From the NCBI GenBank assembly GCA_033344875.1, contig JAWPMO010000001.1, positions 496,001-560,000 on the forward strand: DNA of 64,000 nt, read 5' to 3'. Below, piece after piece: positions 1-64,000 of this stretch. The number at the start of each line of letters is the position of its first letter. Position 1 is the first letter of the stretch. The notes beneath the pieces are model-generated. The model saw nothing but the letters and a program-made list of their open reading frames with translations. It was not told where the DNA came from and ran no database searches. The position numbers were made by a program, and so were the translations under genes. The DNA is from Ilumatobacteraceae bacterium. GTDB lineage: Bacteria; Actinomycetota; Acidimicrobiia; Acidimicrobiales; Ilumatobacteraceae.

Positions 1-968
1 TGGACAACGGCACGTACTACATGAAGCCGATGAACTGCCCGATGCACTGTCTGATCTTCAAGAGCAGGCAGCGGTCGTACCGGGAGCTCCCGCTCCGGCT
101 GTTCGAGCTCGGCAACGTCTACCGCTACGAGCGGGCCGGCACGCTGCACGGTCTGCTCCGGATCCGCGGGTTCACGCAGGACGACAGTCACATCTACTGC
201 ACCAAGGAGCAGCTCGCCGACGAGATCGCGTCGCTGCTCGACTTCGTGCTGTCGGTGCTGCGGGCCTTCGGGTTCGAGGACTTCACGTTCAACCTCTCGA
301 CCAAGGACCCCGAGAAGTACGTCGGTTCCGACGAGATCTGGGACGAGGCGACCGAGGCGCTGCGCCAGGCGCTCGACTCCCACGGGCTCGAGTACGCGAT
401 CAAGGAAGGCGACGCCGCGTTCTACGGCCCGAAGATCGACATCGACGTGCGTGATGCGATCGGACGCTCCTGGCAGCTGTCGACCATTCAGGCCGACTTC
501 CAGTTGCCCGAGCGGTTCGACCTCGAGTACGTCGGTGCCGACAACGAGCGCCACCGCCCGATCATGTTGCACCGCGCCCTGCTCGGGTCGATCGAGCGCT
601 TCATGGGTGTGCTGATCGAGCACTACGCGGGCAACTTCCCGACCTGGCTCGCACCGCTGCAGGTCCGGGTGCTGCCGGTCTCGACCGCGCACGAGGAGTA
701 CGCCGAGACGGTGCGCAGCCGCCTCGCCGACGCCGACGTCCGGGTCGACGTGATCGGTGCCAACGACGCACTCGGCAAGCGGATCCGCTCGTCGAAGATG
801 GAGAAGATCCCGTACATCCTCGTCGTCGGCGACGACGACGTCGCCGCGACGACCGTCGGTGTGAACCCCCGCGGGGGAGAGGTCGAGCGCGATGTCGACC
901 TCGGCGAGTTCGTGCAGCGCGTGGCCGACGAGGTGTCCGATGCCACGCATCAGGCGCTCAGCGCCTGA
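1..968 (+). CDS. thrS: Threonine--tRNA ligase, C-terminal part (5' end outside window)
   Basis: Charges tRNA-Thr with threonine in the cytosol. The reading frame is open from base 3, so the gene begins upstream of the window. The visible part holds the class II synthetase core: the MNCPMHC zinc/threonine-site segment, motif 2 (YRYERAGTLHGLLRIRGFTQDD), and motif 3 around HRALLGSIERFMG. The anticodon-binding domain follows (from about LAPLQVRVLPVS). The editing and TGS domains must lie upstream. It is the first gene of a conserved block with the HIT, phosphatidylinositol-phosphate synthase, acyltransferase and pimA genes, the same order known around thrS in mycobacteria. Identification is firm. 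Confidence 0.97.
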   Translation, partial: DNGTYYMKPMNCPMHCLIFKSRQRSYRELPLRLFELGNVYRYERAGTLHGLLRIRGFTQDDSHIYCTKEQLADEIASLLDFVLSVLRAFGFEDFTFNLSTKDPEKYVGSDEIWDEATEALRQALDSHGLEYAIKEGDAAFYGPKIDIDVRDAIGRSWQLSTIQADFQLPERFDLEYVGADNERHRPIMLHRALLGSIERFMGVLIEHYAGNFPTWLAPLQVRVLPVSTAHEEYAETVRSRLADADVRVDVIGANDALGKRIRSSKMEKIPYILVVGDDDVAATTVGVNPRGGEVERDVDLGEFVQRVADEVSDATHQALSA

Positions 969-977
969 CCCGAGGCG

Positions 978-1445
978 TCACGACTCCGGCACGAACGACG
1001 CCTTGCTGTAGTCGAACGAGATGATCCGGGTCGGACGAATTCGGATCAGGACCGGATCCCACTTGTCGGCCATGCCGGCGGCGTACGCGGCAGCGGCGTC
1101 GTGATCGCCGATGTAGCGCTCGAAGATGCTCACCCGGCGCTCCGCCGCGTCGGTCGGGTCGACCGTGGCCTCCCCGGAGATCATCACGCCCCGGTACGGC
1201 ATCGATGCGCTGTCGATCAGGATGGTGACCCTGGGATCGCGTTCGACGTTCTTGACCTTGCGCTGCACCGATTGTGTGCTGACGCGAACTTCACCGTCCC
1301 GCCACTCGTACCAGATCGGCAGCGTGTGCGGTGTGCCGTCGGGATCGATCGTGCTCAGACGCGCCAGATGCGGTTCGGCGAGGAACTCGTCGAGTTCGGC
1401 CTCGGTCATCGCCGGCATCTGTGGATAGCCATGGACTTCGGTCAC
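978..1445 (-). CDS. Pyridoxamine 5'-phosphate oxidase-fold protein (possible F420- or FMN-dependent enzyme)
   Basis: A 155-residue split-barrel protein. The N-terminal run LSTIDPDGTPHTLPIWYEW, the basic KVKNVERDPRV segment and the later YRGVMISGEATV strand are typical of the PNPOx-like family that binds FMN, F420 or heme; the substrate cannot be told from sequence. GTG at 1443-1445 was chosen as start because a GAGGAGGT site lies 5 nt upstream at 1451-1458. The frame remains open further upstream but without family similarity. It converges on thrS with a 9-bp gap and is divergent from the HIT gene. Confidence 0.85.
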   Translation of the reverse strand: MTEVHGYPQMPAMTEAELDEFLAEPHLARLSTIDPDGTPHTLPIWYEWRDGEVRVSTQSVQRKVKNVERDPRVTILIDSASMPYRGVMISGEATVDPTDAAERRVSIFERYIGDHDAAAAYAAGMADKWDPVLIRIRPTRIISFDYSKASFVPES

Positions 1446-1521
1446 GGCCCACCTCCTCGTTGTCGGACCACCATGTTCGCGCAGCGACTCCGTCCGACGC
1501 GCCGGTGGTAGACAACAGGAC

Positions 1522-2034
1522 ATGACTCCGCTCGAACGACTCTGGAACGGCTGGCGGGCCACGTACGTCCAGTCGGTCGGCACCTCCGAGGTGCCGGCGG
1601 GGGAGGGCAGCATCTTCACGCGCATCCTCGCTTCCGGGATGAGCGACGAGGAGGCCAACATCGTCCACCGCGGGGAGCACGTGTTCGTGATCCTCAACGC
1701 GTACCCGTACGGGACGGGGCACACACTGATCCTGCCGTACCGTGAGGTGGCCGACCTCGAAGCACTCACCGTCGACGAGACGACCGAGCTGTGGGCAACC
1801 GCGACCGACACCGTGCGCGCGGTCAAGACGGCCTACCGTCCCGACGGTGTGAACGTCGGTCTCAACCTCGGACGCCCGGCGGGCGGATCGGTCAGCGAGC
1901 ACCTGCACGTCCACGTCGTGCCGCGCTGGACGGGCGATGCGAACTTCATGACGGCGGTCGCCAACACGCGCACACTCCCCGAACCGCTGGCTGACACCGC
2001 ACGCAAGCTCCGGTCGGCTTGGCCAGTAGGCTGA
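1522..2034 (+). CDS. HIT-family nucleotide phosphorylase/hydrolase (AP4A phosphorylase-like)
   Basis: A 170-residue HIT protein with the histidine-triad motif SEHLHVHVVPRW near residue 135, whose middle histidine forms the nucleotidyl intermediate in the family. The upstream segment ILNAYPYGTGHTLILPYREV is the usual HIT nucleotide-binding core. Its place between thrS and the PIP-synthase gene matches the mycobacterial diadenosine-tetraphosphate phosphorylase (Rv2613c type), so AP4A turnover is the best guess, based on family and neighbours. The ATG at 1522 has only a weak upstream purine stretch; a TAGACA box 8 nt before it could be a -10 element. Confidence 0.9.
   Translation: MTPLERLWNGWRATYVQSVGTSEVPAGEGSIFTRILASGMSDEEANIVHRGEHVFVILNAYPYGTGHTLILPYREVADLEALTVDETTELWATATDTVRAVKTAYRPDGVNVGLNLGRPAGGSVSEHLHVHVVPRWTGDANFMTAVANTRTLPEPLADTARKLRSAWPVG
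2027..2032 (+). promoter_or_regulatory. -10 box (TAGGCT) for a probable leaderless transcript
   Basis: TAGGCT ends 9 nt before the ATG at 2042 and lies within the last codons of the HIT gene. It matches the TANNNT boxes found 5-9 nt before many starts in this window. It would allow the downstream lipid genes to be transcribed independently of thrS. Confidence 0.5.
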
Positions 2035-2041
2035 GTCGATC

Positions 2042-2554
2042 ATGAGTTCCCCCGATTCCGTCGACGACCTGCGCGACGAACTCCCGGACGACATCAACGC
2101 CGCCGATTTCGTCGGGGCGTACCGATTCCCCGACAACTCGCGCCGCCGGATTCCCGGCTACCTGTACCTGGCGCTCGCCGTGGTCTGCCTGGTCGCCTAT
2201 CTCACCGGCCGCGACTCGTCGCCGATCGTCAACGGTGGTCTGGGCTGGGCGGCGGTGATCCTGGGTGTCGCCGGGGTCGTCAGCATCACCTCCGGGTGGC
2301 GGATGAAGATCGACGAGAAAGAAGCGTTGGTCGAGGCCCAGCAGGCGATCGGCTTCCCGGTCGGACACGCGTCGGCCCAACAGGTCTGGCACGGGCTGCG
2401 CAGCCGCCCGACGTGGCGCGTGCTCTGCTACTCGACCGAAGAACCACCCGAACGTCGCGGTCTGGTGCTGGTCGACGCGGTCGACGGCCGCGTGATCCAG
2501 CACCTCGTCGAAGACAACCCCGAGCAGTGGCGGCCGTCGCCGTCCGACGCATGA
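2042..2554 (+). CDS. Small two-helix membrane protein of unknown function in the PIM locus
   Basis: A 170-residue protein that I do not recognise. An acidic N-terminus (about 45 residues) is followed by two hydrophobic segments (about residues 40-58 and 65-85, LYLALAVVCLVAYL and GLGWAAVILGVAGVVSI). A soluble C-terminal domain of about 75 residues ends in a hydrophilic tail. It sits 7 nt after the HIT gene and 13 nt before the PIP-synthase gene, so it is probably co-transcribed with the lipid genes. It may be a partner of PIP synthase or of the mannosyl pathway; this is inference from position only. Confidence 0.8.
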   Translation: MSSPDSVDDLRDELPDDINAADFVGAYRFPDNSRRRIPGYLYLALAVVCLVAYLTGRDSSPIVNGGLGWAAVILGVAGVVSITSGWRMKIDEKEALVEAQQAIGFPVGHASAQQVWHGLRSRPTWRVLCYSTEEPPERRGLVLVDAVDGRVIQHLVEDNPEQWRPSPSDA

Positions 2555-2567
2555 TCGGCCTCGACTG

Positions 2568-3284
2568 ATGTTCGACGGCAAGTTCCGCGCTCCGGTCGAC
2601 GCCGCGGTCAAGCCGATGGGCGCCGCGCTCCGGAAGACCAAGCTGACCCCCGACCACCTGACCGTGGTCGGGCTGGTCGTCGGTGCGGCATCGGCGGTCG
2701 CGGTCGGTTCCGGTCATCTGCGTTGGGGGCTCGTGCTCGTCATCCTGGCGGCCCTGCCCGACCTGCTCGACGGCGCGCTCGCCAAGGCGTCCAACACGTC
2801 GAGTCAGCGGGGTGCGTTCTTCGACTCGACGGTCGATCGCGTCACCGATGCGCTCCTGCTCGGCGGTATCGCCTACTACTTCGCCGAGACTCAGGATCCC
2901 CGCCTGGCCGTCCTGCCGTTCGCGGTCTCGGCGGTCTCGTCGGTCATCTCGTACCAGCGGGCCAAGGCCGAATCGCTCGGGCTCGATGCCAAGGGCGGCC
3001 TGATGGAACGCGCCGAGCGGATCGTCGTGCTGTGCATCGGCCTCTTCATCGAGCCGTGGGTCGACGGCGCACTGGTGTGGATCCTGTGGGGCATGCTCGT
3101 GCTGATCTCGATCACGGCCGTGCAGCGGTTCGTCAAGGTGTGGAAGCAGGCGGCGGTCGCTCCGGTCACGCAGGCCCGCATCGACATGCGCCGCGAGCAG
3201 CGGATGGCCCGTCGCGATGCACGAACCCGACGCCGGAGCACTCGGGTGCCCCTGCGTGAGCGGGTGCCCCGTCGACAGGACTGA
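2568..3284 (+). CDS. pgsA: CDP-alcohol phosphatidyltransferase, probable phosphatidylinositol-phosphate synthase
   Basis: A 238-residue membrane enzyme that would transfer a phosphatidyl group from CDP-diacylglycerol to inositol phosphate, the first step toward PI and PI-mannosides. The family motif is seen as DLLDGALAK, then GAFFDSTVD about 10 residues later, giving all four metal-binding aspartates. The usual DGxxAR has Lys instead of Arg. Around six hydrophobic segments fill the rest, and the C-terminus is Arg-rich. Its location beside the acyltransferase and pimA argues for PIP synthase rather than glycerophosphate phosphatidyltransferase, though sequence alone does not exclude the latter. 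Confidence 0.88.
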   Translation: MFDGKFRAPVDAAVKPMGAALRKTKLTPDHLTVVGLVVGAASAVAVGSGHLRWGLVLVILAALPDLLDGALAKASNTSSQRGAFFDSTVDRVTDALLLGGIAYYFAETQDPRLAVLPFAVSAVSSVISYQRAKAESLGLDAKGGLMERAERIVVLCIGLFIEPWVDGALVWILWGMLVLISITAVQRFVKVWKQAAVAPVTQARIDMRREQRMARRDARTRRRSTRVPLRERVPRRQD

Positions 3285-3291
3285 TCGGTCG

Positions 3292-4209
3292 GTGAGCCGG
3301 TCGCGTCCCACCCTCAGCGACGCCGCAGCACTCGGCGGGTACCGGTTGGCGGCGCTCGCAGCTCGCGGGCTGCCCGGGTTCGCAGCGCAGGGCCTCGCTC
3401 CGGCGCTCGGGTTCGGTGCCAGCTTCGCCAGCCTCGAACGCCGCTCGATGATCGAGCGGCATCTCCGCCGAGCCGACCCGACGATCGGCGGCGTCCGACT
3501 CAGGCGCTCGGTGCAGGAAGCGTTCGACTCGTACACCCGCTACTGGCTCGAGAGTTTTCGGCTGCCGCACCTGAACGGGCGCGCCGTCGAGCGAGGGATG
3601 CGCGTGCAGGGCTACGAGCACGTCGTGGAGGCGCTCGACGCCGGCAACGGAGTGATCCTCGCATTGCCCCACCTGGGTGGCTGGGAATGGGCCGGACGCT
3701 GGCTGGTCGAGCGTGGTCACGGCATCACCGTGGTGGTCGAGCAGATCGAACCACCCGAACTGTTCGATTGGTTCGTCGATCTGCGTCAGAAGCTGGGCAT
3801 GAACGTGGTCGCGCTGGGGCCCTCAGCCGGGCGCGAGGTGCTCGCCGCCCTGAAACGCAACGAGGTGGTGTGTCTGCTCAGCGATCGAGACATCCAGCGC
3901 ACCGGTGTCGAGGTCGAGTTCTTCGGTGAAGTCACCACGCTGCCGGCCGGGCCGGCCACGCTCTCGCTGCGCACCGGCGCACCGTTGTTGCCGACGGCGG
4001 TGTACTTCACCGATCGCACCGACGGCCACCTCGGCGTGGTCAGGCCGCCGGTCGACATCAGCCGATCCGACGACGGTCTGCGGGCCGATGTCGCCAGGGT
4101 GACCCAGGCGCTCGCCGACGAACTCGAGCACCTGATCCGACGGGCGCCGCACCAGTGGCACCTCTTCCAGCCCAACTGGCCGAGCGATCCCGGGTACGCG
4201 GCGGGCTGA
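3292..4209 (+). CDS. LpxL/HtrB-family acyltransferase, PatA-like (PIM acylation)
   Basis: A 305-residue acyltransferase of the lysophospholipid/lauroyl transferase fold. The catalytic HxxxxE motif is in ALPHLGGWEWAGRWL, with a conserved segment around CLLSDRDIQRTGVEVEFFG. By position after PIP synthase it corresponds to mycobacterial PatA, which acylates the mannose of PIM; the precise acceptor is inferred. GTG at 3292 is chosen because it lies 7 nt after the pgsA stop; the frame is open further upstream only inside pgsA. Confidence 0.88.
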   Translation: MSRSRPTLSDAAALGGYRLAALAARGLPGFAAQGLAPALGFGASFASLERRSMIERHLRRADPTIGGVRLRRSVQEAFDSYTRYWLESFRLPHLNGRAVERGMRVQGYEHVVEALDAGNGVILALPHLGGWEWAGRWLVERGHGITVVVEQIEPPELFDWFVDLRQKLGMNVVALGPSAGREVLAALKRNEVVCLLSDRDIQRTGVEVEFFGEVTTLPAGPATLSLRTGAPLLPTAVYFTDRTDGHLGVVRPPVDISRSDDGLRADVARVTQALADELEHLIRRAPHQWHLFQPNWPSDPGYAAG

Positions 4210-4247
4210 CCCTCAACTCGGGTGATGCCCGTGCCGATGACCCGTTG

Positions 4248-6872
4248 ATGAATCGGTCGCTCTTCGCGCCCATCGGCCTCGGGCTGTTCGGTCTCGGTGC
4301 TCTTCTCGCGTACCTGTTGCCGACGGCATCGAAGAACACCGAATACGCCGCCGCCGGTGCACCGGCGTTCGCCGCGATCGCCGTGGTGATCGCCATCGTG
4401 ACGTTCCGCCCGGTCCGCCCCGTTCCGTGGCTCCTGTACGCCGTCGGGATCACGATGCTCGGCGTCGCCACACTCGTGCGGGCCGACGAATGGTACGGCT
4501 CGACCGGCGTCATGTTCCCGGCCGGGTACGAGGCGTTCACGATCCTGGCGTACCCCTCGCTCTTCGTCGCCACGATCGGGATCTCATCCGGTCGGCGTCA
4601 CGCTCGCGATCTGCTCGCCGGCTCCGAACCGATCATCTACGCCATCGCCGTCACGGCGTTGATCTGGCTGGCCGTCACCGGGCCGTACCTCGAAGACGGC
4701 ACGATGCCGTTGACCGCCGAGGCGTGGATCTGGGTGTTTCCTCTGCTCGACGGCCTGCTGGCACTGCTCTCGCTGCGTCGGAGCGACCGCTCGGAACCGG
4801 GCCACCGCGCCTTCCAGACGATGACGCTGGGGTTCCTCGTCCTCGGCGGGGCCCACGTGCTGACCGGCTGGGAGGCGTACGAGGGCGGGCTCCAGCTGGG
4901 CTCCATGGTCGCCGCGTCGGCCATGGTCGGGCCGATCTTGCTCGGACTGGCCGCGACGATGCCATCATTGCGGCCAGTGGTAGCAGGAACCGGTGAACCC
5001 TTCCGTGTCCACTGGGCACAGATTTTCGGACTGCTCCTCGCCGCGCTCGTCCCGCTCGGAGCGATGATCCTGATGCTCGCGGCCGGACTCTCGTCGACGT
5101 CGTCGTTCGTGGTCGTGTCGCTCGCGACCGTGAGTGTGATCGTCCTCGCGCTGGCCCGCATGTGGCGGCTGGTCGACCAGGTCCGACTGCTCACCGAGCA
5201 GCGTGGCCACGCTCGTCTCGCCGCGATGGTCGAGCACTCCAGCGACGTCGTGATGCTCGCCGACGACCAGGGCCGGGTGAACTATGCCAGCCCGGGGCTT
5301 CGGGCGACCCTCGGGTACGACCCCGAGAGCTGGTCGGGACGCCATCTGCTCGACGTCGTGGTCGAAGAGGAGCGCGACGACGCGCTGCGCCAGTTCGAGC
5401 GACTCGTCGAGTACGGACACGGTGGCACGGTCGAGTTCGAGACCGGCCTGCTGCACGTCGACGGCCAGCATCGGAAAGCCAACGTCGTCGTCGCCAACCT
5501 GGTCGGCGGTGCCGCGGTCGACGGGATCGTCGCCACGTTCCGTGACGTCACCGAGCAGCGCAACCTCGAGCGACAGCTGAGCCACCGGGCGTTCCACGAC
5601 GAACTCACCGGTCTGGCGAACCGTGCGCTGTTCCTCGACCGCATGGATCACGCGCTCCGGGTCACGCGTCCGCAGAGCGATCCGGTCGTCGTGCTCTTCG
5701 TCGACCTCGACGACTTCAAGTCGGTCAACGACGTGCTCGGGCACGCCGTTGGCGACCAACTCCTCAAGACCGTTGCCGACCGCATCCGCAACGCCGCCGG
5801 CAGCGGCGACACCGCAGCCCGGCTCGGCGGCGACGAGTTCGCCATCCTGCTCGAGGACCGCGGTGGCATCGATCGGGCGATCGACGTCGCCGAGACGTTG
5901 CTCGATGCGCTCCGTGACCCGGTCACGATCGCCGGGTACGACGTCGCCGTCCTGGCCAGCGTCGGCGTGGCCGTCGCCGCTCCGGGCATGAACACGACCA
6001 GCCTGCTCCGCGATGCCGACGTGGCGATGTACGAAGCCAAGCGGGCCGGCAAGGGCCAGATCCGCATCTTCGATCCGGCCATGCGCCTGGTCGCCACGAA
6101 GCACCTCGAGTACCGCAGCGAGCTCGCCGCCGCACTCGAGCACGACCAACTCCGGCTCGTGTACATGCCGTTCGTCGACCTGCGCAGCGGTCAGGTCACC
6201 GGCGCCGAGGCGCTCGTGCGCTGGCACCATCCCACCCACGGCGACGTGCCGGCCAGCGACTTCATCCCGATCGCCGAGCGTTCGGGTCTGATCGTGCCGA
6301 TGGGGTACTGGATCCTCGACGAGGCGCTCGCTCAGGCAGCGGCGTGGCGACCGGGGCTGTACCTCAGCGTCAACGTGTCGGGCGTGCAGATCCGCCAGAC
6401 CGACTTCGCCGAGCGGGTCATCGAGGCCGTCGATCGCCATCACGTCGATCCGAGCTCCGTCGTGTTCGAGATCACCGAGACCGTCCTCGTCGACGAGGGC
6501 GACCGCGCGACCGAGACGATCCGGCGGCTCCGCGAGGAGGGGTTCCGGTTCGCCGTCGACGACTACGGCGCCGACTACTGCTCGCTGAGCCACCTCCAGC
6601 GGCATCCGGTCGATCTCCTGAAGATCGACCGCGCCTCGATCGAGGAGTTCGGCAACGACCCGCGCGGCAACACGTTGGCCCGCACGATCCTGCAGATGGC
6701 GGAGTCGCTGGCGCTCCAGACCGTCGCGGAGGGCATCGAGACGTCGAGCCAGCTGCGCGAGCTCCGCCGGTACGGGTGTGACCTCGGTCAGGGGTACTTG
6801 CTCTCGAAACCGCTCGAGGCGAACGAACTCGCACAGCGGTTCCGTCAGGCCGACGCCGTCGGCGCCTACTGA
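4248..6872 (+). CDS. Membrane-bound PAS-GGDEF-EAL cyclic-di-GMP enzyme
   Basis: An 874-residue protein that may make and degrade cyclic-di-GMP. Residues 1 to about 305 form a multi-helix membrane sensor region; a PAS domain follows (about 325-445). The GGDEF domain carries an intact GGDEF at 527-531, and the EAL domain starts with EALVRW at 654-659. The EAL catalytic set looks complete: NVSG, ETV, VDDYGADY, KIDR, AEGIE and QGYL. The inhibitory I-site RxxD is replaced by GSGD just before GGDEF, so product inhibition is probably lost. It lies 38 nt after the PatA-like gene and 32 nt before pimA, an unexpected place for such an enzyme. ATG 4248 is the first start after the previous gene, without a clear ribosome site. 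Confidence 0.93.
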   Translation: MNRSLFAPIGLGLFGLGALLAYLLPTASKNTEYAAAGAPAFAAIAVVIAIVTFRPVRPVPWLLYAVGITMLGVATLVRADEWYGSTGVMFPAGYEAFTILAYPSLFVATIGISSGRRHARDLLAGSEPIIYAIAVTALIWLAVTGPYLEDGTMPLTAEAWIWVFPLLDGLLALLSLRRSDRSEPGHRAFQTMTLGFLVLGGAHVLTGWEAYEGGLQLGSMVAASAMVGPILLGLAATMPSLRPVVAGTGEPFRVHWAQIFGLLLAALVPLGAMILMLAAGLSSTSSFVVVSLATVSVIVLALARMWRLVDQVRLLTEQRGHARLAAMVEHSSDVVMLADDQGRVNYASPGLRATLGYDPESWSGRHLLDVVVEEERDDALRQFERLVEYGHGGTVEFETGLLHVDGQHRKANVVVANLVGGAAVDGIVATFRDVTEQRNLERQLSHRAFHDELTGLANRALFLDRMDHALRVTRPQSDPVVVLFVDLDDFKSVNDVLGHAVGDQLLKTVADRIRNAAGSGDTAARLGGDEFAILLEDRGGIDRAIDVAETLLDALRDPVTIAGYDVAVLASVGVAVAAPGMNTTSLLRDADVAMYEAKRAGKGQIRIFDPAMRLVATKHLEYRSELAAALEHDQLRLVYMPFVDLRSGQVTGAEALVRWHHPTHGDVPASDFIPIAERSGLIVPMGYWILDEALAQAAAWRPGLYLSVNVSGVQIRQTDFAERVIEAVDRHHVDPSSVVFEITETVLVDEGDRATETIRRLREEGFRFAVDDYGADYCSLSHLQRHPVDLLKIDRASIEEFGNDPRGNTLARTILQMAESLALQTVAEGIETSSQLRELRRYGCDLGQGYLLSKPLEANELAQRFRQADAVGAY

Positions 6873-6891
6873 CCACCGGCCGCCGTTCGGG

Positions 6892-6897
6892 TACCGT
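6892..6897 (+). promoter_or_regulatory. -10 box (TACCGT) for pimA, probably leaderless
   Basis: TACCGT ends exactly 7 nt before the GTG at 6905, the spacing expected when transcription begins at the start codon. It overlaps an alternative GTG at 6896, making that start unlikely. Confidence 0.55.
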
Positions 6898-6904
6898 GCT
6901 GTCG

Positions 6905-8050
6905 GTGACCCCCCACGGCGTGCGCTCCGATTCTGCGTCGCGTGGCCCATCGGCCCCGGCCCGACCGTTGCGGGTGGGCATGGTGTGCCCGTACAGCCTG
7001 TCGATTCCGGGTGGTGTCCAGGCGCAGGTGCTCGGCCTCGCCCGCGAGCTTCGTCGACAGGGACACGAGGTCAGGGTGCTCGGGCCGTGTGACGGGCCAC
7101 CGCCCGAGCCGTTCGTGACACCCTTGGGCGACAGTCTGCCGGCCTCGGCCAACGGGTCGGTCGCGCCGCTCGCTCCCGACCCGTCGGCAACCCTGCGGAC
7201 GATCCGGGTGCTGCGCGACGAGGCGTTCGACGTGGTCCACATCCACGAGCCGCTCGCCCCGGGCCCTCCGATCACGTCGGTGGTGCTGCACACCGCTCCG
7301 ACGGTCGGCACGTTCCACGCCGCGGGTCGATCCTCGAGCTATCGGTTCATGGCCGGGGGATTGCGGCGGATCCTCGGTCGCCTCGATCACAAGGTCGTGG
7401 TGTCGAAAGATGCGCTCGCGCTGGTGCAGGGCTACCTGGGTGGCGAGTTCGAGATGCTGTTCAACGGGGTGGAGACCACGGAGATCCGCAGTGTCGAACC
7501 CGCCCGGCCGGAGCGTCGCTCGATCTTCTTCGTCGGCCGCCACGAAGAGCGCAAGGGCCTCGGCGTGCTGCTGGCGGCGCTGCGTCTCACCGACGCCGAC
7601 ATCACCTGCTGGGTGGCGGGAGACGGCCCCGACTCGGCCGCCCTCCGCTCAGAGTACGCGGCCGACACGCGGATCGAGTGGCTGGGTCGGATCTCCGATG
7701 CCGACAAGATCGCCCGCTTGCGCGGTGCGTCACTGTTCTGCGCGCCGTCGTTGCACGGTGAGTCGTTCGGCGTCGTGCTGATCGAGGCGATGGCGGCCGG
7801 GACCCCCGTCGTCGCGAGTTCGCTCGACGGCTACCGCAACGTCGCCACGCACGGCGTCGACTCGCTGCTCGTGCCTCCGGGCGACCCCGAAGCCCTCGCG
7901 CGGGCGATCGAGCAGGTGCTGGCCGACGACGATCTCGCGGCCCGACTCGTGGCGAACGGTGAGCATCGGGCGGAGGACTTCGCCATGTCGAGCCTGGCTG
8001 CGGCCTATGTGGGCATCTACGAACGCCTGAGGGCGGGCGGCGTAGACTGA
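6905..8050 (+). CDS. pimA: Phosphatidylinositol alpha-mannosyltransferase (PimA-like, GT4)
   Basis: A 381-residue GT4 glycosyltransferase that transfers mannose from GDP-mannose to phosphatidylinositol at the inner face of the membrane. The N-terminal Rossmann half begins with VGMVCPYSLSIPGGVQ, which closely resembles PimA. The second half has FFVGRHEERKGL, then APSLHGESFGVVLIEAMAAG, the donor-binding E-x7-E region, and ends with VPPGDPEAL. The conserved VHIHEP and TFHA segments are also present. Locus order thrS-HIT-PIP synthase-acyltransferase-pimA supports the role. Start 6905 is favoured by the -10 box; 6896 is the alternative. Confidence 0.92.
   Translation: MTPHGVRSDSASRGPSAPARPLRVGMVCPYSLSIPGGVQAQVLGLARELRRQGHEVRVLGPCDGPPPEPFVTPLGDSLPASANGSVAPLAPDPSATLRTIRVLRDEAFDVVHIHEPLAPGPPITSVVLHTAPTVGTFHAAGRSSSYRFMAGGLRRILGRLDHKVVVSKDALALVQGYLGGEFEMLFNGVETTEIRSVEPARPERRSIFFVGRHEERKGLGVLLAALRLTDADITCWVAGDGPDSAALRSEYAADTRIEWLGRISDADKIARLRGASLFCAPSLHGESFGVVLIEAMAAGTPVVASSLDGYRNVATHGVDSLLVPPGDPEALARAIEQVLADDDLAARLVANGEHRAEDFAMSSLAAAYVGIYERLRAGGVD
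8043..8048 (+). promoter_or_regulatory. -10 box (TAGACT) for lemA-htpX, probably leaderless
   Basis: TAGACT ends exactly 7 nt before the ATG at 8056 and overlaps the pimA stop codon region. No Shine-Dalgarno sequence precedes lemA. Confidence 0.6.
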
Positions 8051-8055
8051 CGCCC

Positions 8056-8607
8056 ATGGTCTATTTCATCATCCTGCTGATCGTGGTGGTGGCGCTCGTC
8101 GCCTACCTGATCAGCGCCTACAACGGTCTGATTCGCCGGCGCAACCAGATCGAGAACGCCTGGTCACAGATCGACGTGCAGCTCAAGCGTCGCCTCGATC
8201 TGATCCCCAACCTCGTCGAGACGGTCAAGGGCTACGCCGCCCACGAGAAGGAGACACTCGACGCCGTGATCCAAGCGCGCAACGCGTCGGTCGCCGCCTC
8301 GACCCCGCACGAGCAGGCCAATGCCGAGAACATGCTCGAGGGCACCCTGAGTCGGTTGTTCGCACTGAGCGAGGCCTATCCCGACCTCAAGGCCAACCAG
8401 AACTTCCTGGCGCTCCAGGAGGAACTGACCGCCACCGAGGGCCGGGTCGCCTATTCGCGCCAGTTCTACAACGACAGCGTCCTGGCGTACAACAACAAGC
8501 TGCAGCAGTTCCCGACGATGTACTTCGCGAAGATGCTCAAGTTCGAGCGCCGCGAGTACTTCGAGGCGGACGAGGCGGCGCGCACGGCGCCGACCATCGA
8601 GTTCTGA
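8056..8607 (+). CDS. lemA: LemA family protein
   Basis: A 183-residue protein with one N-terminal membrane helix (residues 1-20) and a long helical domain facing one side of the membrane. The signature NQIENAWSQIDVQLKRRLDL and LIPNLVETVKGYAAHE is diagnostic of LemA. The family function is not settled, but it is very often paired with an HtpX-type protease, as here (gap 18 nt), suggesting a membrane-stress or quality-control role. Confidence 0.95.
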   Translation: MVYFIILLIVVVALVAYLISAYNGLIRRRNQIENAWSQIDVQLKRRLDLIPNLVETVKGYAAHEKETLDAVIQARNASVAASTPHEQANAENMLEGTLSRLFALSEAYPDLKANQNFLALQEELTATEGRVAYSRQFYNDSVLAYNNKLQQFPTMYFAKMLKFERREYFEADEAARTAPTIEF

Positions 8608-8625
8608 TCCGACCGTCCCCCCGAC

Positions 8626-9531
8626 ATGCATGAACTGATTCGTTCGAACAAGCGCCGCAGCGCGCTGCTGGTCACCGGCTTCGTCATCGTCGTCGCCATC
8701 GTCGGCGGCGGCTTCGGCCTGCTGATCGGCGGCGGCCTGGTCGCCACCGTGATCGCCCTGGTCGTCGCCGGTGGCATCGCCTTCCTCAGCTACTGGAAGG
8801 CCGACAAGATCGCACTTCGGGTGAGCCGCGCCTACGAGGCCGACACCCAGGAGTATGCGCGACTGCACAACATCGTCGAAGGGCTCTGCATCGCGAGCGG
8901 CCTCCCGAAGCCCGGGGTGTACATCGTCGACGACCCTGCACCCAACGCTTTCGCCACCGGGCGCGATCCGAAGCATGCCTCGATCGCCGTCACGACCGGA
9001 CTGCTCGAGAAACTGAACCGCGTCGAGCTCGAAGGTGTGGTCGCTCACGAGCTGAGCCACATCCGCAACTACGACATCCTCGTGTCCACCCTGGCGGTCA
9101 CCATGGTCGGCGCGGTCGCCTTGCTGAGCGATGTCGCGATCCGCACCATGTGGTGGAACGGAGGGCGTGTCCGCCGCGCCGGTGACCGCAACGACAGCGG
9201 CAACCCGCTGGCGATCGTCGGCTTCGTCCTGCTGATCCTGGCACCGCTCGCCGCCAAGGCGATGCAGGCAGCGATCTCGCGCCAGCGCGAGACGTTGGCC
9301 GACGTGAGCGCGTGCCAGATGACCCGGTATCCGCCAGGTCTGATCTCGGCGCTCGAAAAGCTGCAGGACGACACGACGGTGACACATTCTGCGTCGACGG
9401 CTACGGCACACTTGTGGATCGAACAGCCGATGAGCGGGGTGGGTGACGCAGGTCGCCTGGGTGGCGCTCACAAGATGTTCGACACCCATCCGCCGCTCGA
9501 AGAGCGCATTGCCCTGCTGAGAGAACTGTGA
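8626..9531 (+). CDS. htpX: M48-family membrane metalloprotease (HtpX-like)
   Basis: A 301-residue integral-membrane zinc protease, probably degrading damaged membrane proteins. Two N-terminal helices (about 14-34 and 38-58) precede the catalytic HELSH at residues 141-145, which follows VELEGVVA. The third zinc ligand is expected in the RETLADVSA segment. Two more hydrophobic segments lie between (about 152-175 and 193-215). It is in the same operon as lemA, and its stop overlaps the next gene's GTG (GTGA). Confidence 0.93.
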   Translation: MHELIRSNKRRSALLVTGFVIVVAIVGGGFGLLIGGGLVATVIALVVAGGIAFLSYWKADKIALRVSRAYEADTQEYARLHNIVEGLCIASGLPKPGVYIVDDPAPNAFATGRDPKHASIAVTTGLLEKLNRVELEGVVAHELSHIRNYDILVSTLAVTMVGAVALLSDVAIRTMWWNGGRVRRAGDRNDSGNPLAIVGFVLLILAPLAAKAMQAAISRQRETLADVSACQMTRYPPGLISALEKLQDDTTVTHSASTATAHLWIEQPMSGVGDAGRLGGAHKMFDTHPPLEERIALLREL

Positions 9532-10634
9532 ACAGAACTGCCCTTGCCCTGCTCGTGACCGTCGGCTTCGTCGCCGCATCCTGCTCGGGTGGCGACGACG
9601 ACGCCTCCGAGACCACGCCGGCCCCGACGATCGAGTCGACCGTGCCCGACACCGAACCGACGACCACGACGTCGAGCACCTCGACGACCGTGGCTCGCAC
9701 GACGACCACCTCGACCACGGTGCCCGACGTGCTCCGGATGCCGCTGACCGGCGAGCCGATCGACGATGAGTCCGAGATCCCGGATCGTCCGGCGCTCGTG
9801 GTGAAGATCTCGAACGCACCGCTCAACGTGATGCCACAGGCCGGTCTGAACAGCGCCGACATCGTGTTCGAGGAGGTCATCAACGATCAGGCCACCCGGC
9901 TCGCCGCGGTCTACCACTCGCAAGACGTCGATCCGGTCGGCCCCATCCGCTCGGGGCGTGCGCAGGACATCAACCTGCTCCTGTCGCTCCAACGACCGCT
10001 CTTCGCCTGGAGCGGCGGCAACCCGGCGGTGACCCGCGCGATCCGCGACTCCGATCTGATCGATCTGAGTGCCGTCAACGGCTCGTCGGGCTACTACCGG
10101 CGGTCGGGGCGCTCCGACGCGAACACGTTGTTCTCGAGCTCGGAGGCGCTCTGGGCCCAGACCACCGACGAGGCCGGGCGGCCGAATCCGGTGTATCCGT
10201 ACGTGTCCGAGGGAGAGGAGATCTCCGGTGCGCCGGCGGCGCGCATCGAGATCATCATGGACAGCCTGACGGTCGTCTGGGAGTACGACGAGGAGACCGA
10301 CGGGTACTACCGCATGCAGAACGGACGCGAGCACAACACCGAGACCGCCGACGGGGTGGAGCCGGTGTGGGCCAAGAACGTCGTCGTCATGCTGGCCGAC
10401 TACGGACGCAACCAGTTCGACGGCAACCCCGACGCCCAGGTGCTCGGCTCCAACCCGGTCTACGTGTTCACCAACGGCCTCGTGCAAGAGGGCGAGTGGC
10501 TGCGTTTCATGCCGGAGGATCCGTTCGAGTTCTACGACAACTTCGACGATCTGAACGAGTTGTCGCTGCAACCAGGTCGGACCTGGATGGAGATCCCACG
10601 CAACCTCGACGACATCATCTCCTGGGAGAGCTGA
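9528..10634 (+). CDS. DUF3048 (YerB-like) lipoprotein
   Basis: A 368-residue secreted lipoprotein: the signal peptide ends in the lipobox VAAS-C at about residue 19. A Thr/Ser-rich linker (residues 25-65) leads to a YerB-like DUF3048 fold with the signatures ALVVKISNAPLNVMPQAGL and DPVGPIRSGRAQDINLL. No enzymatic activity is established for the family; it is extracellular and membrane-tethered. GTG 9528 overlaps the htpX stop by 4 nt, so translation is probably coupled. Confidence 0.9.
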   Translation: MNRTALALLVTVGFVAASCSGGDDDASETTPAPTIESTVPDTEPTTTTSSTSTTVARTTTTSTTVPDVLRMPLTGEPIDDESEIPDRPALVVKISNAPLNVMPQAGLNSADIVFEEVINDQATRLAAVYHSQDVDPVGPIRSGRAQDINLLLSLQRPLFAWSGGNPAVTRAIRDSDLIDLSAVNGSSGYYRRSGRSDANTLFSSSEALWAQTTDEAGRPNPVYPYVSEGEEISGAPAARIEIIMDSLTVVWEYDEETDGYYRMQNGREHNTETADGVEPVWAKNVVVMLADYGRNQFDGNPDAQVLGSNPVYVFTNGLVQEGEWLRFMPEDPFEFYDNFDDLNELSLQPGRTWMEIPRNLDDIISWES

Positions 10635-10732
10635 CCCGAGGGGCCTGACCGGGAAGCGTGATCCGGGCGTGTGCCAAGCTGGCCACGACCCGGTCATCCC
10701 GCCGGCATCCCGAGCCCGACCCAGGAGGATCC

Positions 10733-11392
10733 ATGCGTCTGACCGCAGCCGACGACCACGAGTTCGACGCCTACGAGGTGCACCCCGACGGGGCCGCCGC
10801 CTCGGTGGTGATCGTGCAGGAGATCTTCGGGGTCAACGCCCACATCCGCTCGGTGGTCGACCGGTACGCGTCGTTCGGGTACCGGGCGGTCGCTCCCGCC
10901 CTGTTCGACCGGGTCGAGGCCGGGGTCGAGCTCGGCTACGACGAGCAGGGCATCACACGCGGTCGTGAGATCGCCGGGCAGACCGCCTTCGAACCGGCGA
11001 TGCGTGATGTCGCCGCCGCGGTCGAGGCCGTGGCGGCGACCGGTCCGGTGGCGGTGATCGGCTACTGCTTCGGCGGGAGCGTCGCCTGGCTCGCTGCCGA
11101 CGAACTGCCGGTGCAGGCCGCGGTCGGCTACTACGGAGGCCAGATCGCGGGCCTGATCGACCGGCAGCCGAAGGTGCCGACGATGCTGCACTTCGGCGAA
11201 CTCGACCACGCGATCCCCCTCGACGGTGTGGAGCAGGTCGCCGACGCACATCCCGAGGTGCCCGTCCACGTGTACGCGGGTGCCCAGCACGGGTTCAGCT
11301 GCGACGCGCGGGGTTCGTACCATCCGCTGTCGGCCGCGATCGCGCTCGGCCGGACGCTCGAGTTCCTGCTCGACGCCGGCGTCACACCCTGA
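10733..11392 (+). CDS. Dienelactone hydrolase family protein
   Basis: A 219-residue alpha/beta hydrolase of the DLH family. The nucleophile elbow is GYCFGGS, with Cys as nucleophile as in dienelactone hydrolase. The acid and base of the triad are in FGELDHAIP and AQHGFSCD. The N-terminal VVIVQEIFGVN segment with its Glu is also typical. Substrate is unknown; the family cleaves lactones and esters in aromatic breakdown. AGGAGG at 10723-10728, 4 nt before ATG 10733, fixes the start although the frame is open further upstream. Confidence 0.93.
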   Translation: MRLTAADDHEFDAYEVHPDGAAASVVIVQEIFGVNAHIRSVVDRYASFGYRAVAPALFDRVEAGVELGYDEQGITRGREIAGQTAFEPAMRDVAAAVEAVAATGPVAVIGYCFGGSVAWLAADELPVQAAVGYYGGQIAGLIDRQPKVPTMLHFGELDHAIPLDGVEQVADAHPEVPVHVYAGAQHGFSCDARGSYHPLSAAIALGRTLEFLLDAGVTP

Positions 11393-11407
11393 GCCGGCCG
11401 GCGGCGC

Positions 11408-12169
11408 TCAGCCGTTCGCGAGCGAGCGGGCTGCGGTCGTGACGACGTGCACCGCGGCTTCCTCGACGGCGTCGTGCACACTCGCGTCGGGGATCTCCTG
11501 GGCCGAGCGGTTCACGAGCACGCCGGCGACCATGCCGGCTCGCCATCCGTTGGCGGCGCACATCGTGAACAGCGTGGCGCCTTCCATCTCGTAGTTGAGG
11601 ACGTGGAGGGCGTGCCACTCGTCGCGGCTGCCGGCGAAGCGCCGATTGACGTAGCCGGAGACCGTGTCGTACCGCTCCTGTCCGGGGTAGAACGTGTCGG
11701 ACGAGGCGGTGACACCGACGTGGCGGGTGATCCCGAGGTCGTCGGCGGCGGTGACGAGCGCGTTCACGCAGTCGTAGTGGGCGACCGCCGGGTACTCCAG
11801 CGGAGCGAAGTGCTGGCTCGCACCGTCGAGCCGAACGGCGCCGGTGGTGACGATCACGTCGGCGACGGCGATGTCGTCCTGGATCGCCCCGGTGGTACCG
11901 ACCCGCAGGAAGGTACGCACGCCGAGCTGAGCGAGTTCTTCGACGGCGATCGACGTGGACGGCCCGCCGATGCCGGTCGAACACACGACGATCGGGGTGC
12001 CGTCGGCGAACCCGAGCGCACTGGTGAACTCGCGTTTGGAGGCGAGGGCGACCGAGCGATCGAACCGGTCGGCGATCTTGGCGACGCGCCCGGGATCGCC
12101 GGGCAGGATGGCGATCGTCGCCCCCTGGAGGTCACTGCGGGTCAGGCCGAGGTGGAACACATCCGACAT
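11408..12169 (-). CDS. udp: Uridine phosphorylase
   Basis: A 253-residue nucleoside phosphorylase that splits uridine to uracil and ribose 1-phosphate for pyrimidine salvage. Recognised by [13 protein letters not shown] (phosphate site), [22 protein letters not shown] and the active-site segment [12 protein letters not shown]. The length is the same as the E. coli enzyme. Related purine phosphorylases cannot be fully excluded, but the motif set fits Udp best. The ATG at 12169 has a TACGGT -10 box 6 nt upstream; it is divergent from the sigma-factor gene. Confidence 0.92.
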
Positions 12170-12175
12170 GCACCC

Positions 12176-12181
12176 ACCGTA
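12176..12181 (-). promoter_or_regulatory. -10 box (TACGGT) for udp, probably leaderless
   Basis: On the minus strand TACGGT ends 6 nt before the udp ATG. The 111-bp region to the sigma-factor gene contains no other feature that I can name. Confidence 0.5.
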
Positions 12182-12280
12182 TCCGTGACGGACCGGCTCC
12201 GCCCGGCGGCGCAGTAGGACCGCGAAACCCGCACGACCCCGACGGTCCGTGTCACACTTCTGGTGGGCTGGAGGGTCTAG

Positions 12281-12736
12281 GTGGGTGTGACGTACGAGGA
12301 GTTCGTTCGACGTGATGGCGTCCGGCTTCGGGCCGGGCTCGTCGCGGCCTACGGGCCCGACGTCGGTGCCGATGCAGCAGCCGAAGCGCTGGCGTACGGG
12401 TTCGAGCACTGGGACCGGGTGGGCGGCATGGACAACCCCGCGGGCTACCTGTACCGGGTCGGGCAGAGCGAGGCTCGCAAGCACTTCCGACCGACGGGCT
12501 ACCTGCCGCTCGCTCCCGCACCGGGTTTCCCCGACTTCGAGCCGGGCCTCGCCCCGGCGATGGAGGCGCTGACCGAGTCGCAGCGCGTCGGTGTCGTGCT
12601 CGTGCATGCGCTCGGCTGGACCCAGCGCGAAGCCGCCCAACTCCTCGATGTCGACATATCCACCCTGCGTACGCACATCGCAAGAGCGATGGTCAAGCTG
12701 CGCACCGCCTTGGAGGTGACCGTCGATGCCCGATGA
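12281..12736 (+). CDS. ECF-type RNA polymerase sigma factor
   Basis: A 151-residue sigma-70 family protein. The N-terminal half ([23 protein letters not shown]) is a shortened region 2; the C-terminal half is a region 4 helix-turn-helix with [19 protein letters not shown] and [20 protein letters not shown]. It would redirect RNA polymerase to a small regulon. GTG 12281 has GGAGGG about 5 nt upstream; a second GTG at 12287 is possible. It overlaps the next gene by 11 nt, which is the usual arrangement for a sigma factor and its membrane-bound regulator. Confidence 0.85.
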
Positions 12737-14843
12737 CCTGGAATCCCAACTGAAGGCGTTCGGCGCCACCCTCGAATCGCACACCGGTGAACCGATCGCG
12801 AGCGGCTCGCCCGAGAACGCAACGACACGGGCGACCCGCCGCTGGTGGTCGATCGCCGGCGCTGCGGCGTGCCTGCTCGCGATCGTGGTCGGCCTGGTCG
12901 CATTGACCGGTCGCGACGCCGAGGCGCCCGCCGTCCAGCCGGTGAATCCGGCCGTGTTGGTGCCGGCGCCGGCGGTGCCCGTCGACGGATTGCGCCTCGA
13001 CGATGAGGGTTGGATCCTGACGCGACACAGCCGGTCGGCCTTCACGGTCATCGACGCGATGTCGTGCGGCGAGACACGCGAACTCGCGGCGCTGTCGGGA
13101 CATGAAGTGGTGGTCGAGGAGTATCAGGGCTCGACCGGCGCTGCGTGGATGAGGGTCACCCATGTCAGCTACCCGGACCTGGCGACGGCGGTGGACCGGG
13201 TCGGACCCTTCACCGACCTTCGGAACTGTCCGGATGCCGACCTGGACGGTTACGAGCAGATCGATCTCGACGCCGGCCCCGACGTCACGGCGATGGGGTA
13301 TCGACAGCACGGTTCGGCCGAGGTCGCGTTCATCGGCGGCGACGGCGGGACGGTGCTCGCCCGTGTCGGCAACGACGACAGCGCTGCCACGCTCCAGCTG
13401 CTCGCCGAGCGATCCGCCGTGCTCCTCGGTGGCCGGCTCGACTCGGTCCCGCCCGACGGCACCGTGACCGGCCTCGATGACCTCGCGGCGATGGTCGGCG
13501 ATGATCCGATCGGCCTGATGGCCGACGGTTGGACGGAGGTGTCCTATGGGCTGACACCGTTCGAGCCCCAGACCTGGCCCGTGTGCGGACCGCCCGACGC
13601 GGTGGACGCGCTGGCCGGCGTATCCGTGCTCGACGCCGTGTTCGTGTCCCCGTCCGAAGAAGGAACCTGGGTCCGGTTCCTCCGGGTTGACGATCCTGCC
13701 GCTCGAGCTGCACTCGGGAGCGCGTTCGTCGCCGAGAGCGAGTGTCCGGCGTCGTCCCAGCCCGACCTCGGCGCGAGCGTCGCGGTCGAGTCCGATGCCG
13801 AAGCGGGCCGCTGGCGGCGGAGCGAGCGTGATCTCACGTCGGTGCTCGTCGCTCCGCGGGGCGCCGGCGCGCTCCCGCTGGTGGCAACCGTGACCGGCGA
13901 GAGCGATCGCGTCGAGGCGCTCGCCGACCGCGCTGCGGCCTTCATCGCCGGTGGCGCTACGGCTTCACCGGCCGATCCGGTCGGTGACGATCCGCTGGGA
14001 CTGGAGCGGGACGGCTGGACGCTCGTGCAGCGGGACACCGAGTCGTTCGCGGCCGGTGAGCTGCCGTGCGGCGTCGCGGCCGTGGTCGAGGGGATCGACG
14101 GCGCCGACCAGGTGCACGACATGCTCACGCCGCCCGACGGCGACGGGTTGGACCTCGACATCCAGATCGTCGATGTCGGATCGATCGAGCGTGGCCAGGC
14201 GCTTGCCGAGTTCGTGGCAGCGATCGGCGACTGCATCGCCGACACGCAGGGCATCGCCGTCGAGACCGGGGCGATGTCGTCGATCCGGGCGACCTGGTTC
14301 CGAGCCGGCCCGGACTTCGCCCTCGTGGCGATCGTGGGGGAGGGGGCCCGGTCGATCGTGTTGGAGATCGAGGGCGCCCCGTTCGACGACGACCTGATCG
14401 GCGCTCTGGCCGAGCGTGCCGACCAGTTCCTCCGAGGCGAATCGGTTGCCGAGGTGGAGGTCATCGAGGTGGTCGGTGGTTCCGACCTCGGGACTCCGCA
14501 GGTCGAGCCGGTTGCCGGCCAGGTGAAGCTGTGGGTCTCGAACCAGAGCTTCGAGGACGACCCCGTCGCCGTCACGATCGAGATCGACGGTGTGCAGATC
14601 GTCGACGACTCGTTCGAGGTCGGCGGTCAGCACAACTGGTTCAGCTTCCTGATCGACGGCCTGGAACCGGGCGAGCACACACTGACCGCGACCAGCGGCA
14701 CCGGAGCGGTGTTCGAGGGCACCTTCACGCTGCCGCCGGACGAGCCCCGTTGGATGGTCGTCGATTACTGGCACTACCCGGACGACACCGAGGGTCGCCA
14801 CTTCACCTTCGACACATCGGACGAGCCGATCATCTTCAGCTGA
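12726..14843 (+). CDS. Membrane-anchored protein with three extracellular repeats, candidate anti-sigma/sensor
   Basis: A 705-residue protein not recognised as a named family. A cytoplasmic N-terminus of about 40 residues is followed by one helix (about 41-63, [20 protein letters not shown]) and a long exported part. That part holds three related units starting near residues 88, 257 and 419. Each opens with a short GL-x-DGW motif (DDEGW, LMADGW, LERDGW) and soon after has a Cys followed by Gly. A C-terminal beta-rich domain (about 590-705) follows. Overlap with the sigma gene implies a regulatory partner, but no zinc-binding anti-sigma motif is seen in the short cytoplasmic part. Confidence 0.8.
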
Positions 14844-14861
14844 GCTCGACGTGTCTCGGAA

Positions 14862-14892
14862 CGAACGGAGCGAACCTGGTTCGCTCCGTTCG
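14862..14892. terminator. Perfect 15-bp inverted repeat, bidirectional terminator candidate
   Basis: CGAACGGAGCGAACC, one base, then its exact reverse complement. It lies between two convergent genes (stops at 14843 and 14902), so it can serve both. There is no T-run, as is common in high-GC actinobacteria. Confidence 0.7.
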
Positions 14893-14901
14893 GGCAGCAG
14901 G

Positions 14902-15693
14902 TCAGAAGCGGCCGCCGTCGACCATGAACTGCTGGGCGGTGCAGCCGCCGCTGTCGTCGGCAGCGAGGAACAGGATCATCTGCACGAACTCGTCGGGCAC
15001 GATCCGCTTCTTGAGCGCCTGGTCGTTCAGGGTGCCTTCCTCACCCTCGGGTGACCACCACTTCTCCAGCTGACGCTCGGTCGGCACCCAGCCGGGCAGC
15101 ACCGTGTTGACGCGCACGTTCTTCGGCCCGAAGGTGCGGGCCATCGTTCGGGTGATGCCCTCGACGCCCGACTTGCCGATCGCGTAGCCGGGAAAGAAGT
15201 CCTCCTGCATCATGTAGCTGCTCGACCCGACGTTGACGATCGAGCCGAGTTCGGCCTCGAGCATCTGCGGTGCCATCGCCTGGATCGCGAAGAAGTAGTG
15301 CCGCAGGTTCACGTTGAGCCGGTCGTTCCAGTAGTCGACGGTCATGTCCTCCCAGCTGTGGCGGTCGTCGTTGGCGGCGTTGTTGACGAGCACCGTTACT
15401 CCGCCCAGGTCGTCGATCGCCTGGGCGCAGGCCGCCTGGAGCGCGTCGATGTCGCGCAGGTCCACCTCGTAGAAGATCGGCGTGTGGACGGCACCGGCGT
15501 CGACGCACCGTTCGATCGTGCGCCGTGCGTAATCGGCGTTGATGTCGACGAAGGCGACCTTGCTGCCCTGGCGGGCGAAGTGCTGCACTGCGGCGCTCCC
15601 GATGCCGTCGGCGCCGCCGGTGACGAACACCGTCCGGTCGACGAGCGACGGGTAGCGGGCGTAGTTCTCGATGGCGCTGTGCTGGTCGGTCAT
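14902..15693 (-). CDS. Short-chain dehydrogenase/reductase (SDR)
   Basis: A 263-residue classical SDR. Cofactor motif TGGADGIGSA near residue 25, VNNAAN, and catalytic Ser/Tyr/Lys in NVGSSSYM and PGYAIGKSG; the usual C-terminal PGWV segment is present. The acidic residue in FVDIN after the second strand suggests NAD preference. It is the last gene of a three-gene operon with an amidohydrolase and a 2-hydroxyacid dehydrogenase, probably for breakdown of a cyclic or carboxylic substrate. AGGAG precedes ATG 15693. Confidence 0.93.
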   Translation of the reverse strand: MTDQHSAIENYARYPSLVDRTVFVTGGADGIGSAAVQHFARQGSKVAFVDINADYARRTIERCVDAGAVHTPIFYEVDLRDIDALQAACAQAIDDLGGVTVLVNNAANDDRHSWEDMTVDYWNDRLNVNLRHYFFAIQAMAPQMLEAELGSIVNVGSSSYMMQEDFFPGYAIGKSGVEGITRTMARTFGPKNVRVNTVLPGWVPTERQLEKWWSPEGEEGTLNDQALKKRIVPDEFVQMILFLAADDSGGCTAQQFMVDGGRF

Positions 15694-16520
15694 GATGTCT
15701 CCTTGGTGATCGATGGGAATCCGTAGACCTCGGCCGGGTTGTCGACCAAGACCTGTTGCTGCAGTTCGGCGGTGGGGAGCCACGCGTCGAGCAACCTGTT
15801 GACGTGTTCGTTCGGCACGGGCGCGGTCTGGCTGGGGTGCGGCCAGTTCGACGCCCACAGCATGCGTTCGGGGGCGACCTCGATCAAGCGGTGCGCGAGC
15901 GTCGCGACGGCGGGGTAGTCGGGCGCACCCTCGGTGGTCGATTCGTACGGGGCCGACAGCTTCACCCAGCATCGGCCGGTCTCGATCAGCGTCAGCAGGG
16001 CGCCGAACGCCGGCTCGTCGACCCGCACCGGCGGCGTGAACCGCCCCACGTGGTCGATCACCAGCGGTGTCGGCAGGTCGAGCAGCGCGTCGAGTCGCTC
16101 GGGTAGCTCACGGCCGTTCAGCTGGAGCTGCACGTGCCAGCCGTGGTCGGCGATCGTGCGGGCGACGGGGGAGAGCATCTCCCACGGCACGGCGCCACCG
16201 GGCAGCATGTGGAACCGCACGCCGACAGCGCCCTGCTGGGCGAGTCGGGCGATCGTGTCGGCGTCGGCTCGGTCGTCGACGACCACGACGGCGCGGGCGC
16301 GCGATCCGACTTCGGCGACGGCGTCGAGCTGGCACCGGTTGTCGAGCCCGTAGGTGGTGGGCTGCACGAACACCACCCGTTCCAGTCCGAGCTCGGCCTG
16401 TACGGCGCGGTAGTCGTCGACCGAGGCATCGGGTGGGGTGAGCACGGTCGTGGCACTGAGCGGGTACCGCTGGTCGTACACGTGGACGTGCGTGTCGCAC
16501 GCACCGGGCAGGCGGGTCAC
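15690..16520 (-). CDS. Amidohydrolase family 2 protein (LigI-like metal-dependent lactonase/hydrolase)
   Basis: A 276-residue TIM-barrel hydrolase of COG3618. It has the metal-site DTHVHVYD at the N-terminus, the YTPP-like LTPPDASVDDYRA segment, VQPTTYGLDN, and the late LWASNWPHP with the conserved Asn/Asp area; DHVGRF is the mid-barrel His. The pattern resembles 2-pyrone-4,6-dicarboxylate lactonase, but the true substrate is unknown. GTG 16520 overlaps the upstream stop (GTGA), and its own end overlaps the SDR start by 4 nt, so the three genes are translationally coupled. Confidence 0.9.
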   Translation of the reverse strand: MTRLPGACDTHVHVYDQRYPLSATTVLTPPDASVDDYRAVQAELGLERVVFVQPTTYGLDNRCQLDAVAEVGSRARAVVVVDDRADADTIARLAQQGAVGVRFHMLPGGAVPWEMLSPVARTIADHGWHVQLQLNGRELPERLDALLDLPTPLVIDHVGRFTPPVRVDEPAFGALLTLIETGRCWVKLSAPYESTTEGAPDYPAVATLAHRLIEVAPERMLWASNWPHPSQTAPVPNEHVNRLLDAWLPTAELQQQVLVDNPAEVYGFPSITKETS

Positions 16521-17509
16521 TGCGACCACCAGGCTCGCAGTCGGTGCGCGTCGCCGGGGTTCACGGACCGTTCGGGCAGTTCGTGCGCCGCGATCGAACG
16601 CACCTGCTCGACGGAGTGCATCGCCTGGGCGTCGGCGTTCTCGGGCGTCAGGCCACCGAGGTGTGGCGTGGCCACGACGCCGGGTCGCGCCGCGAGTTCG
16701 GGTGATGGTCGCTGGTCGGGCGCCCGGCCGACGTCCATGGCCAGCCCGCCGAGGTGGCCGCTGTCGAGCGCGGCCGCCACCGCAGCCTCGTCGAGCAGCT
16801 CGCCGCGCGACACGTTGACGAGTATCGCCCCCTGCTTCATCCGGGCGAGGGCCGCTCCGTCGATCAGGTTCTCGGTCTCCGGGGTGGAGACGGCGAGCGG
16901 CAGCACGTAATCGCTCCGGCCGAGCAGCGTCGGCACATCGACCTGTTCGAACCCGTCGGCGGCAGCATTGGCGTACGGGTCGGCGATCAGCACGTGGACG
17001 CCGAGGCCGGCGAGCGCGGGTGCGAGGTAGCGGGCGATCGAGCCGTACCCGATGATGCCCGCCACCTTGCCGCGCAGCTGGAAACCGGGACGCTGGGCCG
17101 GAGCGACACCGTTGCGGTAGTCGACCACCGACTCGCTCACGTTCCGGGTCACGTCGAGCAGCAAGGCCAGGGCGATCTCGGCGGTGGACGGCACGAACGC
17201 CTTGTCGGCGTGGGCGACGAGCACGCCGTTGCGTGACGCTGCGGCGACATCGACGGTCGAGATGTCGACCGCGGTGCGGAGGAAAGCGACGAGATCGCTG
17301 TTCCGCTCGAACAGTTCGGCCTCGCCGGGCGTCGCCCGATGTGCGACCACGATCTGACATCCCGCCGAGTGTTGGATCAGTTCGTCGGTCGTGAGGTCCC
17401 GATCGAGCGGGTTCAGCACCACCTCGCACACGTCGCGCAGCTCGGGGAGGGCACGCCCGAAGTACACGTCGAGGTCCTCGGGATTGTGGGTCACGAAGGT
17501 CCGCAGCAC
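16517..17509 (-). CDS. D-isomer-specific 2-hydroxyacid dehydrogenase
   Basis: A 330-residue NAD-dependent enzyme interconverting a 2-keto acid and a D-2-hydroxy acid. NAD fold GIIGYGSIARYLA, ILVNVSRGELLDE with the catalytic Arg, an Asp/Glu pair region in LAMDVGRAPDQ, and the terminal acid/base His in TPHLGGLT. The first GTG (17509) is used: a TAGGTT box ends 7 nt before it, so the nearby GGGAGG directly against the start need not act as ribosome site. GTG 17494 is an alternative. It heads the operon with the amidohydrolase and SDR. Confidence 0.9.
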   Translation of the reverse strand: MLRTFVTHNPEDLDVYFGRALPELRDVCEVVLNPLDRDLTTDELIQHSAGCQIVVAHRATPGEAELFERNSDLVAFLRTAVDISTVDVAAASRNGVLVAHADKAFVPSTAEIALALLLDVTRNVSESVVDYRNGVAPAQRPGFQLRGKVAGIIGYGSIARYLAPALAGLGVHVLIADPYANAAADGFEQVDVPTLLGRSDYVLPLAVSTPETENLIDGAALARMKQGAILVNVSRGELLDEAAVAAALDSGHLGGLAMDVGRAPDQRPSPELAARPGVVATPHLGGLTPENADAQAMHSVEQVRSIAAHELPERSVNPGDAHRLRAWWSQ

Positions 17510-17516
17510 CCTCCCG

Positions 17517-17562
17517 AACCTAACCCGACGGTTGGTGCCCTGCACCAACCGTCGGGTACCGT
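17517..17562. promoter_or_regulatory. Divergent promoters with a perfect 35-nt palindrome (operator candidate)
   Basis: The palindrome spans 17523-17557: arm ACCCGACGGTTGGTGC, spacer CCT, then the exact reverse complement. The minus-strand -10 (TAGGTT, 17517-17522) abuts one end and the plus-strand -10 (TACCGT, 17557-17562) the other. Each arm contains a TTGGTG that could be a -35 box (spacers 19 and 20 nt). A dimeric regulator bound here would control both genes together. Confidence 0.7.
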
Positions 17563-17569
17563 CCGCGGC

Positions 17570-18403
17570 ATGGGACGCCACGCGATCAAGACACCCCCAC
17601 ACCACGCCACCTGGCAGGACTTCCTCGACACCTGGGTCGAAGCGGACGGCATCGAGACGTTCGAGTCGGCCTGGAGCTGGGACCACTTCTACCCGCTGGC
17701 GCCGCCCTACGACGGACCGAACCTGGAGGGCTGGACGATGCTCGCCGCCCTGGCCCAGGCGACCACCCGGCTCCGGCTCGGTGCGATGGTCAACGGCATG
17801 CACCACCGCCACCCGGCGGTCACCGCCAACACGGCGGCGACGGTCGACATCATCTCCGGTGGCAGGTTCGAACTCGGAATGGGGGCCGGCTGGAACGAGA
17901 TGGAGTCCAAGGCCTACGGCATCGAGTTGGGCACGGTCACACAGCGACTCGACCGGTTCGACGAGGGCATCGAGATCATCCGATCGCTGCTCGACAACAC
18001 CGTCACCAACTTCGCCGGCGAATACTTCACGGTCACCGATGCGTGGTGCGAGCCCAAGCCGGTGCAGACGAAGGTGCCGCTGGTGATCGGCGGCAAGGGC
18101 AAGAAGCGCACGCTGAAGACCGCCGCTCGATTCGCCGACCAGTGGGACATGACGTTCCCCGATGCCCCGTCGCACTGGCAGGAGCTCGACGAGGCGCTGC
18201 GCGGTCACTGTGACGACGTCGGTCGCGACCAGTCGGAGATCACCCGGTCGGTCCACCTCGGGTTCGCCGAGAGCGACGACCCGGCTGCACTCGCCGATCA
18301 GGCCGACGGCTTCTTCGAGGTCGGCGTCGACGTCGTCGTGTGGTCGATGCGGGGTGCGATCACCCCGGCGCGGCTCGGGCCGCTCGCCGACGCGGTCCGC
18401 TGA
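17570..18403 (+). CDS. LLM-class (F420-dependent type) oxidoreductase
   Basis: A 277-residue luciferase-like monooxygenase fold protein. Typical features are FESAWSWDHFYP near the N-terminus, TTRLRLGAMVNGMHHRHPAV, the core GRFELGMGAGWNEMESKAYG, and VPLVIGGKGKKRTLKTAARFAD, where cofactor is bound. In actinobacteria this class usually uses coenzyme F420; FMNH2 is the alternative. It shares the palindrome region with the catabolic operon on the other strand and probably acts on the same pathway. The ATG at 17570 is 7 nt after TACCGT. Confidence 0.92.
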   Translation: MGRHAIKTPPHHATWQDFLDTWVEADGIETFESAWSWDHFYPLAPPYDGPNLEGWTMLAALAQATTRLRLGAMVNGMHHRHPAVTANTAATVDIISGGRFELGMGAGWNEMESKAYGIELGTVTQRLDRFDEGIEIIRSLLDNTVTNFAGEYFTVTDAWCEPKPVQTKVPLVIGGKGKKRTLKTAARFADQWDMTFPDAPSHWQELDEALRGHCDDVGRDQSEITRSVHLGFAESDDPAALADQADGFFEVGVDVVVWSMRGAITPARLGPLADAVR

Positions 18404-18706
18404 TCAGCCGAGCGAGGTGACGTCGCTGACGGTGTACTTGTTCACGACCCGCGACACCACCGGCAGCGAGGCGGACCGTTCCCGCCAGGCCGCCATGTGC
18501 TCGGACGCGAAGTGGCCGGCGAGGGCGTCCTCGTCGTCCCAGAGTTCCCACAGTCGGACCAGATCGGCGTCGTTCGGGTCGGGTGTGAAGGCGTAGGCCC
18601 GGCAGCCGGGCTCGGTCAGTGTGGCCTCGACCATCGGTGCGACCGACTCGAAGAACTGGTCACGGGTTCCTGGCTGCATCCTGAACTCACCGGCGATGAT
18701 CAACAT
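18404..18706 (-). CDS. Antibiotic biosynthesis monooxygenase (ABM) domain protein
   Basis: A 100-residue ferredoxin-like dimeric alpha/beta barrel protein. The pattern [18 protein letters not shown], then [14 protein letters not shown] and [19 protein letters not shown] matches YgiN-like quinol monooxygenases. The exact substrate is unknown. It abuts the LLM gene stop with no gap (convergent) and is divergent from the Ddn-like gene. Confidence 0.9.
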
Positions 18707-18712
18707 GGCGCC

Positions 18713-18747
18713 ACCGTAGCGAGGCGGCCGGGTCGGTCTGGCACACT
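18713..18747. promoter_or_regulatory. Divergent -10 boxes for the ABM and Ddn-like genes
   Basis: Minus strand: TACGGT at 18713-18718, 6 nt before ATG 18706. Plus strand: CACACT at 18742-18747, 6 nt before ATG 18754. Both spacings fit leaderless transcripts. Confidence 0.5.
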
Positions 18748-18753
18748 GGCACC

Positions 18754-19197
18754 ATGCCGATCGAAGGAACGTACGTCCCCAGCGCGAGCGACTGGGTCAG
18801 GGAGCAGATCGAGGAGTACGAGGCGTCCGGTGGCACCCGTGCCACGACGTTGCGCGAGACCGGCATCCCGGTGATCGTCGTGACGATGCGGGGTCATCAG
18901 ACGGGTAACGTCCGCAAGATCGCCCTGATGCGGGTCGAGCACGACGGCGCCTACGCGCTGGTCGCCTCGATGGGTGGGGCACCCAACAATCCGGCGTGGT
19001 ACGCCAATCTCGTCGCCGACCCGAACGTCGAGATCCAGGACGGCCCCGACAAGCACGACTACACGGTCCGCGAGGTCGACGGTGACGAGCGGGCCGCGTG
19101 GTGGGAGCGTTCGGTCGCGGTGTTCCCGACCTACGAGGAATACCGGGCGAAGACCGATCGTACGATCCCGGTGCTCGTCGCCGAGCGCGCCGACTGA
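18754..19197 (+). CDS. Deazaflavin (F420)-dependent nitroreductase family protein (Ddn-like)
   Basis: A 147-residue split-barrel protein of the Ddn/DUF385 family. [19 protein letters not shown], then [20 protein letters not shown] and the late [15 protein letters not shown] are diagnostic. Members reduce quinones or nitro-compounds with F420H2 at the membrane. With the LLM gene nearby, it supports an F420-using organism. Confidence 0.93.
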
Positions 19198-19301
19198 TAC
19201 GCCGACGGGTTGTCCCCAAGCTGTCCACAGCGTCGTCCCCACGGTAATTCACACGTTTTCGGGGGTGACGTTCCACAGGGTGTTTGGTTCATGATGGCGT
19301 C

Positions 19302-19622
19302 ATGTCGTCGAGCATCCTTCATTCCGGGCAGCGAGCTCGTCAGCACGGTGCCGTGCTGCAACCGAACTCGCGCCGCGAACTGGAGCGCGCCGGGTGGCGT
19401 ACGACGCTCGACTACCGCGAGAACCACGTCCGCGGACTCGATGGACGACTGCTCCGGGTCGAGCCGGTCTGGACCGCGGAAGCCGAGCGCTTCGACGGCG
19501 AGGTCGTCGTCGCCAGCGCGACGGGGTCCACGTCCGACATCGCCTGGGCGAATCTGCGGTCCGACATCGACGCGGCGCTCGTCACGACCAGGCGTCGGGT
19601 CCGACTGGCGCCACTGCGCTGA
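19302..19622 (+). CDS. Conserved-looking small hypothetical protein
   Basis: A 106-residue protein with no recognised domain. It is rich in Arg, starts with a disordered basic segment (HSGQRARQHGAVLQPNSRR) and continues with a mixed strand/helix pattern ending in TTRRRVRLAPLR. Codon third positions are strongly G/C as in neighbouring genes, which supports it being real. A CATGAT box ends 6 nt before ATG 19302, with GTGACG about 19 nt further upstream as a possible -35. Confidence 0.6.
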   Translation: MSSSILHSGQRARQHGAVLQPNSRRELERAGWRTTLDYRENHVRGLDGRLLRVEPVWTAEAERFDGEVVVASATGSTSDIAWANLRSDIDAALVTTRRRVRLAPLR

Positions 19623-19640
19623 GGGGCTGCCCGCCGGACG

Positions 19641-20621
19641 TCATCGGTAGAGCGGCGGCGGTTCTTCGATCTCGATCGGCACCGTGATCTGCTCGTCGAG
19701 CGACCGCCGGATCGCACCGACGACCTGTTGGGACCGATAGCCGTCCCAGGTGCTCGGCCCCGTCGGTTCGCCGGCGCGGATCGAGGTGACCCACGCCTGA
19801 TCCTGGTTGCGATAGGCGTCGGCGAACCAGCCGAACCAATCGGTACCGAGATGGACGTCGACCGACCCGTCGTGCCGCCGGATCGCCCGCGTCGGTGGGC
19901 TGGTGAGCGCATCGCCGGTCCGGGTGAGGACCTCGACGCCGACCTCGTACGCGAATCCGCCGTCGTCGAACTCGACGAACGCGTGAGCACCGTCGGAGAG
20001 GCGACACAGCGCACCGATGTGTCGGAACGAGCCGTCGTCGGCGCCCGCTCCAGACACGTGCACCGAGGTGATCTCGGCGCCGGTCAGGAACCGGACCGAG
20101 TGGACGTCGTGCACCATCGACTGCACGATGATCGCCTCGAGTGTGCGCCGGGTGGTGTTGGCGTTGCGGTGGAAGGCGCGTACGTGGTCGATCCGGCCCA
20201 GTTCGGCGAGCGCCGCGACGAGTTGCCGGTGTGCCGGGTCGTACTCGCGCATGAATCCGAGTTGGATCAGGCGTCGACCGAGTGCGACTTCGGCCTCGAC
20301 GACCGATCGGGCATCTTCGACCGTCGTCGCCAACGGTTTCTCGCACAGGGTGGGGAGCCCCCGCTCGAGCGCTGCCAAGGCGAGTCCGGCGTGCGTGTCG
20401 TCGGGCGACGCGATCACCAACGCGTCGATCTCATCGCTGCGGATCAGCTCGAACGGATCGTCGACGATGGCGGCACCGTGCCGGTCGCTGACCGCCTCGG
20501 CGTTGGGAAGATGTGGGTCCGAGACCGCGGCGATCGAGACGTCGGCGAGATCGCCGAGCGTGTTCGCATGGAACGTCCCCATACCGCCGACGCCGATGAT
20601 GCCGATTCGGAGGTGCTGCAC
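19641..20621 (-). CDS. Gfo/Idh/MocA family oxidoreductase
   Basis: A 326-residue NAD(P)-dependent sugar or inositol-type dehydrogenase. It has the Rossmann motif IGIIGVGGMGTFHAN, the CEKPLA signature with catalytic Lys, and a C-terminal alpha/beta domain with MVHDVHSVRFL carrying the Asp/His pair. It resembles inositol 2-dehydrogenases, but substrate cannot be assigned. GTG 20621 is preferred to the open frame further upstream because the protein then begins right at the fold and a CACACT box lies 6 nt before it. Confidence 0.9.
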   Translation of the reverse strand: MQHLRIGIIGVGGMGTFHANTLGDLADVSIAAVSDPHLPNAEAVSDRHGAAIVDDPFELIRSDEIDALVIASPDDTHAGLALAALERGLPTLCEKPLATTVEDARSVVEAEVALGRRLIQLGFMREYDPAHRQLVAALAELGRIDHVRAFHRNANTTRRTLEAIIVQSMVHDVHSVRFLTGAEITSVHVSGAGADDGSFRHIGALCRLSDGAHAFVEFDDGGFAYEVGVEVLTRTGDALTSPPTRAIRRHDGSVDVHLGTDWFGWFADAYRNQDQAWVTSIRAGEPTGPSTWDGYRSQQVVGAIRRSLDEQITVPIEIEEPPPLYR

Positions 20622-20734
20622 GCGACGAGTGTGGCACGCGTCCACGATGTGGAAGGCGACCTGGTTTCGAGCCCCGTCTACAGTGGCGTGTTCGTCGCAC
20701 GACGAGGTGCGGCCGACGAGCCCAAGGAGTACCG

Positions 20735-21925
20735 ATGCAACTCGCTGAACGTCTGGATCGACTCGGCACCGAGACCGCCTTCGCCGTCTCGCAGGCAGCG
20801 AGCGACTGGGCGGCGGGCGGCAATCGGGTCTACCCGTTCCACCTCGGCGACATCGACCTGCCGACGCCGGGCAACATCGTCGAGGCGATGAACGCGGCGA
20901 TCGCCGACGGCAAAACCGGCTACTGCCCGGCCGCCGGCATCCCGGCGCTTCGTGAGGCGCTCGCCGACGACATCGGCCGGGGGAGAGGCATGGAGCTCTC
21001 GGGTGCCAACATCGTCGTGCAGCCGGGCGGCAAGCCGGTGATCACCAAGTTCGTCCAGACCCTGATGAATCCGGGCGACGGTGTGCTCTACCCGAACCCG
21101 GGATACCCGATCTACGAGAGTCAGATCGACTACTACGGCGGCCGGGCGCTGCCGTACCGCTACCACGAGACGGCGACGGGCTTCGGGATCGACCTCGAAC
21201 AACTCCGGGAGCTCGCTCCCCTGGCCCGGGTGCTGATCTACAACAACCTGCAGAACCCCCTCGGCTGTGAGAGCACGCCGGAGGAGATGGCCGAGATCGC
21301 CCGCATCGCGATCGAACACGACCTGATGGTGCTGTCCGACGAGGCGTACTTCGAGATGCGCTACTCGGGGACGTCGACGTCGATCGCGTCCCTGCCGGGT
21401 ATGGCCGAGCGGACGGTGATCCTGTACACGTTCTCGAAGAAGTTCGCCATGACGGGGTGGCGGCTGGGGTGTGCGGTCGCACCGGTGCCGGTCGCCGACC
21501 AGATCGCGAAGATCAACACCAACGACGAGAGCTGCACCGCCCACTTCGTGCAGGCCGCCGGCGTCGAGGCACTGCGTGATCCGTCGGGCGCGGCGAGGCT
21601 GCTCGCCGAACTCGAGCGCCGCCGCGATGCCGCCGTGGCGGGTCTCGCGGCTGTACCCGGGGTCTCCTGTGCGACTCCGGAGTCGACGTTCTACCTGTTC
21701 CCCAACGTCACTGCGGCCGTCGAACGGCTGGGGCTGTCGACGGTGACCGAGTTCGCGACCGCCGCGCTCCACCAGACGGGTGTGTCGTTCTGCACCCGTC
21801 ACCACTTCGGTTCTGCGCAACCCGACGAGACCGAGCACTACATCCGGCTCGCGTATTCGGGCATCTCGGTCGAGGCGATCGAGGAGGGTCTCGGCGAGCT
21901 CGCCGCCTGGGTGGGCGCAACGTGA
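20735..21925 (+). CDS. Class I/II PLP-dependent aminotransferase
   Basis: A 396-residue fold-type I aminotransferase. The PLP lysine is in YTFSKKFAMTGWRLG; DEAYFEMRY carries the pyridine-nitrogen Asp, and IRLAYS the carboxylate-binding Arg. The usual NNPxNPTG is NNLQNPLG here, an unusual form. AAGGAG 5-6 nt before the ATG gives a good ribosome site, and TACAGT at 20679-20684 is a likely -10 with a leader of about 45 nt. It is coupled (GTGA) to the following hydroxyacid dehydrogenase, suggesting amino acid to keto acid to hydroxy acid conversion. Confidence 0.93.
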   Translation: MQLAERLDRLGTETAFAVSQAASDWAAGGNRVYPFHLGDIDLPTPGNIVEAMNAAIADGKTGYCPAAGIPALREALADDIGRGRGMELSGANIVVQPGGKPVITKFVQTLMNPGDGVLYPNPGYPIYESQIDYYGGRALPYRYHETATGFGIDLEQLRELAPLARVLIYNNLQNPLGCESTPEEMAEIARIAIEHDLMVLSDEAYFEMRYSGTSTSIASLPGMAERTVILYTFSKKFAMTGWRLGCAVAPVPVADQIAKINTNDESCTAHFVQAAGVEALRDPSGAARLLAELERRRDAAVAGLAAVPGVSCATPESTFYLFPNVTAAVERLGLSTVTEFATAALHQTGVSFCTRHHFGSAQPDETEHYIRLAYSGISVEAIEEGLGELAAWVGAT

Positions 21926-22878
21926 GCCGCGTGGTCGTGACCGGAAGGATTCCGGAGCCCGGGCTCGAGGTGCTCCGCGGAGCCGCCGACGTGTGGGCAT
22001 GGGACGGTGACGGACCGGTCCCGAACGATGTTCGCGATGAGCAACTGGCGACAGCCGACGCGGCGGTCACACTGCTCACCGACCGCGTCGACGACGCCTT
22101 CCTGGACGCCGCTCCGAACCTGCGGATCGTCGCCAACGTCGCCGTCGGCTACAACAACGTCGACGTCGACGCGTGTGCGGCTCGTGGCGTCGTCGTGACC
22201 AACACCCCTGACGTCTTGACCGACGCCACCGCCGACCTCGCGATGGGGCTGACCCTGATGATCACCCGCCGCCTCGGAGAAGGGGAGCGCTTGATCCGGT
22301 CGCAGGAACCGTGGAAGTGGGGCATGTTCATGATGCTCGGTTCGGGCTTGCAGGGACGCCGGCTCGGCATCGTCGGGATGGGCGCGATCGGCGAAGCGTT
22401 CGCCCGTCGCGCGACGGCGTTCGGCATGTCGGTCGTCTACCACAACCGGCGGGCCGTCGACGCCGAGACCGAAGCCGCGCTCGGCGCCGAACTCGTCGGT
22501 CTGCACGAGTTGCTCGAGACATGCGACGTGGTGTCGCTCAACTGCCCCTACACCGAGGCGACGCATCACCTGATCGACGAAGCCGCGCTCGACCGGATGC
22601 GGCCGAACGCGTACCTGATCAACACGGCGCGAGGCCCGATCGTCGACGAAGCGGCCCTCGTCGATGCACTGCGGGCGGGCCGCATCGCCGGCGCAGGACT
22701 CGACGTGTTCGAGAACGAGCCCGACGTCCACCCCGGCCTGATCGGTCTCGACAACGTCGTCCTCGTACCCCACCTCGGCTCCGCCACGGTCGAGACCCGC
22801 TCGGCCATGGCCGAGTTGGCCGCGAAGAATGTCGTCGAAGTTCTCGCCGACCGAGCGCCCCTGACCCCGGTCGGTTGA
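21922..22878 (+). CDS. 2-hydroxyacid dehydrogenase (glyoxylate/hydroxypyruvate reductase-like)
   Basis: A 318-residue NAD(P)-dependent reductase. GIVGMGAIGEAFARR binds the cofactor; YHNRR at the end of the second strand suggests NADPH preference. Catalytic residues are Arg in LINTARGPIVDE, Glu in DVFENEPDV and His in VPHLGSAT. NVAVGYNNVDVDA is typical of the GyaR/GhrB group. The GTG start overlaps the aminotransferase stop, so the product of the first enzyme (for example a 2-keto acid) is the probable substrate. Confidence 0.92.
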   Translation: MSRVVVTGRIPEPGLEVLRGAADVWAWDGDGPVPNDVRDEQLATADAAVTLLTDRVDDAFLDAAPNLRIVANVAVGYNNVDVDACAARGVVVTNTPDVLTDATADLAMGLTLMITRRLGEGERLIRSQEPWKWGMFMMLGSGLQGRRLGIVGMGAIGEAFARRATAFGMSVVYHNRRAVDAETEAALGAELVGLHELLETCDVVSLNCPYTEATHHLIDEAALDRMRPNAYLINTARGPIVDEAALVDALRAGRIAGAGLDVFENEPDVHPGLIGLDNVVLVPHLGSATVETRSAMAELAAKNVVEVLADRAPLTPVG

Positions 22879-23129
22879 CCGGTCGCCGCTGACGAGCCGA
22901 CGACTTCTCGGGGCGGGGTTCCCAGGGCAGGGCTGGAGGACCTCGACGGTGACGCAGGAAGTCCGACAGACGCGGTGGTAACGAAACGCACGTCGGCTAC
23001 TGTTTGGCTCCCAGTGCAGCAACTGGTCACGCCCTGTCTCGAGTGGTTCGGCGCCATGCGTTCGTCACCGCTGAGCGAGACCGGAAGCGGAGCGGTGCGC
23101 TGCGGAGTTCGAAGGCGGGAAGTCACATC
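22879..23129 (+). other. 251-nt region upstream of the giant secreted protein gene
   Basis: No gene seen. A -10-like TACTGT lies at 22998-23003, which would leave a 5' leader of about 120 nt, long for this window. Upstream, 22952-22995 can fold into a hairpin (CCGAC pairing with GTCGG around GCG/CGC). No known riboswitch consensus could be matched by eye. Confidence 0.4.
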
Positions 23130-26100
23130 ATGAAGAGGTTCCAACGTCACGCTGCGGTGCTCGGTGTGGTGGCGATGATGGCAGGTGGTCTAGTGGTCGC
23201 GGTCCCGACCAACGTCGCGCAGGCAGCCGGGCCGCCCGTTGCATCGTTGCCGACCGACAATCCGGCGAACTGGACCCCGAACGTGTTGGACGGTCAGGTC
23301 AACTCGATCTGGCAGTTCGGGAACAAGGTCGTCATCGGCGGTACGTTCACGCAGGTCGCCGACTCGGACATCAACGGCGGAGTGGTCCACGATCAGGCGT
23401 ACGTGGCAGCTTTCGACGCGGCGACGGGCGTGGTCGACACCGGGTTCGACCCGGTGCTCAACGACGGCGTCGAAGTCGTCATCCCCGGCACCGACGCCAA
23501 CACGTTGTTCATCGGCGGTGACTTCAACACGGTCGACGGTGAGAATCGCCGCAAGGTCGCCAAGCTGAACGTGGCCGACGGTTCGCTGGTCGAGGCGTTC
23601 GACATCAACGGGATGAACGGGCGGGTCCGCGACCTGCGCCTCGTCGACACCACGTTGTACGCCGCCGGCCTGTTCACCGTCGTCGGCGGCGCCGACCGCG
23701 AGTATCTCGCATCGTTCGACGCCGCTTCCGGCGACGTCACGGGCGACCTCGACCTCGACTTCGCAGGCCTGCACAGCGGCGGGGTGGGCAAGGTGATCAA
23801 GATCGAGACCACCCCCGACGCCGGCCGGATGCTGATCACCGGCAACTTCACCTCGATCGAAGGTGTCGAGCGTGACCAGGTCGCGCTGATCGACCTGAGT
23901 ACGACTCCGGCGACGGTCAGCGACTGGCAGACCGATTGGTACGCCGCCGAGTGCGCATCGGCCTTCGACAGCTACACGCGCGACCTCGACATCTCGGCCG
24001 ACGGCGCCTACGCGATCGTGGTGACGACCGGCGCTTACCGGGCCGGGCGCTCGTGCGACACGGTGTCGCGACTCGAGCTCGACGACGAGTCGGCCGGAGT
24101 GACGCCGACGTGGGTCAGCTACACCGGCGGCGACACCAGCTACTCGGTCGAGATCCACGACGGGGTCGCCTACGTCGGCGGTCACATGCGCTGGTTCAAC
24201 AACCCGTACGCAGGCGATCGACACGGCGCCGGGGGCGTCGCCCGTGCGGGCATGGGTGCGCTCGACGTCGTCACCGGGCTGCCCTTCTCGTGGAACCCGA
24301 CCCGCACCCGGGGGATCGGGCTGTTCGACTACCACGTCACCGCACAGGGCATCTGGGCCGGCAGCGACACCGACCGCTGGAACGACGAGCTACGGATGAA
24401 GCTCGCGTTCTTCCCGTGGACCGGTGGGACGACGGTGCTGGGCAGCGAGATCGGCGACCTGCCGGCCGACATCTACCAGCTCGGCAACGAAGCGGGCACC
24501 ACCGGCACTCCCGATCAGACCGTGCTGTACCGCGTCAATGCGGGCGGCCCGGCACTCGCGTCCGCCGACGACGGCCCCGCTTGGGAGGCCGACACCTCGA
24601 CCCTGTCGAGTTACCGCAACAGCGGCAGCAACGCCTACACCGCGCCGGACGGCCTGGCGGTTCCCCAGCTCGACTCGGCCGTGCCTGATGGCGACATGGA
24701 TCGCCCACCGGCGCATCTCTGGACGACCGAGCGGTGGGACCCCAGCGGCGGCACGGAAATGCAGTGGAACTTCCCCGTCGACCCCGGGGCCGACCTCACC
24801 GTTCGGATCTTCCTCGCGAACCGCTGCACCTGTACCAACGGTGGCAACGAGCGGATCTTCGACGTCCAGATCGACGGCGTCACGCGGGTCGACGACCTCG
24901 ACCTGTCCAAGACCGTGGGCCACGATGTCGGGACCGTCCGCTCGTTCGACATCACCGCCGATGCCGACGGGGTCGACATCGACTTCATCCACGGTGCCGA
25001 GGACAATCCGCTCGTCAGCGGCATCGAGATCATCGACCGCGGCACCGCGGCTTCGGGCACGCTCGGAACCCAGGACGACGTCCGGACGTTGACGTGGAAC
25101 GGCGCGGATGCGCCGGTGTCGACGCCGATCCCGAACACCACCGTTCCGTGGCGGACGGTGCGCGGTGCGTTCATGGTCAACGCCGACCTGTTCACCTTCC
25201 ACGCCGACGGCACGCTCATGAAGCGCACGTTCGACGGCAGCGACTTCGGCCCTGGTCGCTCCGTCGACGGCTGGTCGAACGACATCATGGCCGACATGCC
25301 GACGATCAGCGGCATCTTCTTCGACCCCGACACCGCGAGCGTCTACTACACCGTCGAGGGAGAAGGCGCTCTGTACACCAGGACGTTCCTGCCCGAATCG
25401 GGTGTGTTGAACGCCCAGGCGACCACCGTGGCCGCCGGTGACGTGGGCGCGCTCGATCCGACACGGGTCGCCGGGATGTTCCTGGCCGACGGTCGTCTGT
25501 ACCTCGTCGACGACGCATCCGGCGAACTGCTCTCCATGGCCTGGGCCGACGGTGCGCCGGTGGGCCCGACATCGCTCGCCGACGACACCGCGGACTGGCG
25601 CGCCCGGGCGCTCTTCCTTGCCACTGCGCCCAACGTGAACGAGGCGCCGACGGCGGTGATCGCCGCACCGACCTGCGACGACAACGTGTGCGAGTTCGAC
25701 GGCACGGGTTCGAGCGATGTCGACGGCACGATCGTGTCGCACCAGTGGGACTTCGGCGACGGTGGTCTGGACGGCACCGGCGCGAGCACGTCGCACACGT
25801 ACGGCGCTGCGGGTGCGTACACCGTGACCCTGACGGTCACCGACGACGACGGAGCGATCGGAACCACCGACGTCGTCGTCAACCCGACGGCTCCGCCGAA
25901 CGAGGCACCGACCGCAGTGGCCGCCGAGCCGAGTTGTGTCGACAACCTGTGCACGTTCGACGGTACGGGTTCGAGCGATGCCGACGGCACGATCGTGTCG
26001 TACCTCTGGTTCTTCGGTGATGGTGAGACGGGTACGGGTTCTTCGCCGTCGCACACGTACGAGGCGGGCGGTTCGTACACGGTCACGTTGATCGTGACCG

Positions 26101-27806
26101 ACGACGAGGGTGCGACCGGTACGACCGATGCGGTGGCCGATCCGACGGATCCGCCGAACGCGTCGCCGACGGCGGTGATCGGCGAGCCGATTTGTGTCGA
26201 CAACGTGTGTGAGTTCGACGGTACGGGTTCGAGCGATGTGGACGGCACGATCGTGTCGTACCTCTGGTTCTTCGGTGATGGTGAGACGGGTACGGGTTCT
26301 TCGCCGTCGCACACGTACGAGGCGGGCGGTTCGTACACGGTCACGTTGACGGTGACCGACGACGAGGGTGCGACCGGTACGACCGATGCGGTGGCCGATC
26401 CGACGGATCCGTCGAACGCGGCGCCGACCGCGTCGGCCGCCGGCAGCTGCACGGCCAACGTGTGTGAGTTCGACGGCACGGGTTCGAGCGATGTCGACGG
26501 CACGATCGTGTCGTATCTCTGGGACTTCGGTGACGGCGAGACCGGCAGCGGTCCGTCACCGTCGCACAGCTACGGCACGGGCGGCGAGTACACCGTCACC
26601 CTGACGGTGACCGACGACGACGGTGCGACCGGCAGCGACGAGCTCGACGTCGCTCCTGCTGCCGCGGACGACCTGGTGTCGGTGGTGCCGGCTCGGTTGT
26701 TGGAGTCGCGTCCTGGTGAGTTGACGGTGGATCACGAGTTCGAGGGGATCGGGCGTCGTGGGGCTGGGTCGGTGACGGCGTTGAAGGTGACGGGTCGTGG
26801 TGGTGTTCCGGCCGATGCTGATGCGGTGTTGTTGAACGTGGCGGCGGTGTTGCCGGATGGTTTGGGGTTCTTGACGGTGTATCCGTGTGGTGTGGATCGG
26901 CCGTTGGCGTCGAACGTGAACTATGGGCCGGGTGATGTGGTGCCGAATGCGGTGTTGGCGAAGGTGGGTGATGGTGGGCGTGTGTGTATCTACACGTTGA
27001 CCGGGACCGACATCATCGCCGACGTCAACGGGTACGTGCCGGCTGGTGGTTCACCGGTGTCGGTGGTGCCGGCTCGGTTGTTGGAGTCGCGTCCTGGTGA
27101 GTTGACGGTGGATCACGAGTTCGAGGGGATCGGGCGTCGTGGGGCTGGGTCGGTGACGGCGTTGAAGGTGACGGGTCGTGGTGGTGTTCCGGCCGATGCT
27201 GATGCGGTGTTGTTGAACGTGGCGGCGGTGTTGCCGGATGGTTTGGGGTTCTTGACGGTGTATCCGTGTGGTGTGGATCGGCCGTTGGCGTCGAACGTGA
27301 ACTATGGGCCGGGTGATGTGGTGCCGAATGCGGTGTTGGCGAAGGTGGGTGATGGTGGGCGTGTGTGTATCTACACGTTGACCGGGACCGACATCATCGC
27401 CGACGTCAACGGGTACGTGCCGGCTGGTGGTTCACCGGTGTCGGTGGTGCCGGCTCGGTTGTTGGAGTCGCGTCCTGGTGAGTTGACGGTGGATCACGAG
27501 TTCGAGGGGATCGGGCGTCCTGGGGCTGGGTCGGTGACGGCGTTGAAGGTGACGGGTCGTGGTGGTGTTCCGGCCGATGCTGATGCGGTGTTGTTGAACG
27601 TGGCGGCGGTGTTGCCGGATGGTTTGGGGTTCTTGACGGTGTATCCGTGTGGTGTGGATCGGCCGTTGGCGTCGAACGTGAACTATGGGCCGGGTGATGT
27701 GGTGCCGAATGCGGTGTTGGCGAAGGTGGGTGATGGTGGGCGTGTGTGTATCTACACGTTGACCGGGACCGACATCATCGCCGACGTCAACGGCTACGTG
27801 CCGTAG
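23130..27806 (+). CDS. Giant secreted protein: propeller, malectin-like, four PKD domains, three Cys-paired repeats
   Basis: A 1558-residue exported protein. A signal peptide (about residues 1-33, cleaved after AQA) leads to a beta-propeller-like N-terminal region (to about 490). A malectin-like carbohydrate-binding domain (about 500-655, with FRIFLANR-type strands and DVQIDGVTRVDDLDL) and a second propeller-like stretch (to about 830) follow. Four PKD domains begin near residues 835, 923, 1009 and 1095, each with a CxxxxC pair and a DFGDGE or FFGDGE turn. Three 127-residue repeats close the protein (from about 1182). No sortase signal or membrane anchor is seen. Likely a surface adhesin or polymer-binding protein. 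ATG 23130 is preferred because the signal peptide starts there. Confidence 0.9.
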   Translation: MKRFQRHAAVLGVVAMMAGGLVVAVPTNVAQAAGPPVASLPTDNPANWTPNVLDGQVNSIWQFGNKVVIGGTFTQVADSDINGGVVHDQAYVAAFDAATGVVDTGFDPVLNDGVEVVIPGTDANTLFIGGDFNTVDGENRRKVAKLNVADGSLVEAFDINGMNGRVRDLRLVDTTLYAAGLFTVVGGADREYLASFDAASGDVTGDLDLDFAGLHSGGVGKVIKIETTPDAGRMLITGNFTSIEGVERDQVALIDLSTTPATVSDWQTDWYAAECASAFDSYTRDLDISADGAYAIVVTTGAYRAGRSCDTVSRLELDDESAGVTPTWVSYTGGDTSYSVEIHDGVAYVGGHMRWFNNPYAGDRHGAGGVARAGMGALDVVTGLPFSWNPTRTRGIGLFDYHVTAQGIWAGSDTDRWNDELRMKLAFFPWTGGTTVLGSEIGDLPADIYQLGNEAGTTGTPDQTVLYRVNAGGPALASADDGPAWEADTSTLSSYRNSGSNAYTAPDGLAVPQLDSAVPDGDMDRPPAHLWTTERWDPSGGTEMQWNFPVDPGADLTVRIFLANRCTCTNGGNERIFDVQIDGVTRVDDLDLSKTVGHDVGTVRSFDITADADGVDIDFIHGAEDNPLVSGIEIIDRGTAASGTLGTQDDVRTLTWNGADAPVSTPIPNTTVPWRTVRGAFMVNADLFTFHADGTLMKRTFDGSDFGPGRSVDGWSNDIMADMPTISGIFFDPDTASVYYTVEGEGALYTRTFLPESGVLNAQATTVAAGDVGALDPTRVAGMFLADGRLYLVDDASGELLSMAWADGAPVGPTSLADDTADWRARALFLATAPNVNEAPTAVIAAPTCDDNVCEFDGTGSSDVDGTIVSHQWDFGDGGLDGTGASTSHTYGAAGAYTVTLTVTDDDGAIGTTDVVVNPTAPPNEAPTAVAAEPSCVDNLCTFDGTGSSDADGTIVSYLWFFGDGETGTGSSPSHTYEAGGSYTVTLIVTDDEGATGTTDAVADPTDPPNASPTAVIGEPICVDNVCEFDGTGSSDVDGTIVSYLWFFGDGETGTGSSPSHTYEAGGSYTVTLTVTDDEGATGTTDAVADPTDPSNAAPTASAAGSCTANVCEFDGTGSSDVDGTIVSYLWDFGDGETGSGPSPSHSYGTGGEYTVTLTVTDDDGATGSDELDVAPAAADDLVSVVPARLLESRPGELTVDHEFEGIGRRGAGSVTALKVTGRGGVPADADAVLLNVAAVLPDGLGFLTVYPCGVDRPLASNVNYGPGDVVPNAVLAKVGDGGRVCIYTLTGTDIIADVNGYVPAGGSPVSVVPARLLESRPGELTVDHEFEGIGRRGAGSVTALKVTGRGGVPADADAVLLNVAAVLPDGLGFLTVYPCGVDRPLASNVNYGPGDVVPNAVLAKVGDGGRVCIYTLTGTDIIADVNGYVPAGGSPVSVVPARLLESRPGELTVDHEFEGIGRPGAGSVTALKVTGRGGVPADADAVLLNVAAVLPDGLGFLTVYPCGVDRPLASNVNYGPGDVVPNAVLAKVGDGGRVCIYTLTGTDIIADVNGYVP
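25636..26668 (+). repeat. Four tandem PKD-domain coding units (about 255-258 bp)
   Basis: Units begin near 25636, 25900, 26158 and 26416. The second and third are almost identical at DNA level over the segment coding for GTIVSYLWFFGDGETGTGSS, exactly 258 bp apart; the fourth matches at 255 bp. The protein unit carries a Cys pair (C-x4-C) at its start. Confidence 0.85.
26675..27055 (+). repeat. 127-residue repeat, copy 1 (381 bp)
   Basis: Direct tandem repeat with a period of exactly 381 bp, in frame. It encodes a domain with ARLLESRPGE near the start, DADAVLLNVAAV in the middle, YPCG and VCIYTL (one Cys each) and the closing TDIIADVNGYVP. Leucine is almost always TTG, unlike the rest of the gene. 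Confidence 0.95.
27056..27436 (+). repeat. 127-residue repeat, copy 2 (381 bp)
   Basis: Same sequence as copy 1 as far as I can see by eye over its full length. The linker AGGSP joins it to the next copy. Confidence 0.95.
27437..27803 (+). repeat. 127-residue repeat, copy 3 (terminal, shortened by the stop)
   Basis: Identical to copies 1-2 except a G-to-C change at 27520 (Arg to Pro) and a silent change near the end, where NGYVP is followed directly by the stop codon. Confidence 0.95.
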
Positions 27807-27830
27807 ACCGCGTGCAGGTCGACGGGTCGG

Positions 27831-28786
27831 TCAGTTGCGCTGCCAGGGCCACCGGCGCGGCGTCGGTTCCGCTGGCTGCGGGGGCGGGGCCTCGCTCGGT
27901 TGACCGGTGAAGACCTCGGCCGGGTCGCTGCCGTACGGATTGTCGGTGGCGTCGTGGCCGGGCCACACGACCATCTGCGGGAACGCGATGGTGATGCCTT
28001 CGTCGGCCAACGCATGGTGTACGGCGAGCATCAGATCGTGGGTCGTCGCCAGTTCGGACGGCACGTCGCTGGTGTGCCAGTAGAAGATCGTGAAGTCGAT
28101 GCTCGACTCGCCGAACTGGCGCAGCAGTACCTGCGGCTTGGGCATGGTGCGGATGCGAGGCACCCTGGCGACCGCCTCACCGAGCACGCGGGTCGCCTGC
28201 TCGAGATCGGAGTCGTACGCCACGCCGACCTGGAGCTCGCTGCGGCGGGCCGAGTCGCGGGTCAGATTGACGATCGCCGAGTTGAGGACGTCCATGTTCG
28301 GGAGCCGGATCATCGAGCCGTCGAGCCCTCGAAGCACCACCGTGCGGGCATCGACATCGGTCACGACGCCGGTGTGGCCGTCGAGCTGCACCGTGTCGCC
28401 GACCGTGAACGGCCGACGTGTCTGCAAGATCAGTGCCCCGACGAAATTCTCGACCACCTTCTGGAGCGCCAACGCCAGCACGAGACCGCTGAGCCCGAGG
28501 GCGCCGAGCAGGGGACCGACGCGTACTCCCAGCGTGTTGAGGGCGTACACCAGGCCGATCAGGAAGATCAGGTACCCGATGATGCGGGCGGTGATGATCG
28601 CCCCGAACCCGGCGCCCAGCGAACGGGACACGATCGACCGGGCGATGCGGTTGGCGGCGATCGCGACGGCGATCGCACCGAGCATGATGGCGCCGGCCTG
28701 GAGCCAATCGGTCCCGGTCAGCCCCTGCAACGCCTCCACGGTGTCGGAATCGGGATCGGGCGTCGGCAGGCGCAGCATCGTGACCC

Positions 28787-28790
<4 letters not shown>
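27831..28790 (-). CDS. MscS-family mechanosensitive ion channel (first of two)
   Basis: A 319-residue channel protein. Three N-terminal hydrophobic segments (about residues 28-50, 65-85, 92-115) end in the pore helix GALGLSGLVLALALQKVVENF. The beta domain follows with PFTVGDTVQLDGHTGVVTDVDARTV and IRLPNMDVLNSAIVNLT, the MscS signature. The C-terminus is Pro-rich. It would release solutes on osmotic downshock. ATG 28790 overlaps the MFS gene stop (ATGA), so the two are translationally coupled. Confidence 0.93.
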
Positions 28791-32336
<3,546 letters not shown>

Positions 32337-32370
32337 TCAACTCGCCCAGGATGTCTGCCGATGGAGTGTC

Positions 32371-33870
32371 ATGAATCTGGCGCGCCGCTACCTGGTCCCG
32401 GGGCTCCTGCTCGCGTGCCCGATCGCCGTCCTGCTGATGCTCCGCCTGGTGCCCCGTCTCGACGTGCAGTTCTTCGACGCCGGCGTCCATCTGGTCGTGA
32501 TCGTCGGGATCGCGACGTGCGCGTTCGCGACGGCTGCCGTGGCAGTGGCGGGTGCGAGACGCGCCGAGCATCCCGGTCCGGTCTGGCTCGGCGTCGGTTG
32601 TGCCGGCGTGGGCGTCTTGATGATGGGCCACGGACTGATGACCCCCGGCGTGAACGGTCGTGAGTTCACGCAGTGGGTCACCAGGTTCCCGCATCTCGCG
32701 ATGGTGGTGTTCGCCGTCTCGCTCGTCATCGCCGGGCGCCGAGCCGATTGGGGTCCCAACCGGGTGGTCGCGCGGTTCCCGCTCGGTTCCGCCCTGGTGC
32801 TCGTCGCTCCGATGGTGGCACTGCTCATGTGGGCGCTCGTCGACGATCAAGCGCTCGGCGCCGGAACTCCGCCACGGTACGAGGAGTCGCTGTTCGACGT
32901 GGTCAGTGTGGTCACGATCGTCCTGCTGCTGATCGTCATGGTGACCCACTCACGTCGGTGGCACCTGGGTCGTGACATCGTGCAGCTCGCCATCGTGCTC
33001 GCCGCCGGCATGTCGATCGCCGCGGTGACGGCATTCCAGCACGGACGGTTCACGCAGCTGTCGTGGTGGGACTACCACGCCTACCTGCTGGCGGGTTTCG
33101 GCGCCGCGGTGTATGCGGTGTTCCAGTCGGGCGTCCGTGAGCGGGCGATCAGCCAGGTGCTGGGCCGCACCTTCTCCGACAATCCGTTCGAGCACATCGA
33201 GCAGGGATACCCCGAGGCGCTCCGGTCGCTCGTCCGGGCAGTCGAGATCAAGGACGCCTACACCCATGGTCACAGCGCCCGGACCGCGCGTGTCGCGGTG
33301 GAGATCGGACTGCGGATGCGGCTCGACGAACGTCAACTCCGTGTGATCGCCCGTGGCGCCTACCTGCATGACCTCGGCAAGATCGGCATCCCGGACGAGA
33401 TCCTGAACAAGGCCGGACGACTCACCGACGAGGAACGCTCGGTGATCGAGACACATCCCCAGCTCGGCTACGAGCTGGCGTCGCCGGCGACGTCGTTGGC
33501 CGAGGCGCTCCCGGTCATCCTGCACCATCACGAACGTGTCGACGGCGGTGGGTATCCCCATGGGCTCGCGGGTGCGGAGATCCCGATCGAGGCGCGGGTC
33601 GTCGCCGTGGCCGACGTCTGGGATGCACTGACCTCCGACCGGTCGTATCGGAGGGGTTGGCCTGCGGCCGAGGCGCTGGCACACATCGAGGCCGGCGCCG
33701 GGACCCACTTCGACACCAGAGCGGTCGACGCCATGGTCGCGCTCGCTGCCGACTGGGGCGTGCGCTCGACCGATGACGGTGAGGCCGACCAGGCCTGGCA
33801 CGCGGCGCAGACGTGCCACGAGTTGGACAGCGACACGACGGACGCAGACGCCGACCTGATCTCGGCCTGA
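32371..33870 (+). CDS. Membrane-bound HD-GYP cyclic-di-GMP phosphodiesterase
   Basis: A 499-residue protein with about seven or eight membrane helices in residues 1-255 and a C-terminal HD-GYP domain. The domain has HSARTARVAVEIG, the metal-binding HD at 333-334 in YLHDLGKIGIPDEIL, and HHHERVDGGGYPHGL, where GYP is complete. It should degrade cyclic-di-GMP to GMP. With the GGDEF-EAL gene at 4.2 kb it is the second such enzyme in the window. ATG 32371 is the first plausible start after the divergent icd; no ribosome site is clear. Confidence 0.92.
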   Translation: MNLARRYLVPGLLLACPIAVLLMLRLVPRLDVQFFDAGVHLVVIVGIATCAFATAAVAVAGARRAEHPGPVWLGVGCAGVGVLMMGHGLMTPGVNGREFTQWVTRFPHLAMVVFAVSLVIAGRRADWGPNRVVARFPLGSALVLVAPMVALLMWALVDDQALGAGTPPRYEESLFDVVSVVTIVLLLIVMVTHSRRWHLGRDIVQLAIVLAAGMSIAAVTAFQHGRFTQLSWWDYHAYLLAGFGAAVYAVFQSGVRERAISQVLGRTFSDNPFEHIEQGYPEALRSLVRAVEIKDAYTHGHSARTARVAVEIGLRMRLDERQLRVIARGAYLHDLGKIGIPDEILNKAGRLTDEERSVIETHPQLGYELASPATSLAEALPVILHHHERVDGGGYPHGLAGAEIPIEARVVAVADVWDALTSDRSYRRGWPAAEALAHIEAGAGTHFDTRAVDAMVALAADWGVRSTDDGEADQAWHAAQTCHELDSDTTDADADLISA

Positions 33871-33907
33871 CGGAGCAGCGCCCGACCGGTTCGCACCGGA
33901 GAGCCGT

Positions 33908-35569
33908 TTGCGCGACGCTCGGGGGGTGAGCTCGCCCGACGACGGACCCACCGGTTGGCAACTCCTCCGGAACCGCTACCTCAACAAGGGGACCGCGTTC
34001 ACCGCCGACGAACGCGACCGTCTCGGTCTGCACGGGCTCCTGCCGCCGGTGGTCGAGTCGCTCGGCCATCAGCTGGAGCGGGTCGACGCCGAGTACCGGA
34101 CCAAGGGCACCGACCTCGGGCGCCACATCTTCCTCCGGCTCCTCCAGGAACGGAATTCGGTCCTGTTCTACTCGTACCTCCAGCGCCACCTCGCCGAGCT
34201 GCTCCCGGTCGTGTACACGCCGACCGTGGGCCTCGCGTGCCAGGAGTGGTCGCGCATCTACCGGCAGGAGCACGGTCTGTACCTGTCGTGGCCCGAACGG
34301 CACCGCATCCCGGAACTGCTCGACAACGTGCTGCGCGACCACGACGACGTCGACGTCATCGTCGTCACCGACGGCGAACGCATCCTCGGGCTCGGCGACC
34401 TCGGAGCCGGCGGGATGGGGATCCCGATCGGAAAACTCGCGCTCTACAGCGCCGTCGGCGGCATCGACCCCTCCCGGTCGCTGGCCGTGCTGCTCGACGT
34501 CGGCACCGACAACGAGGGATTGCTCTCCGACCCGCTGTACCTCGGATGGCGCCACGCCCGCGTGCGCGGCGGCGCGTACGACGAACTCGTCGATGCGTTC
34601 GTCGACGCCGTGTCCGATCGGTTGCCGCGGGCGCTCGTGCAATGGGAGGATTTCGCCCAGCAGAACGCCCGACGGCTCCTCGACCGGCACCGTGATCGTT
34701 GCTGCTCCTTCAACGACGACATCCAGGGCACGGCCGCGGTGACGGCCGCCGCCGTCCGTTCTGGCCTGCATCGCACCGGGGTCTCGCCCGACGAGATGCG
34801 TGTCGTCATCGTCGGCGCCGGCTCGGCGGGGACGGGTGTCGCCGACGAGCTCGTCCGGTTCCTCGTCGGCGCCGGCATGTCGGAAGCCGAGGCGGTCGGG
34901 CGGTGTTGGCTCGTCGACCGAGATGGTCTGCTCCACGACGGCATGGACGGTCTCCACGACTTCCAGTGGCGCTACGCACACCCGATCGGCGACGTACCCG
35001 GCGACGGCTCGCTGGTCGACGTGGTGCGGGCCGTGCGTCCGCAAGCACTCATCGGCGTGTCGGGTCAGCCGGGCCTGTTCACCGAGGAGGTCGTGCGGTC
35101 GATGGCCGCCGGCGTCGACCGTCCGATCGTGCTGCCCCTGTCGAACCCGACCCCGCGAGCCGAAGCGATCCCGGCCGACGTGCTCGCCTGGACCGACGGA
35201 CGAGCCTTCGTCGGGACCGGCAGTCCGTTCGCACCGGTGGCGGTCCACGGGCGCGATGTCGTGATCTCGCAGGTCAACAACATCTCGATCTTCCCCGGTG
35301 TCGGACTCGGCGTGATCGCCTCGGGTGCCGACACCGTGACCGATTCGATGATCACGGCCGCTGCCGGAGCGGTCGCCGAGCTGGCCGTGTCGCTCCCGGG
35401 GGAGCAGCTCCTCCCCCCGGTCGAGGAGGCGGCAAGATGTGCCGAAGCAGTGGCGCTCGCGGTCGCGGAAGCAGCCGTGCGAGCGGGGGTCGCCGCACCG
35501 GATGTCGGTACCGGCGACGACCTCGTGGCCCGCATCGCGGCGGCGACCTGGTGTCCGACGTACGCCTGA
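33908..35569 (+). CDS. NAD-dependent malic enzyme
   Basis: A 553-residue enzyme converting malate to pyruvate and CO2. LLNKGTAF-like RYLNKGTAFTADER, VVYTPTVG with the catalytic Tyr, GDLGAGGMGIPIGKLALYSA, FNDDIQGTAAV with metal-binding Asp residues, and the NAD-binding VIVGAGSAGTGVAD are all present, as is LSNPTPRAEA. It is the large (SfcA/ME1-like) type. The TTG at 33908 has GGAGAG 4 nt upstream; GTG 33926 is an alternative. It ends 7 nt before the next gene. Confidence 0.95.
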   Translation: MRDARGVSSPDDGPTGWQLLRNRYLNKGTAFTADERDRLGLHGLLPPVVESLGHQLERVDAEYRTKGTDLGRHIFLRLLQERNSVLFYSYLQRHLAELLPVVYTPTVGLACQEWSRIYRQEHGLYLSWPERHRIPELLDNVLRDHDDVDVIVVTDGERILGLGDLGAGGMGIPIGKLALYSAVGGIDPSRSLAVLLDVGTDNEGLLSDPLYLGWRHARVRGGAYDELVDAFVDAVSDRLPRALVQWEDFAQQNARRLLDRHRDRCCSFNDDIQGTAAVTAAAVRSGLHRTGVSPDEMRVVIVGAGSAGTGVADELVRFLVGAGMSEAEAVGRCWLVDRDGLLHDGMDGLHDFQWRYAHPIGDVPGDGSLVDVVRAVRPQALIGVSGQPGLFTEEVVRSMAAGVDRPIVLPLSNPTPRAEAIPADVLAWTDGRAFVGTGSPFAPVAVHGRDVVISQVNNISIFPGVGLGVIASGADTVTDSMITAAAGAVAELAVSLPGEQLLPPVEEAARCAEAVALAVAEAAVRAGVAAPDVGTGDDLVARIAAATWCPTYA

Positions 35570-35576
35570 CGTCGAC

Positions 35577-36359
35577 GTGACCACGTCGATCCCGGACGTC
35601 GTCGGCCTCGGCGCAGTGTTGCGGTCAGCGGGCTTCGTCGCCGCCGAACGCGAGGCCGAGGTGTTGCTCGCCCACGCGTCAGGCGACCGGGCCGTTTTCG
35701 GCGCCGCGCTGGCACGGCGCCTCGGTGGTGAGCCGCTCGCCTGGATCGTCGGTGAGACGATGTTCTTCGGGGCGACGGTTTCGGTGCGGGCCGGGGTGTA
35801 CGTCCCCCGTCGACAGTCCGAGTCGCTCGTGCGCCGAGCGATCGAACTCCTACCGCGAGGTGGTACGGCGGTCGACGTCTGCACCGGGACGGGTGCGATC
35901 GCCCGAGCCATCGGCCGCGCACGTCCCGACGCCACGGTCGTCGCGTCCGACATCGACCCCCGGGCCGTGGCGTGCGCGAGAGCGAACGGCGTCGAGGCGT
36001 TCGTCGGCGACCTGCTCGAACCGGTTCCGGCGGGTCTGCGGGGTCGTGTCGATCTCGTGGTCGGTGTGGTGCCGTACGTGCCGAGTGCCGCCATGTCGTT
36101 GCTGCAGCGGGACACGTTGGCGTTCGAGTCGGGAGTGTCGTACGACGGCGGTGACGACGGCGTCGACATCCTGCGCCGCGTCGTCGCCGAGGGCACTCGC
36201 TACCTCCGCCACGGCGGTTCGCTCCTGCTCGAACTCGGAGCCGACCAGGCGGGGCTGATCGCTTCCGACCTCGAACGTGCGGGCTACTCGCCGGCGGTCG
36301 TACTGCTCGACGACGATCGAGACCCACGCGGGATCGAAACGACGTTCACCGGGTCGTGA
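35577..36359 (+). CDS. HemK/PrmC-like methyltransferase lacking the NPPY asparagine
   Basis: A 260-residue protein of the glutamine N5-methyltransferase family. An N-terminal helical domain with PLAWIVGETMFFGATVSV leads to the SAM site VDVCTGTGAIARAIGRA and SDIDPRAV. The expected catalytic NPPY is VVPY (in LVVGVVPYVP), so the Asn that holds the glutamine amide is missing. It may be a degenerate or altered-specificity enzyme. Closest in shape to actinobacterial putative PrmC paralogues. GTG 35577 is the first start after the malic enzyme; the frame extends upstream only within that gene. Confidence 0.8.
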   Translation: MTTSIPDVVGLGAVLRSAGFVAAEREAEVLLAHASGDRAVFGAALARRLGGEPLAWIVGETMFFGATVSVRAGVYVPRRQSESLVRRAIELLPRGGTAVDVCTGTGAIARAIGRARPDATVVASDIDPRAVACARANGVEAFVGDLLEPVPAGLRGRVDLVVGVVPYVPSAAMSLLQRDTLAFESGVSYDGGDDGVDILRRVVAEGTRYLRHGGSLLLELGADQAGLIASDLERAGYSPAVVLLDDDRDPRGIETTFTGS

Positions 36360-36387
36360 ACGCCCGGCACACCACCCGGCCGACGAT

Positions 36388-37314
36388 TCAGCTCGTGGGA
36401 GCGTGTGGCGCCCGCACGGGCTCCGGATGATCCTGGCTGAGCACGATCGATGCGAGCGCACCGATCACCACCACGATCGCGGCGATCTGCACCGCGGACA
36501 GCGCCTCGCCGAGGAAGATCCACGCGACGACCGCGCCGACCACCGGGATCAGCAGCGTGAGGACCGAACCGAGCCACAGCGGGATCCGTACGAGCGACCA
36601 GTTCATGATCGAATGCCCGAGGATGCCGGCGCCGATCGTGAGACCCAGCACCAAGAACCAGTCGGTGCCGGTGGGCGGTGACATGTCCTGGCCGAAGGCC
36701 AGCCCGGCCATCAGGCAGATCAGCGTCGTCCAACAGGCGGTGCCGGCCGTGTACTGCTGCGACGTGAGCACACCCTTCGAGCGCTTCGAGAAGATGAAGT
36801 AGCCACTCCACGAGAACACGGCGCCAACGGCCAGCAGGTCGCCCTTCGGGCTCCACTCCGGCGTGTCGCTCGACTCGATCACGATGACGATGACCGCGAC
36901 GATCGCGATCAGTGCGGCGACGACATCGCGCCAGCGGATCCGCTCACCGAAGAACCGGGCTGCGACGACCGCGACGATCACCGGCTGCAGCGCGCCGATG
37001 GTGGTGGCGTTGACGACGTTGGTCAGCTTGACCGCCGAGAAGAAGAACACCACGTCGAGGCCGAGGCTGAGACCACCGGCCGCCGACGCCCGGAGCACGC
37101 GCAGGTCGAGCGTCGCTCGTCTGAATCGCATCCAGCCGGTGAGCGCGACGACGTACAGCAGGAATCGCCAGAAGCCGACGGACAGGCCACCCATGTCGAT
37201 CGACTTGATGACGGCGCCGGAGGCACCCCAGGCCGTGACGGAGATGCAGATGCCGAGCAGCGCGAGGTTCGTGTCGCCGCCGGTCTCGGGAGAGGCGGTC
37301 GAGGGCTCGCGCAC
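36388..37314 (-). CDS. EamA-type (DMT superfamily) transporter
   Basis: A 308-residue protein with about ten membrane helices in two EamA repeats (about residues 18-146 and 160-290). Each repeat ends in an LGE-type segment (AARFFGERI, AWIFLGEAL). Exports small metabolites in the family; substrate unknown. GTG 37314 immediately follows the stop of the PIG-L gene, so it is the last gene of the minus-strand operon running from 40403. Confidence 0.9.
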   Translation of the reverse strand: MREPSTASPETGGDTNLALLGICISVTAWGASGAVIKSIDMGGLSVGFWRFLLYVVALTGWMRFRRATLDLRVLRASAAGGLSLGLDVVFFFSAVKLTNVVNATTIGALQPVIVAVVAARFFGERIRWRDVVAALIAIVAVIVIVIESSDTPEWSPKGDLLAVGAVFSWSGYFIFSKRSKGVLTSQQYTAGTACWTTLICLMAGLAFGQDMSPPTGTDWFLVLGLTIGAGILGHSIMNWSLVRIPLWLGSVLTLLIPVVGAVVAWIFLGEALSAVQIAAIVVVIGALASIVLSQDHPEPVRAPHAPTS

Positions 37315-38025
37315 TCAGGCGCCGCCGGCGATCTCGAACGCCGTGGCGTACTCGCAGCCGAACTGTTCGCCGATGCTGCGGGCCGGATTGCGGAGGAACG
37401 GATCGGGGTCGTCGTGGTCGCCGAGCGCGGCGAGGTACAGTTCGTGGCACCGCAGCGACGCGATGCCGGCCTCGATGTGATCGCCGACGTCGACGGCGTG
37501 CGTGTTGTTCGGCGAGGCGTTGAACGCGACGAACCGGACGCCGTCCCACGGCTCACCGACGTCTTGGAACAACCACCGGTTGCCGGCGTCGCGCATCGCG
37601 TCGAGCAGGGCGCGCCCGACCGCACGATGGTCGGCGTGGTTCCATGACGGCCCGCCCCACGAGTCGCGATGGTTGATCGACAAGATGACGTCGGGCCGGT
37701 GGCGTCGGATCGCCGCCGTCAGGTCGCGGCGCAGTTCGATGCCCTCGACGACGAGTCCGTCGGGGTGGTCGAGGTACTCGAGGATGTCGACGCCCACGGC
37801 CGCACAGCTGTTGCGTTGCTCGACCTCGCGGAGCGCCTTCACCTCGTCGGGCGGCATCGTCGAGATGCCCGCCTCGCCCCGGGTGGCCAGCACGTACGCG
37901 ATCTGTTTGCCCTCGGAGGTCCATTTCGCCACGGCGCTCGCAGCGCCGTACTCCATGTCGTCGGGGTGGGCGACGACCGCGAGCCCTCGCTGCCAATCGT
38001 CGGGGAACGGCTGGAGATCGTTCAC
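37315..38025 (-). CDS. PIG-L family deacetylase
   Basis: A 236-residue zinc deacetylase of the LmbE/MshB group. AVVAHPDDMEYGA gives the first His and Asp of the zinc site, and WNHADHRAVGRA the later His pair. The family removes acetyl groups from N-acetylglucosamine derivatives, including mycothiol and bacillithiol precursors; here the partner genes do not point to either. GTG 38025 overlaps the lipase stop (GTGA). Confidence 0.92.
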   Translation of the reverse strand: MNDLQPFPDDWQRGLAVVAHPDDMEYGAASAVAKWTSEGKQIAYVLATRGEAGISTMPPDEVKALREVEQRNSCAAVGVDILEYLDHPDGLVVEGIELRRDLTAAIRRHRPDVILSINHRDSWGGPSWNHADHRAVGRALLDAMRDAGNRWLFQDVGEPWDGVRFVAFNASPNNTHAVDVGDHIEAGIASLRCHELYLAALGDHDDPDPFLRNPARSIGEQFGCEYATAFEIAGGA

Positions 38026-38861
38026 GAGACCACCCGGTCGAGCCACGAGACGAGGTCGTCGAGCACCTGATCCTGCTCGGGCTCGTTGAAGATCTCGTGG
38101 TACAGACCGTCGTAGTAGTGCACGGTCAGGTCGGCGTTCACCGCACCGGCTTCGAGCGCCTTCGAGCCGCTGATGTCGGCCAACTTGTCGTCGGTGCCGT
38201 GCATGATCAGAAGCGGCAGTTGCAGCGAGGGGTACCGATCGGGGAAACGCTCCATCGCATCGATCAGCGCGGCGCCGATGCCCGCCGACATCTTGCCGGT
38301 GTAGACGAGCGGGTCGGCGAGGTAGGCGTCGACCACCGACTGGTCGCGACTGATCGCGCTCGCGTCGAGTCCCTCCGGGCGGACGCCGGGAGCGACCTTG
38401 GCGATCAGCTTGAAGATCTTGATCTGGAGGGGGGAGAGCGCGTCGCTGACCGCGAGCGCAGGACCGCTGAGGGCGAGGCCCGCGACGCCGCTCTGGTGGT
38501 CGAGCACGTGACCGACGGCGAGGTTGCCGCCCATGCTGTGGCCGAGGACGATCAGCGGCAGCCCGGGGTGCTCGGCCTCGATGTGCCCGCGGAACTGGAT
38601 CAGGTCGGCCATGAACTCGTCGTACGATTTGACGAACACGCGCTTGCCCTCGCTCTTGCCGTGGCCCCGATGGTCGAGCGCGTGGACGGCGTAGCCGGCC
38701 GAGATCAACCGGCCGGCGACGTGCCCGTAGCGACCCGAGTGCTCGCCCAGCCCGTGGACGAGCATGACGGCCGCTTTCGGGTCGCCGTCGGGCAACCACG
38801 ACTGGTGGTGGATCGTGAGCCCGTCGAACGACGTGAGGGTGCCTTCGGCATGCTGCGACAT
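38022..38861 (-). CDS. Alpha/beta hydrolase, monoacylglycerol lipase-like
   Basis: A 279-residue lysophospholipase/monoglyceride lipase-type hydrolase. VLVHGLGEHSGRY forms the oxyanion loop, GHSMGG the nucleophile, with Asp in MHGTDDKLADI and His in YDGLYHEIFNEP. Would hydrolyse monoacylglycerols or similar esters. Third gene of the run from thrH; its stop overlaps the PIG-L start. Confidence 0.92.
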   Translation of the reverse strand: MSQHAEGTLTSFDGLTIHHQSWLPDGDPKAAVMLVHGLGEHSGRYGHVAGRLISAGYAVHALDHRGHGKSEGKRVFVKSYDEFMADLIQFRGHIEAEHPGLPLIVLGHSMGGNLAVGHVLDHQSGVAGLALSGPALAVSDALSPLQIKIFKLIAKVAPGVRPEGLDASAISRDQSVVDAYLADPLVYTGKMSAGIGAALIDAMERFPDRYPSLQLPLLIMHGTDDKLADISGSKALEAGAVNADLTVHYYDGLYHEIFNEPEQDQVLDDLVSWLDRVVS

Positions 38862-38898
38862 GCCGCCAGTCTCGCAGTTCGGAGGGGGATCGGTCGCG

Positions 38899-39771
38899 TC
38901 AGAACCCCGAACGCCAGTCGGCGATCGCGGCAGCGATCTCGGACGGGCTGTCCTCTTGCAGGAAGTGGTTGCCGCGCACGGTCACCTCGGTCTGGTTCGG
39001 CCACGTCCGGCAGAACTCCCGTTGCTCGCCGATGAGGATCGCCCCGGGGTCGGCGTCGACGAACAGCTTCGGGAGATCGGCGCCCGAGAGCCAGTCGGCG
39101 TACGAGTGCACGATCTCGACGACATCGTCGGGATGCCCGTCGATCGGGATCTCGCGCGGCCACGTGAGCGTCGGGCGGCGGCGCTCACCGCCTTCAGCGA
39201 ACGGGCGCCGGTACTCGGCCATCTCCTCGTCGGTCAGGTCACGGAGGATCGAACCGGGCAGGACCCGTTCGACGAACACGTTCTTCTCGAGCACCATCTC
39301 CTCGCCGGCCGGGCTGCGGAAGGCTTGGAAGATCGGACGGGCGGCGTCGGGCCACTGCTCCCACGTGACCGGCATGACGATCGCCTCCATGTAGGCGATG
39401 CCGGCGACGCGGTCACGGTGCCGGTTGGCCCAGTCGAACCCGAGCGCGGAACCCCAGTCGTGGATCACGAGGGTGATCGCGTCACCGAGATCGAGTTGGT
39501 CGAGCAGTTTGTCGAGGTACTCGCGGTGATCGACGAACCGGTAGGCCTCGGGCCCCTCGTCGCCGGTCGGCTCGCTGTCGCCCATGCCGATCAGATCGGG
39601 AGCGACGCATCGGTACGAGCCGTTCAGCTCGCGAATGATGTTGCGCCACAGGTACGACGACGTGGGATTGCCGTGCAGGAACACCACGGTCGGGCCGGTG
39701 CCGGAGTCGTGGTACGCCATCTGCTTCCCGTTGACGGTGGCGTACTGCTTGTCGAGCGGGGTCGCGTCCAT
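38899..39771 (-). CDS. Haloalkane dehalogenase
   Basis: A 290-residue alpha/beta hydrolase. The halide-binding Asn is in [12 protein letters not shown] (N35), the nucleophile is D105 in [14 protein letters not shown] with the second halide residue W106, and the base His in [11 protein letters not shown]. This residue set fits the dehalogenase rather than general esterases. It would split carbon-halogen bonds to an alcohol and halide. ATG 39771 is used; a longer TTG start (39789) would overlap the ThrH end. Confidence 0.9.
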
Positions 39772-39785
39772 GACGCGACGGTAGA

Positions 39786-40403
39786 TCAACCGAGTTCGGC
39801 GGTGAGCAGCGGGAGCAACTCGTCGAACTCGTCGACGGCGGAGAACTGCGGATACTCCGCCTGCACGTTGGCAGGCGACTTGAACAGGAACCCACGATCG
39901 GCCGCACCGAGCATCGACGTGTCGTTGTACGAGTCGCCGGCGGCGATCACGCGGAAGTTGAGGCCGTGCAGCGCCTCGACCGCGCGTCGCTTCTGGTCGT
40001 GCTGGCGCAACCGGTAGTCGATTATCCGGTCACCGTCGATCACGAGTCGGTGGCAGAACACCGTCGGCATCCCGAGGTGTGGCATCAGCGGCGCCGCGAA
40101 CTGCTCGAACGTGTCGCTCAGCACGATCACCTGGGTGCGGCGACGCAGTTCGTCGAGAAATGCCCGCGCGCCGGGGAGCGGTTCGAGGCCGCCGATCACG
40201 TCGGCGATCAACGACATCGTCAGACCGTGTTCGGCCAGCACGTCGAGTCGGTACCGCATGAGCACGTCGTAGTCCGGCTCGTCGCGCGTGGTGCGACGCA
40301 ATGCGTCGATCCCCGTGCGTTCCGCGACCGCGATCCAGATCTCGGGGACCAGCACGCCCTCCATGTCGAGCGTGACGACGGTCTGGCGCTGGTCGGTCGG
40401 CAT
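39786..40403 (-). CDS. thrH: ThrH-like phosphoserine phosphatase / homoserine phosphotransferase
   Basis: A 205-residue HAD-superfamily enzyme. The nucleophile motif is [13 protein letters not shown], with Glu two residues after the Asp, as in Pseudomonas ThrH (DxE rather than DxD). Further HAD motifs are [11 protein letters not shown] and [27 protein letters not shown] and the [19 protein letters not shown] segment also closely match ThrH. It can move phosphate from phosphoserine to homoserine. Start ATG 40403 heads the operon; a CAAACT box lies 6 nt before it. Confidence 0.92.
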
Positions 40404-40462
40404 CGGCACAGTTTGACCGAACGGAGGGCATCGCCACGAATGGCGGGGGATCACCGGTGGCG

Positions 40463-41965
40463 TCAGTCGTCGGTTCGGGTCGCGGTGCCGATCGGCTCGG
40501 ACGACCGCACGTAACCGAGCAGCGGGGTGGCTCGGACCCGGGCCTGAGCGCCCTGCGGTGCCGCGCTGCGTTCGTTGGCGAGCCAAGCGGTCACGAGTGG
40601 CCGTCGACCGTCGTCGACGGCGAGGTAGGTCGAGAAGCGGTCCCGTTCGGCGAACGGCTTGACGACGCTCGACAGGAGCGGGGGGACGACCTCCACCGGT
40701 CGGCGGGCCCGGACGATCGCGCCGACCCGCTCACGCGTCGCGATCGAGTCGACGGCGCCGGCGATCATGGCCCACACGCCCCACAGGATCGGCACCCAGC
40801 AGAGCACGGCCAGCACCTCGGCGATGCGCTCGATCAGCTCGATCTGTCCGGGCACACGTTCGAGCAACGACTCGAGCGCCTCGCCGTCGGCGACACGGCC
40901 CAGGAACCCCCGGATCCAACGAAAGAGGAAGAACACGACGACGCCGGCGAGACCGACCCGCAGCGGATGCTGGCCGTAGCCGGGCCGCAGCGGGTAGCGG
41001 ACGGCGACGACATGTGGCGTGCCGCCCGCCTCGGACCAGGCGCGACGATGGTCCTCCGGTGCGGCGGGCAGCTGGTCGAGCACCTGCTCGGAGACACCCA
41101 TCACGGCACCGTGGGCCAGCGCCACCTGTTGGGCGGGCGATGCCAACACACTGGCGTGCTCGGGGATGCGTTCGCGCAGCCGTCGTCGATGTCCCATCCA
41201 CCGCGCCGTGCGTTGGAGCCCCGCATCGGTGGGCGTCTGGGACGAGCCGAGCAGTCGCTCGAGCGTCTGCCACGCGAGCAACGCCACGCCACCCAGCACG
41301 ACGAACCAGAGGGCGCGCGACTTCCACGAGTCGGAGATCGCGATCTCGGTACCGCCGCGGACGGACATCCACAGCGCGATCAGCGCGATCGCGGCGCAGA
41401 CGGCCGGCGGTGCGAGTTCGAGCGTCGAGTAGCGACGGTGCGACAGTCCGAGGTCGTTGGCGCACGTGGCGACCGAACGTCGGAACCGCTGCCACCATCG
41501 ACGGTCGAGCCGGTGATGCGATGCGGCCAACGTCCCGGCCGACGTGACGTCGTTGAACGCCCGGGCGGCCAGGTGGTTCAGGACCTGTTGTTCGAACGGC
41601 TGCAGCGTGTCGCCCGCCTGAGCGGCGCCGCGGGTGACGACGACCAGTTCTCCGTCGGACGTCGTGAGTCGGATCCAGCCACGAGCGGCGAGGTCGAGCG
41701 CCGTCGCGGTGACCGCGCTGCGGGGAACGTCGTAGCCGTTGGTCAGCAACGCGACGACGGCTGGGGGTTCGAGCGTGCCGTCGTCGAGCGGGTCGGGGCG
41801 TTTGGTCCCCACGGGTTCGAGGAGGCGCGGGCGCTTGCTCCAGTAGGCGTACGCGTGCAGCGCCCAGCCGATGGCGCCCACCAGGATCGCGACCGTCAGT
41901 GCGCCCGTGGTGGGCCGATCGAGGATCGCCGCGATGTGCGGCGTGGTCAGATTGGCCCCGGGCAT
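40463..41965 (-). CDS. DUF2207-like membrane protein
   Basis: A 500-residue protein with hydrophobic helices at about 20-38, 190-208, 220-240, 333-350 and 390-412. Between them is a winged-helix-like segment (AVVALLTNGYDVPRSAVTATALDLAARGWI) often seen in DUF2207 proteins. Only the C-terminal part of the usual DUF2207 layout is present; the large N-terminal exported beta domain is absent. Function unknown. It is separated from thrH by 59 nt. Confidence 0.75.
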   Translation of the reverse strand: MPGANLTTPHIAAILDRPTTGALTVAILVGAIGWALHAYAYWSKRPRLLEPVGTKRPDPLDDGTLEPPAVVALLTNGYDVPRSAVTATALDLAARGWIRLTTSDGELVVVTRGAAQAGDTLQPFEQQVLNHLAARAFNDVTSAGTLAASHHRLDRRWWQRFRRSVATCANDLGLSHRRYSTLELAPPAVCAAIALIALWMSVRGGTEIAISDSWKSRALWFVVLGGVALLAWQTLERLLGSSQTPTDAGLQRTARWMGHRRRLRERIPEHASVLASPAQQVALAHGAVMGVSEQVLDQLPAAPEDHRRAWSEAGGTPHVVAVRYPLRPGYGQHPLRVGLAGVVVFFLFRWIRGFLGRVADGEALESLLERVPGQIELIERIAEVLAVLCWVPILWGVWAMIAGAVDSIATRERVGAIVRARRPVEVVPPLLSSVVKPFAERDRFSTYLAVDDGRRPLVTAWLANERSAAPQGAQARVRATPLLGYVRSSEPIGTATRTDD

Positions 41966-42003
41966 GGAGTCATGATGTCAGGTGCTCGGGCCGTCGCGGC
42001 GCA

Positions 42004-43023
42004 TCAGTCGTCGTCGCCGGCCGGGTCGGTCCCGGCCTCGCGGTCGACGCGCATCCACACCGTGCGCTGGGGAAACGGGATCTCGACGCCCGCGCTGTCG
42101 AAGACATCCTTCACGTGTTGGCGGATCGCACGCTGCAGCTCCCACTGGGCACCGGGCGTCACCTTGACGGTCAGTCGGATCGAGATGCCGTCGGCCGCCA
42201 ACGCTTCGACACCGAGAACCTGCGGCGGCTCCAGGACCTGGTCTCGGAAGTGTTCGGTCTCGCAGACCTCGTCGGCGGCCTGTTGGAGCAGGCTTCGGGC
42301 CTGATCGAGGTCGGAGTCGTAGGCGACGTCGACGTCGATCACGGCGACCGACCAGAGCTGGCTCTTGTTGCCGACACGTTGGACGACGCCGTTGGGTACG
42401 TGCCACACGGTGCCGTCGAGCGATCGCAGCACCGTCGTGCGCAGCGAGACCTCTTCGACGACGCCGATCGCCTCGCCGAGGTCGACGACGTCACCGATGC
42501 CGTACTGATCCTCGATCAGCATGAACAGGCCGGCGATGCAGTCTTTGACGAGGCTCTGCGCACCGAAGCCGAGCGCGACGCCGGCGATACCTGCACCGGC
42601 GAGCAGCGGGCCGAGTTCGATGCCGACGATGCCGAGCACCGTGAGCCCGGCGATCACCCAGATCGCCACGACCGTCGTGCTCGTCAACACGATCGAGATC
42701 GAGTTCGCCCGGGCCGCCCGGCGCGGATCGGGCTCGCTGGTCGCGCTCAGCGCACGCGGCAGTTCGATCCCGAACTGTTCGAGTCGTTGTGTCGACGTCA
42801 CCTCCGGCGCGACCACACGGGTGACGAAGCGGCTGACCCACCGACGCGCCAGCCGCACGAGGACCCACGAGATGATGACGACGACGAGGATCTCCACCGG
42901 CTTGTCGACGAACCAGTTGGCGAGGTTCGCCGCCGTCTCGCTGCCGTCGGTCCAGTCGTAGACCTGACGGCAGAGGCTGCCGGTCTGTTCGTAGCAGGCA
43001 TCGGAGGCGCGAGGGATGTCCAC
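42004..43023 (-). CDS. MscS-family mechanosensitive ion channel (second)
   Basis: A 339-residue channel. An exported N-terminal tail with two Cys is followed by helices at about residues 38-58, 103-125 and 130-160, with the pore run GPLLAGAGIAGVALGFGAQSLVKDC. The beta domain has YGIGDVVDLGEAIGVVEEVSLRTTVLR and WHVPNGVVQRVGNKS. Less similar to the 28 kb channel than both are to the family in general. GTG 43023 has TACCGT 8 nt upstream; the frame continues upstream without similarity. Confidence 0.92.
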   Translation of the reverse strand: MDIPRASDACYEQTGSLCRQVYDWTDGSETAANLANWFVDKPVEILVVVIISWVLVRLARRWVSRFVTRVVAPEVTSTQRLEQFGIELPRALSATSEPDPRRAARANSISIVLTSTTVVAIWVIAGLTVLGIVGIELGPLLAGAGIAGVALGFGAQSLVKDCIAGLFMLIEDQYGIGDVVDLGEAIGVVEEVSLRTTVLRSLDGTVWHVPNGVVQRVGNKSQLWSVAVIDVDVAYDSDLDQARSLLQQAADEVCETEHFRDQVLEPPQVLGVEALAADGISIRLTVKVTPGAQWELQRAIRQHVKDVFDSAGVEIPFPQRTVWMRVDREAGTDPAGDDD

Positions 43024-43031
43024 GGGGTTCG

Positions 43032-43111
43032 ACGGTAGCGGTGTGACACGCCGAGACGGGCGACCCACGGGAACATCGCAATCGTTCGATGTCGCGTGCG
43101 CGTCGTACACT
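43032..43111. promoter_or_regulatory. Divergent -10 boxes for the second MscS and the ClC gene
   Basis: Minus strand: TACCGT at 43032-43037, 8 nt before GTG 43023. Plus strand: TACACT at 43106-43111, 8 nt before GTG 43120. Both are leaderless-type spacings. Confidence 0.5.
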
Positions 43112-43119
43112 GACCCGAC

Positions 43120-44424
43120 GTGTGGCGTCGACGGATGATGAGGGCTCTTCGCCCGGAATCGTTCGAGGTGCGCCGAGACGAACTCCGGCAACTCGTCCGC
43201 CGTTCGCGCGAGGTGGTGCTGCTCGCGGCGCTGACGGGTGTCGTCACCGGTCTCGCCGTGCGCGGGTTCGAGTATCTCGTCGAAGAGATCTACCACCAGG
43301 TGCTCGAGGCGCCGCTCTGGTTGGCGGCGATCTCACCGCCGATCGGTCTCATCGTCGCCTCGCTGATCCTGAAGATCGGTGGCGGTGCATCGCCGTCGAC
43401 GTCCGACGAGTACCTGCGCGCGTTCCACGATCCGGCGTACCGACTGCGGCCGAAGTATCTGGGTGCCCGCATCGGAGCGTCGATCGCCACGCTCGGGTCG
43501 GGCGGTGCGCTCGGTCTCGAAGGCCCATCGCTCTACGGTGGTTCGGCGATCGGCACGATGATCCAGCGGCGTCTGCCGAGCCCGTTCAGGGGGACCGACC
43601 ACCGGACCCTGCTGGTCGCCGGGGCGGCGGCGGGCGTCGCAGCCATCTTCAAGGCGCCCGCGACCGGCGCGATCTTCGCGCTCGAGGTGCCGTACCGCGA
43701 CGACATGGCACGGCGCATGCTCCTGCCGGCGCTCGTCGCCAGCGCCACCGGCTATCTGACGTTCGTGACCCTCAGCGACACGACGCCGCTGCTCGCCGTG
43801 CCCCAGTTCAACCTCCCGGCGTTCGAACTGATCGACCTGCTCGGGGCGCTGCTCGTCGGTGCCACCTGCGCGGTCGGCGCGCGGGCGTTCGCCAAGCTGA
43901 TGCGCATCGCCAAGGGATTCTCGCTGCGTGCCCTCCCGGTCCGGTTGCTCGTCAGCTCCGTCGCCCTCGTCGGTCTGTTCATGGTCTCCCGCCAGCTGAC
44001 CGGGCTGTCGCTGAGCGCCGGCTCCGGGTACGAGGTCTTCCGCGACTGGCTGTTCGTCGAGGACAACCTCTCGATCCAGATCCTCGTCGCGGTCTTCTTC
44101 ATCCGTTGCCTGGCGTCGGCGATGACGACGGCGGGCGGCGGTGTCGGCGGTGTGTTCATCCCGCTCGTCGTCGGTGGAGGCATCGTGGGCCGAGGCATCG
44201 CCGAAATGATCCACCCCGACCGGGCGTCGCTGTACACGCTGCTCGGTATCGCCGCATTCCTCGGAGCGGGCTACCGCGTGCCGCTCGCCGCCGTCATGTT
44301 CGTCGCGGAGACGACCGGCAAACCGAACTTCGTGGTGCCGGCGCTGTTCGCAGCGGTCGCGGCCGAACTCGTGATGGGCGAACAGTCGATCACGGCGTTC
44401 CAACGTCGTCCCGGCAGCGACTGA
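43120..44424 (+). CDS. ClC-family chloride channel/transporter
   Basis: A 434-residue protein with about 10-12 membrane helices. The selectivity segment is GSGGALGLEGPS, where the gating Glu is kept; the related SGxxP loop is replaced. GGVGGVFIPLVVGGGIVG is the third anion-binding stretch. No C-terminal CBS domains are present, so it is the short bacterial type. It may exchange chloride and protons or conduct chloride. GTG 43120 fits the -10 box; ATG 43135 is an alternative. Confidence 0.92.
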   Translation: MWRRRMMRALRPESFEVRRDELRQLVRRSREVVLLAALTGVVTGLAVRGFEYLVEEIYHQVLEAPLWLAAISPPIGLIVASLILKIGGGASPSTSDEYLRAFHDPAYRLRPKYLGARIGASIATLGSGGALGLEGPSLYGGSAIGTMIQRRLPSPFRGTDHRTLLVAGAAAGVAAIFKAPATGAIFALEVPYRDDMARRMLLPALVASATGYLTFVTLSDTTPLLAVPQFNLPAFELIDLLGALLVGATCAVGARAFAKLMRIAKGFSLRALPVRLLVSSVALVGLFMVSRQLTGLSLSAGSGYEVFRDWLFVEDNLSIQILVAVFFIRCLASAMTTAGGGVGGVFIPLVVGGGIVGRGIAEMIHPDRASLYTLLGIAAFLGAGYRVPLAAVMFVAETTGKPNFVVPALFAAVAAELVMGEQSITAFQRRPGSD

Positions 44425-44441
44425 CTGCAAGGATCGGTCGC

Positions 44442-46286
44442 ATGGCCGACACCCCCGCCGAGACGACCGACGTCAACTCCGAACTCCAGGGCACCGTGGT
44501 GTCGATCGAGGTGGAGGTCGGCAGTTCGGTGGCCGCCGGCGCGACGCTGGCGCTCGTCGAATCGATGAAGCTGCACCACGACGTGGTCGCCCCTGTCTCC
44601 GGCGTCGTGCGGTCGATCATGGTCGAGATCGGTTCGACGGTGCATCCCGGTGACCTCATGTTCGGTGTCGGGCCGGGTGGTGATGCGTCGCGTGCATCGG
44701 ACGCGGCCGTCGATGTCGGCCCGAAGGGGCTCGAACGCCACGACCTCTCCGACGTGCTGGCTCGCCGCGCGCTCGGCACCGACGCGGCTCGACCCGACGC
44801 CGTCGAACGACGCCGCTCACGCGGTCGCCGAACCGCGAGAGAGAACGTCGCCGATCTCGTCGACGAGGGTTCGTTCGTGGAGTACGGCCCACTGGTCGTC
44901 GCCGCGCAGGCCAAACGGCGCACCCACGACGACCTGATCACCCGCACGCCCGCCGACGGCCTGATCGGCGGCATCGGCACCGTCAACGGCGACCGGTTCT
45001 CGGGGCGGGCGGCCAAGGCGATCGCCGTCTCGTACGACTACACGGTGATGGCCGGCACCCAGGGGCATCGCAACCATCGCAAGAAGGACCGCCTGTTCGA
45101 GGTGGCCGAGCAGCTGCGGCTGCCGATCGTGTTCTTCACCGAGGGTGGTGGCGGCCGACCTGGCGACACCGACACCGGGGGAGTGACCGGTCTCGACTGC
45201 CTGGCGTTCCTGTGGTTCGCCCAACTGTCGGGCACCGTGCCGCTCGTCGGGGTGAACGCCGGGTACTGCTTCGCGGGCAACGCGGCGATCCTCGGGTGCT
45301 GCGACGTCGTGATCGCCACCGAAGACTCCAATATCGGCATGGGTGGCCCCGCCATGATCGAGGGCGGCGGTCTCGGCGTGTACGAGCCCGGCGAGATCGG
45401 TCCGATGTCGGTCCAGCGAAGGAGCGGGGTCGTCGATCTCGTGGCCACCGACGAGGCGCACGCCACGGCGCTCGCCAAGCAGTACCTGTCGTACTTGCAG
45501 GGCCGGGTCGACGACTGGACGTGCGTCGACCAGACCGAACTGCGCGACGTCGTGCCCGTCGACCGCCTGCGGAGCTATGACGTACGCGAGGCGATCGAGC
45601 GGATGTTCGACGACGACTCGGTGCTCGAACTCCGCCGCGAGTTCGGGATCGGGATGATCACGGCGCTCGCCCGGGTCGAGGGGCGACCGGTCGGCGTCAT
45701 CGCCAACAACCCGGCCCATCTCGCCGGAGCGATCGACAGCGACGGATCCGACAAGGCGGCCCGCTTCATGCAGCTCTGCGATGCGCACGGCTTGCCGATC
45801 GTCACGCTTGTCGACACGCCCGGCATGATGGTCGGGCCCGACGTCGAGGCCACCGCGCTCGTCCGCCATTGCAGTCGCCTGTTCGTCACCGGCGCCAATC
45901 TGAGCGTGCCGATGGTGTCGCTGGTGCTGCGCAAGTCGTACGGCCTCGGTGCCCAGGCGATGATGGGTGGCTCGACCAAGGCCCCGCTGGCGTGCGTGGC
46001 GTGGCCGACCGGCGAGTTCGGTGGCATGGGGCTGGAGGGAGCGGTGCGCCTGGGCTATCGCAAAGAGCTCGACGCCTGCGAGACCGACGACGATCGCGAC
46101 GCGCTGTTCCAGGAGTTGGTCGACAAGCTGTACGAGCACGGCAAGGCGTTGAGCATCGCCGAGTACTTCGAGATCGACGACGTGATCGACCCGGCCGAGA
46201 GCCGCCGCTGGATCACCACCCTGCTCGAGTCGGCGCCGCCCCGTCCCGAGGGCGTGCAGCCGCGGCCCAACATCGACACGTGGTGA
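44442..46286 (+). CDS. Biotin carrier plus acyl-CoA carboxyltransferase fusion
   Basis: A 614-residue protein combining two carboxylase parts. The biotinyl domain (residues 1-75) has ESMKLHH, with the biotinylated Lys at 43. The carboxyltransferase part (from about 120) carries DGLIGGIGTVNGD, GVNAGYCFAGNAAILGCCDV, IEGGGLGVYEPGEIGP and PLACVAWPTGEFGGMGLEG, typical of propionyl- or methylcrotonyl-CoA carboxylase beta chains. No biotin carboxylase gene is nearby, so that subunit must come from elsewhere. The acyl-CoA substrate is unknown. ATG 44442 lies 17 nt after the ClC stop. Confidence 0.92.
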   Translation: MADTPAETTDVNSELQGTVVSIEVEVGSSVAAGATLALVESMKLHHDVVAPVSGVVRSIMVEIGSTVHPGDLMFGVGPGGDASRASDAAVDVGPKGLERHDLSDVLARRALGTDAARPDAVERRRSRGRRTARENVADLVDEGSFVEYGPLVVAAQAKRRTHDDLITRTPADGLIGGIGTVNGDRFSGRAAKAIAVSYDYTVMAGTQGHRNHRKKDRLFEVAEQLRLPIVFFTEGGGGRPGDTDTGGVTGLDCLAFLWFAQLSGTVPLVGVNAGYCFAGNAAILGCCDVVIATEDSNIGMGGPAMIEGGGLGVYEPGEIGPMSVQRRSGVVDLVATDEAHATALAKQYLSYLQGRVDDWTCVDQTELRDVVPVDRLRSYDVREAIERMFDDDSVLELRREFGIGMITALARVEGRPVGVIANNPAHLAGAIDSDGSDKAARFMQLCDAHGLPIVTLVDTPGMMVGPDVEATALVRHCSRLFVTGANLSVPMVSLVLRKSYGLGAQAMMGGSTKAPLACVAWPTGEFGGMGLEGAVRLGYRKELDACETDDDRDALFQELVDKLYEHGKALSIAEYFEIDDVIDPAESRRWITTLLESAPPRPEGVQPRPNIDTW

Positions 46287-47035
46287 CCGAGGTGGTGGAA
46301 GCGGCATCCGCGAGCGGGCGGTGGGAGCCGGGTACGACGATCGTGCGACGCGAGGTGCTCGGCCTCGACCCGGTCGCAGGTGACGACGGCCACGCCAGCG
46401 CGCCATGGGTCGGCAGTGTGTGGATGGAGATGCCGGTTCGCGTCGTCGAGGACTCCGACGATGCGCTCGTGGTCCATGTCGAGTCGGGTGCACCCTTCAC
46501 GTTTCCGGACGGCCCCTGGCCGGCCGATGGCCGGCACCCGTGGTCTGGTCGATCCGGCTGGCACGGTCACGGCTGCCTGATGGTTCAGCGGCCGGGCGAC
46601 CACCATGCGATCTGGCACTTCTGGACGGGGCCCGAGCGGACGTTCGCGTGCTGGTACGTCAACCTCCAGACCGCGTTCCGACGCACCGCAGATGCGATCG
46701 AGACCCAGGATCTCGAGCTCGATCTGGTCGTCGCGCCCGACGGTTCGTGGGAGATGAAGGACTGGGATCTGCTGGATCGCCGAGTCACCGAGGGCCGCTT
46801 CACGGTCGACGTGGCCGTGGCCGTCCGGCGACTGGGCGTTCGCCTCGGCCGCGAACTCGACGCCGGCCGCCTCTGGTGGGATCTCGACTGGCAGCACTGG
46901 ACCCCCGACGATGCAGCCTGGGCCGCGACCTGCGTCGCCTGCGGCTCGTCGGCTACCCAGGGCTGGGATACGGGATCCGGTCGCGTACGCATGTGTGTCC
47001 CGTGCGCCACCGCCCACGACATCGGTTGCCCCTGA
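46283..47035 (+). CDS. DUF402 protein with C-terminal zinc ribbon
   Basis: A 250-residue protein. The DUF402 domain has CWYVNLQTAFRRT, DLELDLVVAPDGSWEMKDWD with its acidic metal-binding residues, and a preceding WYxN-like strand; family members include nucleoside diphosphate phosphatases. The last 35 residues carry CVACGSS and MCVPCA, two CxxC pairs forming a zinc ribbon, which is unusual for DUF402. GTG 46283 overlaps the carboxyltransferase stop (GTGA), so it is translationally coupled and may act with the carboxylase. Confidence 0.8.
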   Translation: MTEVVEAASASGRWEPGTTIVRREVLGLDPVAGDDGHASAPWVGSVWMEMPVRVVEDSDDALVVHVESGAPFTFPDGPWPADGRHPWSGRSGWHGHGCLMVQRPGDHHAIWHFWTGPERTFACWYVNLQTAFRRTADAIETQDLELDLVVAPDGSWEMKDWDLLDRRVTEGRFTVDVAVAVRRLGVRLGRELDAGRLWWDLDWQHWTPDDAAWAATCVACGSSATQGWDTGSGRVRMCVPCATAHDIGCP

Positions 47036-47159
47036 AACCGAGACGTCCGCTGCCGAGCCAGAGACTGCCGATCTCGGTCGAGTCCGAACCAGCGCGGGCC
47101 GCGGTGCGGCGCTTGCCTGATCGGACGGTGCCTGATGGTGAACGCGGTTGTCGAGCGGG

Positions 47160-47471
47160 TCAGCAGTTGGCCATCGCGTCGAGCGCATCGCAGATCTGTC
47201 GTCGCCCACGACTGCCGAGTTGGCCGAGCCGCGTCGTGAGCACTGACTTCGGGACTGCAGCGAGGTTGTCGAAGGTGGCGACGCTGTCGTGGTCGATGCC
47301 TTCGTCGGGCCCGACGCGAATGCAGGTCGGGATGTCTCGCAGTGTGCTCGTCACCGGTGCAACGACGACGTTGTTGAGGACGGGGATGACTTCGTCTCGT
47401 GAGACGATGAGTACGGGACGGCGTTTCCGATTCGGTGTTTCCATGAGCCAGATCTCGGCCTGGGCTACCAC
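47160..47471 (-). CDS. MazF/PemK-family mRNA interferase toxin
   Basis: A 103-residue toxin of type II systems. The core KRRPVLIVSRDEVIPVLNNVVVAPVTST holds the conserved Arg, Pro and Thr of the RNase site, followed by a C-terminal helix. It would cleave mRNA when free of its antitoxin. GTG 47471 overlaps the antitoxin end by 7 nt. Its N-terminus is short compared with MazF. Confidence 0.88.
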   Translation of the reverse strand: MVAQAEIWLMETPNRKRRPVLIVSRDEVIPVLNNVVVAPVTSTLRDIPTCIRVGPDEGIDHDSVATFDNLAAVPKSVLTTRLGQLGSRGRRQICDALDAMANC

Positions 47472-47716
47472 GGCTCTGCCTCGGTCATCGCAAGTGCGCT
47501 CGCCATCGCGAGTTCGTCGTCTGCGGGCGTTTGGGGCTGATCACGGTATGACGCTGCAATGGATGCGCCGACCTGAGCCCGGCGTACCGACTCGGCGAGG
47601 TAGTGGACTCCTCGCCGGATGACGGCCGAGCGACTGTCGGCGATGCCGCTGTCGACGAGGTGGTCGATCAGTGCCAGTTCGTCGTCGGTGAAGCGTGTCG
47701 GCACCGGCGTCGTCAT
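47465..47716 (-). CDS. Ribbon-helix-helix antitoxin
   Basis: An 83-residue protein. The N-terminal half (PTRFTDDELALIDHLVDSGI and SRSAVIRRGVHYLAES) matches a ribbon-helix-helix DNA-binding fold; the acidic C-terminus would wrap the toxin. It likely represses its own promoter, which contains a palindrome (ATACGTAT) 10 nt upstream of the start. ATG 47716 has TATACT 7 nt before it. Confidence 0.85.
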   Translation of the reverse strand: MTTPVPTRFTDDELALIDHLVDSGIADSRSAVIRRGVHYLAESVRRAQVGASIAASYRDQPQTPADDELAMASALAMTEAEPW

Positions 47717-47723
47717 ACCATTC

Positions 47724-47734
47724 AGTATACGTAT
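47724..47734 (-). promoter_or_regulatory. Toxin-antitoxin promoter with ATACGTAT palindrome
   Basis: On the minus strand TATACT (47729-47724) is a strong -10 ending 7 nt before the ATG, and the perfect 8-bp palindrome ATACGTAT (47727-47734) overlaps it. A second TACAAT lies next to it. The palindrome is a probable antitoxin operator. This short AT-rich patch is unusual in the window. Confidence 0.6.
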
Positions 47735-48077
47735 TGTAGAACGGATTGGCGAGGGTCTGTGGTGACGATCGCGGCGTGGCACCGCGCTCCCCGATTGCCA
47801 CGAGTCGGGCCACGATGCGGCGCGGTCGGAGAGCCGATGGCCCGATTGTCGAGTGCAACATGTGCGCTGATCCCGATGAGCAGAATGCCAAACCCGGACG
47901 GGTGTGAGCACGTCGCCACGCCGCGACTGTCGAGCGCGGCATCAGGGCCGCGGCGCGGCGCGTGCGCATCGGCGTCGATCGAGTTCTGGAGCGGACGTTG
48001 TGCGTGCGTCGTCGACGAGCATCCTCGATCCGGGCATCCGAGAAATGTGAGAGTTTCTTCGATCCCCGCCGCCGGGC
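47735..48077. other. About 340 bp with no convincing gene
   Basis: No frame shows coding-like codon use or a recognised protein, and no RNA structure is clear. It lies between the toxin-antitoxin unit and the metallo-hydrolase and may be eroded sequence left by earlier insertion of the module. Confidence 0.4.
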
Positions 48078-48773
48078 TCAGGTGCCGAGCACCTGGTCGA
48101 ACACGTAGTTCGACTGCTTGACCGACCCCATCGTGGCGCTCGACGCCATCGAGTAGCGGTGCCCGGGGTACAGCACGATGTCGTCGGCGAACTTGCTCAG
48201 CCGTTGGAGGCTCTCGATCATGAGAGCGTGGTCGCTGCCCGGCAGGTCGGTACGGCCGCAGCCGTCGAGGAACAGCGTGTCGCCCGACACCAGCTTGCCG
48301 TCGACGAGGAAACACTGGCTGCCCGGGGTGTGGCCCGGTGTGTGCACCAGCTGGATCTCGATCTCGCCGACGGTGATCACGTCGGCCGAGTGGTGGGCGA
48401 CCAGGTCGGTCTCCTCGAGCCCGGTCGTGCGGGTCACCCACGGCACCTCGTCGCGCTGCACGTGGATCGGGCACGACACCCGTTCGAGCAGGTCGGCGAC
48501 ACCGGCGATGCCGTGACCCATCATCGAACCACCCACGTGATCTGGGTGGTAGTGGGTCGCGAGTACCCCGGTGACGGTCATGCCGTCGGCCTCGACGGTG
48601 TCGACGAGTCCGGCGGGGTCGTACGCCGGGTCGACGAGCACGCACTCGCCGGTCTGCCGGTCGCCGATCGCGTAGACGAAGTTGACCATCTGGGCGGCGA
48701 GGTCGTCGGTCGTGGCGAAGTCGCGACCGGAGAGCAGTTGGCGGAAGTAGAGACGATCCTTGGGGTCGGCCAT
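48078..48773 (-). CDS. MBL-fold metallo-hydrolase (glyoxalase II-like)
   Basis: A 231-residue zinc hydrolase. ATHYHPDHVGG carries the first metal ligands, VHTPGHTPGSQC the next His, VSGDTLFLDGCGRTD the bridging Asp, and LYPGHRY the last His. Family members act on glutathione- or other thiol-linked esters and on lactones; the substrate is not known. ATG 48773 has TACGCT 6 nt upstream and is divergent from the ProA-like gene across only 24 bp. Confidence 0.93.
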   Translation of the reverse strand: MADPKDRLYFRQLLSGRDFATTDDLAAQMVNFVYAIGDRQTGECVLVDPAYDPAGLVDTVEADGMTVTGVLATHYHPDHVGGSMMGHGIAGVADLLERVSCPIHVQRDEVPWVTRTTGLEETDLVAHHSADVITVGEIEIQLVHTPGHTPGSQCFLVDGKLVSGDTLFLDGCGRTDLPGSDHALMIESLQRLSKFADDIVLYPGHRYSMASSATMGSVKQSNYVFDQVLGT

Positions 48774-48778
48774 GGGGC

Positions 48779-48790
48779 AAGCGTACGCTT
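48779..48790. promoter_or_regulatory. Overlapping bidirectional -10 boxes in a 12-bp palindrome
   Basis: AAGCGTACGCTT reads the same on both strands, so TACGCT occurs in both directions sharing GTA/TAC. Plus strand: 48784-48789, 8 nt before ATG 48798. Minus strand: 48785-48780, 6 nt before ATG 48773. One symmetric site probably starts both leaderless transcripts. Confidence 0.65.
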
Positions 48791-48797
48791 CGGGCCC

Positions 48798-50309
48798 ATG
48801 CCCGACGCACCTGATCATCTCGCCGCGCTGACCGTCGGGCAACCGATCGTGTACGGCGGCAACCGTGTCGCCCATGTGTCGCCCGAGCTCGCCGCCGTGT
48901 TCCGTCCAGGCGATCGGGTGATCGTCGACCCGCTGTCGGGCGAGCTGTTGCACGTGCCGGAGGCCGAGTTCGAGCACGCCGCCGCACCGGTGACCCGAGC
49001 CCGCGATGCGTTCGCGGCGCTGGCGCGCTGCAGCGACGATCAGATCACCGCGTTCTTCACCGGCTTCGCCGATCGTCTGGCCGACGACGCCACCTTCGCC
49101 GCGATCGCGGCGGCCAACCGGGGCGACGTCGAACGAGCGACCGAGCGCGGACGATCGACGACCCGACTGATCCTGGGCGACGCGATGCGCTCCGACATGA
49201 TCGCCGGGTTGCGCGGCTGGGCCGGGTCGTCGGCCGGGCGTGACGCCGTCGACCGAGTGGTCGAGCACGAGGGCTGGCGGCTCGAAGCCCGGCGTGCCCC
49301 GTTGGGCGTCGTGGGGTTCGTGTTCGAGGGCCGTCCCAACGTGTTCGCCGACGCCGCCGGGGTCGTCCGGACCGGCAACACCGTGGTGTTCCGGATCGGG
49401 TCCGATGCGCTCGGCACGGCGCGGGCGATCGTCGAGCACGCCCTCGACCCGGCGCTCGCAGCGGCGGGGCTGCCCGACGGCACCGTCGCGCTGGTCGAGT
49501 CGGCGGCCCATGCGGCGGGGTGGGCGCTCTTCTCCGACACGCGCCTGTCGCTCGCCGTGGCGCGCGGCTCGGGGCCGGCGGTCGCCCAACTTGGTGCCGT
49601 CGCACGGCAGGCCGGGGTACCGGTCAGCCTGCACGGCACCGGTGGCGCCTGGGTCGTCGCCGCCGACGACGCCGATCGCGACCGGTTCCGGCTCGCGGTG
49701 ACCCACTCGCTCGACCGCAAGGTCTGCAACACGCTCAACGTCTGCTGTGTGGTCCGCGACCGGGCCGACGAGCTCGTGCCCGCGTTCCTCGACGCGGCGT
49801 CGGCGGCCGGCGAACAGCGGGGGAGCGATGCCCGCATCCACGTCACCGACGCCGCAGCGCCATTCGTGCCCGAGGCGGCCTGGGACCGACGGTCGGCGGT
49901 CGAACGCGCCGACGGTGTCCACGACGAACCGTTCGTGTCCCGCACCGGCGTCGAGACGCTGGGGCACGAGTGGGAGTGGGAGGGCTCACCCGAGGCGACG
50001 CTGCACGTCGTCGACACGGTCGATGAAGCGGTCGGCCTCTGCAACCGGTACAGCCCGCACTTCGTCGCGTCGCTGGTCAGCGAGTCAGCAGCGGCGCACG
50101 ACGCCTTCTTCGCCACGGTCGATGCGCCGTTCGTCGGCGACGGCTTCACGCGGTGGGTCGACGGTCAATACGCCCTGAACGCACCCGAACTCGGGCTCTC
50201 GAATTGGGAGGGCGGCCGCATGCTCGGTCGAGGTGGGATCCTCTCGGGTGACTCCGTGTTCACCGTTCGTTATCGCGCCGAGGTCAGCGACCCCGACGTC
50301 CACCGCTGA
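48798..50309 (+). CDS. Glutamate-5-semialdehyde dehydrogenase (ProA)-like aldehyde dehydrogenase
   Basis: A 503-residue enzyme, about 85 residues longer than E. coli ProA. The first 75 residues (GQPIVYGGNRVAHVSPELA, FRPGDRVIVDPLSG) form an extra, beta-rich N-terminal part. The rest matches ProA: RRAPLGVVGFVFEGRPNV, RTGNTVVFRIGS and LDRKVCNTLNVCC with the catalytic Cys region. It would reduce gamma-glutamyl phosphate in proline synthesis, but sequence divergence leaves another aldehyde as a possibility. ATG 48798 is set by the overlapping promoter. Confidence 0.75.
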   Translation: MPDAPDHLAALTVGQPIVYGGNRVAHVSPELAAVFRPGDRVIVDPLSGELLHVPEAEFEHAAAPVTRARDAFAALARCSDDQITAFFTGFADRLADDATFAAIAAANRGDVERATERGRSTTRLILGDAMRSDMIAGLRGWAGSSAGRDAVDRVVEHEGWRLEARRAPLGVVGFVFEGRPNVFADAAGVVRTGNTVVFRIGSDALGTARAIVEHALDPALAAAGLPDGTVALVESAAHAAGWALFSDTRLSLAVARGSGPAVAQLGAVARQAGVPVSLHGTGGAWVVAADDADRDRFRLAVTHSLDRKVCNTLNVCCVVRDRADELVPAFLDAASAAGEQRGSDARIHVTDAAAPFVPEAAWDRRSAVERADGVHDEPFVSRTGVETLGHEWEWEGSPEATLHVVDTVDEAVGLCNRYSPHFVASLVSESAAAHDAFFATVDAPFVGDGFTRWVDGQYALNAPELGLSNWEGGRMLGRGGILSGDSVFTVRYRAEVSDPDVHR

Positions 50310-52364
50310 TCAGAGATAGACGCCGTTGACGTCGACGATGATGTGCGTCGAGTTCAACGTGTAGACGCACAACTCGCCCTCGCTCGACAGCTTCACCATC
50401 GCACCGTTCGCCGCTGCGCCCTGCGACGGGAAGATGTTCACCGTCGAGGTCGCCGGACGCTTCCCACAGGGGTAGGCGGTCAGGAAGGAGGCGGCGAGCG
50501 GTTCGGCGGCCGTGAGGTTGAGCGACACCGCCGTGGCGTCCTCTGGCACGCCGCGGGAGCCGGCGATCTTGAGCCGGACGACCTGGCCGCCGCCGACGCG
50601 TCCACCGTTGGTCGACTCGTTGAAGGCCCGGGTGGTCGAACGGCTGTCGAACATGCGGATGGGGTCGAGCGGCTGGAAGTCGAGCCCGTCGCCGTCCGAG
50701 AAGTAGCCGGTGTAGTCGACGATCACGTCGGTGGCGACCAGCGACTGGACGCAGACCTTGCCGGATCCGTCGACCGGGACGACGACGCTGTTCGGGCGGA
50801 TCTCGCCGGCCGCGTAGTTGACCGTCGAGATCTCGGTGCCGGCGGGGAGACCGCACGGGTAGACCTTGAGGAAGCCGGCGCCCGAAGGCTGTTCGACCGT
50901 GACGTTGAGTGAGACGCCGGTGGCGTCTGCGGGTGCCGCGCGGTCGGCGCCGGCGACCCGGATCACGCGCTCTTCGCCGGCGCGGAGTCGCCGTTGACCG
51001 GCCGCACGAGTGTCGAGGAGTCGCTCCGGGGTCTCGGGGGTGAAGGTGCTGTCGGCGTCGTCGTGGAAGAAGCCGTTGACGTCGATCACGACGTCGGTCG
51101 ACACCAGCGAGTAGAGGCACATCTTGCCGCCCTTGAGCGGCACGACCGCCTGATTGGCGACGAACTCGCCGGGCCGGAAGTTGAGCGTGCTGACATCAGG
51201 ACGGTCGGTGGTGCAGTTGTAGGCGGTGATGAACCCGTAGCCGTCTGGGTTCACGGCCACGAAGTTCGCGCTGACGGCCATGACGTCGGCCGGTGCCACG
51301 TCGATCTCGACGACCTTGCCGGCCTGGAGACGGGTGGTGCCCTGCTTGACGCGACTGTCGACGAGGCGGTACGGGGCGACCGGTTCGAAGCGGACCTCGT
51401 CGCCGACGACCGACGTGTCGACCGCACCGCCGGGGGTGGACGGGGCGTTCTTCGGGGAGGCCGACAGCGGAGCGTCGCGGTCGACGGTGAACGACCAGGT
51501 CACGTTGCCGCCGTTGCTGTCGACGGTCGCGGTGTAGACACCGTCGGCGAGCACCTCTCGGGGCATCACGACCACGGCGTTGTCGCCGTCGAGGATCGAG
51601 CGGGCGGTGCCGTCGGACACGTTGCCCTTGTGGAGGGTGCAGGTCTCGATCGGGCCGTTCGGGCCGGTGAGGGACGAGTTGGCCGACGTGACGTCGTTCG
51701 GCAGCATGGCGATCAGCGGGAGGCCGGCGCTACCGCTCCATCCGCACATCGTCAGCGGGTTGGGGAACTCGGTGATGAAGCTGTGGAGGGGGACCGTCGC
51801 GCCGTCGCCGGGGAACAGGATCGGGGTCGCGGGCCGAGGTGCGCCGGCATCGATGCCCCGGATGACATCGAGCGTGCCACCCGAGTGCCACGAGGTCGGC
51901 GTATCGCTCTCGGCGCACAACCCGAAGCCGCTGGTGCGGAGGTTGTGGCGGAGGATGCCGATCGCGTGGAAGGGCCCGGTCATCCAGAGTTCGACATGGT
52001 TGCGGGCGGTGGCGGTCACCGAACTGCTGACCGCGACGTTGCCGTGGTTGCCGGCCACGTCGCCGCCAGGGGTGTATCCGGGGCGGCCCTCGATCTCGTC
52101 GTGGGAGATGCCGTTCTGCAGCATGTAGCAGGAGTGGGCGCGGGCTTCGGCCGACCAGGTCGTGTTCTCGCTGACCGGCTGGAGGCCGGACATGGCGCGA
52201 TACGTGTTGACGGTCGACATCCAGTCGTCGCCGGCGACGTCGGCTGTTGCGGTGCCGGGGAGGGAAGCGACGAAGGTACCGACTGCCAGGAACATCGTGG
52301 CGGCGACGATGTGGCGCCCCCGCCGACGGCGCGCGTGAGTCGGGAGTGTGGAGGCTTCGGTCAC
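50310..52364 (-). CDS. Secreted CAP-domain protein with three Cys-paired repeats
   Basis: A 684-residue exported protein: signal peptide (about 1-42, ending TATA), CAP (SCP/PR1) domain at about 45-175 (STVNTYRAMSGLQPVSENTT, SCYMLQNGISHDE, HAIGILRHNLRTSGFG), and an Ig-like stretch at about 180-300. Three repeats follow at 326-434, 440-556 and 561-684. Each repeat has an RLVDSR/RLLDTR/MFDSR opening, a YPCG-like Cys and a second Cys (MCLYSL, VCVQSL, LCVYTL), and a DVNG-type close. These are the same family as the repeats of the 23-28 kb protein. CAP proteins are extracellular and may bind lipids or cleave proteins. Confidence 0.88.
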   Translation of the reverse strand: MTEASTLPTHARRRRGRHIVAATMFLAVGTFVASLPGTATADVAGDDWMSTVNTYRAMSGLQPVSENTTWSAEARAHSCYMLQNGISHDEIEGRPGYTPGGDVAGNHGNVAVSSSVTATARNHVELWMTGPFHAIGILRHNLRTSGFGLCAESDTPTSWHSGGTLDVIRGIDAGAPRPATPILFPGDGATVPLHSFITEFPNPLTMCGWSGSAGLPLIAMLPNDVTSANSSLTGPNGPIETCTLHKGNVSDGTARSILDGDNAVVVMPREVLADGVYTATVDSNGGNVTWSFTVDRDAPLSASPKNAPSTPGGAVDTSVVGDEVRFEPVAPYRLVDSRVKQGTTRLQAGKVVEIDVAPADVMAVSANFVAVNPDGYGFITAYNCTTDRPDVSTLNFRPGEFVANQAVVPLKGGKMCLYSLVSTDVVIDVNGFFHDDADSTFTPETPERLLDTRAAGQRRLRAGEERVIRVAGADRAAPADATGVSLNVTVEQPSGAGFLKVYPCGLPAGTEISTVNYAAGEIRPNSVVVPVDGSGKVCVQSLVATDVIVDYTGYFSDGDGLDFQPLDPIRMFDSRSTTRAFNESTNGGRVGGGQVVRLKIAGSRGVPEDATAVSLNLTAAEPLAASFLTAYPCGKRPATSTVNIFPSQGAAANGAMVKLSSEGELCVYTLNSTHIIVDVNGVYL

Positions 52365-52506
52365 GCAAGGTCATCGGTGGATCTGGACGAGCCCTTGACG
52401 AACCCGCACAAATTTGAAGGAATCTTGCTGACGCTTCACGCCGACCGGGCTGGCCGCCCGCGAATCGGCCGGGGGAGGCCGCGATCACGCCGGTTCCGAG
52501 TGTCGG

Positions 52507-52512
52507 TACCGT
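52507..52512 (+). promoter_or_regulatory. -10 box (TACCGT) for the M1 peptidase gene
   Basis: TACCGT ends 6 nt before ATG 52519. The 154-bp divergent region to the CAP gene also holds TTGACG at about 52409 and an AT-rich patch, possibly serving the CAP gene; no -10 near the CAP start is clear. Confidence 0.5.
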
Positions 52513-52518
52513 TGCGGG

Positions 52519-54090
52519 ATGCAGCGAGACGGCCGGCCGGTGCGACGTGTCGCCGTGGTCGGGGTCTCGTTGGGCCTCCACCTGGCGCTGATCGGCTGCT
52601 CGGGATCGTCGGCGCCGCGAGTGGTCGACATCGACCCGGTCGGGCCGACCGTGATCCCCACCGCCCCGCCACCGACCGAAGGGTCGACGTCGGTGACCGT
52701 GGCGCCGTCGTCCGGCGGACCTCCGGCGACCACCGGGTCGAGCGGCCGCGACCGGGAGGAGGTGTCGCGCAGCCTGTCGGTCGGCGATCGGCGCTTCCCG
52801 GGCCTGGGCTCCGCCGATCTCGATGTCGGCCACTACGACGTCGCGCTCGACTACGACCCGGTCGCCCGGGTGTTCGACGGCACGGTGACCGTCAGTTTGA
52901 CGACGACCACGACCACCGACCAGCTGGCGTTCGACGCCGAATCGCTCGACGTGGGCTCGGTCGCCGTCGACGGCACGTCCCGGCCGTTCCTGACGGCGGA
53001 TCGTGAGCTGCTGATCACGCTGCCGACAGCGGTCGCGGCGGGCACCGAACTGGTCGTCGACATCGACTACCGGGCCGAACTCGACACCACCCGCCGGTTC
53101 GCCGACGATGCCGGCGTGTTCGTGACGGCGGGCGGCTTCTGGTCGGTCAACGAACCCGATGGCACCAGCACGTGGATGCCGACCAACGACCACCCGACCG
53201 ACAAGGCGACCTGGACGTTCGTGCTGACGGTGCCCGACCCGGCCGTGGCCATCGCGAACGGGGAGCTGGTGAGCTCGGAGTCGGCGTCACCCGGGACGAC
53301 GGCCTGGACCTGGGAGCAGACCGAACCGATGGCGTCGTACCTGACGCTGCTGCTCGTCGGCGACTACGACCTGGTCGACGCCGGAACGACGGCGAGCGGG
53401 GTCGAACTCCACCACGCTGCCATCGACGGCTCGACGTCCTCGCTCGACGCCTACACCGAGGTCACGCTCGAACAGTTCGAGTTCTTCGAGCCGCTGTTCG
53501 GCCCGTACCCGTTCGACCGGTACGGCCTCGCGATCACCGACTCCACGCCGGGGCTCGCCATGGAGACCCAGGGGCTGTCACTGTTCAGCTCGGGCGACCT
53601 CGACGGGTCGCTCGGTGCGCTCCAGCACCTCCTGCTCGCTCACGAACTCGCCCATCAGTGGTTCGGCGACGCCGTCTCCCCGGCCACCTGGGACGACATC
53701 TGGCTGAACGAGGGCTTCGCGACGTACGCGCAGTGGTTGTGGCTGGACGAAGCCGGATTCGGCACCGTCGACGAGTTCGCTGCCGACGCACTCGCAGCGC
53801 TTCCCGACGCCGGCGGACCGGTCGGACGGCCCGACGAGCTGTTCGGCGCCGTGGCCTACGAGGGCGGTGCGATCGTGCTGCATGCCATGCGATCGGTGCT
53901 CGGCGACGAGGCCTTCTTCGAGGGTCTGCGGACGTGGAGCGCCGAGCACGCCGACGGGGCGGCGACCACAGCCGACCTCCGTGCGACCTTCGAGCGTGTC
54001 TCGGGTCGGGACCTCAAGGGGTTCTTCGACACGTGGGTGGCCGCCGAACAACGCCCCGACCGGTACCCCGACCCGGAGAGCCCTGCCTGA
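52519..54090 (+). CDS. M1-family zinc aminopeptidase, lipoprotein form
   Basis: A 523-residue secreted peptidase. The lipobox ALIG-C ends the signal peptide (about residue 27), and a Thr/Ser-rich linker (about 40-85) follows. The catalytic site has LLAHELAHQWFGD and WLNEGFATYAQW with the zinc ligands. The substrate-binding GAMEN-like site is LAMETQGLS, a form seen in shorter M1 proteins. It lacks the large C-terminal helical domain of PepN. Removes N-terminal residues from peptides outside the membrane. Confidence 0.9.
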   Translation: MQRDGRPVRRVAVVGVSLGLHLALIGCSGSSAPRVVDIDPVGPTVIPTAPPPTEGSTSVTVAPSSGGPPATTGSSGRDREEVSRSLSVGDRRFPGLGSADLDVGHYDVALDYDPVARVFDGTVTVSLTTTTTTDQLAFDAESLDVGSVAVDGTSRPFLTADRELLITLPTAVAAGTELVVDIDYRAELDTTRRFADDAGVFVTAGGFWSVNEPDGTSTWMPTNDHPTDKATWTFVLTVPDPAVAIANGELVSSESASPGTTAWTWEQTEPMASYLTLLLVGDYDLVDAGTTASGVELHHAAIDGSTSSLDAYTEVTLEQFEFFEPLFGPYPFDRYGLAITDSTPGLAMETQGLSLFSSGDLDGSLGALQHLLLAHELAHQWFGDAVSPATWDDIWLNEGFATYAQWLWLDEAGFGTVDEFAADALAALPDAGGPVGRPDELFGAVAYEGGAIVLHAMRSVLGDEAFFEGLRTWSAEHADGAATTADLRATFERVSGRDLKGFFDTWVAAEQRPDRYPDPESPA

Positions 54091-55476
54091 TCAGCGCCCG
54101 ACGAGACGGTCGAGCACACCGCCCCAGAGCCGGCTCTCGGTCCCGGTCCGGGCCTCGACGCTGTCGGCCAGCCGCGCTGCGACCCGTCCGGCGTTGACGC
54201 CGACCCATCGCAGCGGTTCGGGTTCCCACGACCGCGAGCGGTGGCCGACCCATGGCAGGGTCGTCAGGTCGTCGTCGCCGTTTTCGGTGATCAACGCGGC
54301 GAGGGTGCGGCCGGCCAGGTTGGTCGTCGACACGCCGTCGCCCACGTAGCCGCCGGCGGCGGCGAGACCGGTCCGACGATCGAACCGGACGCTGCAACGC
54401 CAGTCGCGCGGTGCGCCCAGCACGCCGCCCCAGTGGTGGGTGACGGCAGCATCTCCGATCGACGGGAACAGCTCGCGCAGCGAGGCGGTCAGCAGCGTCT
54501 CGATCCGGTCGTCGGTGTCGAACTCGGGACGGATCGCCGAGCCGAAGTGGTACGGGGCGCCTCGACCACCGAACGCGAAGCGATCGTCCGTCGTCCGCTG
54601 GCCGTAGATGATCATGTGCCGGCCATCAGCGAATGTCGGTCGGTCGTCGAGTCCGATCTGCGCCCAGACGTCACGGCCGAGCGGTTCGGTCGCGATCATC
54701 AGCGAGTACAGGGGCAGCATGGTGCGGCGTTCGCCGTCGAGTTCCGCCGTGTACCCCTCGGTGGCACGAACCACGATCTCGGCCGACATCGTGCCGTGCG
54801 ACGTGTCGAGTCGCCCGGGCTCGATCGAGCGCACGTCGACGCCCTCGCGTATCTCGACCCCGGCCGCGAGCACGGCACGAGCGAGGGCGTGGACCAGCCG
54901 AGCGGGATGCACGGTCGCGCAGTGCGGTGTGAAGACCCCACCGACCGCCGACGTCGCCGCGCAGTGCGCGCGCGTTTCGTCGGCGTCGAGCCGGCGGTAG
55001 TCGTCGTCGCCGAATCCGTGGCGGCGGTACTCGTCGAGGTGACGACGAAGGCGCCGTTCCTGCGGGCCCGACCGAGCCAGATCGACGGTGCCGCCGCGAT
55101 GGAAGATGCCGGGTGCCCCGTGTTCGTCGACGAACGAACCGATCTCGTCGACCGTCGCGTGCATCGCCCGCTGGAACCTCGCCGCAGCTGCTGATCCACT
55201 CCGAGCCGCGATCTGATCGAGGCCCATCGGGAGCAGCGCCGAACACCACCCGCCGTTGCGGCCGCTGGCCCCGAAACCCACGGGGTGGCGCTCGACGACG
55301 ACGATCCGGAGGGCGGGATCGTGACAGGCCAGGTACCAGGCGGTCCACAGCCCGGTGTAGCCCGCGCCCACGATGACGACGTCGGCGTCGACCGTCGTGT
55401 CGGACGCAGGTGGCCGGACGATCTCGTCGTCCGGCAGGGTGTCGGCCCACAGGGAACGTCCGGCTCGCTCGGTCAC
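54091..55476 (-). CDS. FAD-dependent oxidoreductase (DAO family)
   Basis: A 461-residue flavoenzyme. VVIVGAGYTGLWTAWYLA binds FAD, GFGASGRNGGW is the typical second motif of the amino-acid/amine oxidase family, and RTGLAAAGGYVGDGVSTTNLAGRTLA is the C-terminal FAD site. It resembles gamma-glutamylputrescine oxidoreductase and related amine oxidases; the substrate is unproven. GTG 55476 has TAGCGT 6 nt upstream. Confidence 0.9.
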   Translation of the reverse strand: MTERAGRSLWADTLPDDEIVRPPASDTTVDADVVIVGAGYTGLWTAWYLACHDPALRIVVVERHPVGFGASGRNGGWCSALLPMGLDQIAARSGSAAAARFQRAMHATVDEIGSFVDEHGAPGIFHRGGTVDLARSGPQERRLRRHLDEYRRHGFGDDDYRRLDADETRAHCAATSAVGGVFTPHCATVHPARLVHALARAVLAAGVEIREGVDVRSIEPGRLDTSHGTMSAEIVVRATEGYTAELDGERRTMLPLYSLMIATEPLGRDVWAQIGLDDRPTFADGRHMIIYGQRTTDDRFAFGGRGAPYHFGSAIRPEFDTDDRIETLLTASLRELFPSIGDAAVTHHWGGVLGAPRDWRCSVRFDRRTGLAAAGGYVGDGVSTTNLAGRTLAALITENGDDDLTTLPWVGHRSRSWEPEPLRWVGVNAGRVAARLADSVEARTGTESRLWGGVLDRLVGR

Positions 55477-55482
55477 GCCCGT

Positions 55483-55488
55483 ACGCTA
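55483..55488 (-). promoter_or_regulatory. -10 box (TAGCGT) for the FAD oxidoreductase gene
   Basis: On the minus strand TAGCGT ends 6 nt before the GTG start, leaderless-type spacing. Confidence 0.5.
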
Positions 55489-55543
55489 GGTCGGCGAATC
55501 GTCCTCTCGGCACTCGAACACGCGCCGGACCCCACCCCACCCC

Positions 55544-56422
55544 ATGGTCTCACTGCCTCCACCCACGAGCGCCCCAGCCGGCTGGTACCCCGATCCGTCG
55601 GGCGTCGGCCAGCGGTACTTCGACGGACGCGCCTGGGTGGCGCAGCATCCGGGTTTCGCCGAACCCGAGGAGCATCCGAGCCTGCCGCTGAGCGCGGCGC
55701 TCGGGGCACTCCTGGTCCTCGTCGTCTCGCTGATCGCCGGCAAGGTGCTCGTCGATCGGCTCACTCGGTACGACTGGCCGGTGATGGTCTACGTGGTGAT
55801 CCTCGCGGTCATCGGCTACGGCCCGTCGCTGGCCTGGGGTGCCCACGTCCGTCGGCGCTGGGGCTCGAGCCGGCTCACGTCGCTCGGATGGCGGTTCCGT
55901 TGGGCCGATCTCGGCTGGGGGCCGCTGACCTGGCTCGGAGCGATCGGCACGCAACTCGTGCTGGCGTCGATCGTGTTGATCTTCGACATCCCGCTCAGCA
56001 GCAACGTCGATTCGGCCTCCGATCTCGACGCCGATCGGGCGTACCTGGTCGCGACGCTGGTCACGGCGGTGATCGCGGCGCCGATCATCGAGGAGCTGGT
56101 GTTCCGCGGTCTGGTGCTCCGGGGTCTCCTGAGCCGGATGCGGCCGACGTTCGCCATCGCCGCCCAAGGTGTCCTGTTCGGTGTGGCCCACGCCGATCCG
56201 GTTCGTGGTGCCGGCAACATCGGGCTCGTGTTCGTACTGTCGGGGGTCGGTGTCGCGTTCGGCGTCTCGGCCTACCTGGCCAGACGGCTCGGCCCGACCG
56301 TGATCGCCCACGCGATCTTCAACGGCGTCGTCATGGTGATCGTGCTCAGCGGAGTGCTCGACGACGTCGAGACCGACTTCGGCGCGTTGATCGCCATGTT
56401 CGCGACCATCGCCGGCGGCTGA
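55544..56422 (+). CDS. CPBP-family intramembrane metalloprotease with DUF2510 head
   Basis: A 292-residue membrane protein. The N-terminal GWYPDPSGVGQRYFDGRAWV is a DUF2510 segment. About seven helices follow, with the CPBP (Abi) motifs EELVFRGLVL, VLFGVAHAD and AHAIFNGVV, which supply the Glu and His ligands. Such proteases cut within membranes (CAAX-type). ATG 55544 has no clear ribosome site. Confidence 0.9.
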   Translation: MVSLPPPTSAPAGWYPDPSGVGQRYFDGRAWVAQHPGFAEPEEHPSLPLSAALGALLVLVVSLIAGKVLVDRLTRYDWPVMVYVVILAVIGYGPSLAWGAHVRRRWGSSRLTSLGWRFRWADLGWGPLTWLGAIGTQLVLASIVLIFDIPLSSNVDSASDLDADRAYLVATLVTAVIAAPIIEELVFRGLVLRGLLSRMRPTFAIAAQGVLFGVAHADPVRGAGNIGLVFVLSGVGVAFGVSAYLARRLGPTVIAHAIFNGVVMVIVLSGVLDDVETDFGALIAMFATIAGG

Positions 56423-56452
56423 TCCTCGCGGCCCGGTCGGGGTCGTCGGGTC

Positions 56453-57298
56453 CTACGCGTCGAGCAGGACGTTGTCGATCAGCCGGACGTCGCCGAACCA
56501 CGCCGCCGTCAGCACGCACACCGGCGGCTCCGCCCGCTCGACCGGATCGAGGTTCATCGCGTCGACCACCTCGACGTACTCGACGTCGGCCCGCGGCTCG
56601 GCGGCGATGCCGTCGAGCACGATCGACCGGATCGTGGCGGCGTCGCGTTCGCCGGCATCGAACGCATCGGCGGCAGCGCGCAGCGAGCGGGAGATGACGA
56701 GCGCCGCCTGCCGGTCGTCGGGGCCGAGGCGGACGTTGCGGCTCGACAGCGCGATGCCGTCGTGTTCGCGCACGATCGGGACGCCGAGGATCTCCACGGC
56801 GAGGTCGAGGTCGCGGACCATCCGTCGGACGATCGCGAGCTGCTGGAAGTCTTTCTGGCCGAAGGCGGCGACGTCGGGCAGCGTGGCGTTGAGCAGCTTC
56901 GTGACCACGGTCGTGACCCCCCGGAAGTGGCCGGGTCGCATGGGTCCTTCGAGGCGGTCGGCGAGGTCGCCGGGTTCGACGTGGGTCTGGAATCCCGAGG
57001 GGTACATCGTGGCCGCCGTCGGCGCATACACGGCGTCGACCCCTGCTCCACGACACGTGTCGAGATCGGCGTCGATCGGTCGCGGGTAATGGTCGAAGTC
57101 GGTCGACTGGTTGAACTGCAACGGGTTCACGAAGATCGTGACGACGACCCGGTCGGCCCGTTCGCGCACGGCTTCGACCAGTGCGAGGTGGCCACGGTGG
57201 AGCGCCCCCATCGTCGGCACGACCCCGACGCGTTCGCCGTCGAGGCGGCGGGCTCGGGTCCACTCGCGCATGTGCGCGGGTGCGGTGATGAGATCCAT
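56453..57298 (-). CDS. panC: Pantothenate synthetase
   Basis: A 281-residue ligase joining pantoate and beta-alanine with ATP, the last step of vitamin B5 synthesis. PTMGALHRGH is the HIGH-like site, VNPLQFN, GQKDFQQL the KMSKS-like loop, and SSRNVRL the pantoate-binding stretch. TAGCTT 8 nt before ATG 57298 may be an internal promoter overlapping the P1 peptidase end. The related panB and panD genes are not in the window. Confidence 0.97.
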   Translation of the reverse strand: MDLITAPAHMREWTRARRLDGERVGVVPTMGALHRGHLALVEAVRERADRVVVTIFVNPLQFNQSTDFDHYPRPIDADLDTCRGAGVDAVYAPTAATMYPSGFQTHVEPGDLADRLEGPMRPGHFRGVTTVVTKLLNATLPDVAAFGQKDFQQLAIVRRMVRDLDLAVEILGVPIVREHDGIALSSRNVRLGPDDRQAALVISRSLRAAADAFDAGERDAATIRSIVLDGIAAEPRADVEYVEVVDAMNLDPVERAEPPVCVLTAAWFGDVRLIDNVLLDA

Positions 57299-57309
57299 CG
57301 GGGCCGAAG

Positions 57310-58356
57310 CTACCCGGGCCAGGCGCCCGGGCACAGATCGCGGTACGCCGGTGACGAGCCGATCGATGTCGCCGTGACGACGGCGTCGGTACACGCTCGC
57401 TCGAACACGTCGGCCGCGGCAGCGAACACACGGTTGAGCCGGACCACCCGCGACCCGGTGGAGCGGATCTCGATCACATCGTCGCCGGGGACCGGATGCC
57501 GGTCGGTCGACAGCCCGAAGATCGTGTCGCCGTCGACGAGGGTGTGAGCGGGGCGGATCGCCCGGGCGAGGCCGTCGTGGGCCGACTGGGCGAGCCGACC
57601 GGCCTCGGGGCGCGACAGCACGGCGTCGGTGGCGACGACGCCGATCGTCGTGTTGAGCGGTGGCGGCGCTGCCGCCGCTTCCAGGTGGTCGCGCAGTGCG
57701 ATTCGTTGAGCGGCCGGCGGTCGTCGGAGCGACCGGACGGGTGACCACGGTGCGCCGGTGGCCGGGTCGATCACGGCACCGCTCGCGTTGACGACGGCGA
57801 GCGCAGCGACCGTGATGACGATGTCGTCGAAGTCGACCGTGGTGCTCGCCATGCCGACGCCGCCCTGGAGACCACCCGCGCGGGCGCCGGTGCCGGCTCC
57901 GACCGATCCGCGCCGCGTGGGCCGCCGCGCAGCGCGCAGCGCGCGTGCTCCGAAGTCGGGGCCCGGTCGGTTGCCGAACCGGCCACCGCGCCCGAGGTCG
58001 AAGATGACCGCGGTCGGAACGACCGGCACGACGTGTTCGAGGTCGGGCCCGACCGGCACGCCGAGTCGGCGTCGCTCGAGCTCGGCCATCACGCCGTCGG
58101 CGGCCGACAGCCCGTACGCGCTGCCGCCGGTCAGGCAGATCGCGTGGACGCGGTCGACCAGGTTGCGTGGGTCGAGCGCGTCGGTCTCCCGGGTGCCGGG
58201 CCCGCCGCCTCGCACGTCGACGCCCGTGACCACGCCACCGGGCGCGCTGATCACGGTCGTCCCCGTCTGCCAGCCACGCCCGCGGCGCTGGTGGTGCCCG
58301 ACGAGGATCCCGTCGACGTCGGTGAGCGAGCCGTGGGCGAAAGGGTCGAGCGTCAC
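57310..58356 (-). CDS. P1-family peptidase (DmpA / D-aminopeptidase-like)
   Basis: A 348-residue self-processing peptidase. TDVDGILVGHHQ at the N-terminus, CLTGGSAYGLSAADGVM and the GGVGMASTTV segment, the probable self-cleavage region, are typical of the L-aminopeptidase D-Ala-esterase family. GTG 58356 has TACGGT 6 nt upstream. It ends 11 nt before panC, in the same direction. Confidence 0.9.
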   Translation of the reverse strand: MTLDPFAHGSLTDVDGILVGHHQRRGRGWQTGTTVISAPGGVVTGVDVRGGGPGTRETDALDPRNLVDRVHAICLTGGSAYGLSAADGVMAELERRRLGVPVGPDLEHVVPVVPTAVIFDLGRGGRFGNRPGPDFGARALRAARRPTRRGSVGAGTGARAGGLQGGVGMASTTVDFDDIVITVAALAVVNASGAVIDPATGAPWSPVRSLRRPPAAQRIALRDHLEAAAAPPPLNTTIGVVATDAVLSRPEAGRLAQSAHDGLARAIRPAHTLVDGDTIFGLSTDRHPVPGDDVIEIRSTGSRVVRLNRVFAAAADVFERACTDAVVTATSIGSSPAYRDLCPGAWPG

Positions 58357-58362
58357 GCCGCG

Positions 58363-58387
58363 ACCGTACCGAACCCGCCGCTATGGT
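58363..58387. promoter_or_regulatory. Divergent -10 boxes for the P1 peptidase and the acyltransferase
   Basis: Minus strand: TACGGT at 58363-58368, 6 nt before GTG 58356. Plus strand: TATGGT at 58382-58387, 7 nt before GTG 58395. The plus-strand box includes the ATG at 58383, so that start is disfavoured. Confidence 0.55.
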
Positions 58388-58394
58388 TCGCGAC

Positions 58395-59042
58395 GTGCTC
58401 GGCCGAGAACCTGCCCCGGACACGACCTGGGTCCGGCTGGCAGGCGGGGCGAAGCAGCGGGTCGGTGACGGCTTCCACCGTTTGCACGAGGTCATGTACC
58501 GGTGGGCGGCGATCGGCCCCCGCTCGTCGCGGGCACGGGAGTTCGGTGCGTTCGGCGATGGCAGCATCATCTGCTACCCGCCCAACACGCTGATGAACGT
58601 GCGGTACATCCGGATCGGTTCGTCGACGATGATCGGGCCGCAGATCGCACTGTCGGCGGGCATGGTTCCCGGTCAGCAGTGCATCACCGACACCGTCGTC
58701 TCGATCGGCGATCGTTGCCTGATCGGGCGGGGGAGCGGCATCGTCGGTCATCTGTCGATCGACATCGGCGACGACGTCTGGACGGGACATCACGTCTACA
58801 TCACCGACCAGAACCACGGCTTCGCCGACCCGAACCGCCCGATCTCACAGCAGATGCAACCCGAGCGGCCGGTCCGGATCGGCGACGGCTCGTGGATCGG
58901 GCACGGATCGGTGATCCTGCCGGGTGCCACGATCGGCCGCAACGTCGTGATCGGTGCGAACAGCGTCGTGTCGGGCGAGATCCCCGACCATTCGGTCGCG
59001 GTGGGCGCGCCGGCGCGGGTGGTGAGACGGGTCAGCGAGTGA
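58395..59042 (+). CDS. Left-handed beta-helix acyltransferase (hexapeptide-repeat)
   Basis: A 215-residue acetyl/acyltransferase. Hexapeptide repeats run from IGPQIALSAG to IGANSVVSGEI with ITDQNHGFADP, where the catalytic His lies. The end VAVGAPARVVRRV is typical of maltose- or galactoside-type O-acetyltransferases. Acceptor unknown. The N-terminal 60 residues are family-atypical. GTG 58395 chosen from the promoter; ATG 58383 adds 4 residues. Its end overlaps the next convergent gene by 11 nt. Confidence 0.88.
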   Translation: MLGREPAPDTTWVRLAGGAKQRVGDGFHRLHEVMYRWAAIGPRSSRAREFGAFGDGSIICYPPNTLMNVRYIRIGSSTMIGPQIALSAGMVPGQQCITDTVVSIGDRCLIGRGSGIVGHLSIDIGDDVWTGHHVYITDQNHGFADPNRPISQQMQPERPVRIGDGSWIGHGSVILPGATIGRNVVIGANSVVSGEIPDHSVAVGAPARVVRRVSE

Positions 59043-59601
59043 GGTCGCGTGGGGGAGCGCAGGCGGGCATGTCGTTGTCGCCGGCGAAGGTCTCGATCCG
59101 CTCGCTGATCGGGATGCCGTCGGCGGTCTCGTAGAACGCCAGGTTCTCGCCGGTCTCGCGCAGCTGGTCGGCGTAGCGGTACCGATCGCCGATGTAGGTC
59201 CGGTAGTCGGCTTCCCAGAGGGGGACGATCTCGCGGCCCTTCTGGTCGCTCGGCACGACCGCGACGACGTCGTCGATCATCTCGTCGATGATGTCGGTCG
59301 ACCGCTCGACGATCTCGGCCCGCTCACGGATGAGTTCGGGACCGCCCTCGGTGATCAGGCGGAAGTCGGCCAGTTCGAGCCGTTCGGCGGTCGCGGCCTG
59401 ACAGATCTGTTCGGCCCGCTCGGCCCAGGCCCGATCCTCGATGCGGTTGACGGCCTCTTTGGAGGCGAAGAACAGCGCCCAGATCCAGAAGGTGGCGAAC
59501 AGGGCGACGAGGATGGTCAACCCGACGCGGACGCCGAGCTTGCGGGCGCGACGCTCGTCGAGGTCGTCATCGACGGGCATCGGCGGCGTCGTGGTGTCCA
59601 C
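59032..59601 (-). CDS. Single-pass membrane protein of unknown function
   Basis: A 189-residue protein not recognised. One membrane helix (about residues 27-48, GLTILVALFATFWIWALFF) precedes an extracytoplasmic, mostly helical domain containing one Cys near the start (AEQICQAATAE) and one at the end (MPACAPP). GTG 59601 is favoured because a TAGCGT box (59609-59614 on the minus strand) ends 7 nt before it. It follows the DUF2510 gene in the same direction by 67 nt. Confidence 0.7.
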   Translation of the reverse strand: MDTTTPPMPVDDDLDERRARKLGVRVGLTILVALFATFWIWALFFASKEAVNRIEDRAWAERAEQICQAATAERLELADFRLITEGGPELIRERAEIVERSTDIIDEMIDDVVAVVPSDQKGREIVPLWEADYRTYIGDRYRYADQLRETGENLAFYETADGIPISERIETFAGDNDMPACAPPRDLTR

Positions 59602-59668
59602 CGGGACAACGCTACGAGCTGGGCGGCCCATCCGGACGTCGTTCCGATGCCCGAGCCGATGCCGGGGC

Positions 59669-60388
59669 TCAGTCGACCGGGTCGACCTCGATGCCGTACG
59701 GGAACGGGCCCTGCACGGTGATGCCCGGGTCACAGTCGGCGCCGGCCGATCGCACCGTCACGACGGTCGACCACTCGGCCGTCTCTCCGGGATCGAGTTC
59801 GTCGATGGTGACGAACTCGGTGCGGTCGTCGACCTCGACGAACAGGGTGTACTCCCGGGCATCGTCGTCGAGGTTCGTGATGGAACCGCTCACCTCGGCC
59901 CGCCGCCCGTCGATCGAGCAGGAGATGATCTCGGTGCGCGCTTCGCCCGGTTCGACGAAGCGGATCACCTCGCGGAGCACGGTGATCGACAGGAGCACGC
60001 CGACGACCGACGCCGCGATGCCGAGGCTGCCCATGACGATGCCGGCGATCGAGGCCCCTCGCCCGACGTCGGACACCCGTGAGCGTTTGATGCCGATGAT
60101 GCCGAAGACGAGGGCGAGCACGGCGAGCACCGCTCCGAACACGACGATGAACGGGATCCAGGCGATCGCGACGCCGACCGATCCCATCACGACCGCCGCG
60201 GTCGCGGCGCCGTTCGTGGGGCCCTTGCCCCCTGCCGCATGCCCGGGGCCGGTGCCGAGCGGGTCGACGTACCGCTGGCCCCCGGCGCTCACGTCGGAGG
60301 TCCAGGAGGTGCCGTTGAAGTAGCGATGGTCGTACCGATCGAGCGGATCGGGGAACCAGCCGGACGGCGTCGAGGTCGGGTCGGGCAC
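59669..60388 (-). CDS. DUF2510-DUF4190 membrane protein with a beta-rich tail
   Basis: A 239-residue protein. Residues 10-30 (GWFPDPLDRYDHRYFNGTSW) are DUF2510, two helices (about 62-95 and 112-138) form a DUF4190-like hairpin, and the tail has an exported beta domain of the FxLYD type (EVSGSITNLDDDAREYTLFV). Function unknown. GTG 60388 is 6 nt after its TACTCT box. Confidence 0.8.
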   Translation of the reverse strand: MPDPTSTPSGWFPDPLDRYDHRYFNGTSWTSDVSAGGQRYVDPLGTGPGHAAGGKGPTNGAATAAVVMGSVGVAIAWIPFIVVFGAVLAVLALVFGIIGIKRSRVSDVGRGASIAGIVMGSLGIAASVVGVLLSITVLREVIRFVEPGEARTEIISCSIDGRRAEVSGSITNLDDDAREYTLFVEVDDRTEFVTIDELDPGETAEWSTVVTVRSAGADCDPGITVQGPFPYGIEVDPVD

Positions 60389-60394
60389 GGCGTG

Positions 60395-60404
60395 AGAGTA
60401 CCGT
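60395..60404. promoter_or_regulatory. Overlapping divergent -10 boxes sharing a TA step
   Basis: AGAGTACCGT at 60395-60404 reads TACCGT forward (7 nt before GTG 60412) and TACTCT in reverse (6 nt before GTG 60388). Starts are 23 bp apart; the arrangement is the same as at 48779-48790. Confidence 0.6.
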
Positions 60405-60411
60405 CGCTGCC

Positions 60412-61089
60412 GTGGAGATCGTGCTGATTCGTCATGGCCAACCGGAATGGGTGAAGGACGGACTCAACGTCGTCGACCCGCCGCTCACCGATCTCGGCCA
60501 CGAGCAGGCGGCACGAATGGCCGAGCTCCTGGCCGACGAGGAGTTCGACGAGGTGCTCGTCTCACCGCTGCAGCGAGCTCGGCAGACCGCGGCACCGCTG
60601 TACGAACGCCTCGGCCGCCCCGAGCAGATCGAACCGTGGCTGGAGGAGATCCGTGACCCGGGCTGGCACGGCACGCCGGCCGAGAAAGCGCAGCAGGCGT
60701 ACGCAGAGCTGAAGGGACGCGCGGCCGATCAGCGGTGGGACGGTCTCGACGGCGGCGAGTCGATCCGTGAGTTCACCGACCGCATCCATATCGGTGCCAC
60801 CGAGTTCCTGCGCAGCAGGTCGATCGTTCGGGTCGAGCACGAGCTGCCGATCTGGTCGCCGGGCGAGTACGGCAAACGCATCGCGCTCGTCGCCCACGCC
60901 GGCACCAACTCGATCACGATCGGTCACCTGCTCGGCCTCGACGCGACGCCGTGGGAGTGGGACCGCTTCGTGCTCGGCCACGCCTCGATCAGCCGGGTCG
61001 AGGCGCTGCCGGTCAAGGACGGGTGGACGTTCAGCCTGACCGCACTGTCGAACGCCGAGCACATCCCCGCCGAGCGCCGCAGCCGCTGA
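60412..61089 (+). CDS. Histidine phosphatase family protein
   Basis: A 225-residue phosphoglycerate-mutase-fold phosphatase. VLIRHGQPEW carries the catalytic RHG, SPLQRARQTAAPL the second Arg and VAHAGTNSITIGHLL the second His. The usual fold is interrupted by an extra segment (about 85-125). Substrate unknown. GTG 60412 is set by TACCGT 7 nt upstream. Confidence 0.9.
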   Translation: MEIVLIRHGQPEWVKDGLNVVDPPLTDLGHEQAARMAELLADEEFDEVLVSPLQRARQTAAPLYERLGRPEQIEPWLEEIRDPGWHGTPAEKAQQAYAELKGRAADQRWDGLDGGESIREFTDRIHIGATEFLRSRSIVRVEHELPIWSPGEYGKRIALVAHAGTNSITIGHLLGLDATPWEWDRFVLGHASISRVEALPVKDGWTFSLTALSNAEHIPAERRSR

Positions 61090-61122
61090 CGAGTCGTCCC
61101 GTGCGGTTCGGTACCGTACGGC

Positions 61123-62205
61123 ATGTCCGACGACGCACAGCATCGACTCAGAGCGTTCTCCTTCCAGGTCTACTCGAAGCTGGAGGGGGCGTTCACCGCC
61201 GGCATGATCCACCTCGGTGACCGGCTGGGCCTGTACGAGGCACTGGCCGCCGCCGACGGGCCGGTGACCAGTGACGAGCTGGCCGACGCCACGGGATTGC
61301 AGGAGCGCTGGGTGCGCGAGTGGCTCCACAACCAGGCAGCGGCGCAGTTGCTCGAGCTGACCGACGACCACGGCCGCGACCGGTTCGGCATGTCGGGCGA
61401 GGCCCGTGCGGTGCTGGCGTCGCCGAACCATCCGGCGTTCGGGATCGGGATGTTCCATCGGCTCCCGCAGACGATGCAGGCGCTCGAGGCGATGCCCGAG
61501 AGCTTCCGGACCGGGCTGGGTCACGACTACGACAGCCACGGACCCGAAGGCGCGGTCGGTATCGAGCGGAGCTTCGAGCCGTGGAACCACCACAACCTGC
61601 TGCGCAAGGTGCTGCCGGCGATGGACGGGGTCGTCGAGCGCCTGACCAACGGTGCCACGGTCGCCGACGTGGGGTGTGGCGCCGGGGGAGCGGTGCTGCT
61701 GATGGCCGAGGCGTTCCCGAACAGCACGTTCACCGGCTACGACATCTCACGCCACGCGCTCGACCGGGCCGAGGCCCGCCTCGCCGCGGCCGGGCTGACC
61801 AACGCCCGGTTCGTCGACCCGCGTGACGAGCCGCTCCCGGTCGACGGCTCGCTCGATCTGGTCACGACGTTCGACTGCATCCACGACATGGCGCACCCGA
61901 CACCCGTGGTCGACGCGCTCCGTGGTGCGCTCCGCGACGACGGGTACTGGCTCCTCGTCGACATCCGTGCGGCCGAGACGCTCGCCGAGAACATCGAGCT
62001 CAACCCGATGGCGCCGCTGCTGTACGGCGTGAGCGTGCTGTCCTGCATGTCGTCGGCGCTGTCCGAACCGGATGGCGAGGGGCTCGGCACGCTCGGGCTC
62101 CCGGCATCGAAGGCGGAAGCGATGGCGAACGCGGCCGGCTTCTCGCGGTTCGAGACGCTCGACGTGTCCCACCCGATGAATGCGTTCTACGAGGTCCGTC
62201 CGTAG
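61123..62205 (+). CDS. SAM-dependent methyltransferase with winged-helix N-terminus
   Basis: A 360-residue class I methyltransferase. The N-terminal 100 residues (LGLYEALAAADGPVTSDELA) form a helix-turn-helix-type dimerisation domain, as in Rv2258c-type enzymes. The SAM site is VADVGCGAGGAVLLMA, with GYDISRHALDRA and LVTTFDCIHDM further on. Substrate unknown. The TACCGT box ends 5 nt before ATG 61123. Confidence 0.92.
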   Translation: MSDDAQHRLRAFSFQVYSKLEGAFTAGMIHLGDRLGLYEALAAADGPVTSDELADATGLQERWVREWLHNQAAAQLLELTDDHGRDRFGMSGEARAVLASPNHPAFGIGMFHRLPQTMQALEAMPESFRTGLGHDYDSHGPEGAVGIERSFEPWNHHNLLRKVLPAMDGVVERLTNGATVADVGCGAGGAVLLMAEAFPNSTFTGYDISRHALDRAEARLAAAGLTNARFVDPRDEPLPVDGSLDLVTTFDCIHDMAHPTPVVDALRGALRDDGYWLLVDIRAAETLAENIELNPMAPLLYGVSVLSCMSSALSEPDGEGLGTLGLPASKAEAMANAAGFSRFETLDVSHPMNAFYEVRP

Positions 62206-62260
62206 TTCGTCGGTTCCCGGCGATCCGGTCGGGCGATTCGCCTCGTAGCCTGACGGACGC

Positions 62261-63205
62261 ATGCAGATCTCGCCGCATCGCTACCGACAGGTCACGGTCG
62301 TCGCGCTGGTCGCGCTGGCGATCATCATCGTCACCGGTGCCGCCGTCCGGCTCACCAACAGCGGGCTGGGCTGCGACGACTGGCCGAACTGCTCAAGCGA
62401 GCGGTTCGTCGACGTGTCCTCGAAGCACGCGGCGATCGAGCAGATCAACCGGCTGTTCACCGGCGTCGTCGGGTTCGCTGCCATCGCCGCGGTGCTCGGC
62501 GCGCTCGTCCGGGTCCCACGCCGCCGTGACCTCACGACCCTGTCGCTCCTCGTCGCCGGTGGCGTCGTCGCCAATGCGGTGCTCGGCGGCATCTCGGTCC
62601 TGGTCGATCTGCACCCGCTCGCGGTGCAGGGGCACCTGCTGCTGTCGATGGCGCTGATCGTGGTCGGCACCGTCCTGGTCCGGCGGGCGGGCGAACCCGA
62701 CGGCGTCGAGCGGGTCCGGGTGGTGTCCGAACCCACACAGCGGTTGACCTGGTTGCTCTTCGCGCTGACCTGGGTCGTGCTGTTCACCGGCACCCTCGTC
62801 ACGGGTGCCGGCCCCCACGCCGGCGACGAGAACGCCGAGCGGCTCGACCTGGACATCCCGACGGTGGCCCGGGTCCACGGGATCGTGGTCGTGACCACGA
62901 TCGTGGTCGCGCTGCTGATCGCGTGGCGGATCCGTGCGCGTCGGGCCGGTGACGGATCGCTCGCCTCGCCGATCTCGACGTGGCTGTTCGTCGGCGTGCT
63001 CCAGGCGGCCGTCGGCTACGTCCAGTACTTCAACGACGTGCCCGCACTCCTCGTCGGCATCCACGTCGCCGGTGCGACCGCGGTGATGTGGGCGACGACG
63101 ATCGTCGTCCTCGACACGACACGCCCGGTACCGGCATCGCCGATGTCGCCGGTCGGGGTGTCGGACGTCACAGATGAGTTCAATGTGCACGTTTCCGCCG
63201 ACTAG
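62261..63205 (+). CDS. ctaA: Heme A synthase (COX15/CtaA)
   Basis: A 314-residue eight-helix protein converting heme O to heme A for cytochrome oxidase. The outside loop has GCDDWPNC with a Cys pair; heme-ligand His residues are expected in VQGHLLLSM, VARVHGIVVV and VGIHVAGA. The first usual ligand is an Asn (EQINRL), a form I recall in other actinobacteria. TAGCCT ends 9 nt before ATG 62261. Confidence 0.93.
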   Translation: MQISPHRYRQVTVVALVALAIIIVTGAAVRLTNSGLGCDDWPNCSSERFVDVSSKHAAIEQINRLFTGVVGFAAIAAVLGALVRVPRRRDLTTLSLLVAGGVVANAVLGGISVLVDLHPLAVQGHLLLSMALIVVGTVLVRRAGEPDGVERVRVVSEPTQRLTWLLFALTWVVLFTGTLVTGAGPHAGDENAERLDLDIPTVARVHGIVVVTTIVVALLIAWRIRARRAGDGSLASPISTWLFVGVLQAAVGYVQYFNDVPALLVGIHVAGATAVMWATTIVVLDTTRPVPASPMSPVGVSDVTDEFNVHVSAD

Positions 63206-63217
63206 AGTCCGTGCACG

Positions 63218-64000
63218 ATGCGAGCCAGATCGCCCATGCCCGGAGGACCACGCTCGATCGGGCGAGCACTGAGAGCGCTCGTTGTCGCCCTGGTGATCGT
63301 GTTCGGCGTGTTCGGCGTCTCGACTCCCGCGACGGCCCAGGAGGGCAGCGGTGACGAGACGACCGACGAGTCCGTCGACGACACCGGCACCGAGGTCACG
63401 GGCACCCTGCGGGCACGCGACGCCGAGGGTGAGGACGTCTTCCTCGAAGGCGTCGAGTTCGTCGTGTCAGACGCCGACGGCAACGAGGTCGGTCGTGGCG
63501 TCAGCGACGCCGAGGGCAACTGGAGTGTCGGTCTGCCCGGCGCCGGCGAGTATTCGACGCTCCTGGTCGTCGAGACCCTCCCTGAGGGCAACTCGCTGCG
63601 GAACCCCGACAACAACCCGTTGTCGTTCTCGGTCAACGAGGGTGACAGCCGACCGAACCTGTTCCCGATGGGTGAGGCCGCCGCCAAGACCGACAACACG
63701 ATCAAGGCACTGCAGCTGTTCGTCGACGGCCTCAAGCTCGGATTGATCATCGCCATGTGCTCGATCGGTCTGTCGCTCATCTACGGCACCACGGCGCTCG
63801 TGAACTTCGCCCACGGCGAGATGGTCACGTTCGGCGCCATGGCCGCCTACCTGTTCCACGCCAGCGGTGCGCTCGGCTTCGAGACGTCGTTGATCGTCGC
63901 GGGCATCCTGGCGGTGCTCCTGTCGGGCGTCGCCGGCGGCCTGTTCAACGGATTCGTGTGGCGCCCGCTGCGCAACAAGGGTGCGAGCCTCATCTCGGCA
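63218..64000 (+). CDS. livH: LivH-type branched-chain amino acid ABC permease with extra secreted N-terminal domain (3' end outside window)
   Basis: The open frame continues to the last base, so the C-terminus is missing (261 codons seen). A signal-like helix (about 15-40, ending ATAQ) is followed by an exported beta domain (about 47-140) of the carboxypeptidase-regulatory or SpaA type: GTLRARDAEGEDVFLEGVEF, GVSDAEGNWSVGLPGAGEY. From about 165 the LivH permease begins (LIIAMCSIGLSLIYGTTALV, NFAHGEMVTFGA). This fusion is uncommon. A TAGAGT box ends 9 nt before ATG 63218. Other Liv genes are expected downstream. Confidence 0.88.
   Translation, partial: MRARSPMPGGPRSIGRALRALVVALVIVFGVFGVSTPATAQEGSGDETTDESVDDTGTEVTGTLRARDAEGEDVFLEGVEFVVSDADGNEVGRGVSDAEGNWSVGLPGAGEYSTLLVVETLPEGNSLRNPDNNPLSFSVNEGDSRPNLFPMGEAAAKTDNTIKALQLFVDGLKLGLIIAMCSIGLSLIYGTTALVNFAHGEMVTFGAMAAYLFHASGALGFETSLIVAGILAVLLSGVAGGLFNGFVWRPLRNKGASLISA

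Follow-up and report, generated by a model that had tools for sequence, protein, structure and literature searches.

Why does one segment of a single gene use codons that differ from those of the remainder of the gene? The question is raised by the gene at 23130..27806 on the forward strand of the window (the whole stretch of 64,000 nucleotides that was analysed). The gene is annotated as encoding a secreted or surface protein with propeller-like repeats, malectin, four tandem PKD domains (25637..26632, forward strand; period 258, 83% match), and three C-terminal jelly-roll copies. The start at 23130 was chosen by eye, before a signal-peptide-like stretch, and the longest open reading frame begins at 23004. 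No Rfam families were matched within the window.

The repeat array and its predicted fold

The array at 26675-27803 was identified using TRF with a period of 381, 3.0 copies, and 99% matches. Unit 1 (26675..27055, forward strand) is keto-skewed. Unit 2 (27056..27436, forward strand) is identical to unit 1. Unit 3 (27437..27803, forward strand) reaches the stop codon at 27804-27806 and exhibits two changes in the 367 bases compared, both from G to C. The initial annotation had described three near-identical 381-bp repeats with two differing bases, and this description is confirmed with both differences located in copy 3. One jelly-roll domain was matched in each unit (26688..27038, 27069-27419, and 27450-27800, all on the forward strand) by an iterated HMM profile that was built from the same genome.

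All 36 leucine codons in the three domains are TTG, compared with 9/71 in the remainder of the gene. GAT accounts for 21/27 Asp codons in the domains and 22/136 elsewhere in the gene, while GGT accounts for 27/54 and 50/151 Gly codons, respectively. GC3 is 0.74 in the domains and 0.86 elsewhere, and the third-position C content is 0.17 and 0.52. The unusual codon use claimed for Leu, Asp, and Gly is thus real. The target strand is G/T-rich to an extent that exceeds a mere preference for TTG since 26750-27249 exhibits a GC skew of +0.42 and an AT skew of -0.41. The third-position skew (K3) of the target array is +0.65 against a median of -0.21, where single copies in diverged arrays have a standard deviation of 0.14 and deviate by more than 0.35 in 5/286 cases. 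The third-position skew of the target array is beyond chance. The terminal ~16 codons of every unit are C-rich despite the identity or near-identity of the three copies. The in-window control is the CAP-domain gene (50310..52364, reverse strand), which has three diverged copies of the same domain at about 50319-51344. These copies use ordinary codons (C3 0.61, TTG 2/21), in agreement with the initial annotation.

The AF2 model of the three-copy unit has a pLDDT of 95 and a pTM of 0.90. Each repeat is predicted to form one jelly-roll domain, and on the likeness of fold the three repeats would form a natural single-chain C1q/TNF-like trimer. The comparison systems are engineered single-chain C1q, adiponectin, and APRIL-BAFF trimers. 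The top structural matches of the predicted fold are single-chain trimers, namely the engineered C1q head 5hkj (Z 14.1, 285 residues, 4.4 A) and the engineered trimers 4zch (Z 13.1, 311 residues, 5.3 A) and 4dou (Z 11.6, 291 residues, 5.5 A), and the nearest matches apart from C1q/TNF-like trimers have Z below 10. Unlike those engineered trimers, the array is a natural bacterial single chain, and a sequence relation to 5hkj, 4zch, and 4dou is undetectable (5-6% identity). The Pfam search with the target copy returned 0 families, the search across 60 domain members returned 1 weak BIg21 match, and the PDB sequence search gave no clear match (best E 0.29). The domain belongs to a large family without an entry in the Pfam copy used, and its predicted likeness to C1q/TNF is one of fold and not of family membership.

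Exactly three domain copies are present in 129 of the 167 open reading frames (ORFs) of three complete genomes, one copy in 36, two copies in 2, and more than three copies in none (three single-copy regions of G024, at 1482755, 1858575, and 2343484, were left out). The number looks structural, matching the three-fold jelly-roll unit. Selection for variable copy number, which had been offered as one explanation of the repeats, was rejected on these counts from the three genomes.

Copy identity and replication strand

Skewed third positions were found in 18/21 homogenised arrays and in 3/110 other arrays of the three complete genomes (Fisher p 2.8e-16), and this association is robust with p at or below 1.3e-12 for all 15 threshold pairs. 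The skew of leading-strand copies is -0.16 at a copy identity of 0.7-0.8, +0.34 at 0.8-0.9, and +0.67 at 0.9 or above, so that the keto skew starts above about 80% identity. In each of the four mixed arrays, the odd copy is less keto than the two copies that resemble each other most. Near-identity is confined to two of the three copies in two arrays, and the odd copy inside the same mRNA is unaffected in L068 and L140. Three homogenised arrays are below the skew threshold: L048 (-0.35), L050 (-0.50), and the mixed array L068. Three arrays are skewed without being homogenised: L095 (identity 0.78), L145 (0.73), and L162 (0.81). Skew is also present in five of the 36 single-copy ORFs, and its sign is always the predicted one; four of these ORFs lie in clusters of similar genes and the fifth is L142. 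The identity-coupled keto skew in these genomes is a firm observation. The codon use is not a habit of all genes of the relatives, as the skew occurs mainly in arrays of near-identical copies, and an assembly artefact is unlikely because G001 and G024, two independent genomes that each consist of a single contig, exhibit the same pattern.

Homogenised arrays show much greater likeness inside one genome than when compared with their reciprocal-best counterparts from elsewhere. This likeness and the two arrays with just two near-identical copies support the gene conversion that the initial annotation had proposed. Eight reciprocal-best pairs, with flanks that are 34-57% identical, each combine a homogenised, skewed member with an ordinary one.

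The axis of the shift is keto (G/T) against amino (A/C). The leading strand is G/T-rich in 21/21 skewed arrays, where 16 keto arrays belong to leading-strand genes and five amino arrays to lagging-strand genes, with the replication terminus assumed to lie opposite dnaA. For the log-odds analysis, arrays were selected by identity alone (13 leading and five lagging), and all three copies had to be alike. The keto:amino log odds of leading arrays is shifted by +2.46 (se 0.09) across 19 codon families (Q 26, 18 df), and the G:T ratio within the keto class is steady (mean difference -0.04, r 0.96). This near-uniform shift with a steady G:T ratio is what a distinction between keto and amino alone would produce. 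Lagging-strand arrays exhibit a smaller and less uniform shift of -1.01 (se 0.12; Q 34, 18 df), and the C:A ratio of amino arrays is about steady (mean difference -0.23). The shift is about equally strong in four-fold, NNY, and Glu codons. Third codon positions are changed most. The amino acids are also shifted, with Val at 18.4% versus 12.4% in keto arrays and Thr at 15.5% versus 9.8% in amino arrays. The codon tables of these two sets are descriptive because the sets were picked partly by K3. The GC content of homogenised leading arrays is 0.61-0.70, at or below that of most diverged arrays. Among the residual 2:1 differences in leading arrays, a keto majority with an amino minority was found at 93 sites and the reverse at 62; these differences favour neither biased conversion nor biased mutation over the other.

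Other repeats and other lineages

Replication direction is known for ten tandem repeats of these loci that lie outside the domain; six are skewed as predicted, three show no skew, and L099 (66-bp period) runs opposite to the prediction (z -2.4). L175, which is outside the z test, follows the prediction with a leading-sense K of +0.21 (background sd 0.06). K is -0.07 for the PKD repeat in the G064 orthologue, and the count covers only repeats whose replication direction is established.

The contig survey covered 79 loci, nearly all from draft metagenome bins, and is of limited value since short-read assembly is likely to collapse identical arrays. The mean absolute value of K3+0.2 in this survey is 0.12 below an identity of 0.7 and 0.63 at 0.9 or above. 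Twelve of the 18 single-copy ORF pieces are skewed, nine of which are cut at the end of the fetched stretch. In draft genomes, the 0.91 pair of L311 and the 0.94 pair of L181 are only mildly shifted, and L187 has a copy at +0.60 with an identity of 0.76. In G064, the target's true orthologue (L179, flank 74% identical) has one keto copy, which is probably a collapsed array. The domain was not matched in the G002 orthologue (L180, 64%).

Other NucS lineages give a mixed picture. The keto skew is strong in G147, which belongs to another class, and in G044, and G184 has one moderate array and one mild array. The domain occurs in nine Streptomyces plasmid records, six of which were examined, and the arrays L295 (0.91 pair) and L281 (0.86 pair) are unskewed. 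No near-identical repeats were found at the Skermanella, Halobaculum, cyanobacterial, Salinivibrio, and Eleftheria plasmid loci. Eight adhesin repeat genes of Gammaproteobacteria with at least 90% identity were used as the control, and none exhibits a comparable keto skew. The mean absolute deviation is 0.09 in the control and 0.66 here in the same scan, in which windows overlap and are not independent, and the largest shift of a single control gene is -0.24. In this control, MutS was tested in E. coli alone and assumed otherwise, and deviations were taken without regard to replication direction.

Candidate explanations of the skew

NucS_C (PF01939) is present in 3/3 genomes and MutS_V (PF00488) in 0/3. 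On balance, we consider it probable that the odd codons result from NucS-biased gene conversion among near-identical tandem copies, which drives the leading strand towards G/T. The array, as a predicted single-chain trimer, would retain three copies, and tandem copies that are alike would convert one another and maintain their identity. This conversion would be non-neutral, with leading-strand G or T alleles spreading and A or C alleles being lost. These bacteria, which lack MutS, would rely on NucS, which would repair G:G, G:T, and T:T only. The strand of one copy may anneal to the lagging-strand template of another copy, which carries the leading-strand sequence. A keto template with an amino-allele donor would then give a keto:keto mismatch and NucS would restore the template, whereas an amino template with a keto-allele donor would give an amino:amino mismatch that is invisible to NucS and the keto allele would pass. 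Rounds of conversion would ratchet the leading strand towards G/T at all codon positions. The role of NucS as the filter, the annealing mainly on the lagging-strand template, and the repair in favour of the template are what we infer. In a toy simulation of this rule K is as high as 0.98, compared with about -0.2 under unbiased conversion.

According to the available text of the sources, NucS of M. smegmatis repairs G-G, G-T, and T-T in vivo and no other mismatch among those tested, C/C being outside the test (PMC11551767), and keto:keto specificity is known for the M. smegmatis, C. glutamicum, and archaeal enzymes (PMC11551767, PMC8228993). The same text reports that loss of NucS raises homeologous recombination 10-fold at 90% identity (PMC8228993) and that gene conversion is severely defective in Haloferax without nucS (PMC11276520). 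The accessible part of a mycobacterial preprint suggests weaker NucS action during homologous recombination (PMC13061034), which counts against the explanation above. The unskewed Streptomyces arrays, the three flat repeats and L099, the arrays and single-copy ORFs in which homogenisation and skew do not coincide, the exceptions from draft genomes, the control gene at -0.24, the C-rich last ~16 codons, and the smaller and less uniform lagging shift were also counted against it.

Strand-dependent mutagenesis during recombination or repeat copying, such as error-prone gap filling always on one strand, by which frequently exchanging copies would gain keto substitutions with no choice between alleles, is unlikely. 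A G/T-rich leading strand from mutational strand bias is a known general trend, the coupling to exchange and to replication direction fits this process equally well, and the residual differences between copies fail to separate it from biased conversion. However, cytosine deamination would lift T over G and the G:T ratio is steady, the strength is alike in four-fold, NNY, and Glu codons with C:A about steady in amino arrays, and near-identical repeats of Gammaproteobacteria lack a comparable effect.

It is distinctly improbable that the skew came first, either because weakly folding G/T-rich strands favoured by RecA recombine more and so become homogeneous or because unstructured repeats were selected for deleting less. 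At a collapsed fork, RecA would sit on the leading-sense strand, which is in line with this order of events. So is the stability of RecA filaments, which is highest on TGG/TG-rich DNA according to the available text of PMC3763553. However, the RecA preference alone leaves the near-absence of skew below 80% identity unexplained, some homogenised arrays are unskewed, and the eight Gammaproteobacteria genes, where RecA is assumed normal, lack a comparable skew.

Foreign DNA with other codon habits, inserted and then amplified, was the source suggested by the initial annotation. The sharp local contrast in composition with the remainder of the gene agrees with it, but the eight pairs keep their reciprocal-best flanks with the skew in one member only, the skew is restricted to alike copies within one array, and a single donor is impossible because the skew has two opposite forms, keto and amino, that are set by replication direction. 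This origin was rejected on these grounds and is very improbable. Selection of codons through effects on the mRNA or the translation of these proteins, in line with the largest change being at third positions, is hardly credible and was rejected because the sign tracks the replication strand and not the coding strand, odd copies in the same mRNA are unaffected (L068, L140), and the amino-acid composition also moves (Val, Thr).

The NucS-biased conversion proposed here is similar to GC-biased gene conversion (gBGC), another directional force that looks like selection and operates when similar sequences convert one another. It differs from gBGC in that keto and not G+C is favoured, the GC content is not raised, and the favoured class is tied to the replication strand, so that coding strands go either way. 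A preference for G+C over A+T alleles was not found in the arrays, given their GC content and steady G:T ratio. NucS/EndoMS non-canonical mismatch repair of Actinobacteria and Archaea is present here, and the preferred mismatches known for it (G:G, G:T, T:T) are exactly the keto:keto ones (PMC8228993, PMC11551767). In the available text of the sources it is described for mutation avoidance and anti-recombination, and no description of strand-wise steering of repeat composition was found there. The conversion hotspots of M. tuberculosis paralogues (PMC13061034, a preprint) likewise represent gene conversion in an organism with NucS, and its authors suggest that asymmetries in repair during recombination could alter the composition of paralogous regions. 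Those hotspots differ in T>C/A>G enrichment and in a suggested reduction of NucS action, and no keto/amino or replication-strand pattern was found in the accessible part of that preprint. No description of a strand-directed keto skew of near-identical repeats was found in the literature searched.

Odd codon use is routinely taken as foreign DNA, and here it would be a footprint of repair on repeats that is readable from the sequence. We tentatively propose that a strand-directed keto drive may act on any near-identical repeat in bacteria with NucS, altering codons and even amino acids whatever the function. If the NucS step is true, the arrays would naturally record the polarity of heteroduplexes at replication forks, the action of NucS in recombination and the strand it trusts would reduce to a simple orientation test, and codon-based tests of gene transfer and selection could fail in Actinobacteria repeats.

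Within the target gene itself, the middle two of the four PKD domains are the most alike by eye and are mildly G/T-rich. Part of the upstream PKD stretch at 25.9-26.5 kb is mildly G/T-rich as well.

The target gene and its three-copy array

The window lies on a single contig of 4,968,626 bases. The product of the target gene (23130-27806, plus strand) begins with a propeller-like region and has a malectin domain and four PKD domains; at its C-terminus are three copies of a domain for which the Pfam search returned no family. The repeat was located by TRF at 26675-27803 with a period of 381 and three copies. Copies 1 and 2 are identical and copy 3 differs at two of 367 bases. The array uses TTG for 36 of 36 Leu codons, compared with 9 of 71 elsewhere in the gene, and its C3 is 0.17. 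These findings uphold the initial annotation of near-identical repeats with unusual codons. Despite the near-identity, each unit stays C-rich over its final ~16 codons (26999-27040 and the equivalents in units 2 and 3). Diverged arrays likewise dip at the unit end, with a third-position keto (G/T) fraction of 0.24 compared with about 0.4 elsewhere. The four tandem PKD domains (25637-26632) are directly upstream of the array; the middle two look most alike and are mildly G/T-rich, and the whole stretch is without significant skew (z 0.8).

A profile built from the target repeat identified 147 domains in 58 ORFs of the source genome (G000). Among 167 ORFs from G000 and the complete relatives G001 (same genus) and G024 (same family), a count that leaves out three single-copy G024 regions, three copies are found in 129, one in 36, two in 2, and more than three in none. 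The array ends at most 30 residues from the stop in 90 of the 129 three-copy ORFs and is more internal in the others, often shortly after the N-terminus. Among nine Streptomyces plasmid records, six homologues were examined, and all six have three full C-terminal copies. AlphaFold2 predicted that the three target copies pack together into a single compact unit (mean pLDDT 95, pTM 0.90), and the best solved-structure matches are engineered single-chain trimers, namely the C1q head (Z 14.1), APRIL-BAFF-BAFF (13.1), and adiponectin (11.6). We infer from this model that the three-copy array is a natural single-chain C1q/TNF-like trimer; the single-copy members perhaps form homotrimers. Given the prevalence of exactly three copies and the trimer-like predicted fold, copy number is most likely a structural constant and not a dial, and the earlier suggestion of selection for variable copy number was not borne out.

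Identity, codon skew, and replication direction

The skew was calculated as K3 = (G+T-A-C)/N at third codon positions for 131 arrays with at least two copies. Arrays were called homogenised when a pair had at least 85% DNA identity (n=21) and skewed when K3 was more than 0.35 from the median (-0.21). Skewed arrays make up 18 of the 21 homogenised arrays compared with 3 of the 110 others (Fisher p 2.8e-16), and the association stands at all 15 threshold pairs tried. The homogenised arrays below the skew threshold are L048, L050, and the mixed array L068, and those skewed without high identity are L095, L145, and L162. The skew runs in both directions, as L045 has C3 of 0.92 and G3 of 0.01. Both GC skew and AT skew contribute, and the axis is therefore keto versus amino (A/C).

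For arrays on the leading strand, K3 per copy is -0.16 to -0.20 below 80% identity, +0.34 at 80-90%, and +0.67 at 90% or above. In four of four mixed arrays, the two more alike copies are shifted towards keto compared with the odd copy in that gene, for example in L068 (pair +0.25 and +0.20, odd copy -0.61) and L140 (pair +0.62 and +0.67, odd copy -0.28). At third positions, keto bases account for a fraction of 0.83 in the linkers and about 0.9 across most of the domain, compared with 0.44-0.54 upstream and 0.47 downstream. The skew tracks exchange between copies, not the gene, and is limited to the array.

Replication direction was assigned from dnaA (3.247 Mb in G000, 4.681 Mb in G001, and 0.001 Mb in G024), with the terminus assumed to be opposite. 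The 16 keto-skewed arrays all sit on leading-strand genes and the five amino-skewed ones all on lagging-strand genes, giving 21 of 21 arrays with a G/T-rich leading strand. The least certain are L109, L042, L108, and L045, which lie at least 0.9 of the way to the assumed terminus; excluding these four, the count is 17 of 17. Mean K3 of homogenised arrays is +0.59 on the leading strand (n=16) and -0.64 on the lagging strand (n=5), and that of diverged arrays is -0.19 (n=41) and -0.25 (n=55). Replication direction sets the sign of the skew. We are nearly certain that this pattern of identity, strand, and keto bias is firm in Ilumatobacteraceae.

Nature of the force and the proposed NucS mechanism

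In a codon-family test of arrays picked by identity alone, the keto versus amino log odds on the leading strand shift by +2.46 (se 0.09), near-uniformly over 19 codon families (Q 26, 18 df). The G:T ratio inside the keto class is unchanged (mean difference -0.04, r 0.96). Codon positions 1 and 2 gain keto bases too (fraction 0.59 to 0.72 and 0.47 to 0.52, respectively), and amino-acid composition shifts as well. Lagging-strand genes exhibit a less uniform shift of -1.01 (se 0.12; Q 34, 18 df). The force looks like biased choice between alleles rather than a single mutation type, because keto is parted from amino with even strength while G and T are not distinguished.

All three complete genomes have the non-canonical mismatch-repair enzyme NucS, and the canonical MutS was found in none of the three. 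Two reports (PMC11551767, PMC11551744) state that M. smegmatis NucS in vivo repairs G-G, G-T, and T-T and not the other tested mismatches, that it probably requires the sliding clamp, and that its action is short-patch. NucS deletion gives tenfold more recombination at 90% identity (PMC8228993), and oligonucleotide recombination in mycobacteria prefers the lagging-strand template (PMC11551744). Conversion is severely defective in Haloferax without nucS (PMC11276520), whereas a preprint on M. tuberculosis gene conversion, which counts against the mechanism, infers reduced NucS action in recombination (PMC13061034). A keto/amino difference between copies would give a keto:keto mismatch in one heteroduplex polarity and amino:amino in the other, so that the NucS range would divide precisely the two polarities. 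Were the donor strand to pair with the lagging-strand template and repair to bring back the template's bases, the leading strand would drift to keto, which matches the observation. A toy simulation of this mechanism reproduced the sign and size, and unbiased conversion yielded none. On this analysis the NucS mechanism is unproven, at slightly better than even odds, and is a more probable account than each of its rivals.

Range of the rule among genomes and other repeats

Reciprocal-best counterparts, paired by flank (34-57% identity), include eight pairs with a homogenised and skewed array on one side and neither on the other (L052-/L115-, L078/L110, L093/L153, L123/L141, L148+/L057, L045/L165, L058/L148-, and L108/L079). 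The gene thus keeps its place, and it is the state of the array that changes from lineage to lineage. A further pair (L096/L140) is skewed on both sides.

Outside the three complete genomes, K3 signs are given with replication direction unassigned. The values are -0.63 for a 0.99-identity pair in G147 (another class), -0.59 and -0.60 for a 0.97 pair in G044, and, in G184, +0.27 and +0.18 for a 0.88 pair (odd copy -0.17) and only +0.12 and +0.11 for a 0.91 pair. Same-genus drafts have 0.99 and 1.00 pairs at +0.8 and -0.9, mildly shifted 0.89 and 0.94 pairs, and one copy at +0.60 despite 0.76 identity (L187). Two Streptomyces arrays, L295 (pair at 0.91) and L281 (pair at 0.86), exhibit no skew, which counts against universality.

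Clearly skewed single-copy domains were seen in draft genomes (L179, the target orthologue in G064, and L189, L190, L191, L197, and L318); these are probably triple arrays collapsed by assembly. The domain profile gave no match in L180, the target orthologue in G002. Read by eye, its C-terminus instead interleaves PKD-like domains with an unrelated repeat of ~200 residues, present in two copies.

Ten adhesin genes were scanned as controls; in eight, which are all gammaproteobacterial, repeats reach 90% identity or above. Scanned irrespective of replication direction and with MutS confirmed for E. coli only, control windows at this identity have a mean deviation of 0.09, equal to diverged windows, compared with +0.66 here in the same scan; the shift by gene is about +0.06 to -0.24. 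Among the best-matching open papers listed, no title or opening of an abstract describes a strand-directed keto bias in homogenised repeats; the nearest of them concern GC-biased gene conversion and NucS.

Ten tandem repeats of other kinds in these loci had direction assigned: six are skewed as predicted, three are flat, and one is opposite. Those as predicted include L071, L143, L085, L144, and L148 (z 2.0 to 3.5). L175:2713-3784, a 522-bp repeat of about two 100% identical copies in a different gene of G000 (about 1.977 Mb), has a leading-sense K of +0.21 against a background sd of 0.06 and therefore obeys the rule. The target's PKD stretch, L136, and L145 are flat, and L099 runs the other way (z -2.4). 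The rule is therefore strong for the domain and weaker elsewhere, with one exception.

Among single-copy ORFs of the complete genomes, 5 of 36 are skewed, and each has the predicted sign. Four are within the L094 and L144 clusters and the fifth is L142. L094:2280-2949 and 3461-4129 (G001) belong to two neighbouring genes with a 670-bp common stretch at 96.6% identity that is G/T-rich on the leading strand (K +0.22). Their K3 values are +0.50 and +0.51, and no other single-copy member of the three complete genomes is strongly keto. In L144, the segments of neighbouring paralogues (75-87% identity) likewise have a G/T-rich leading strand (K +0.09 to +0.27).
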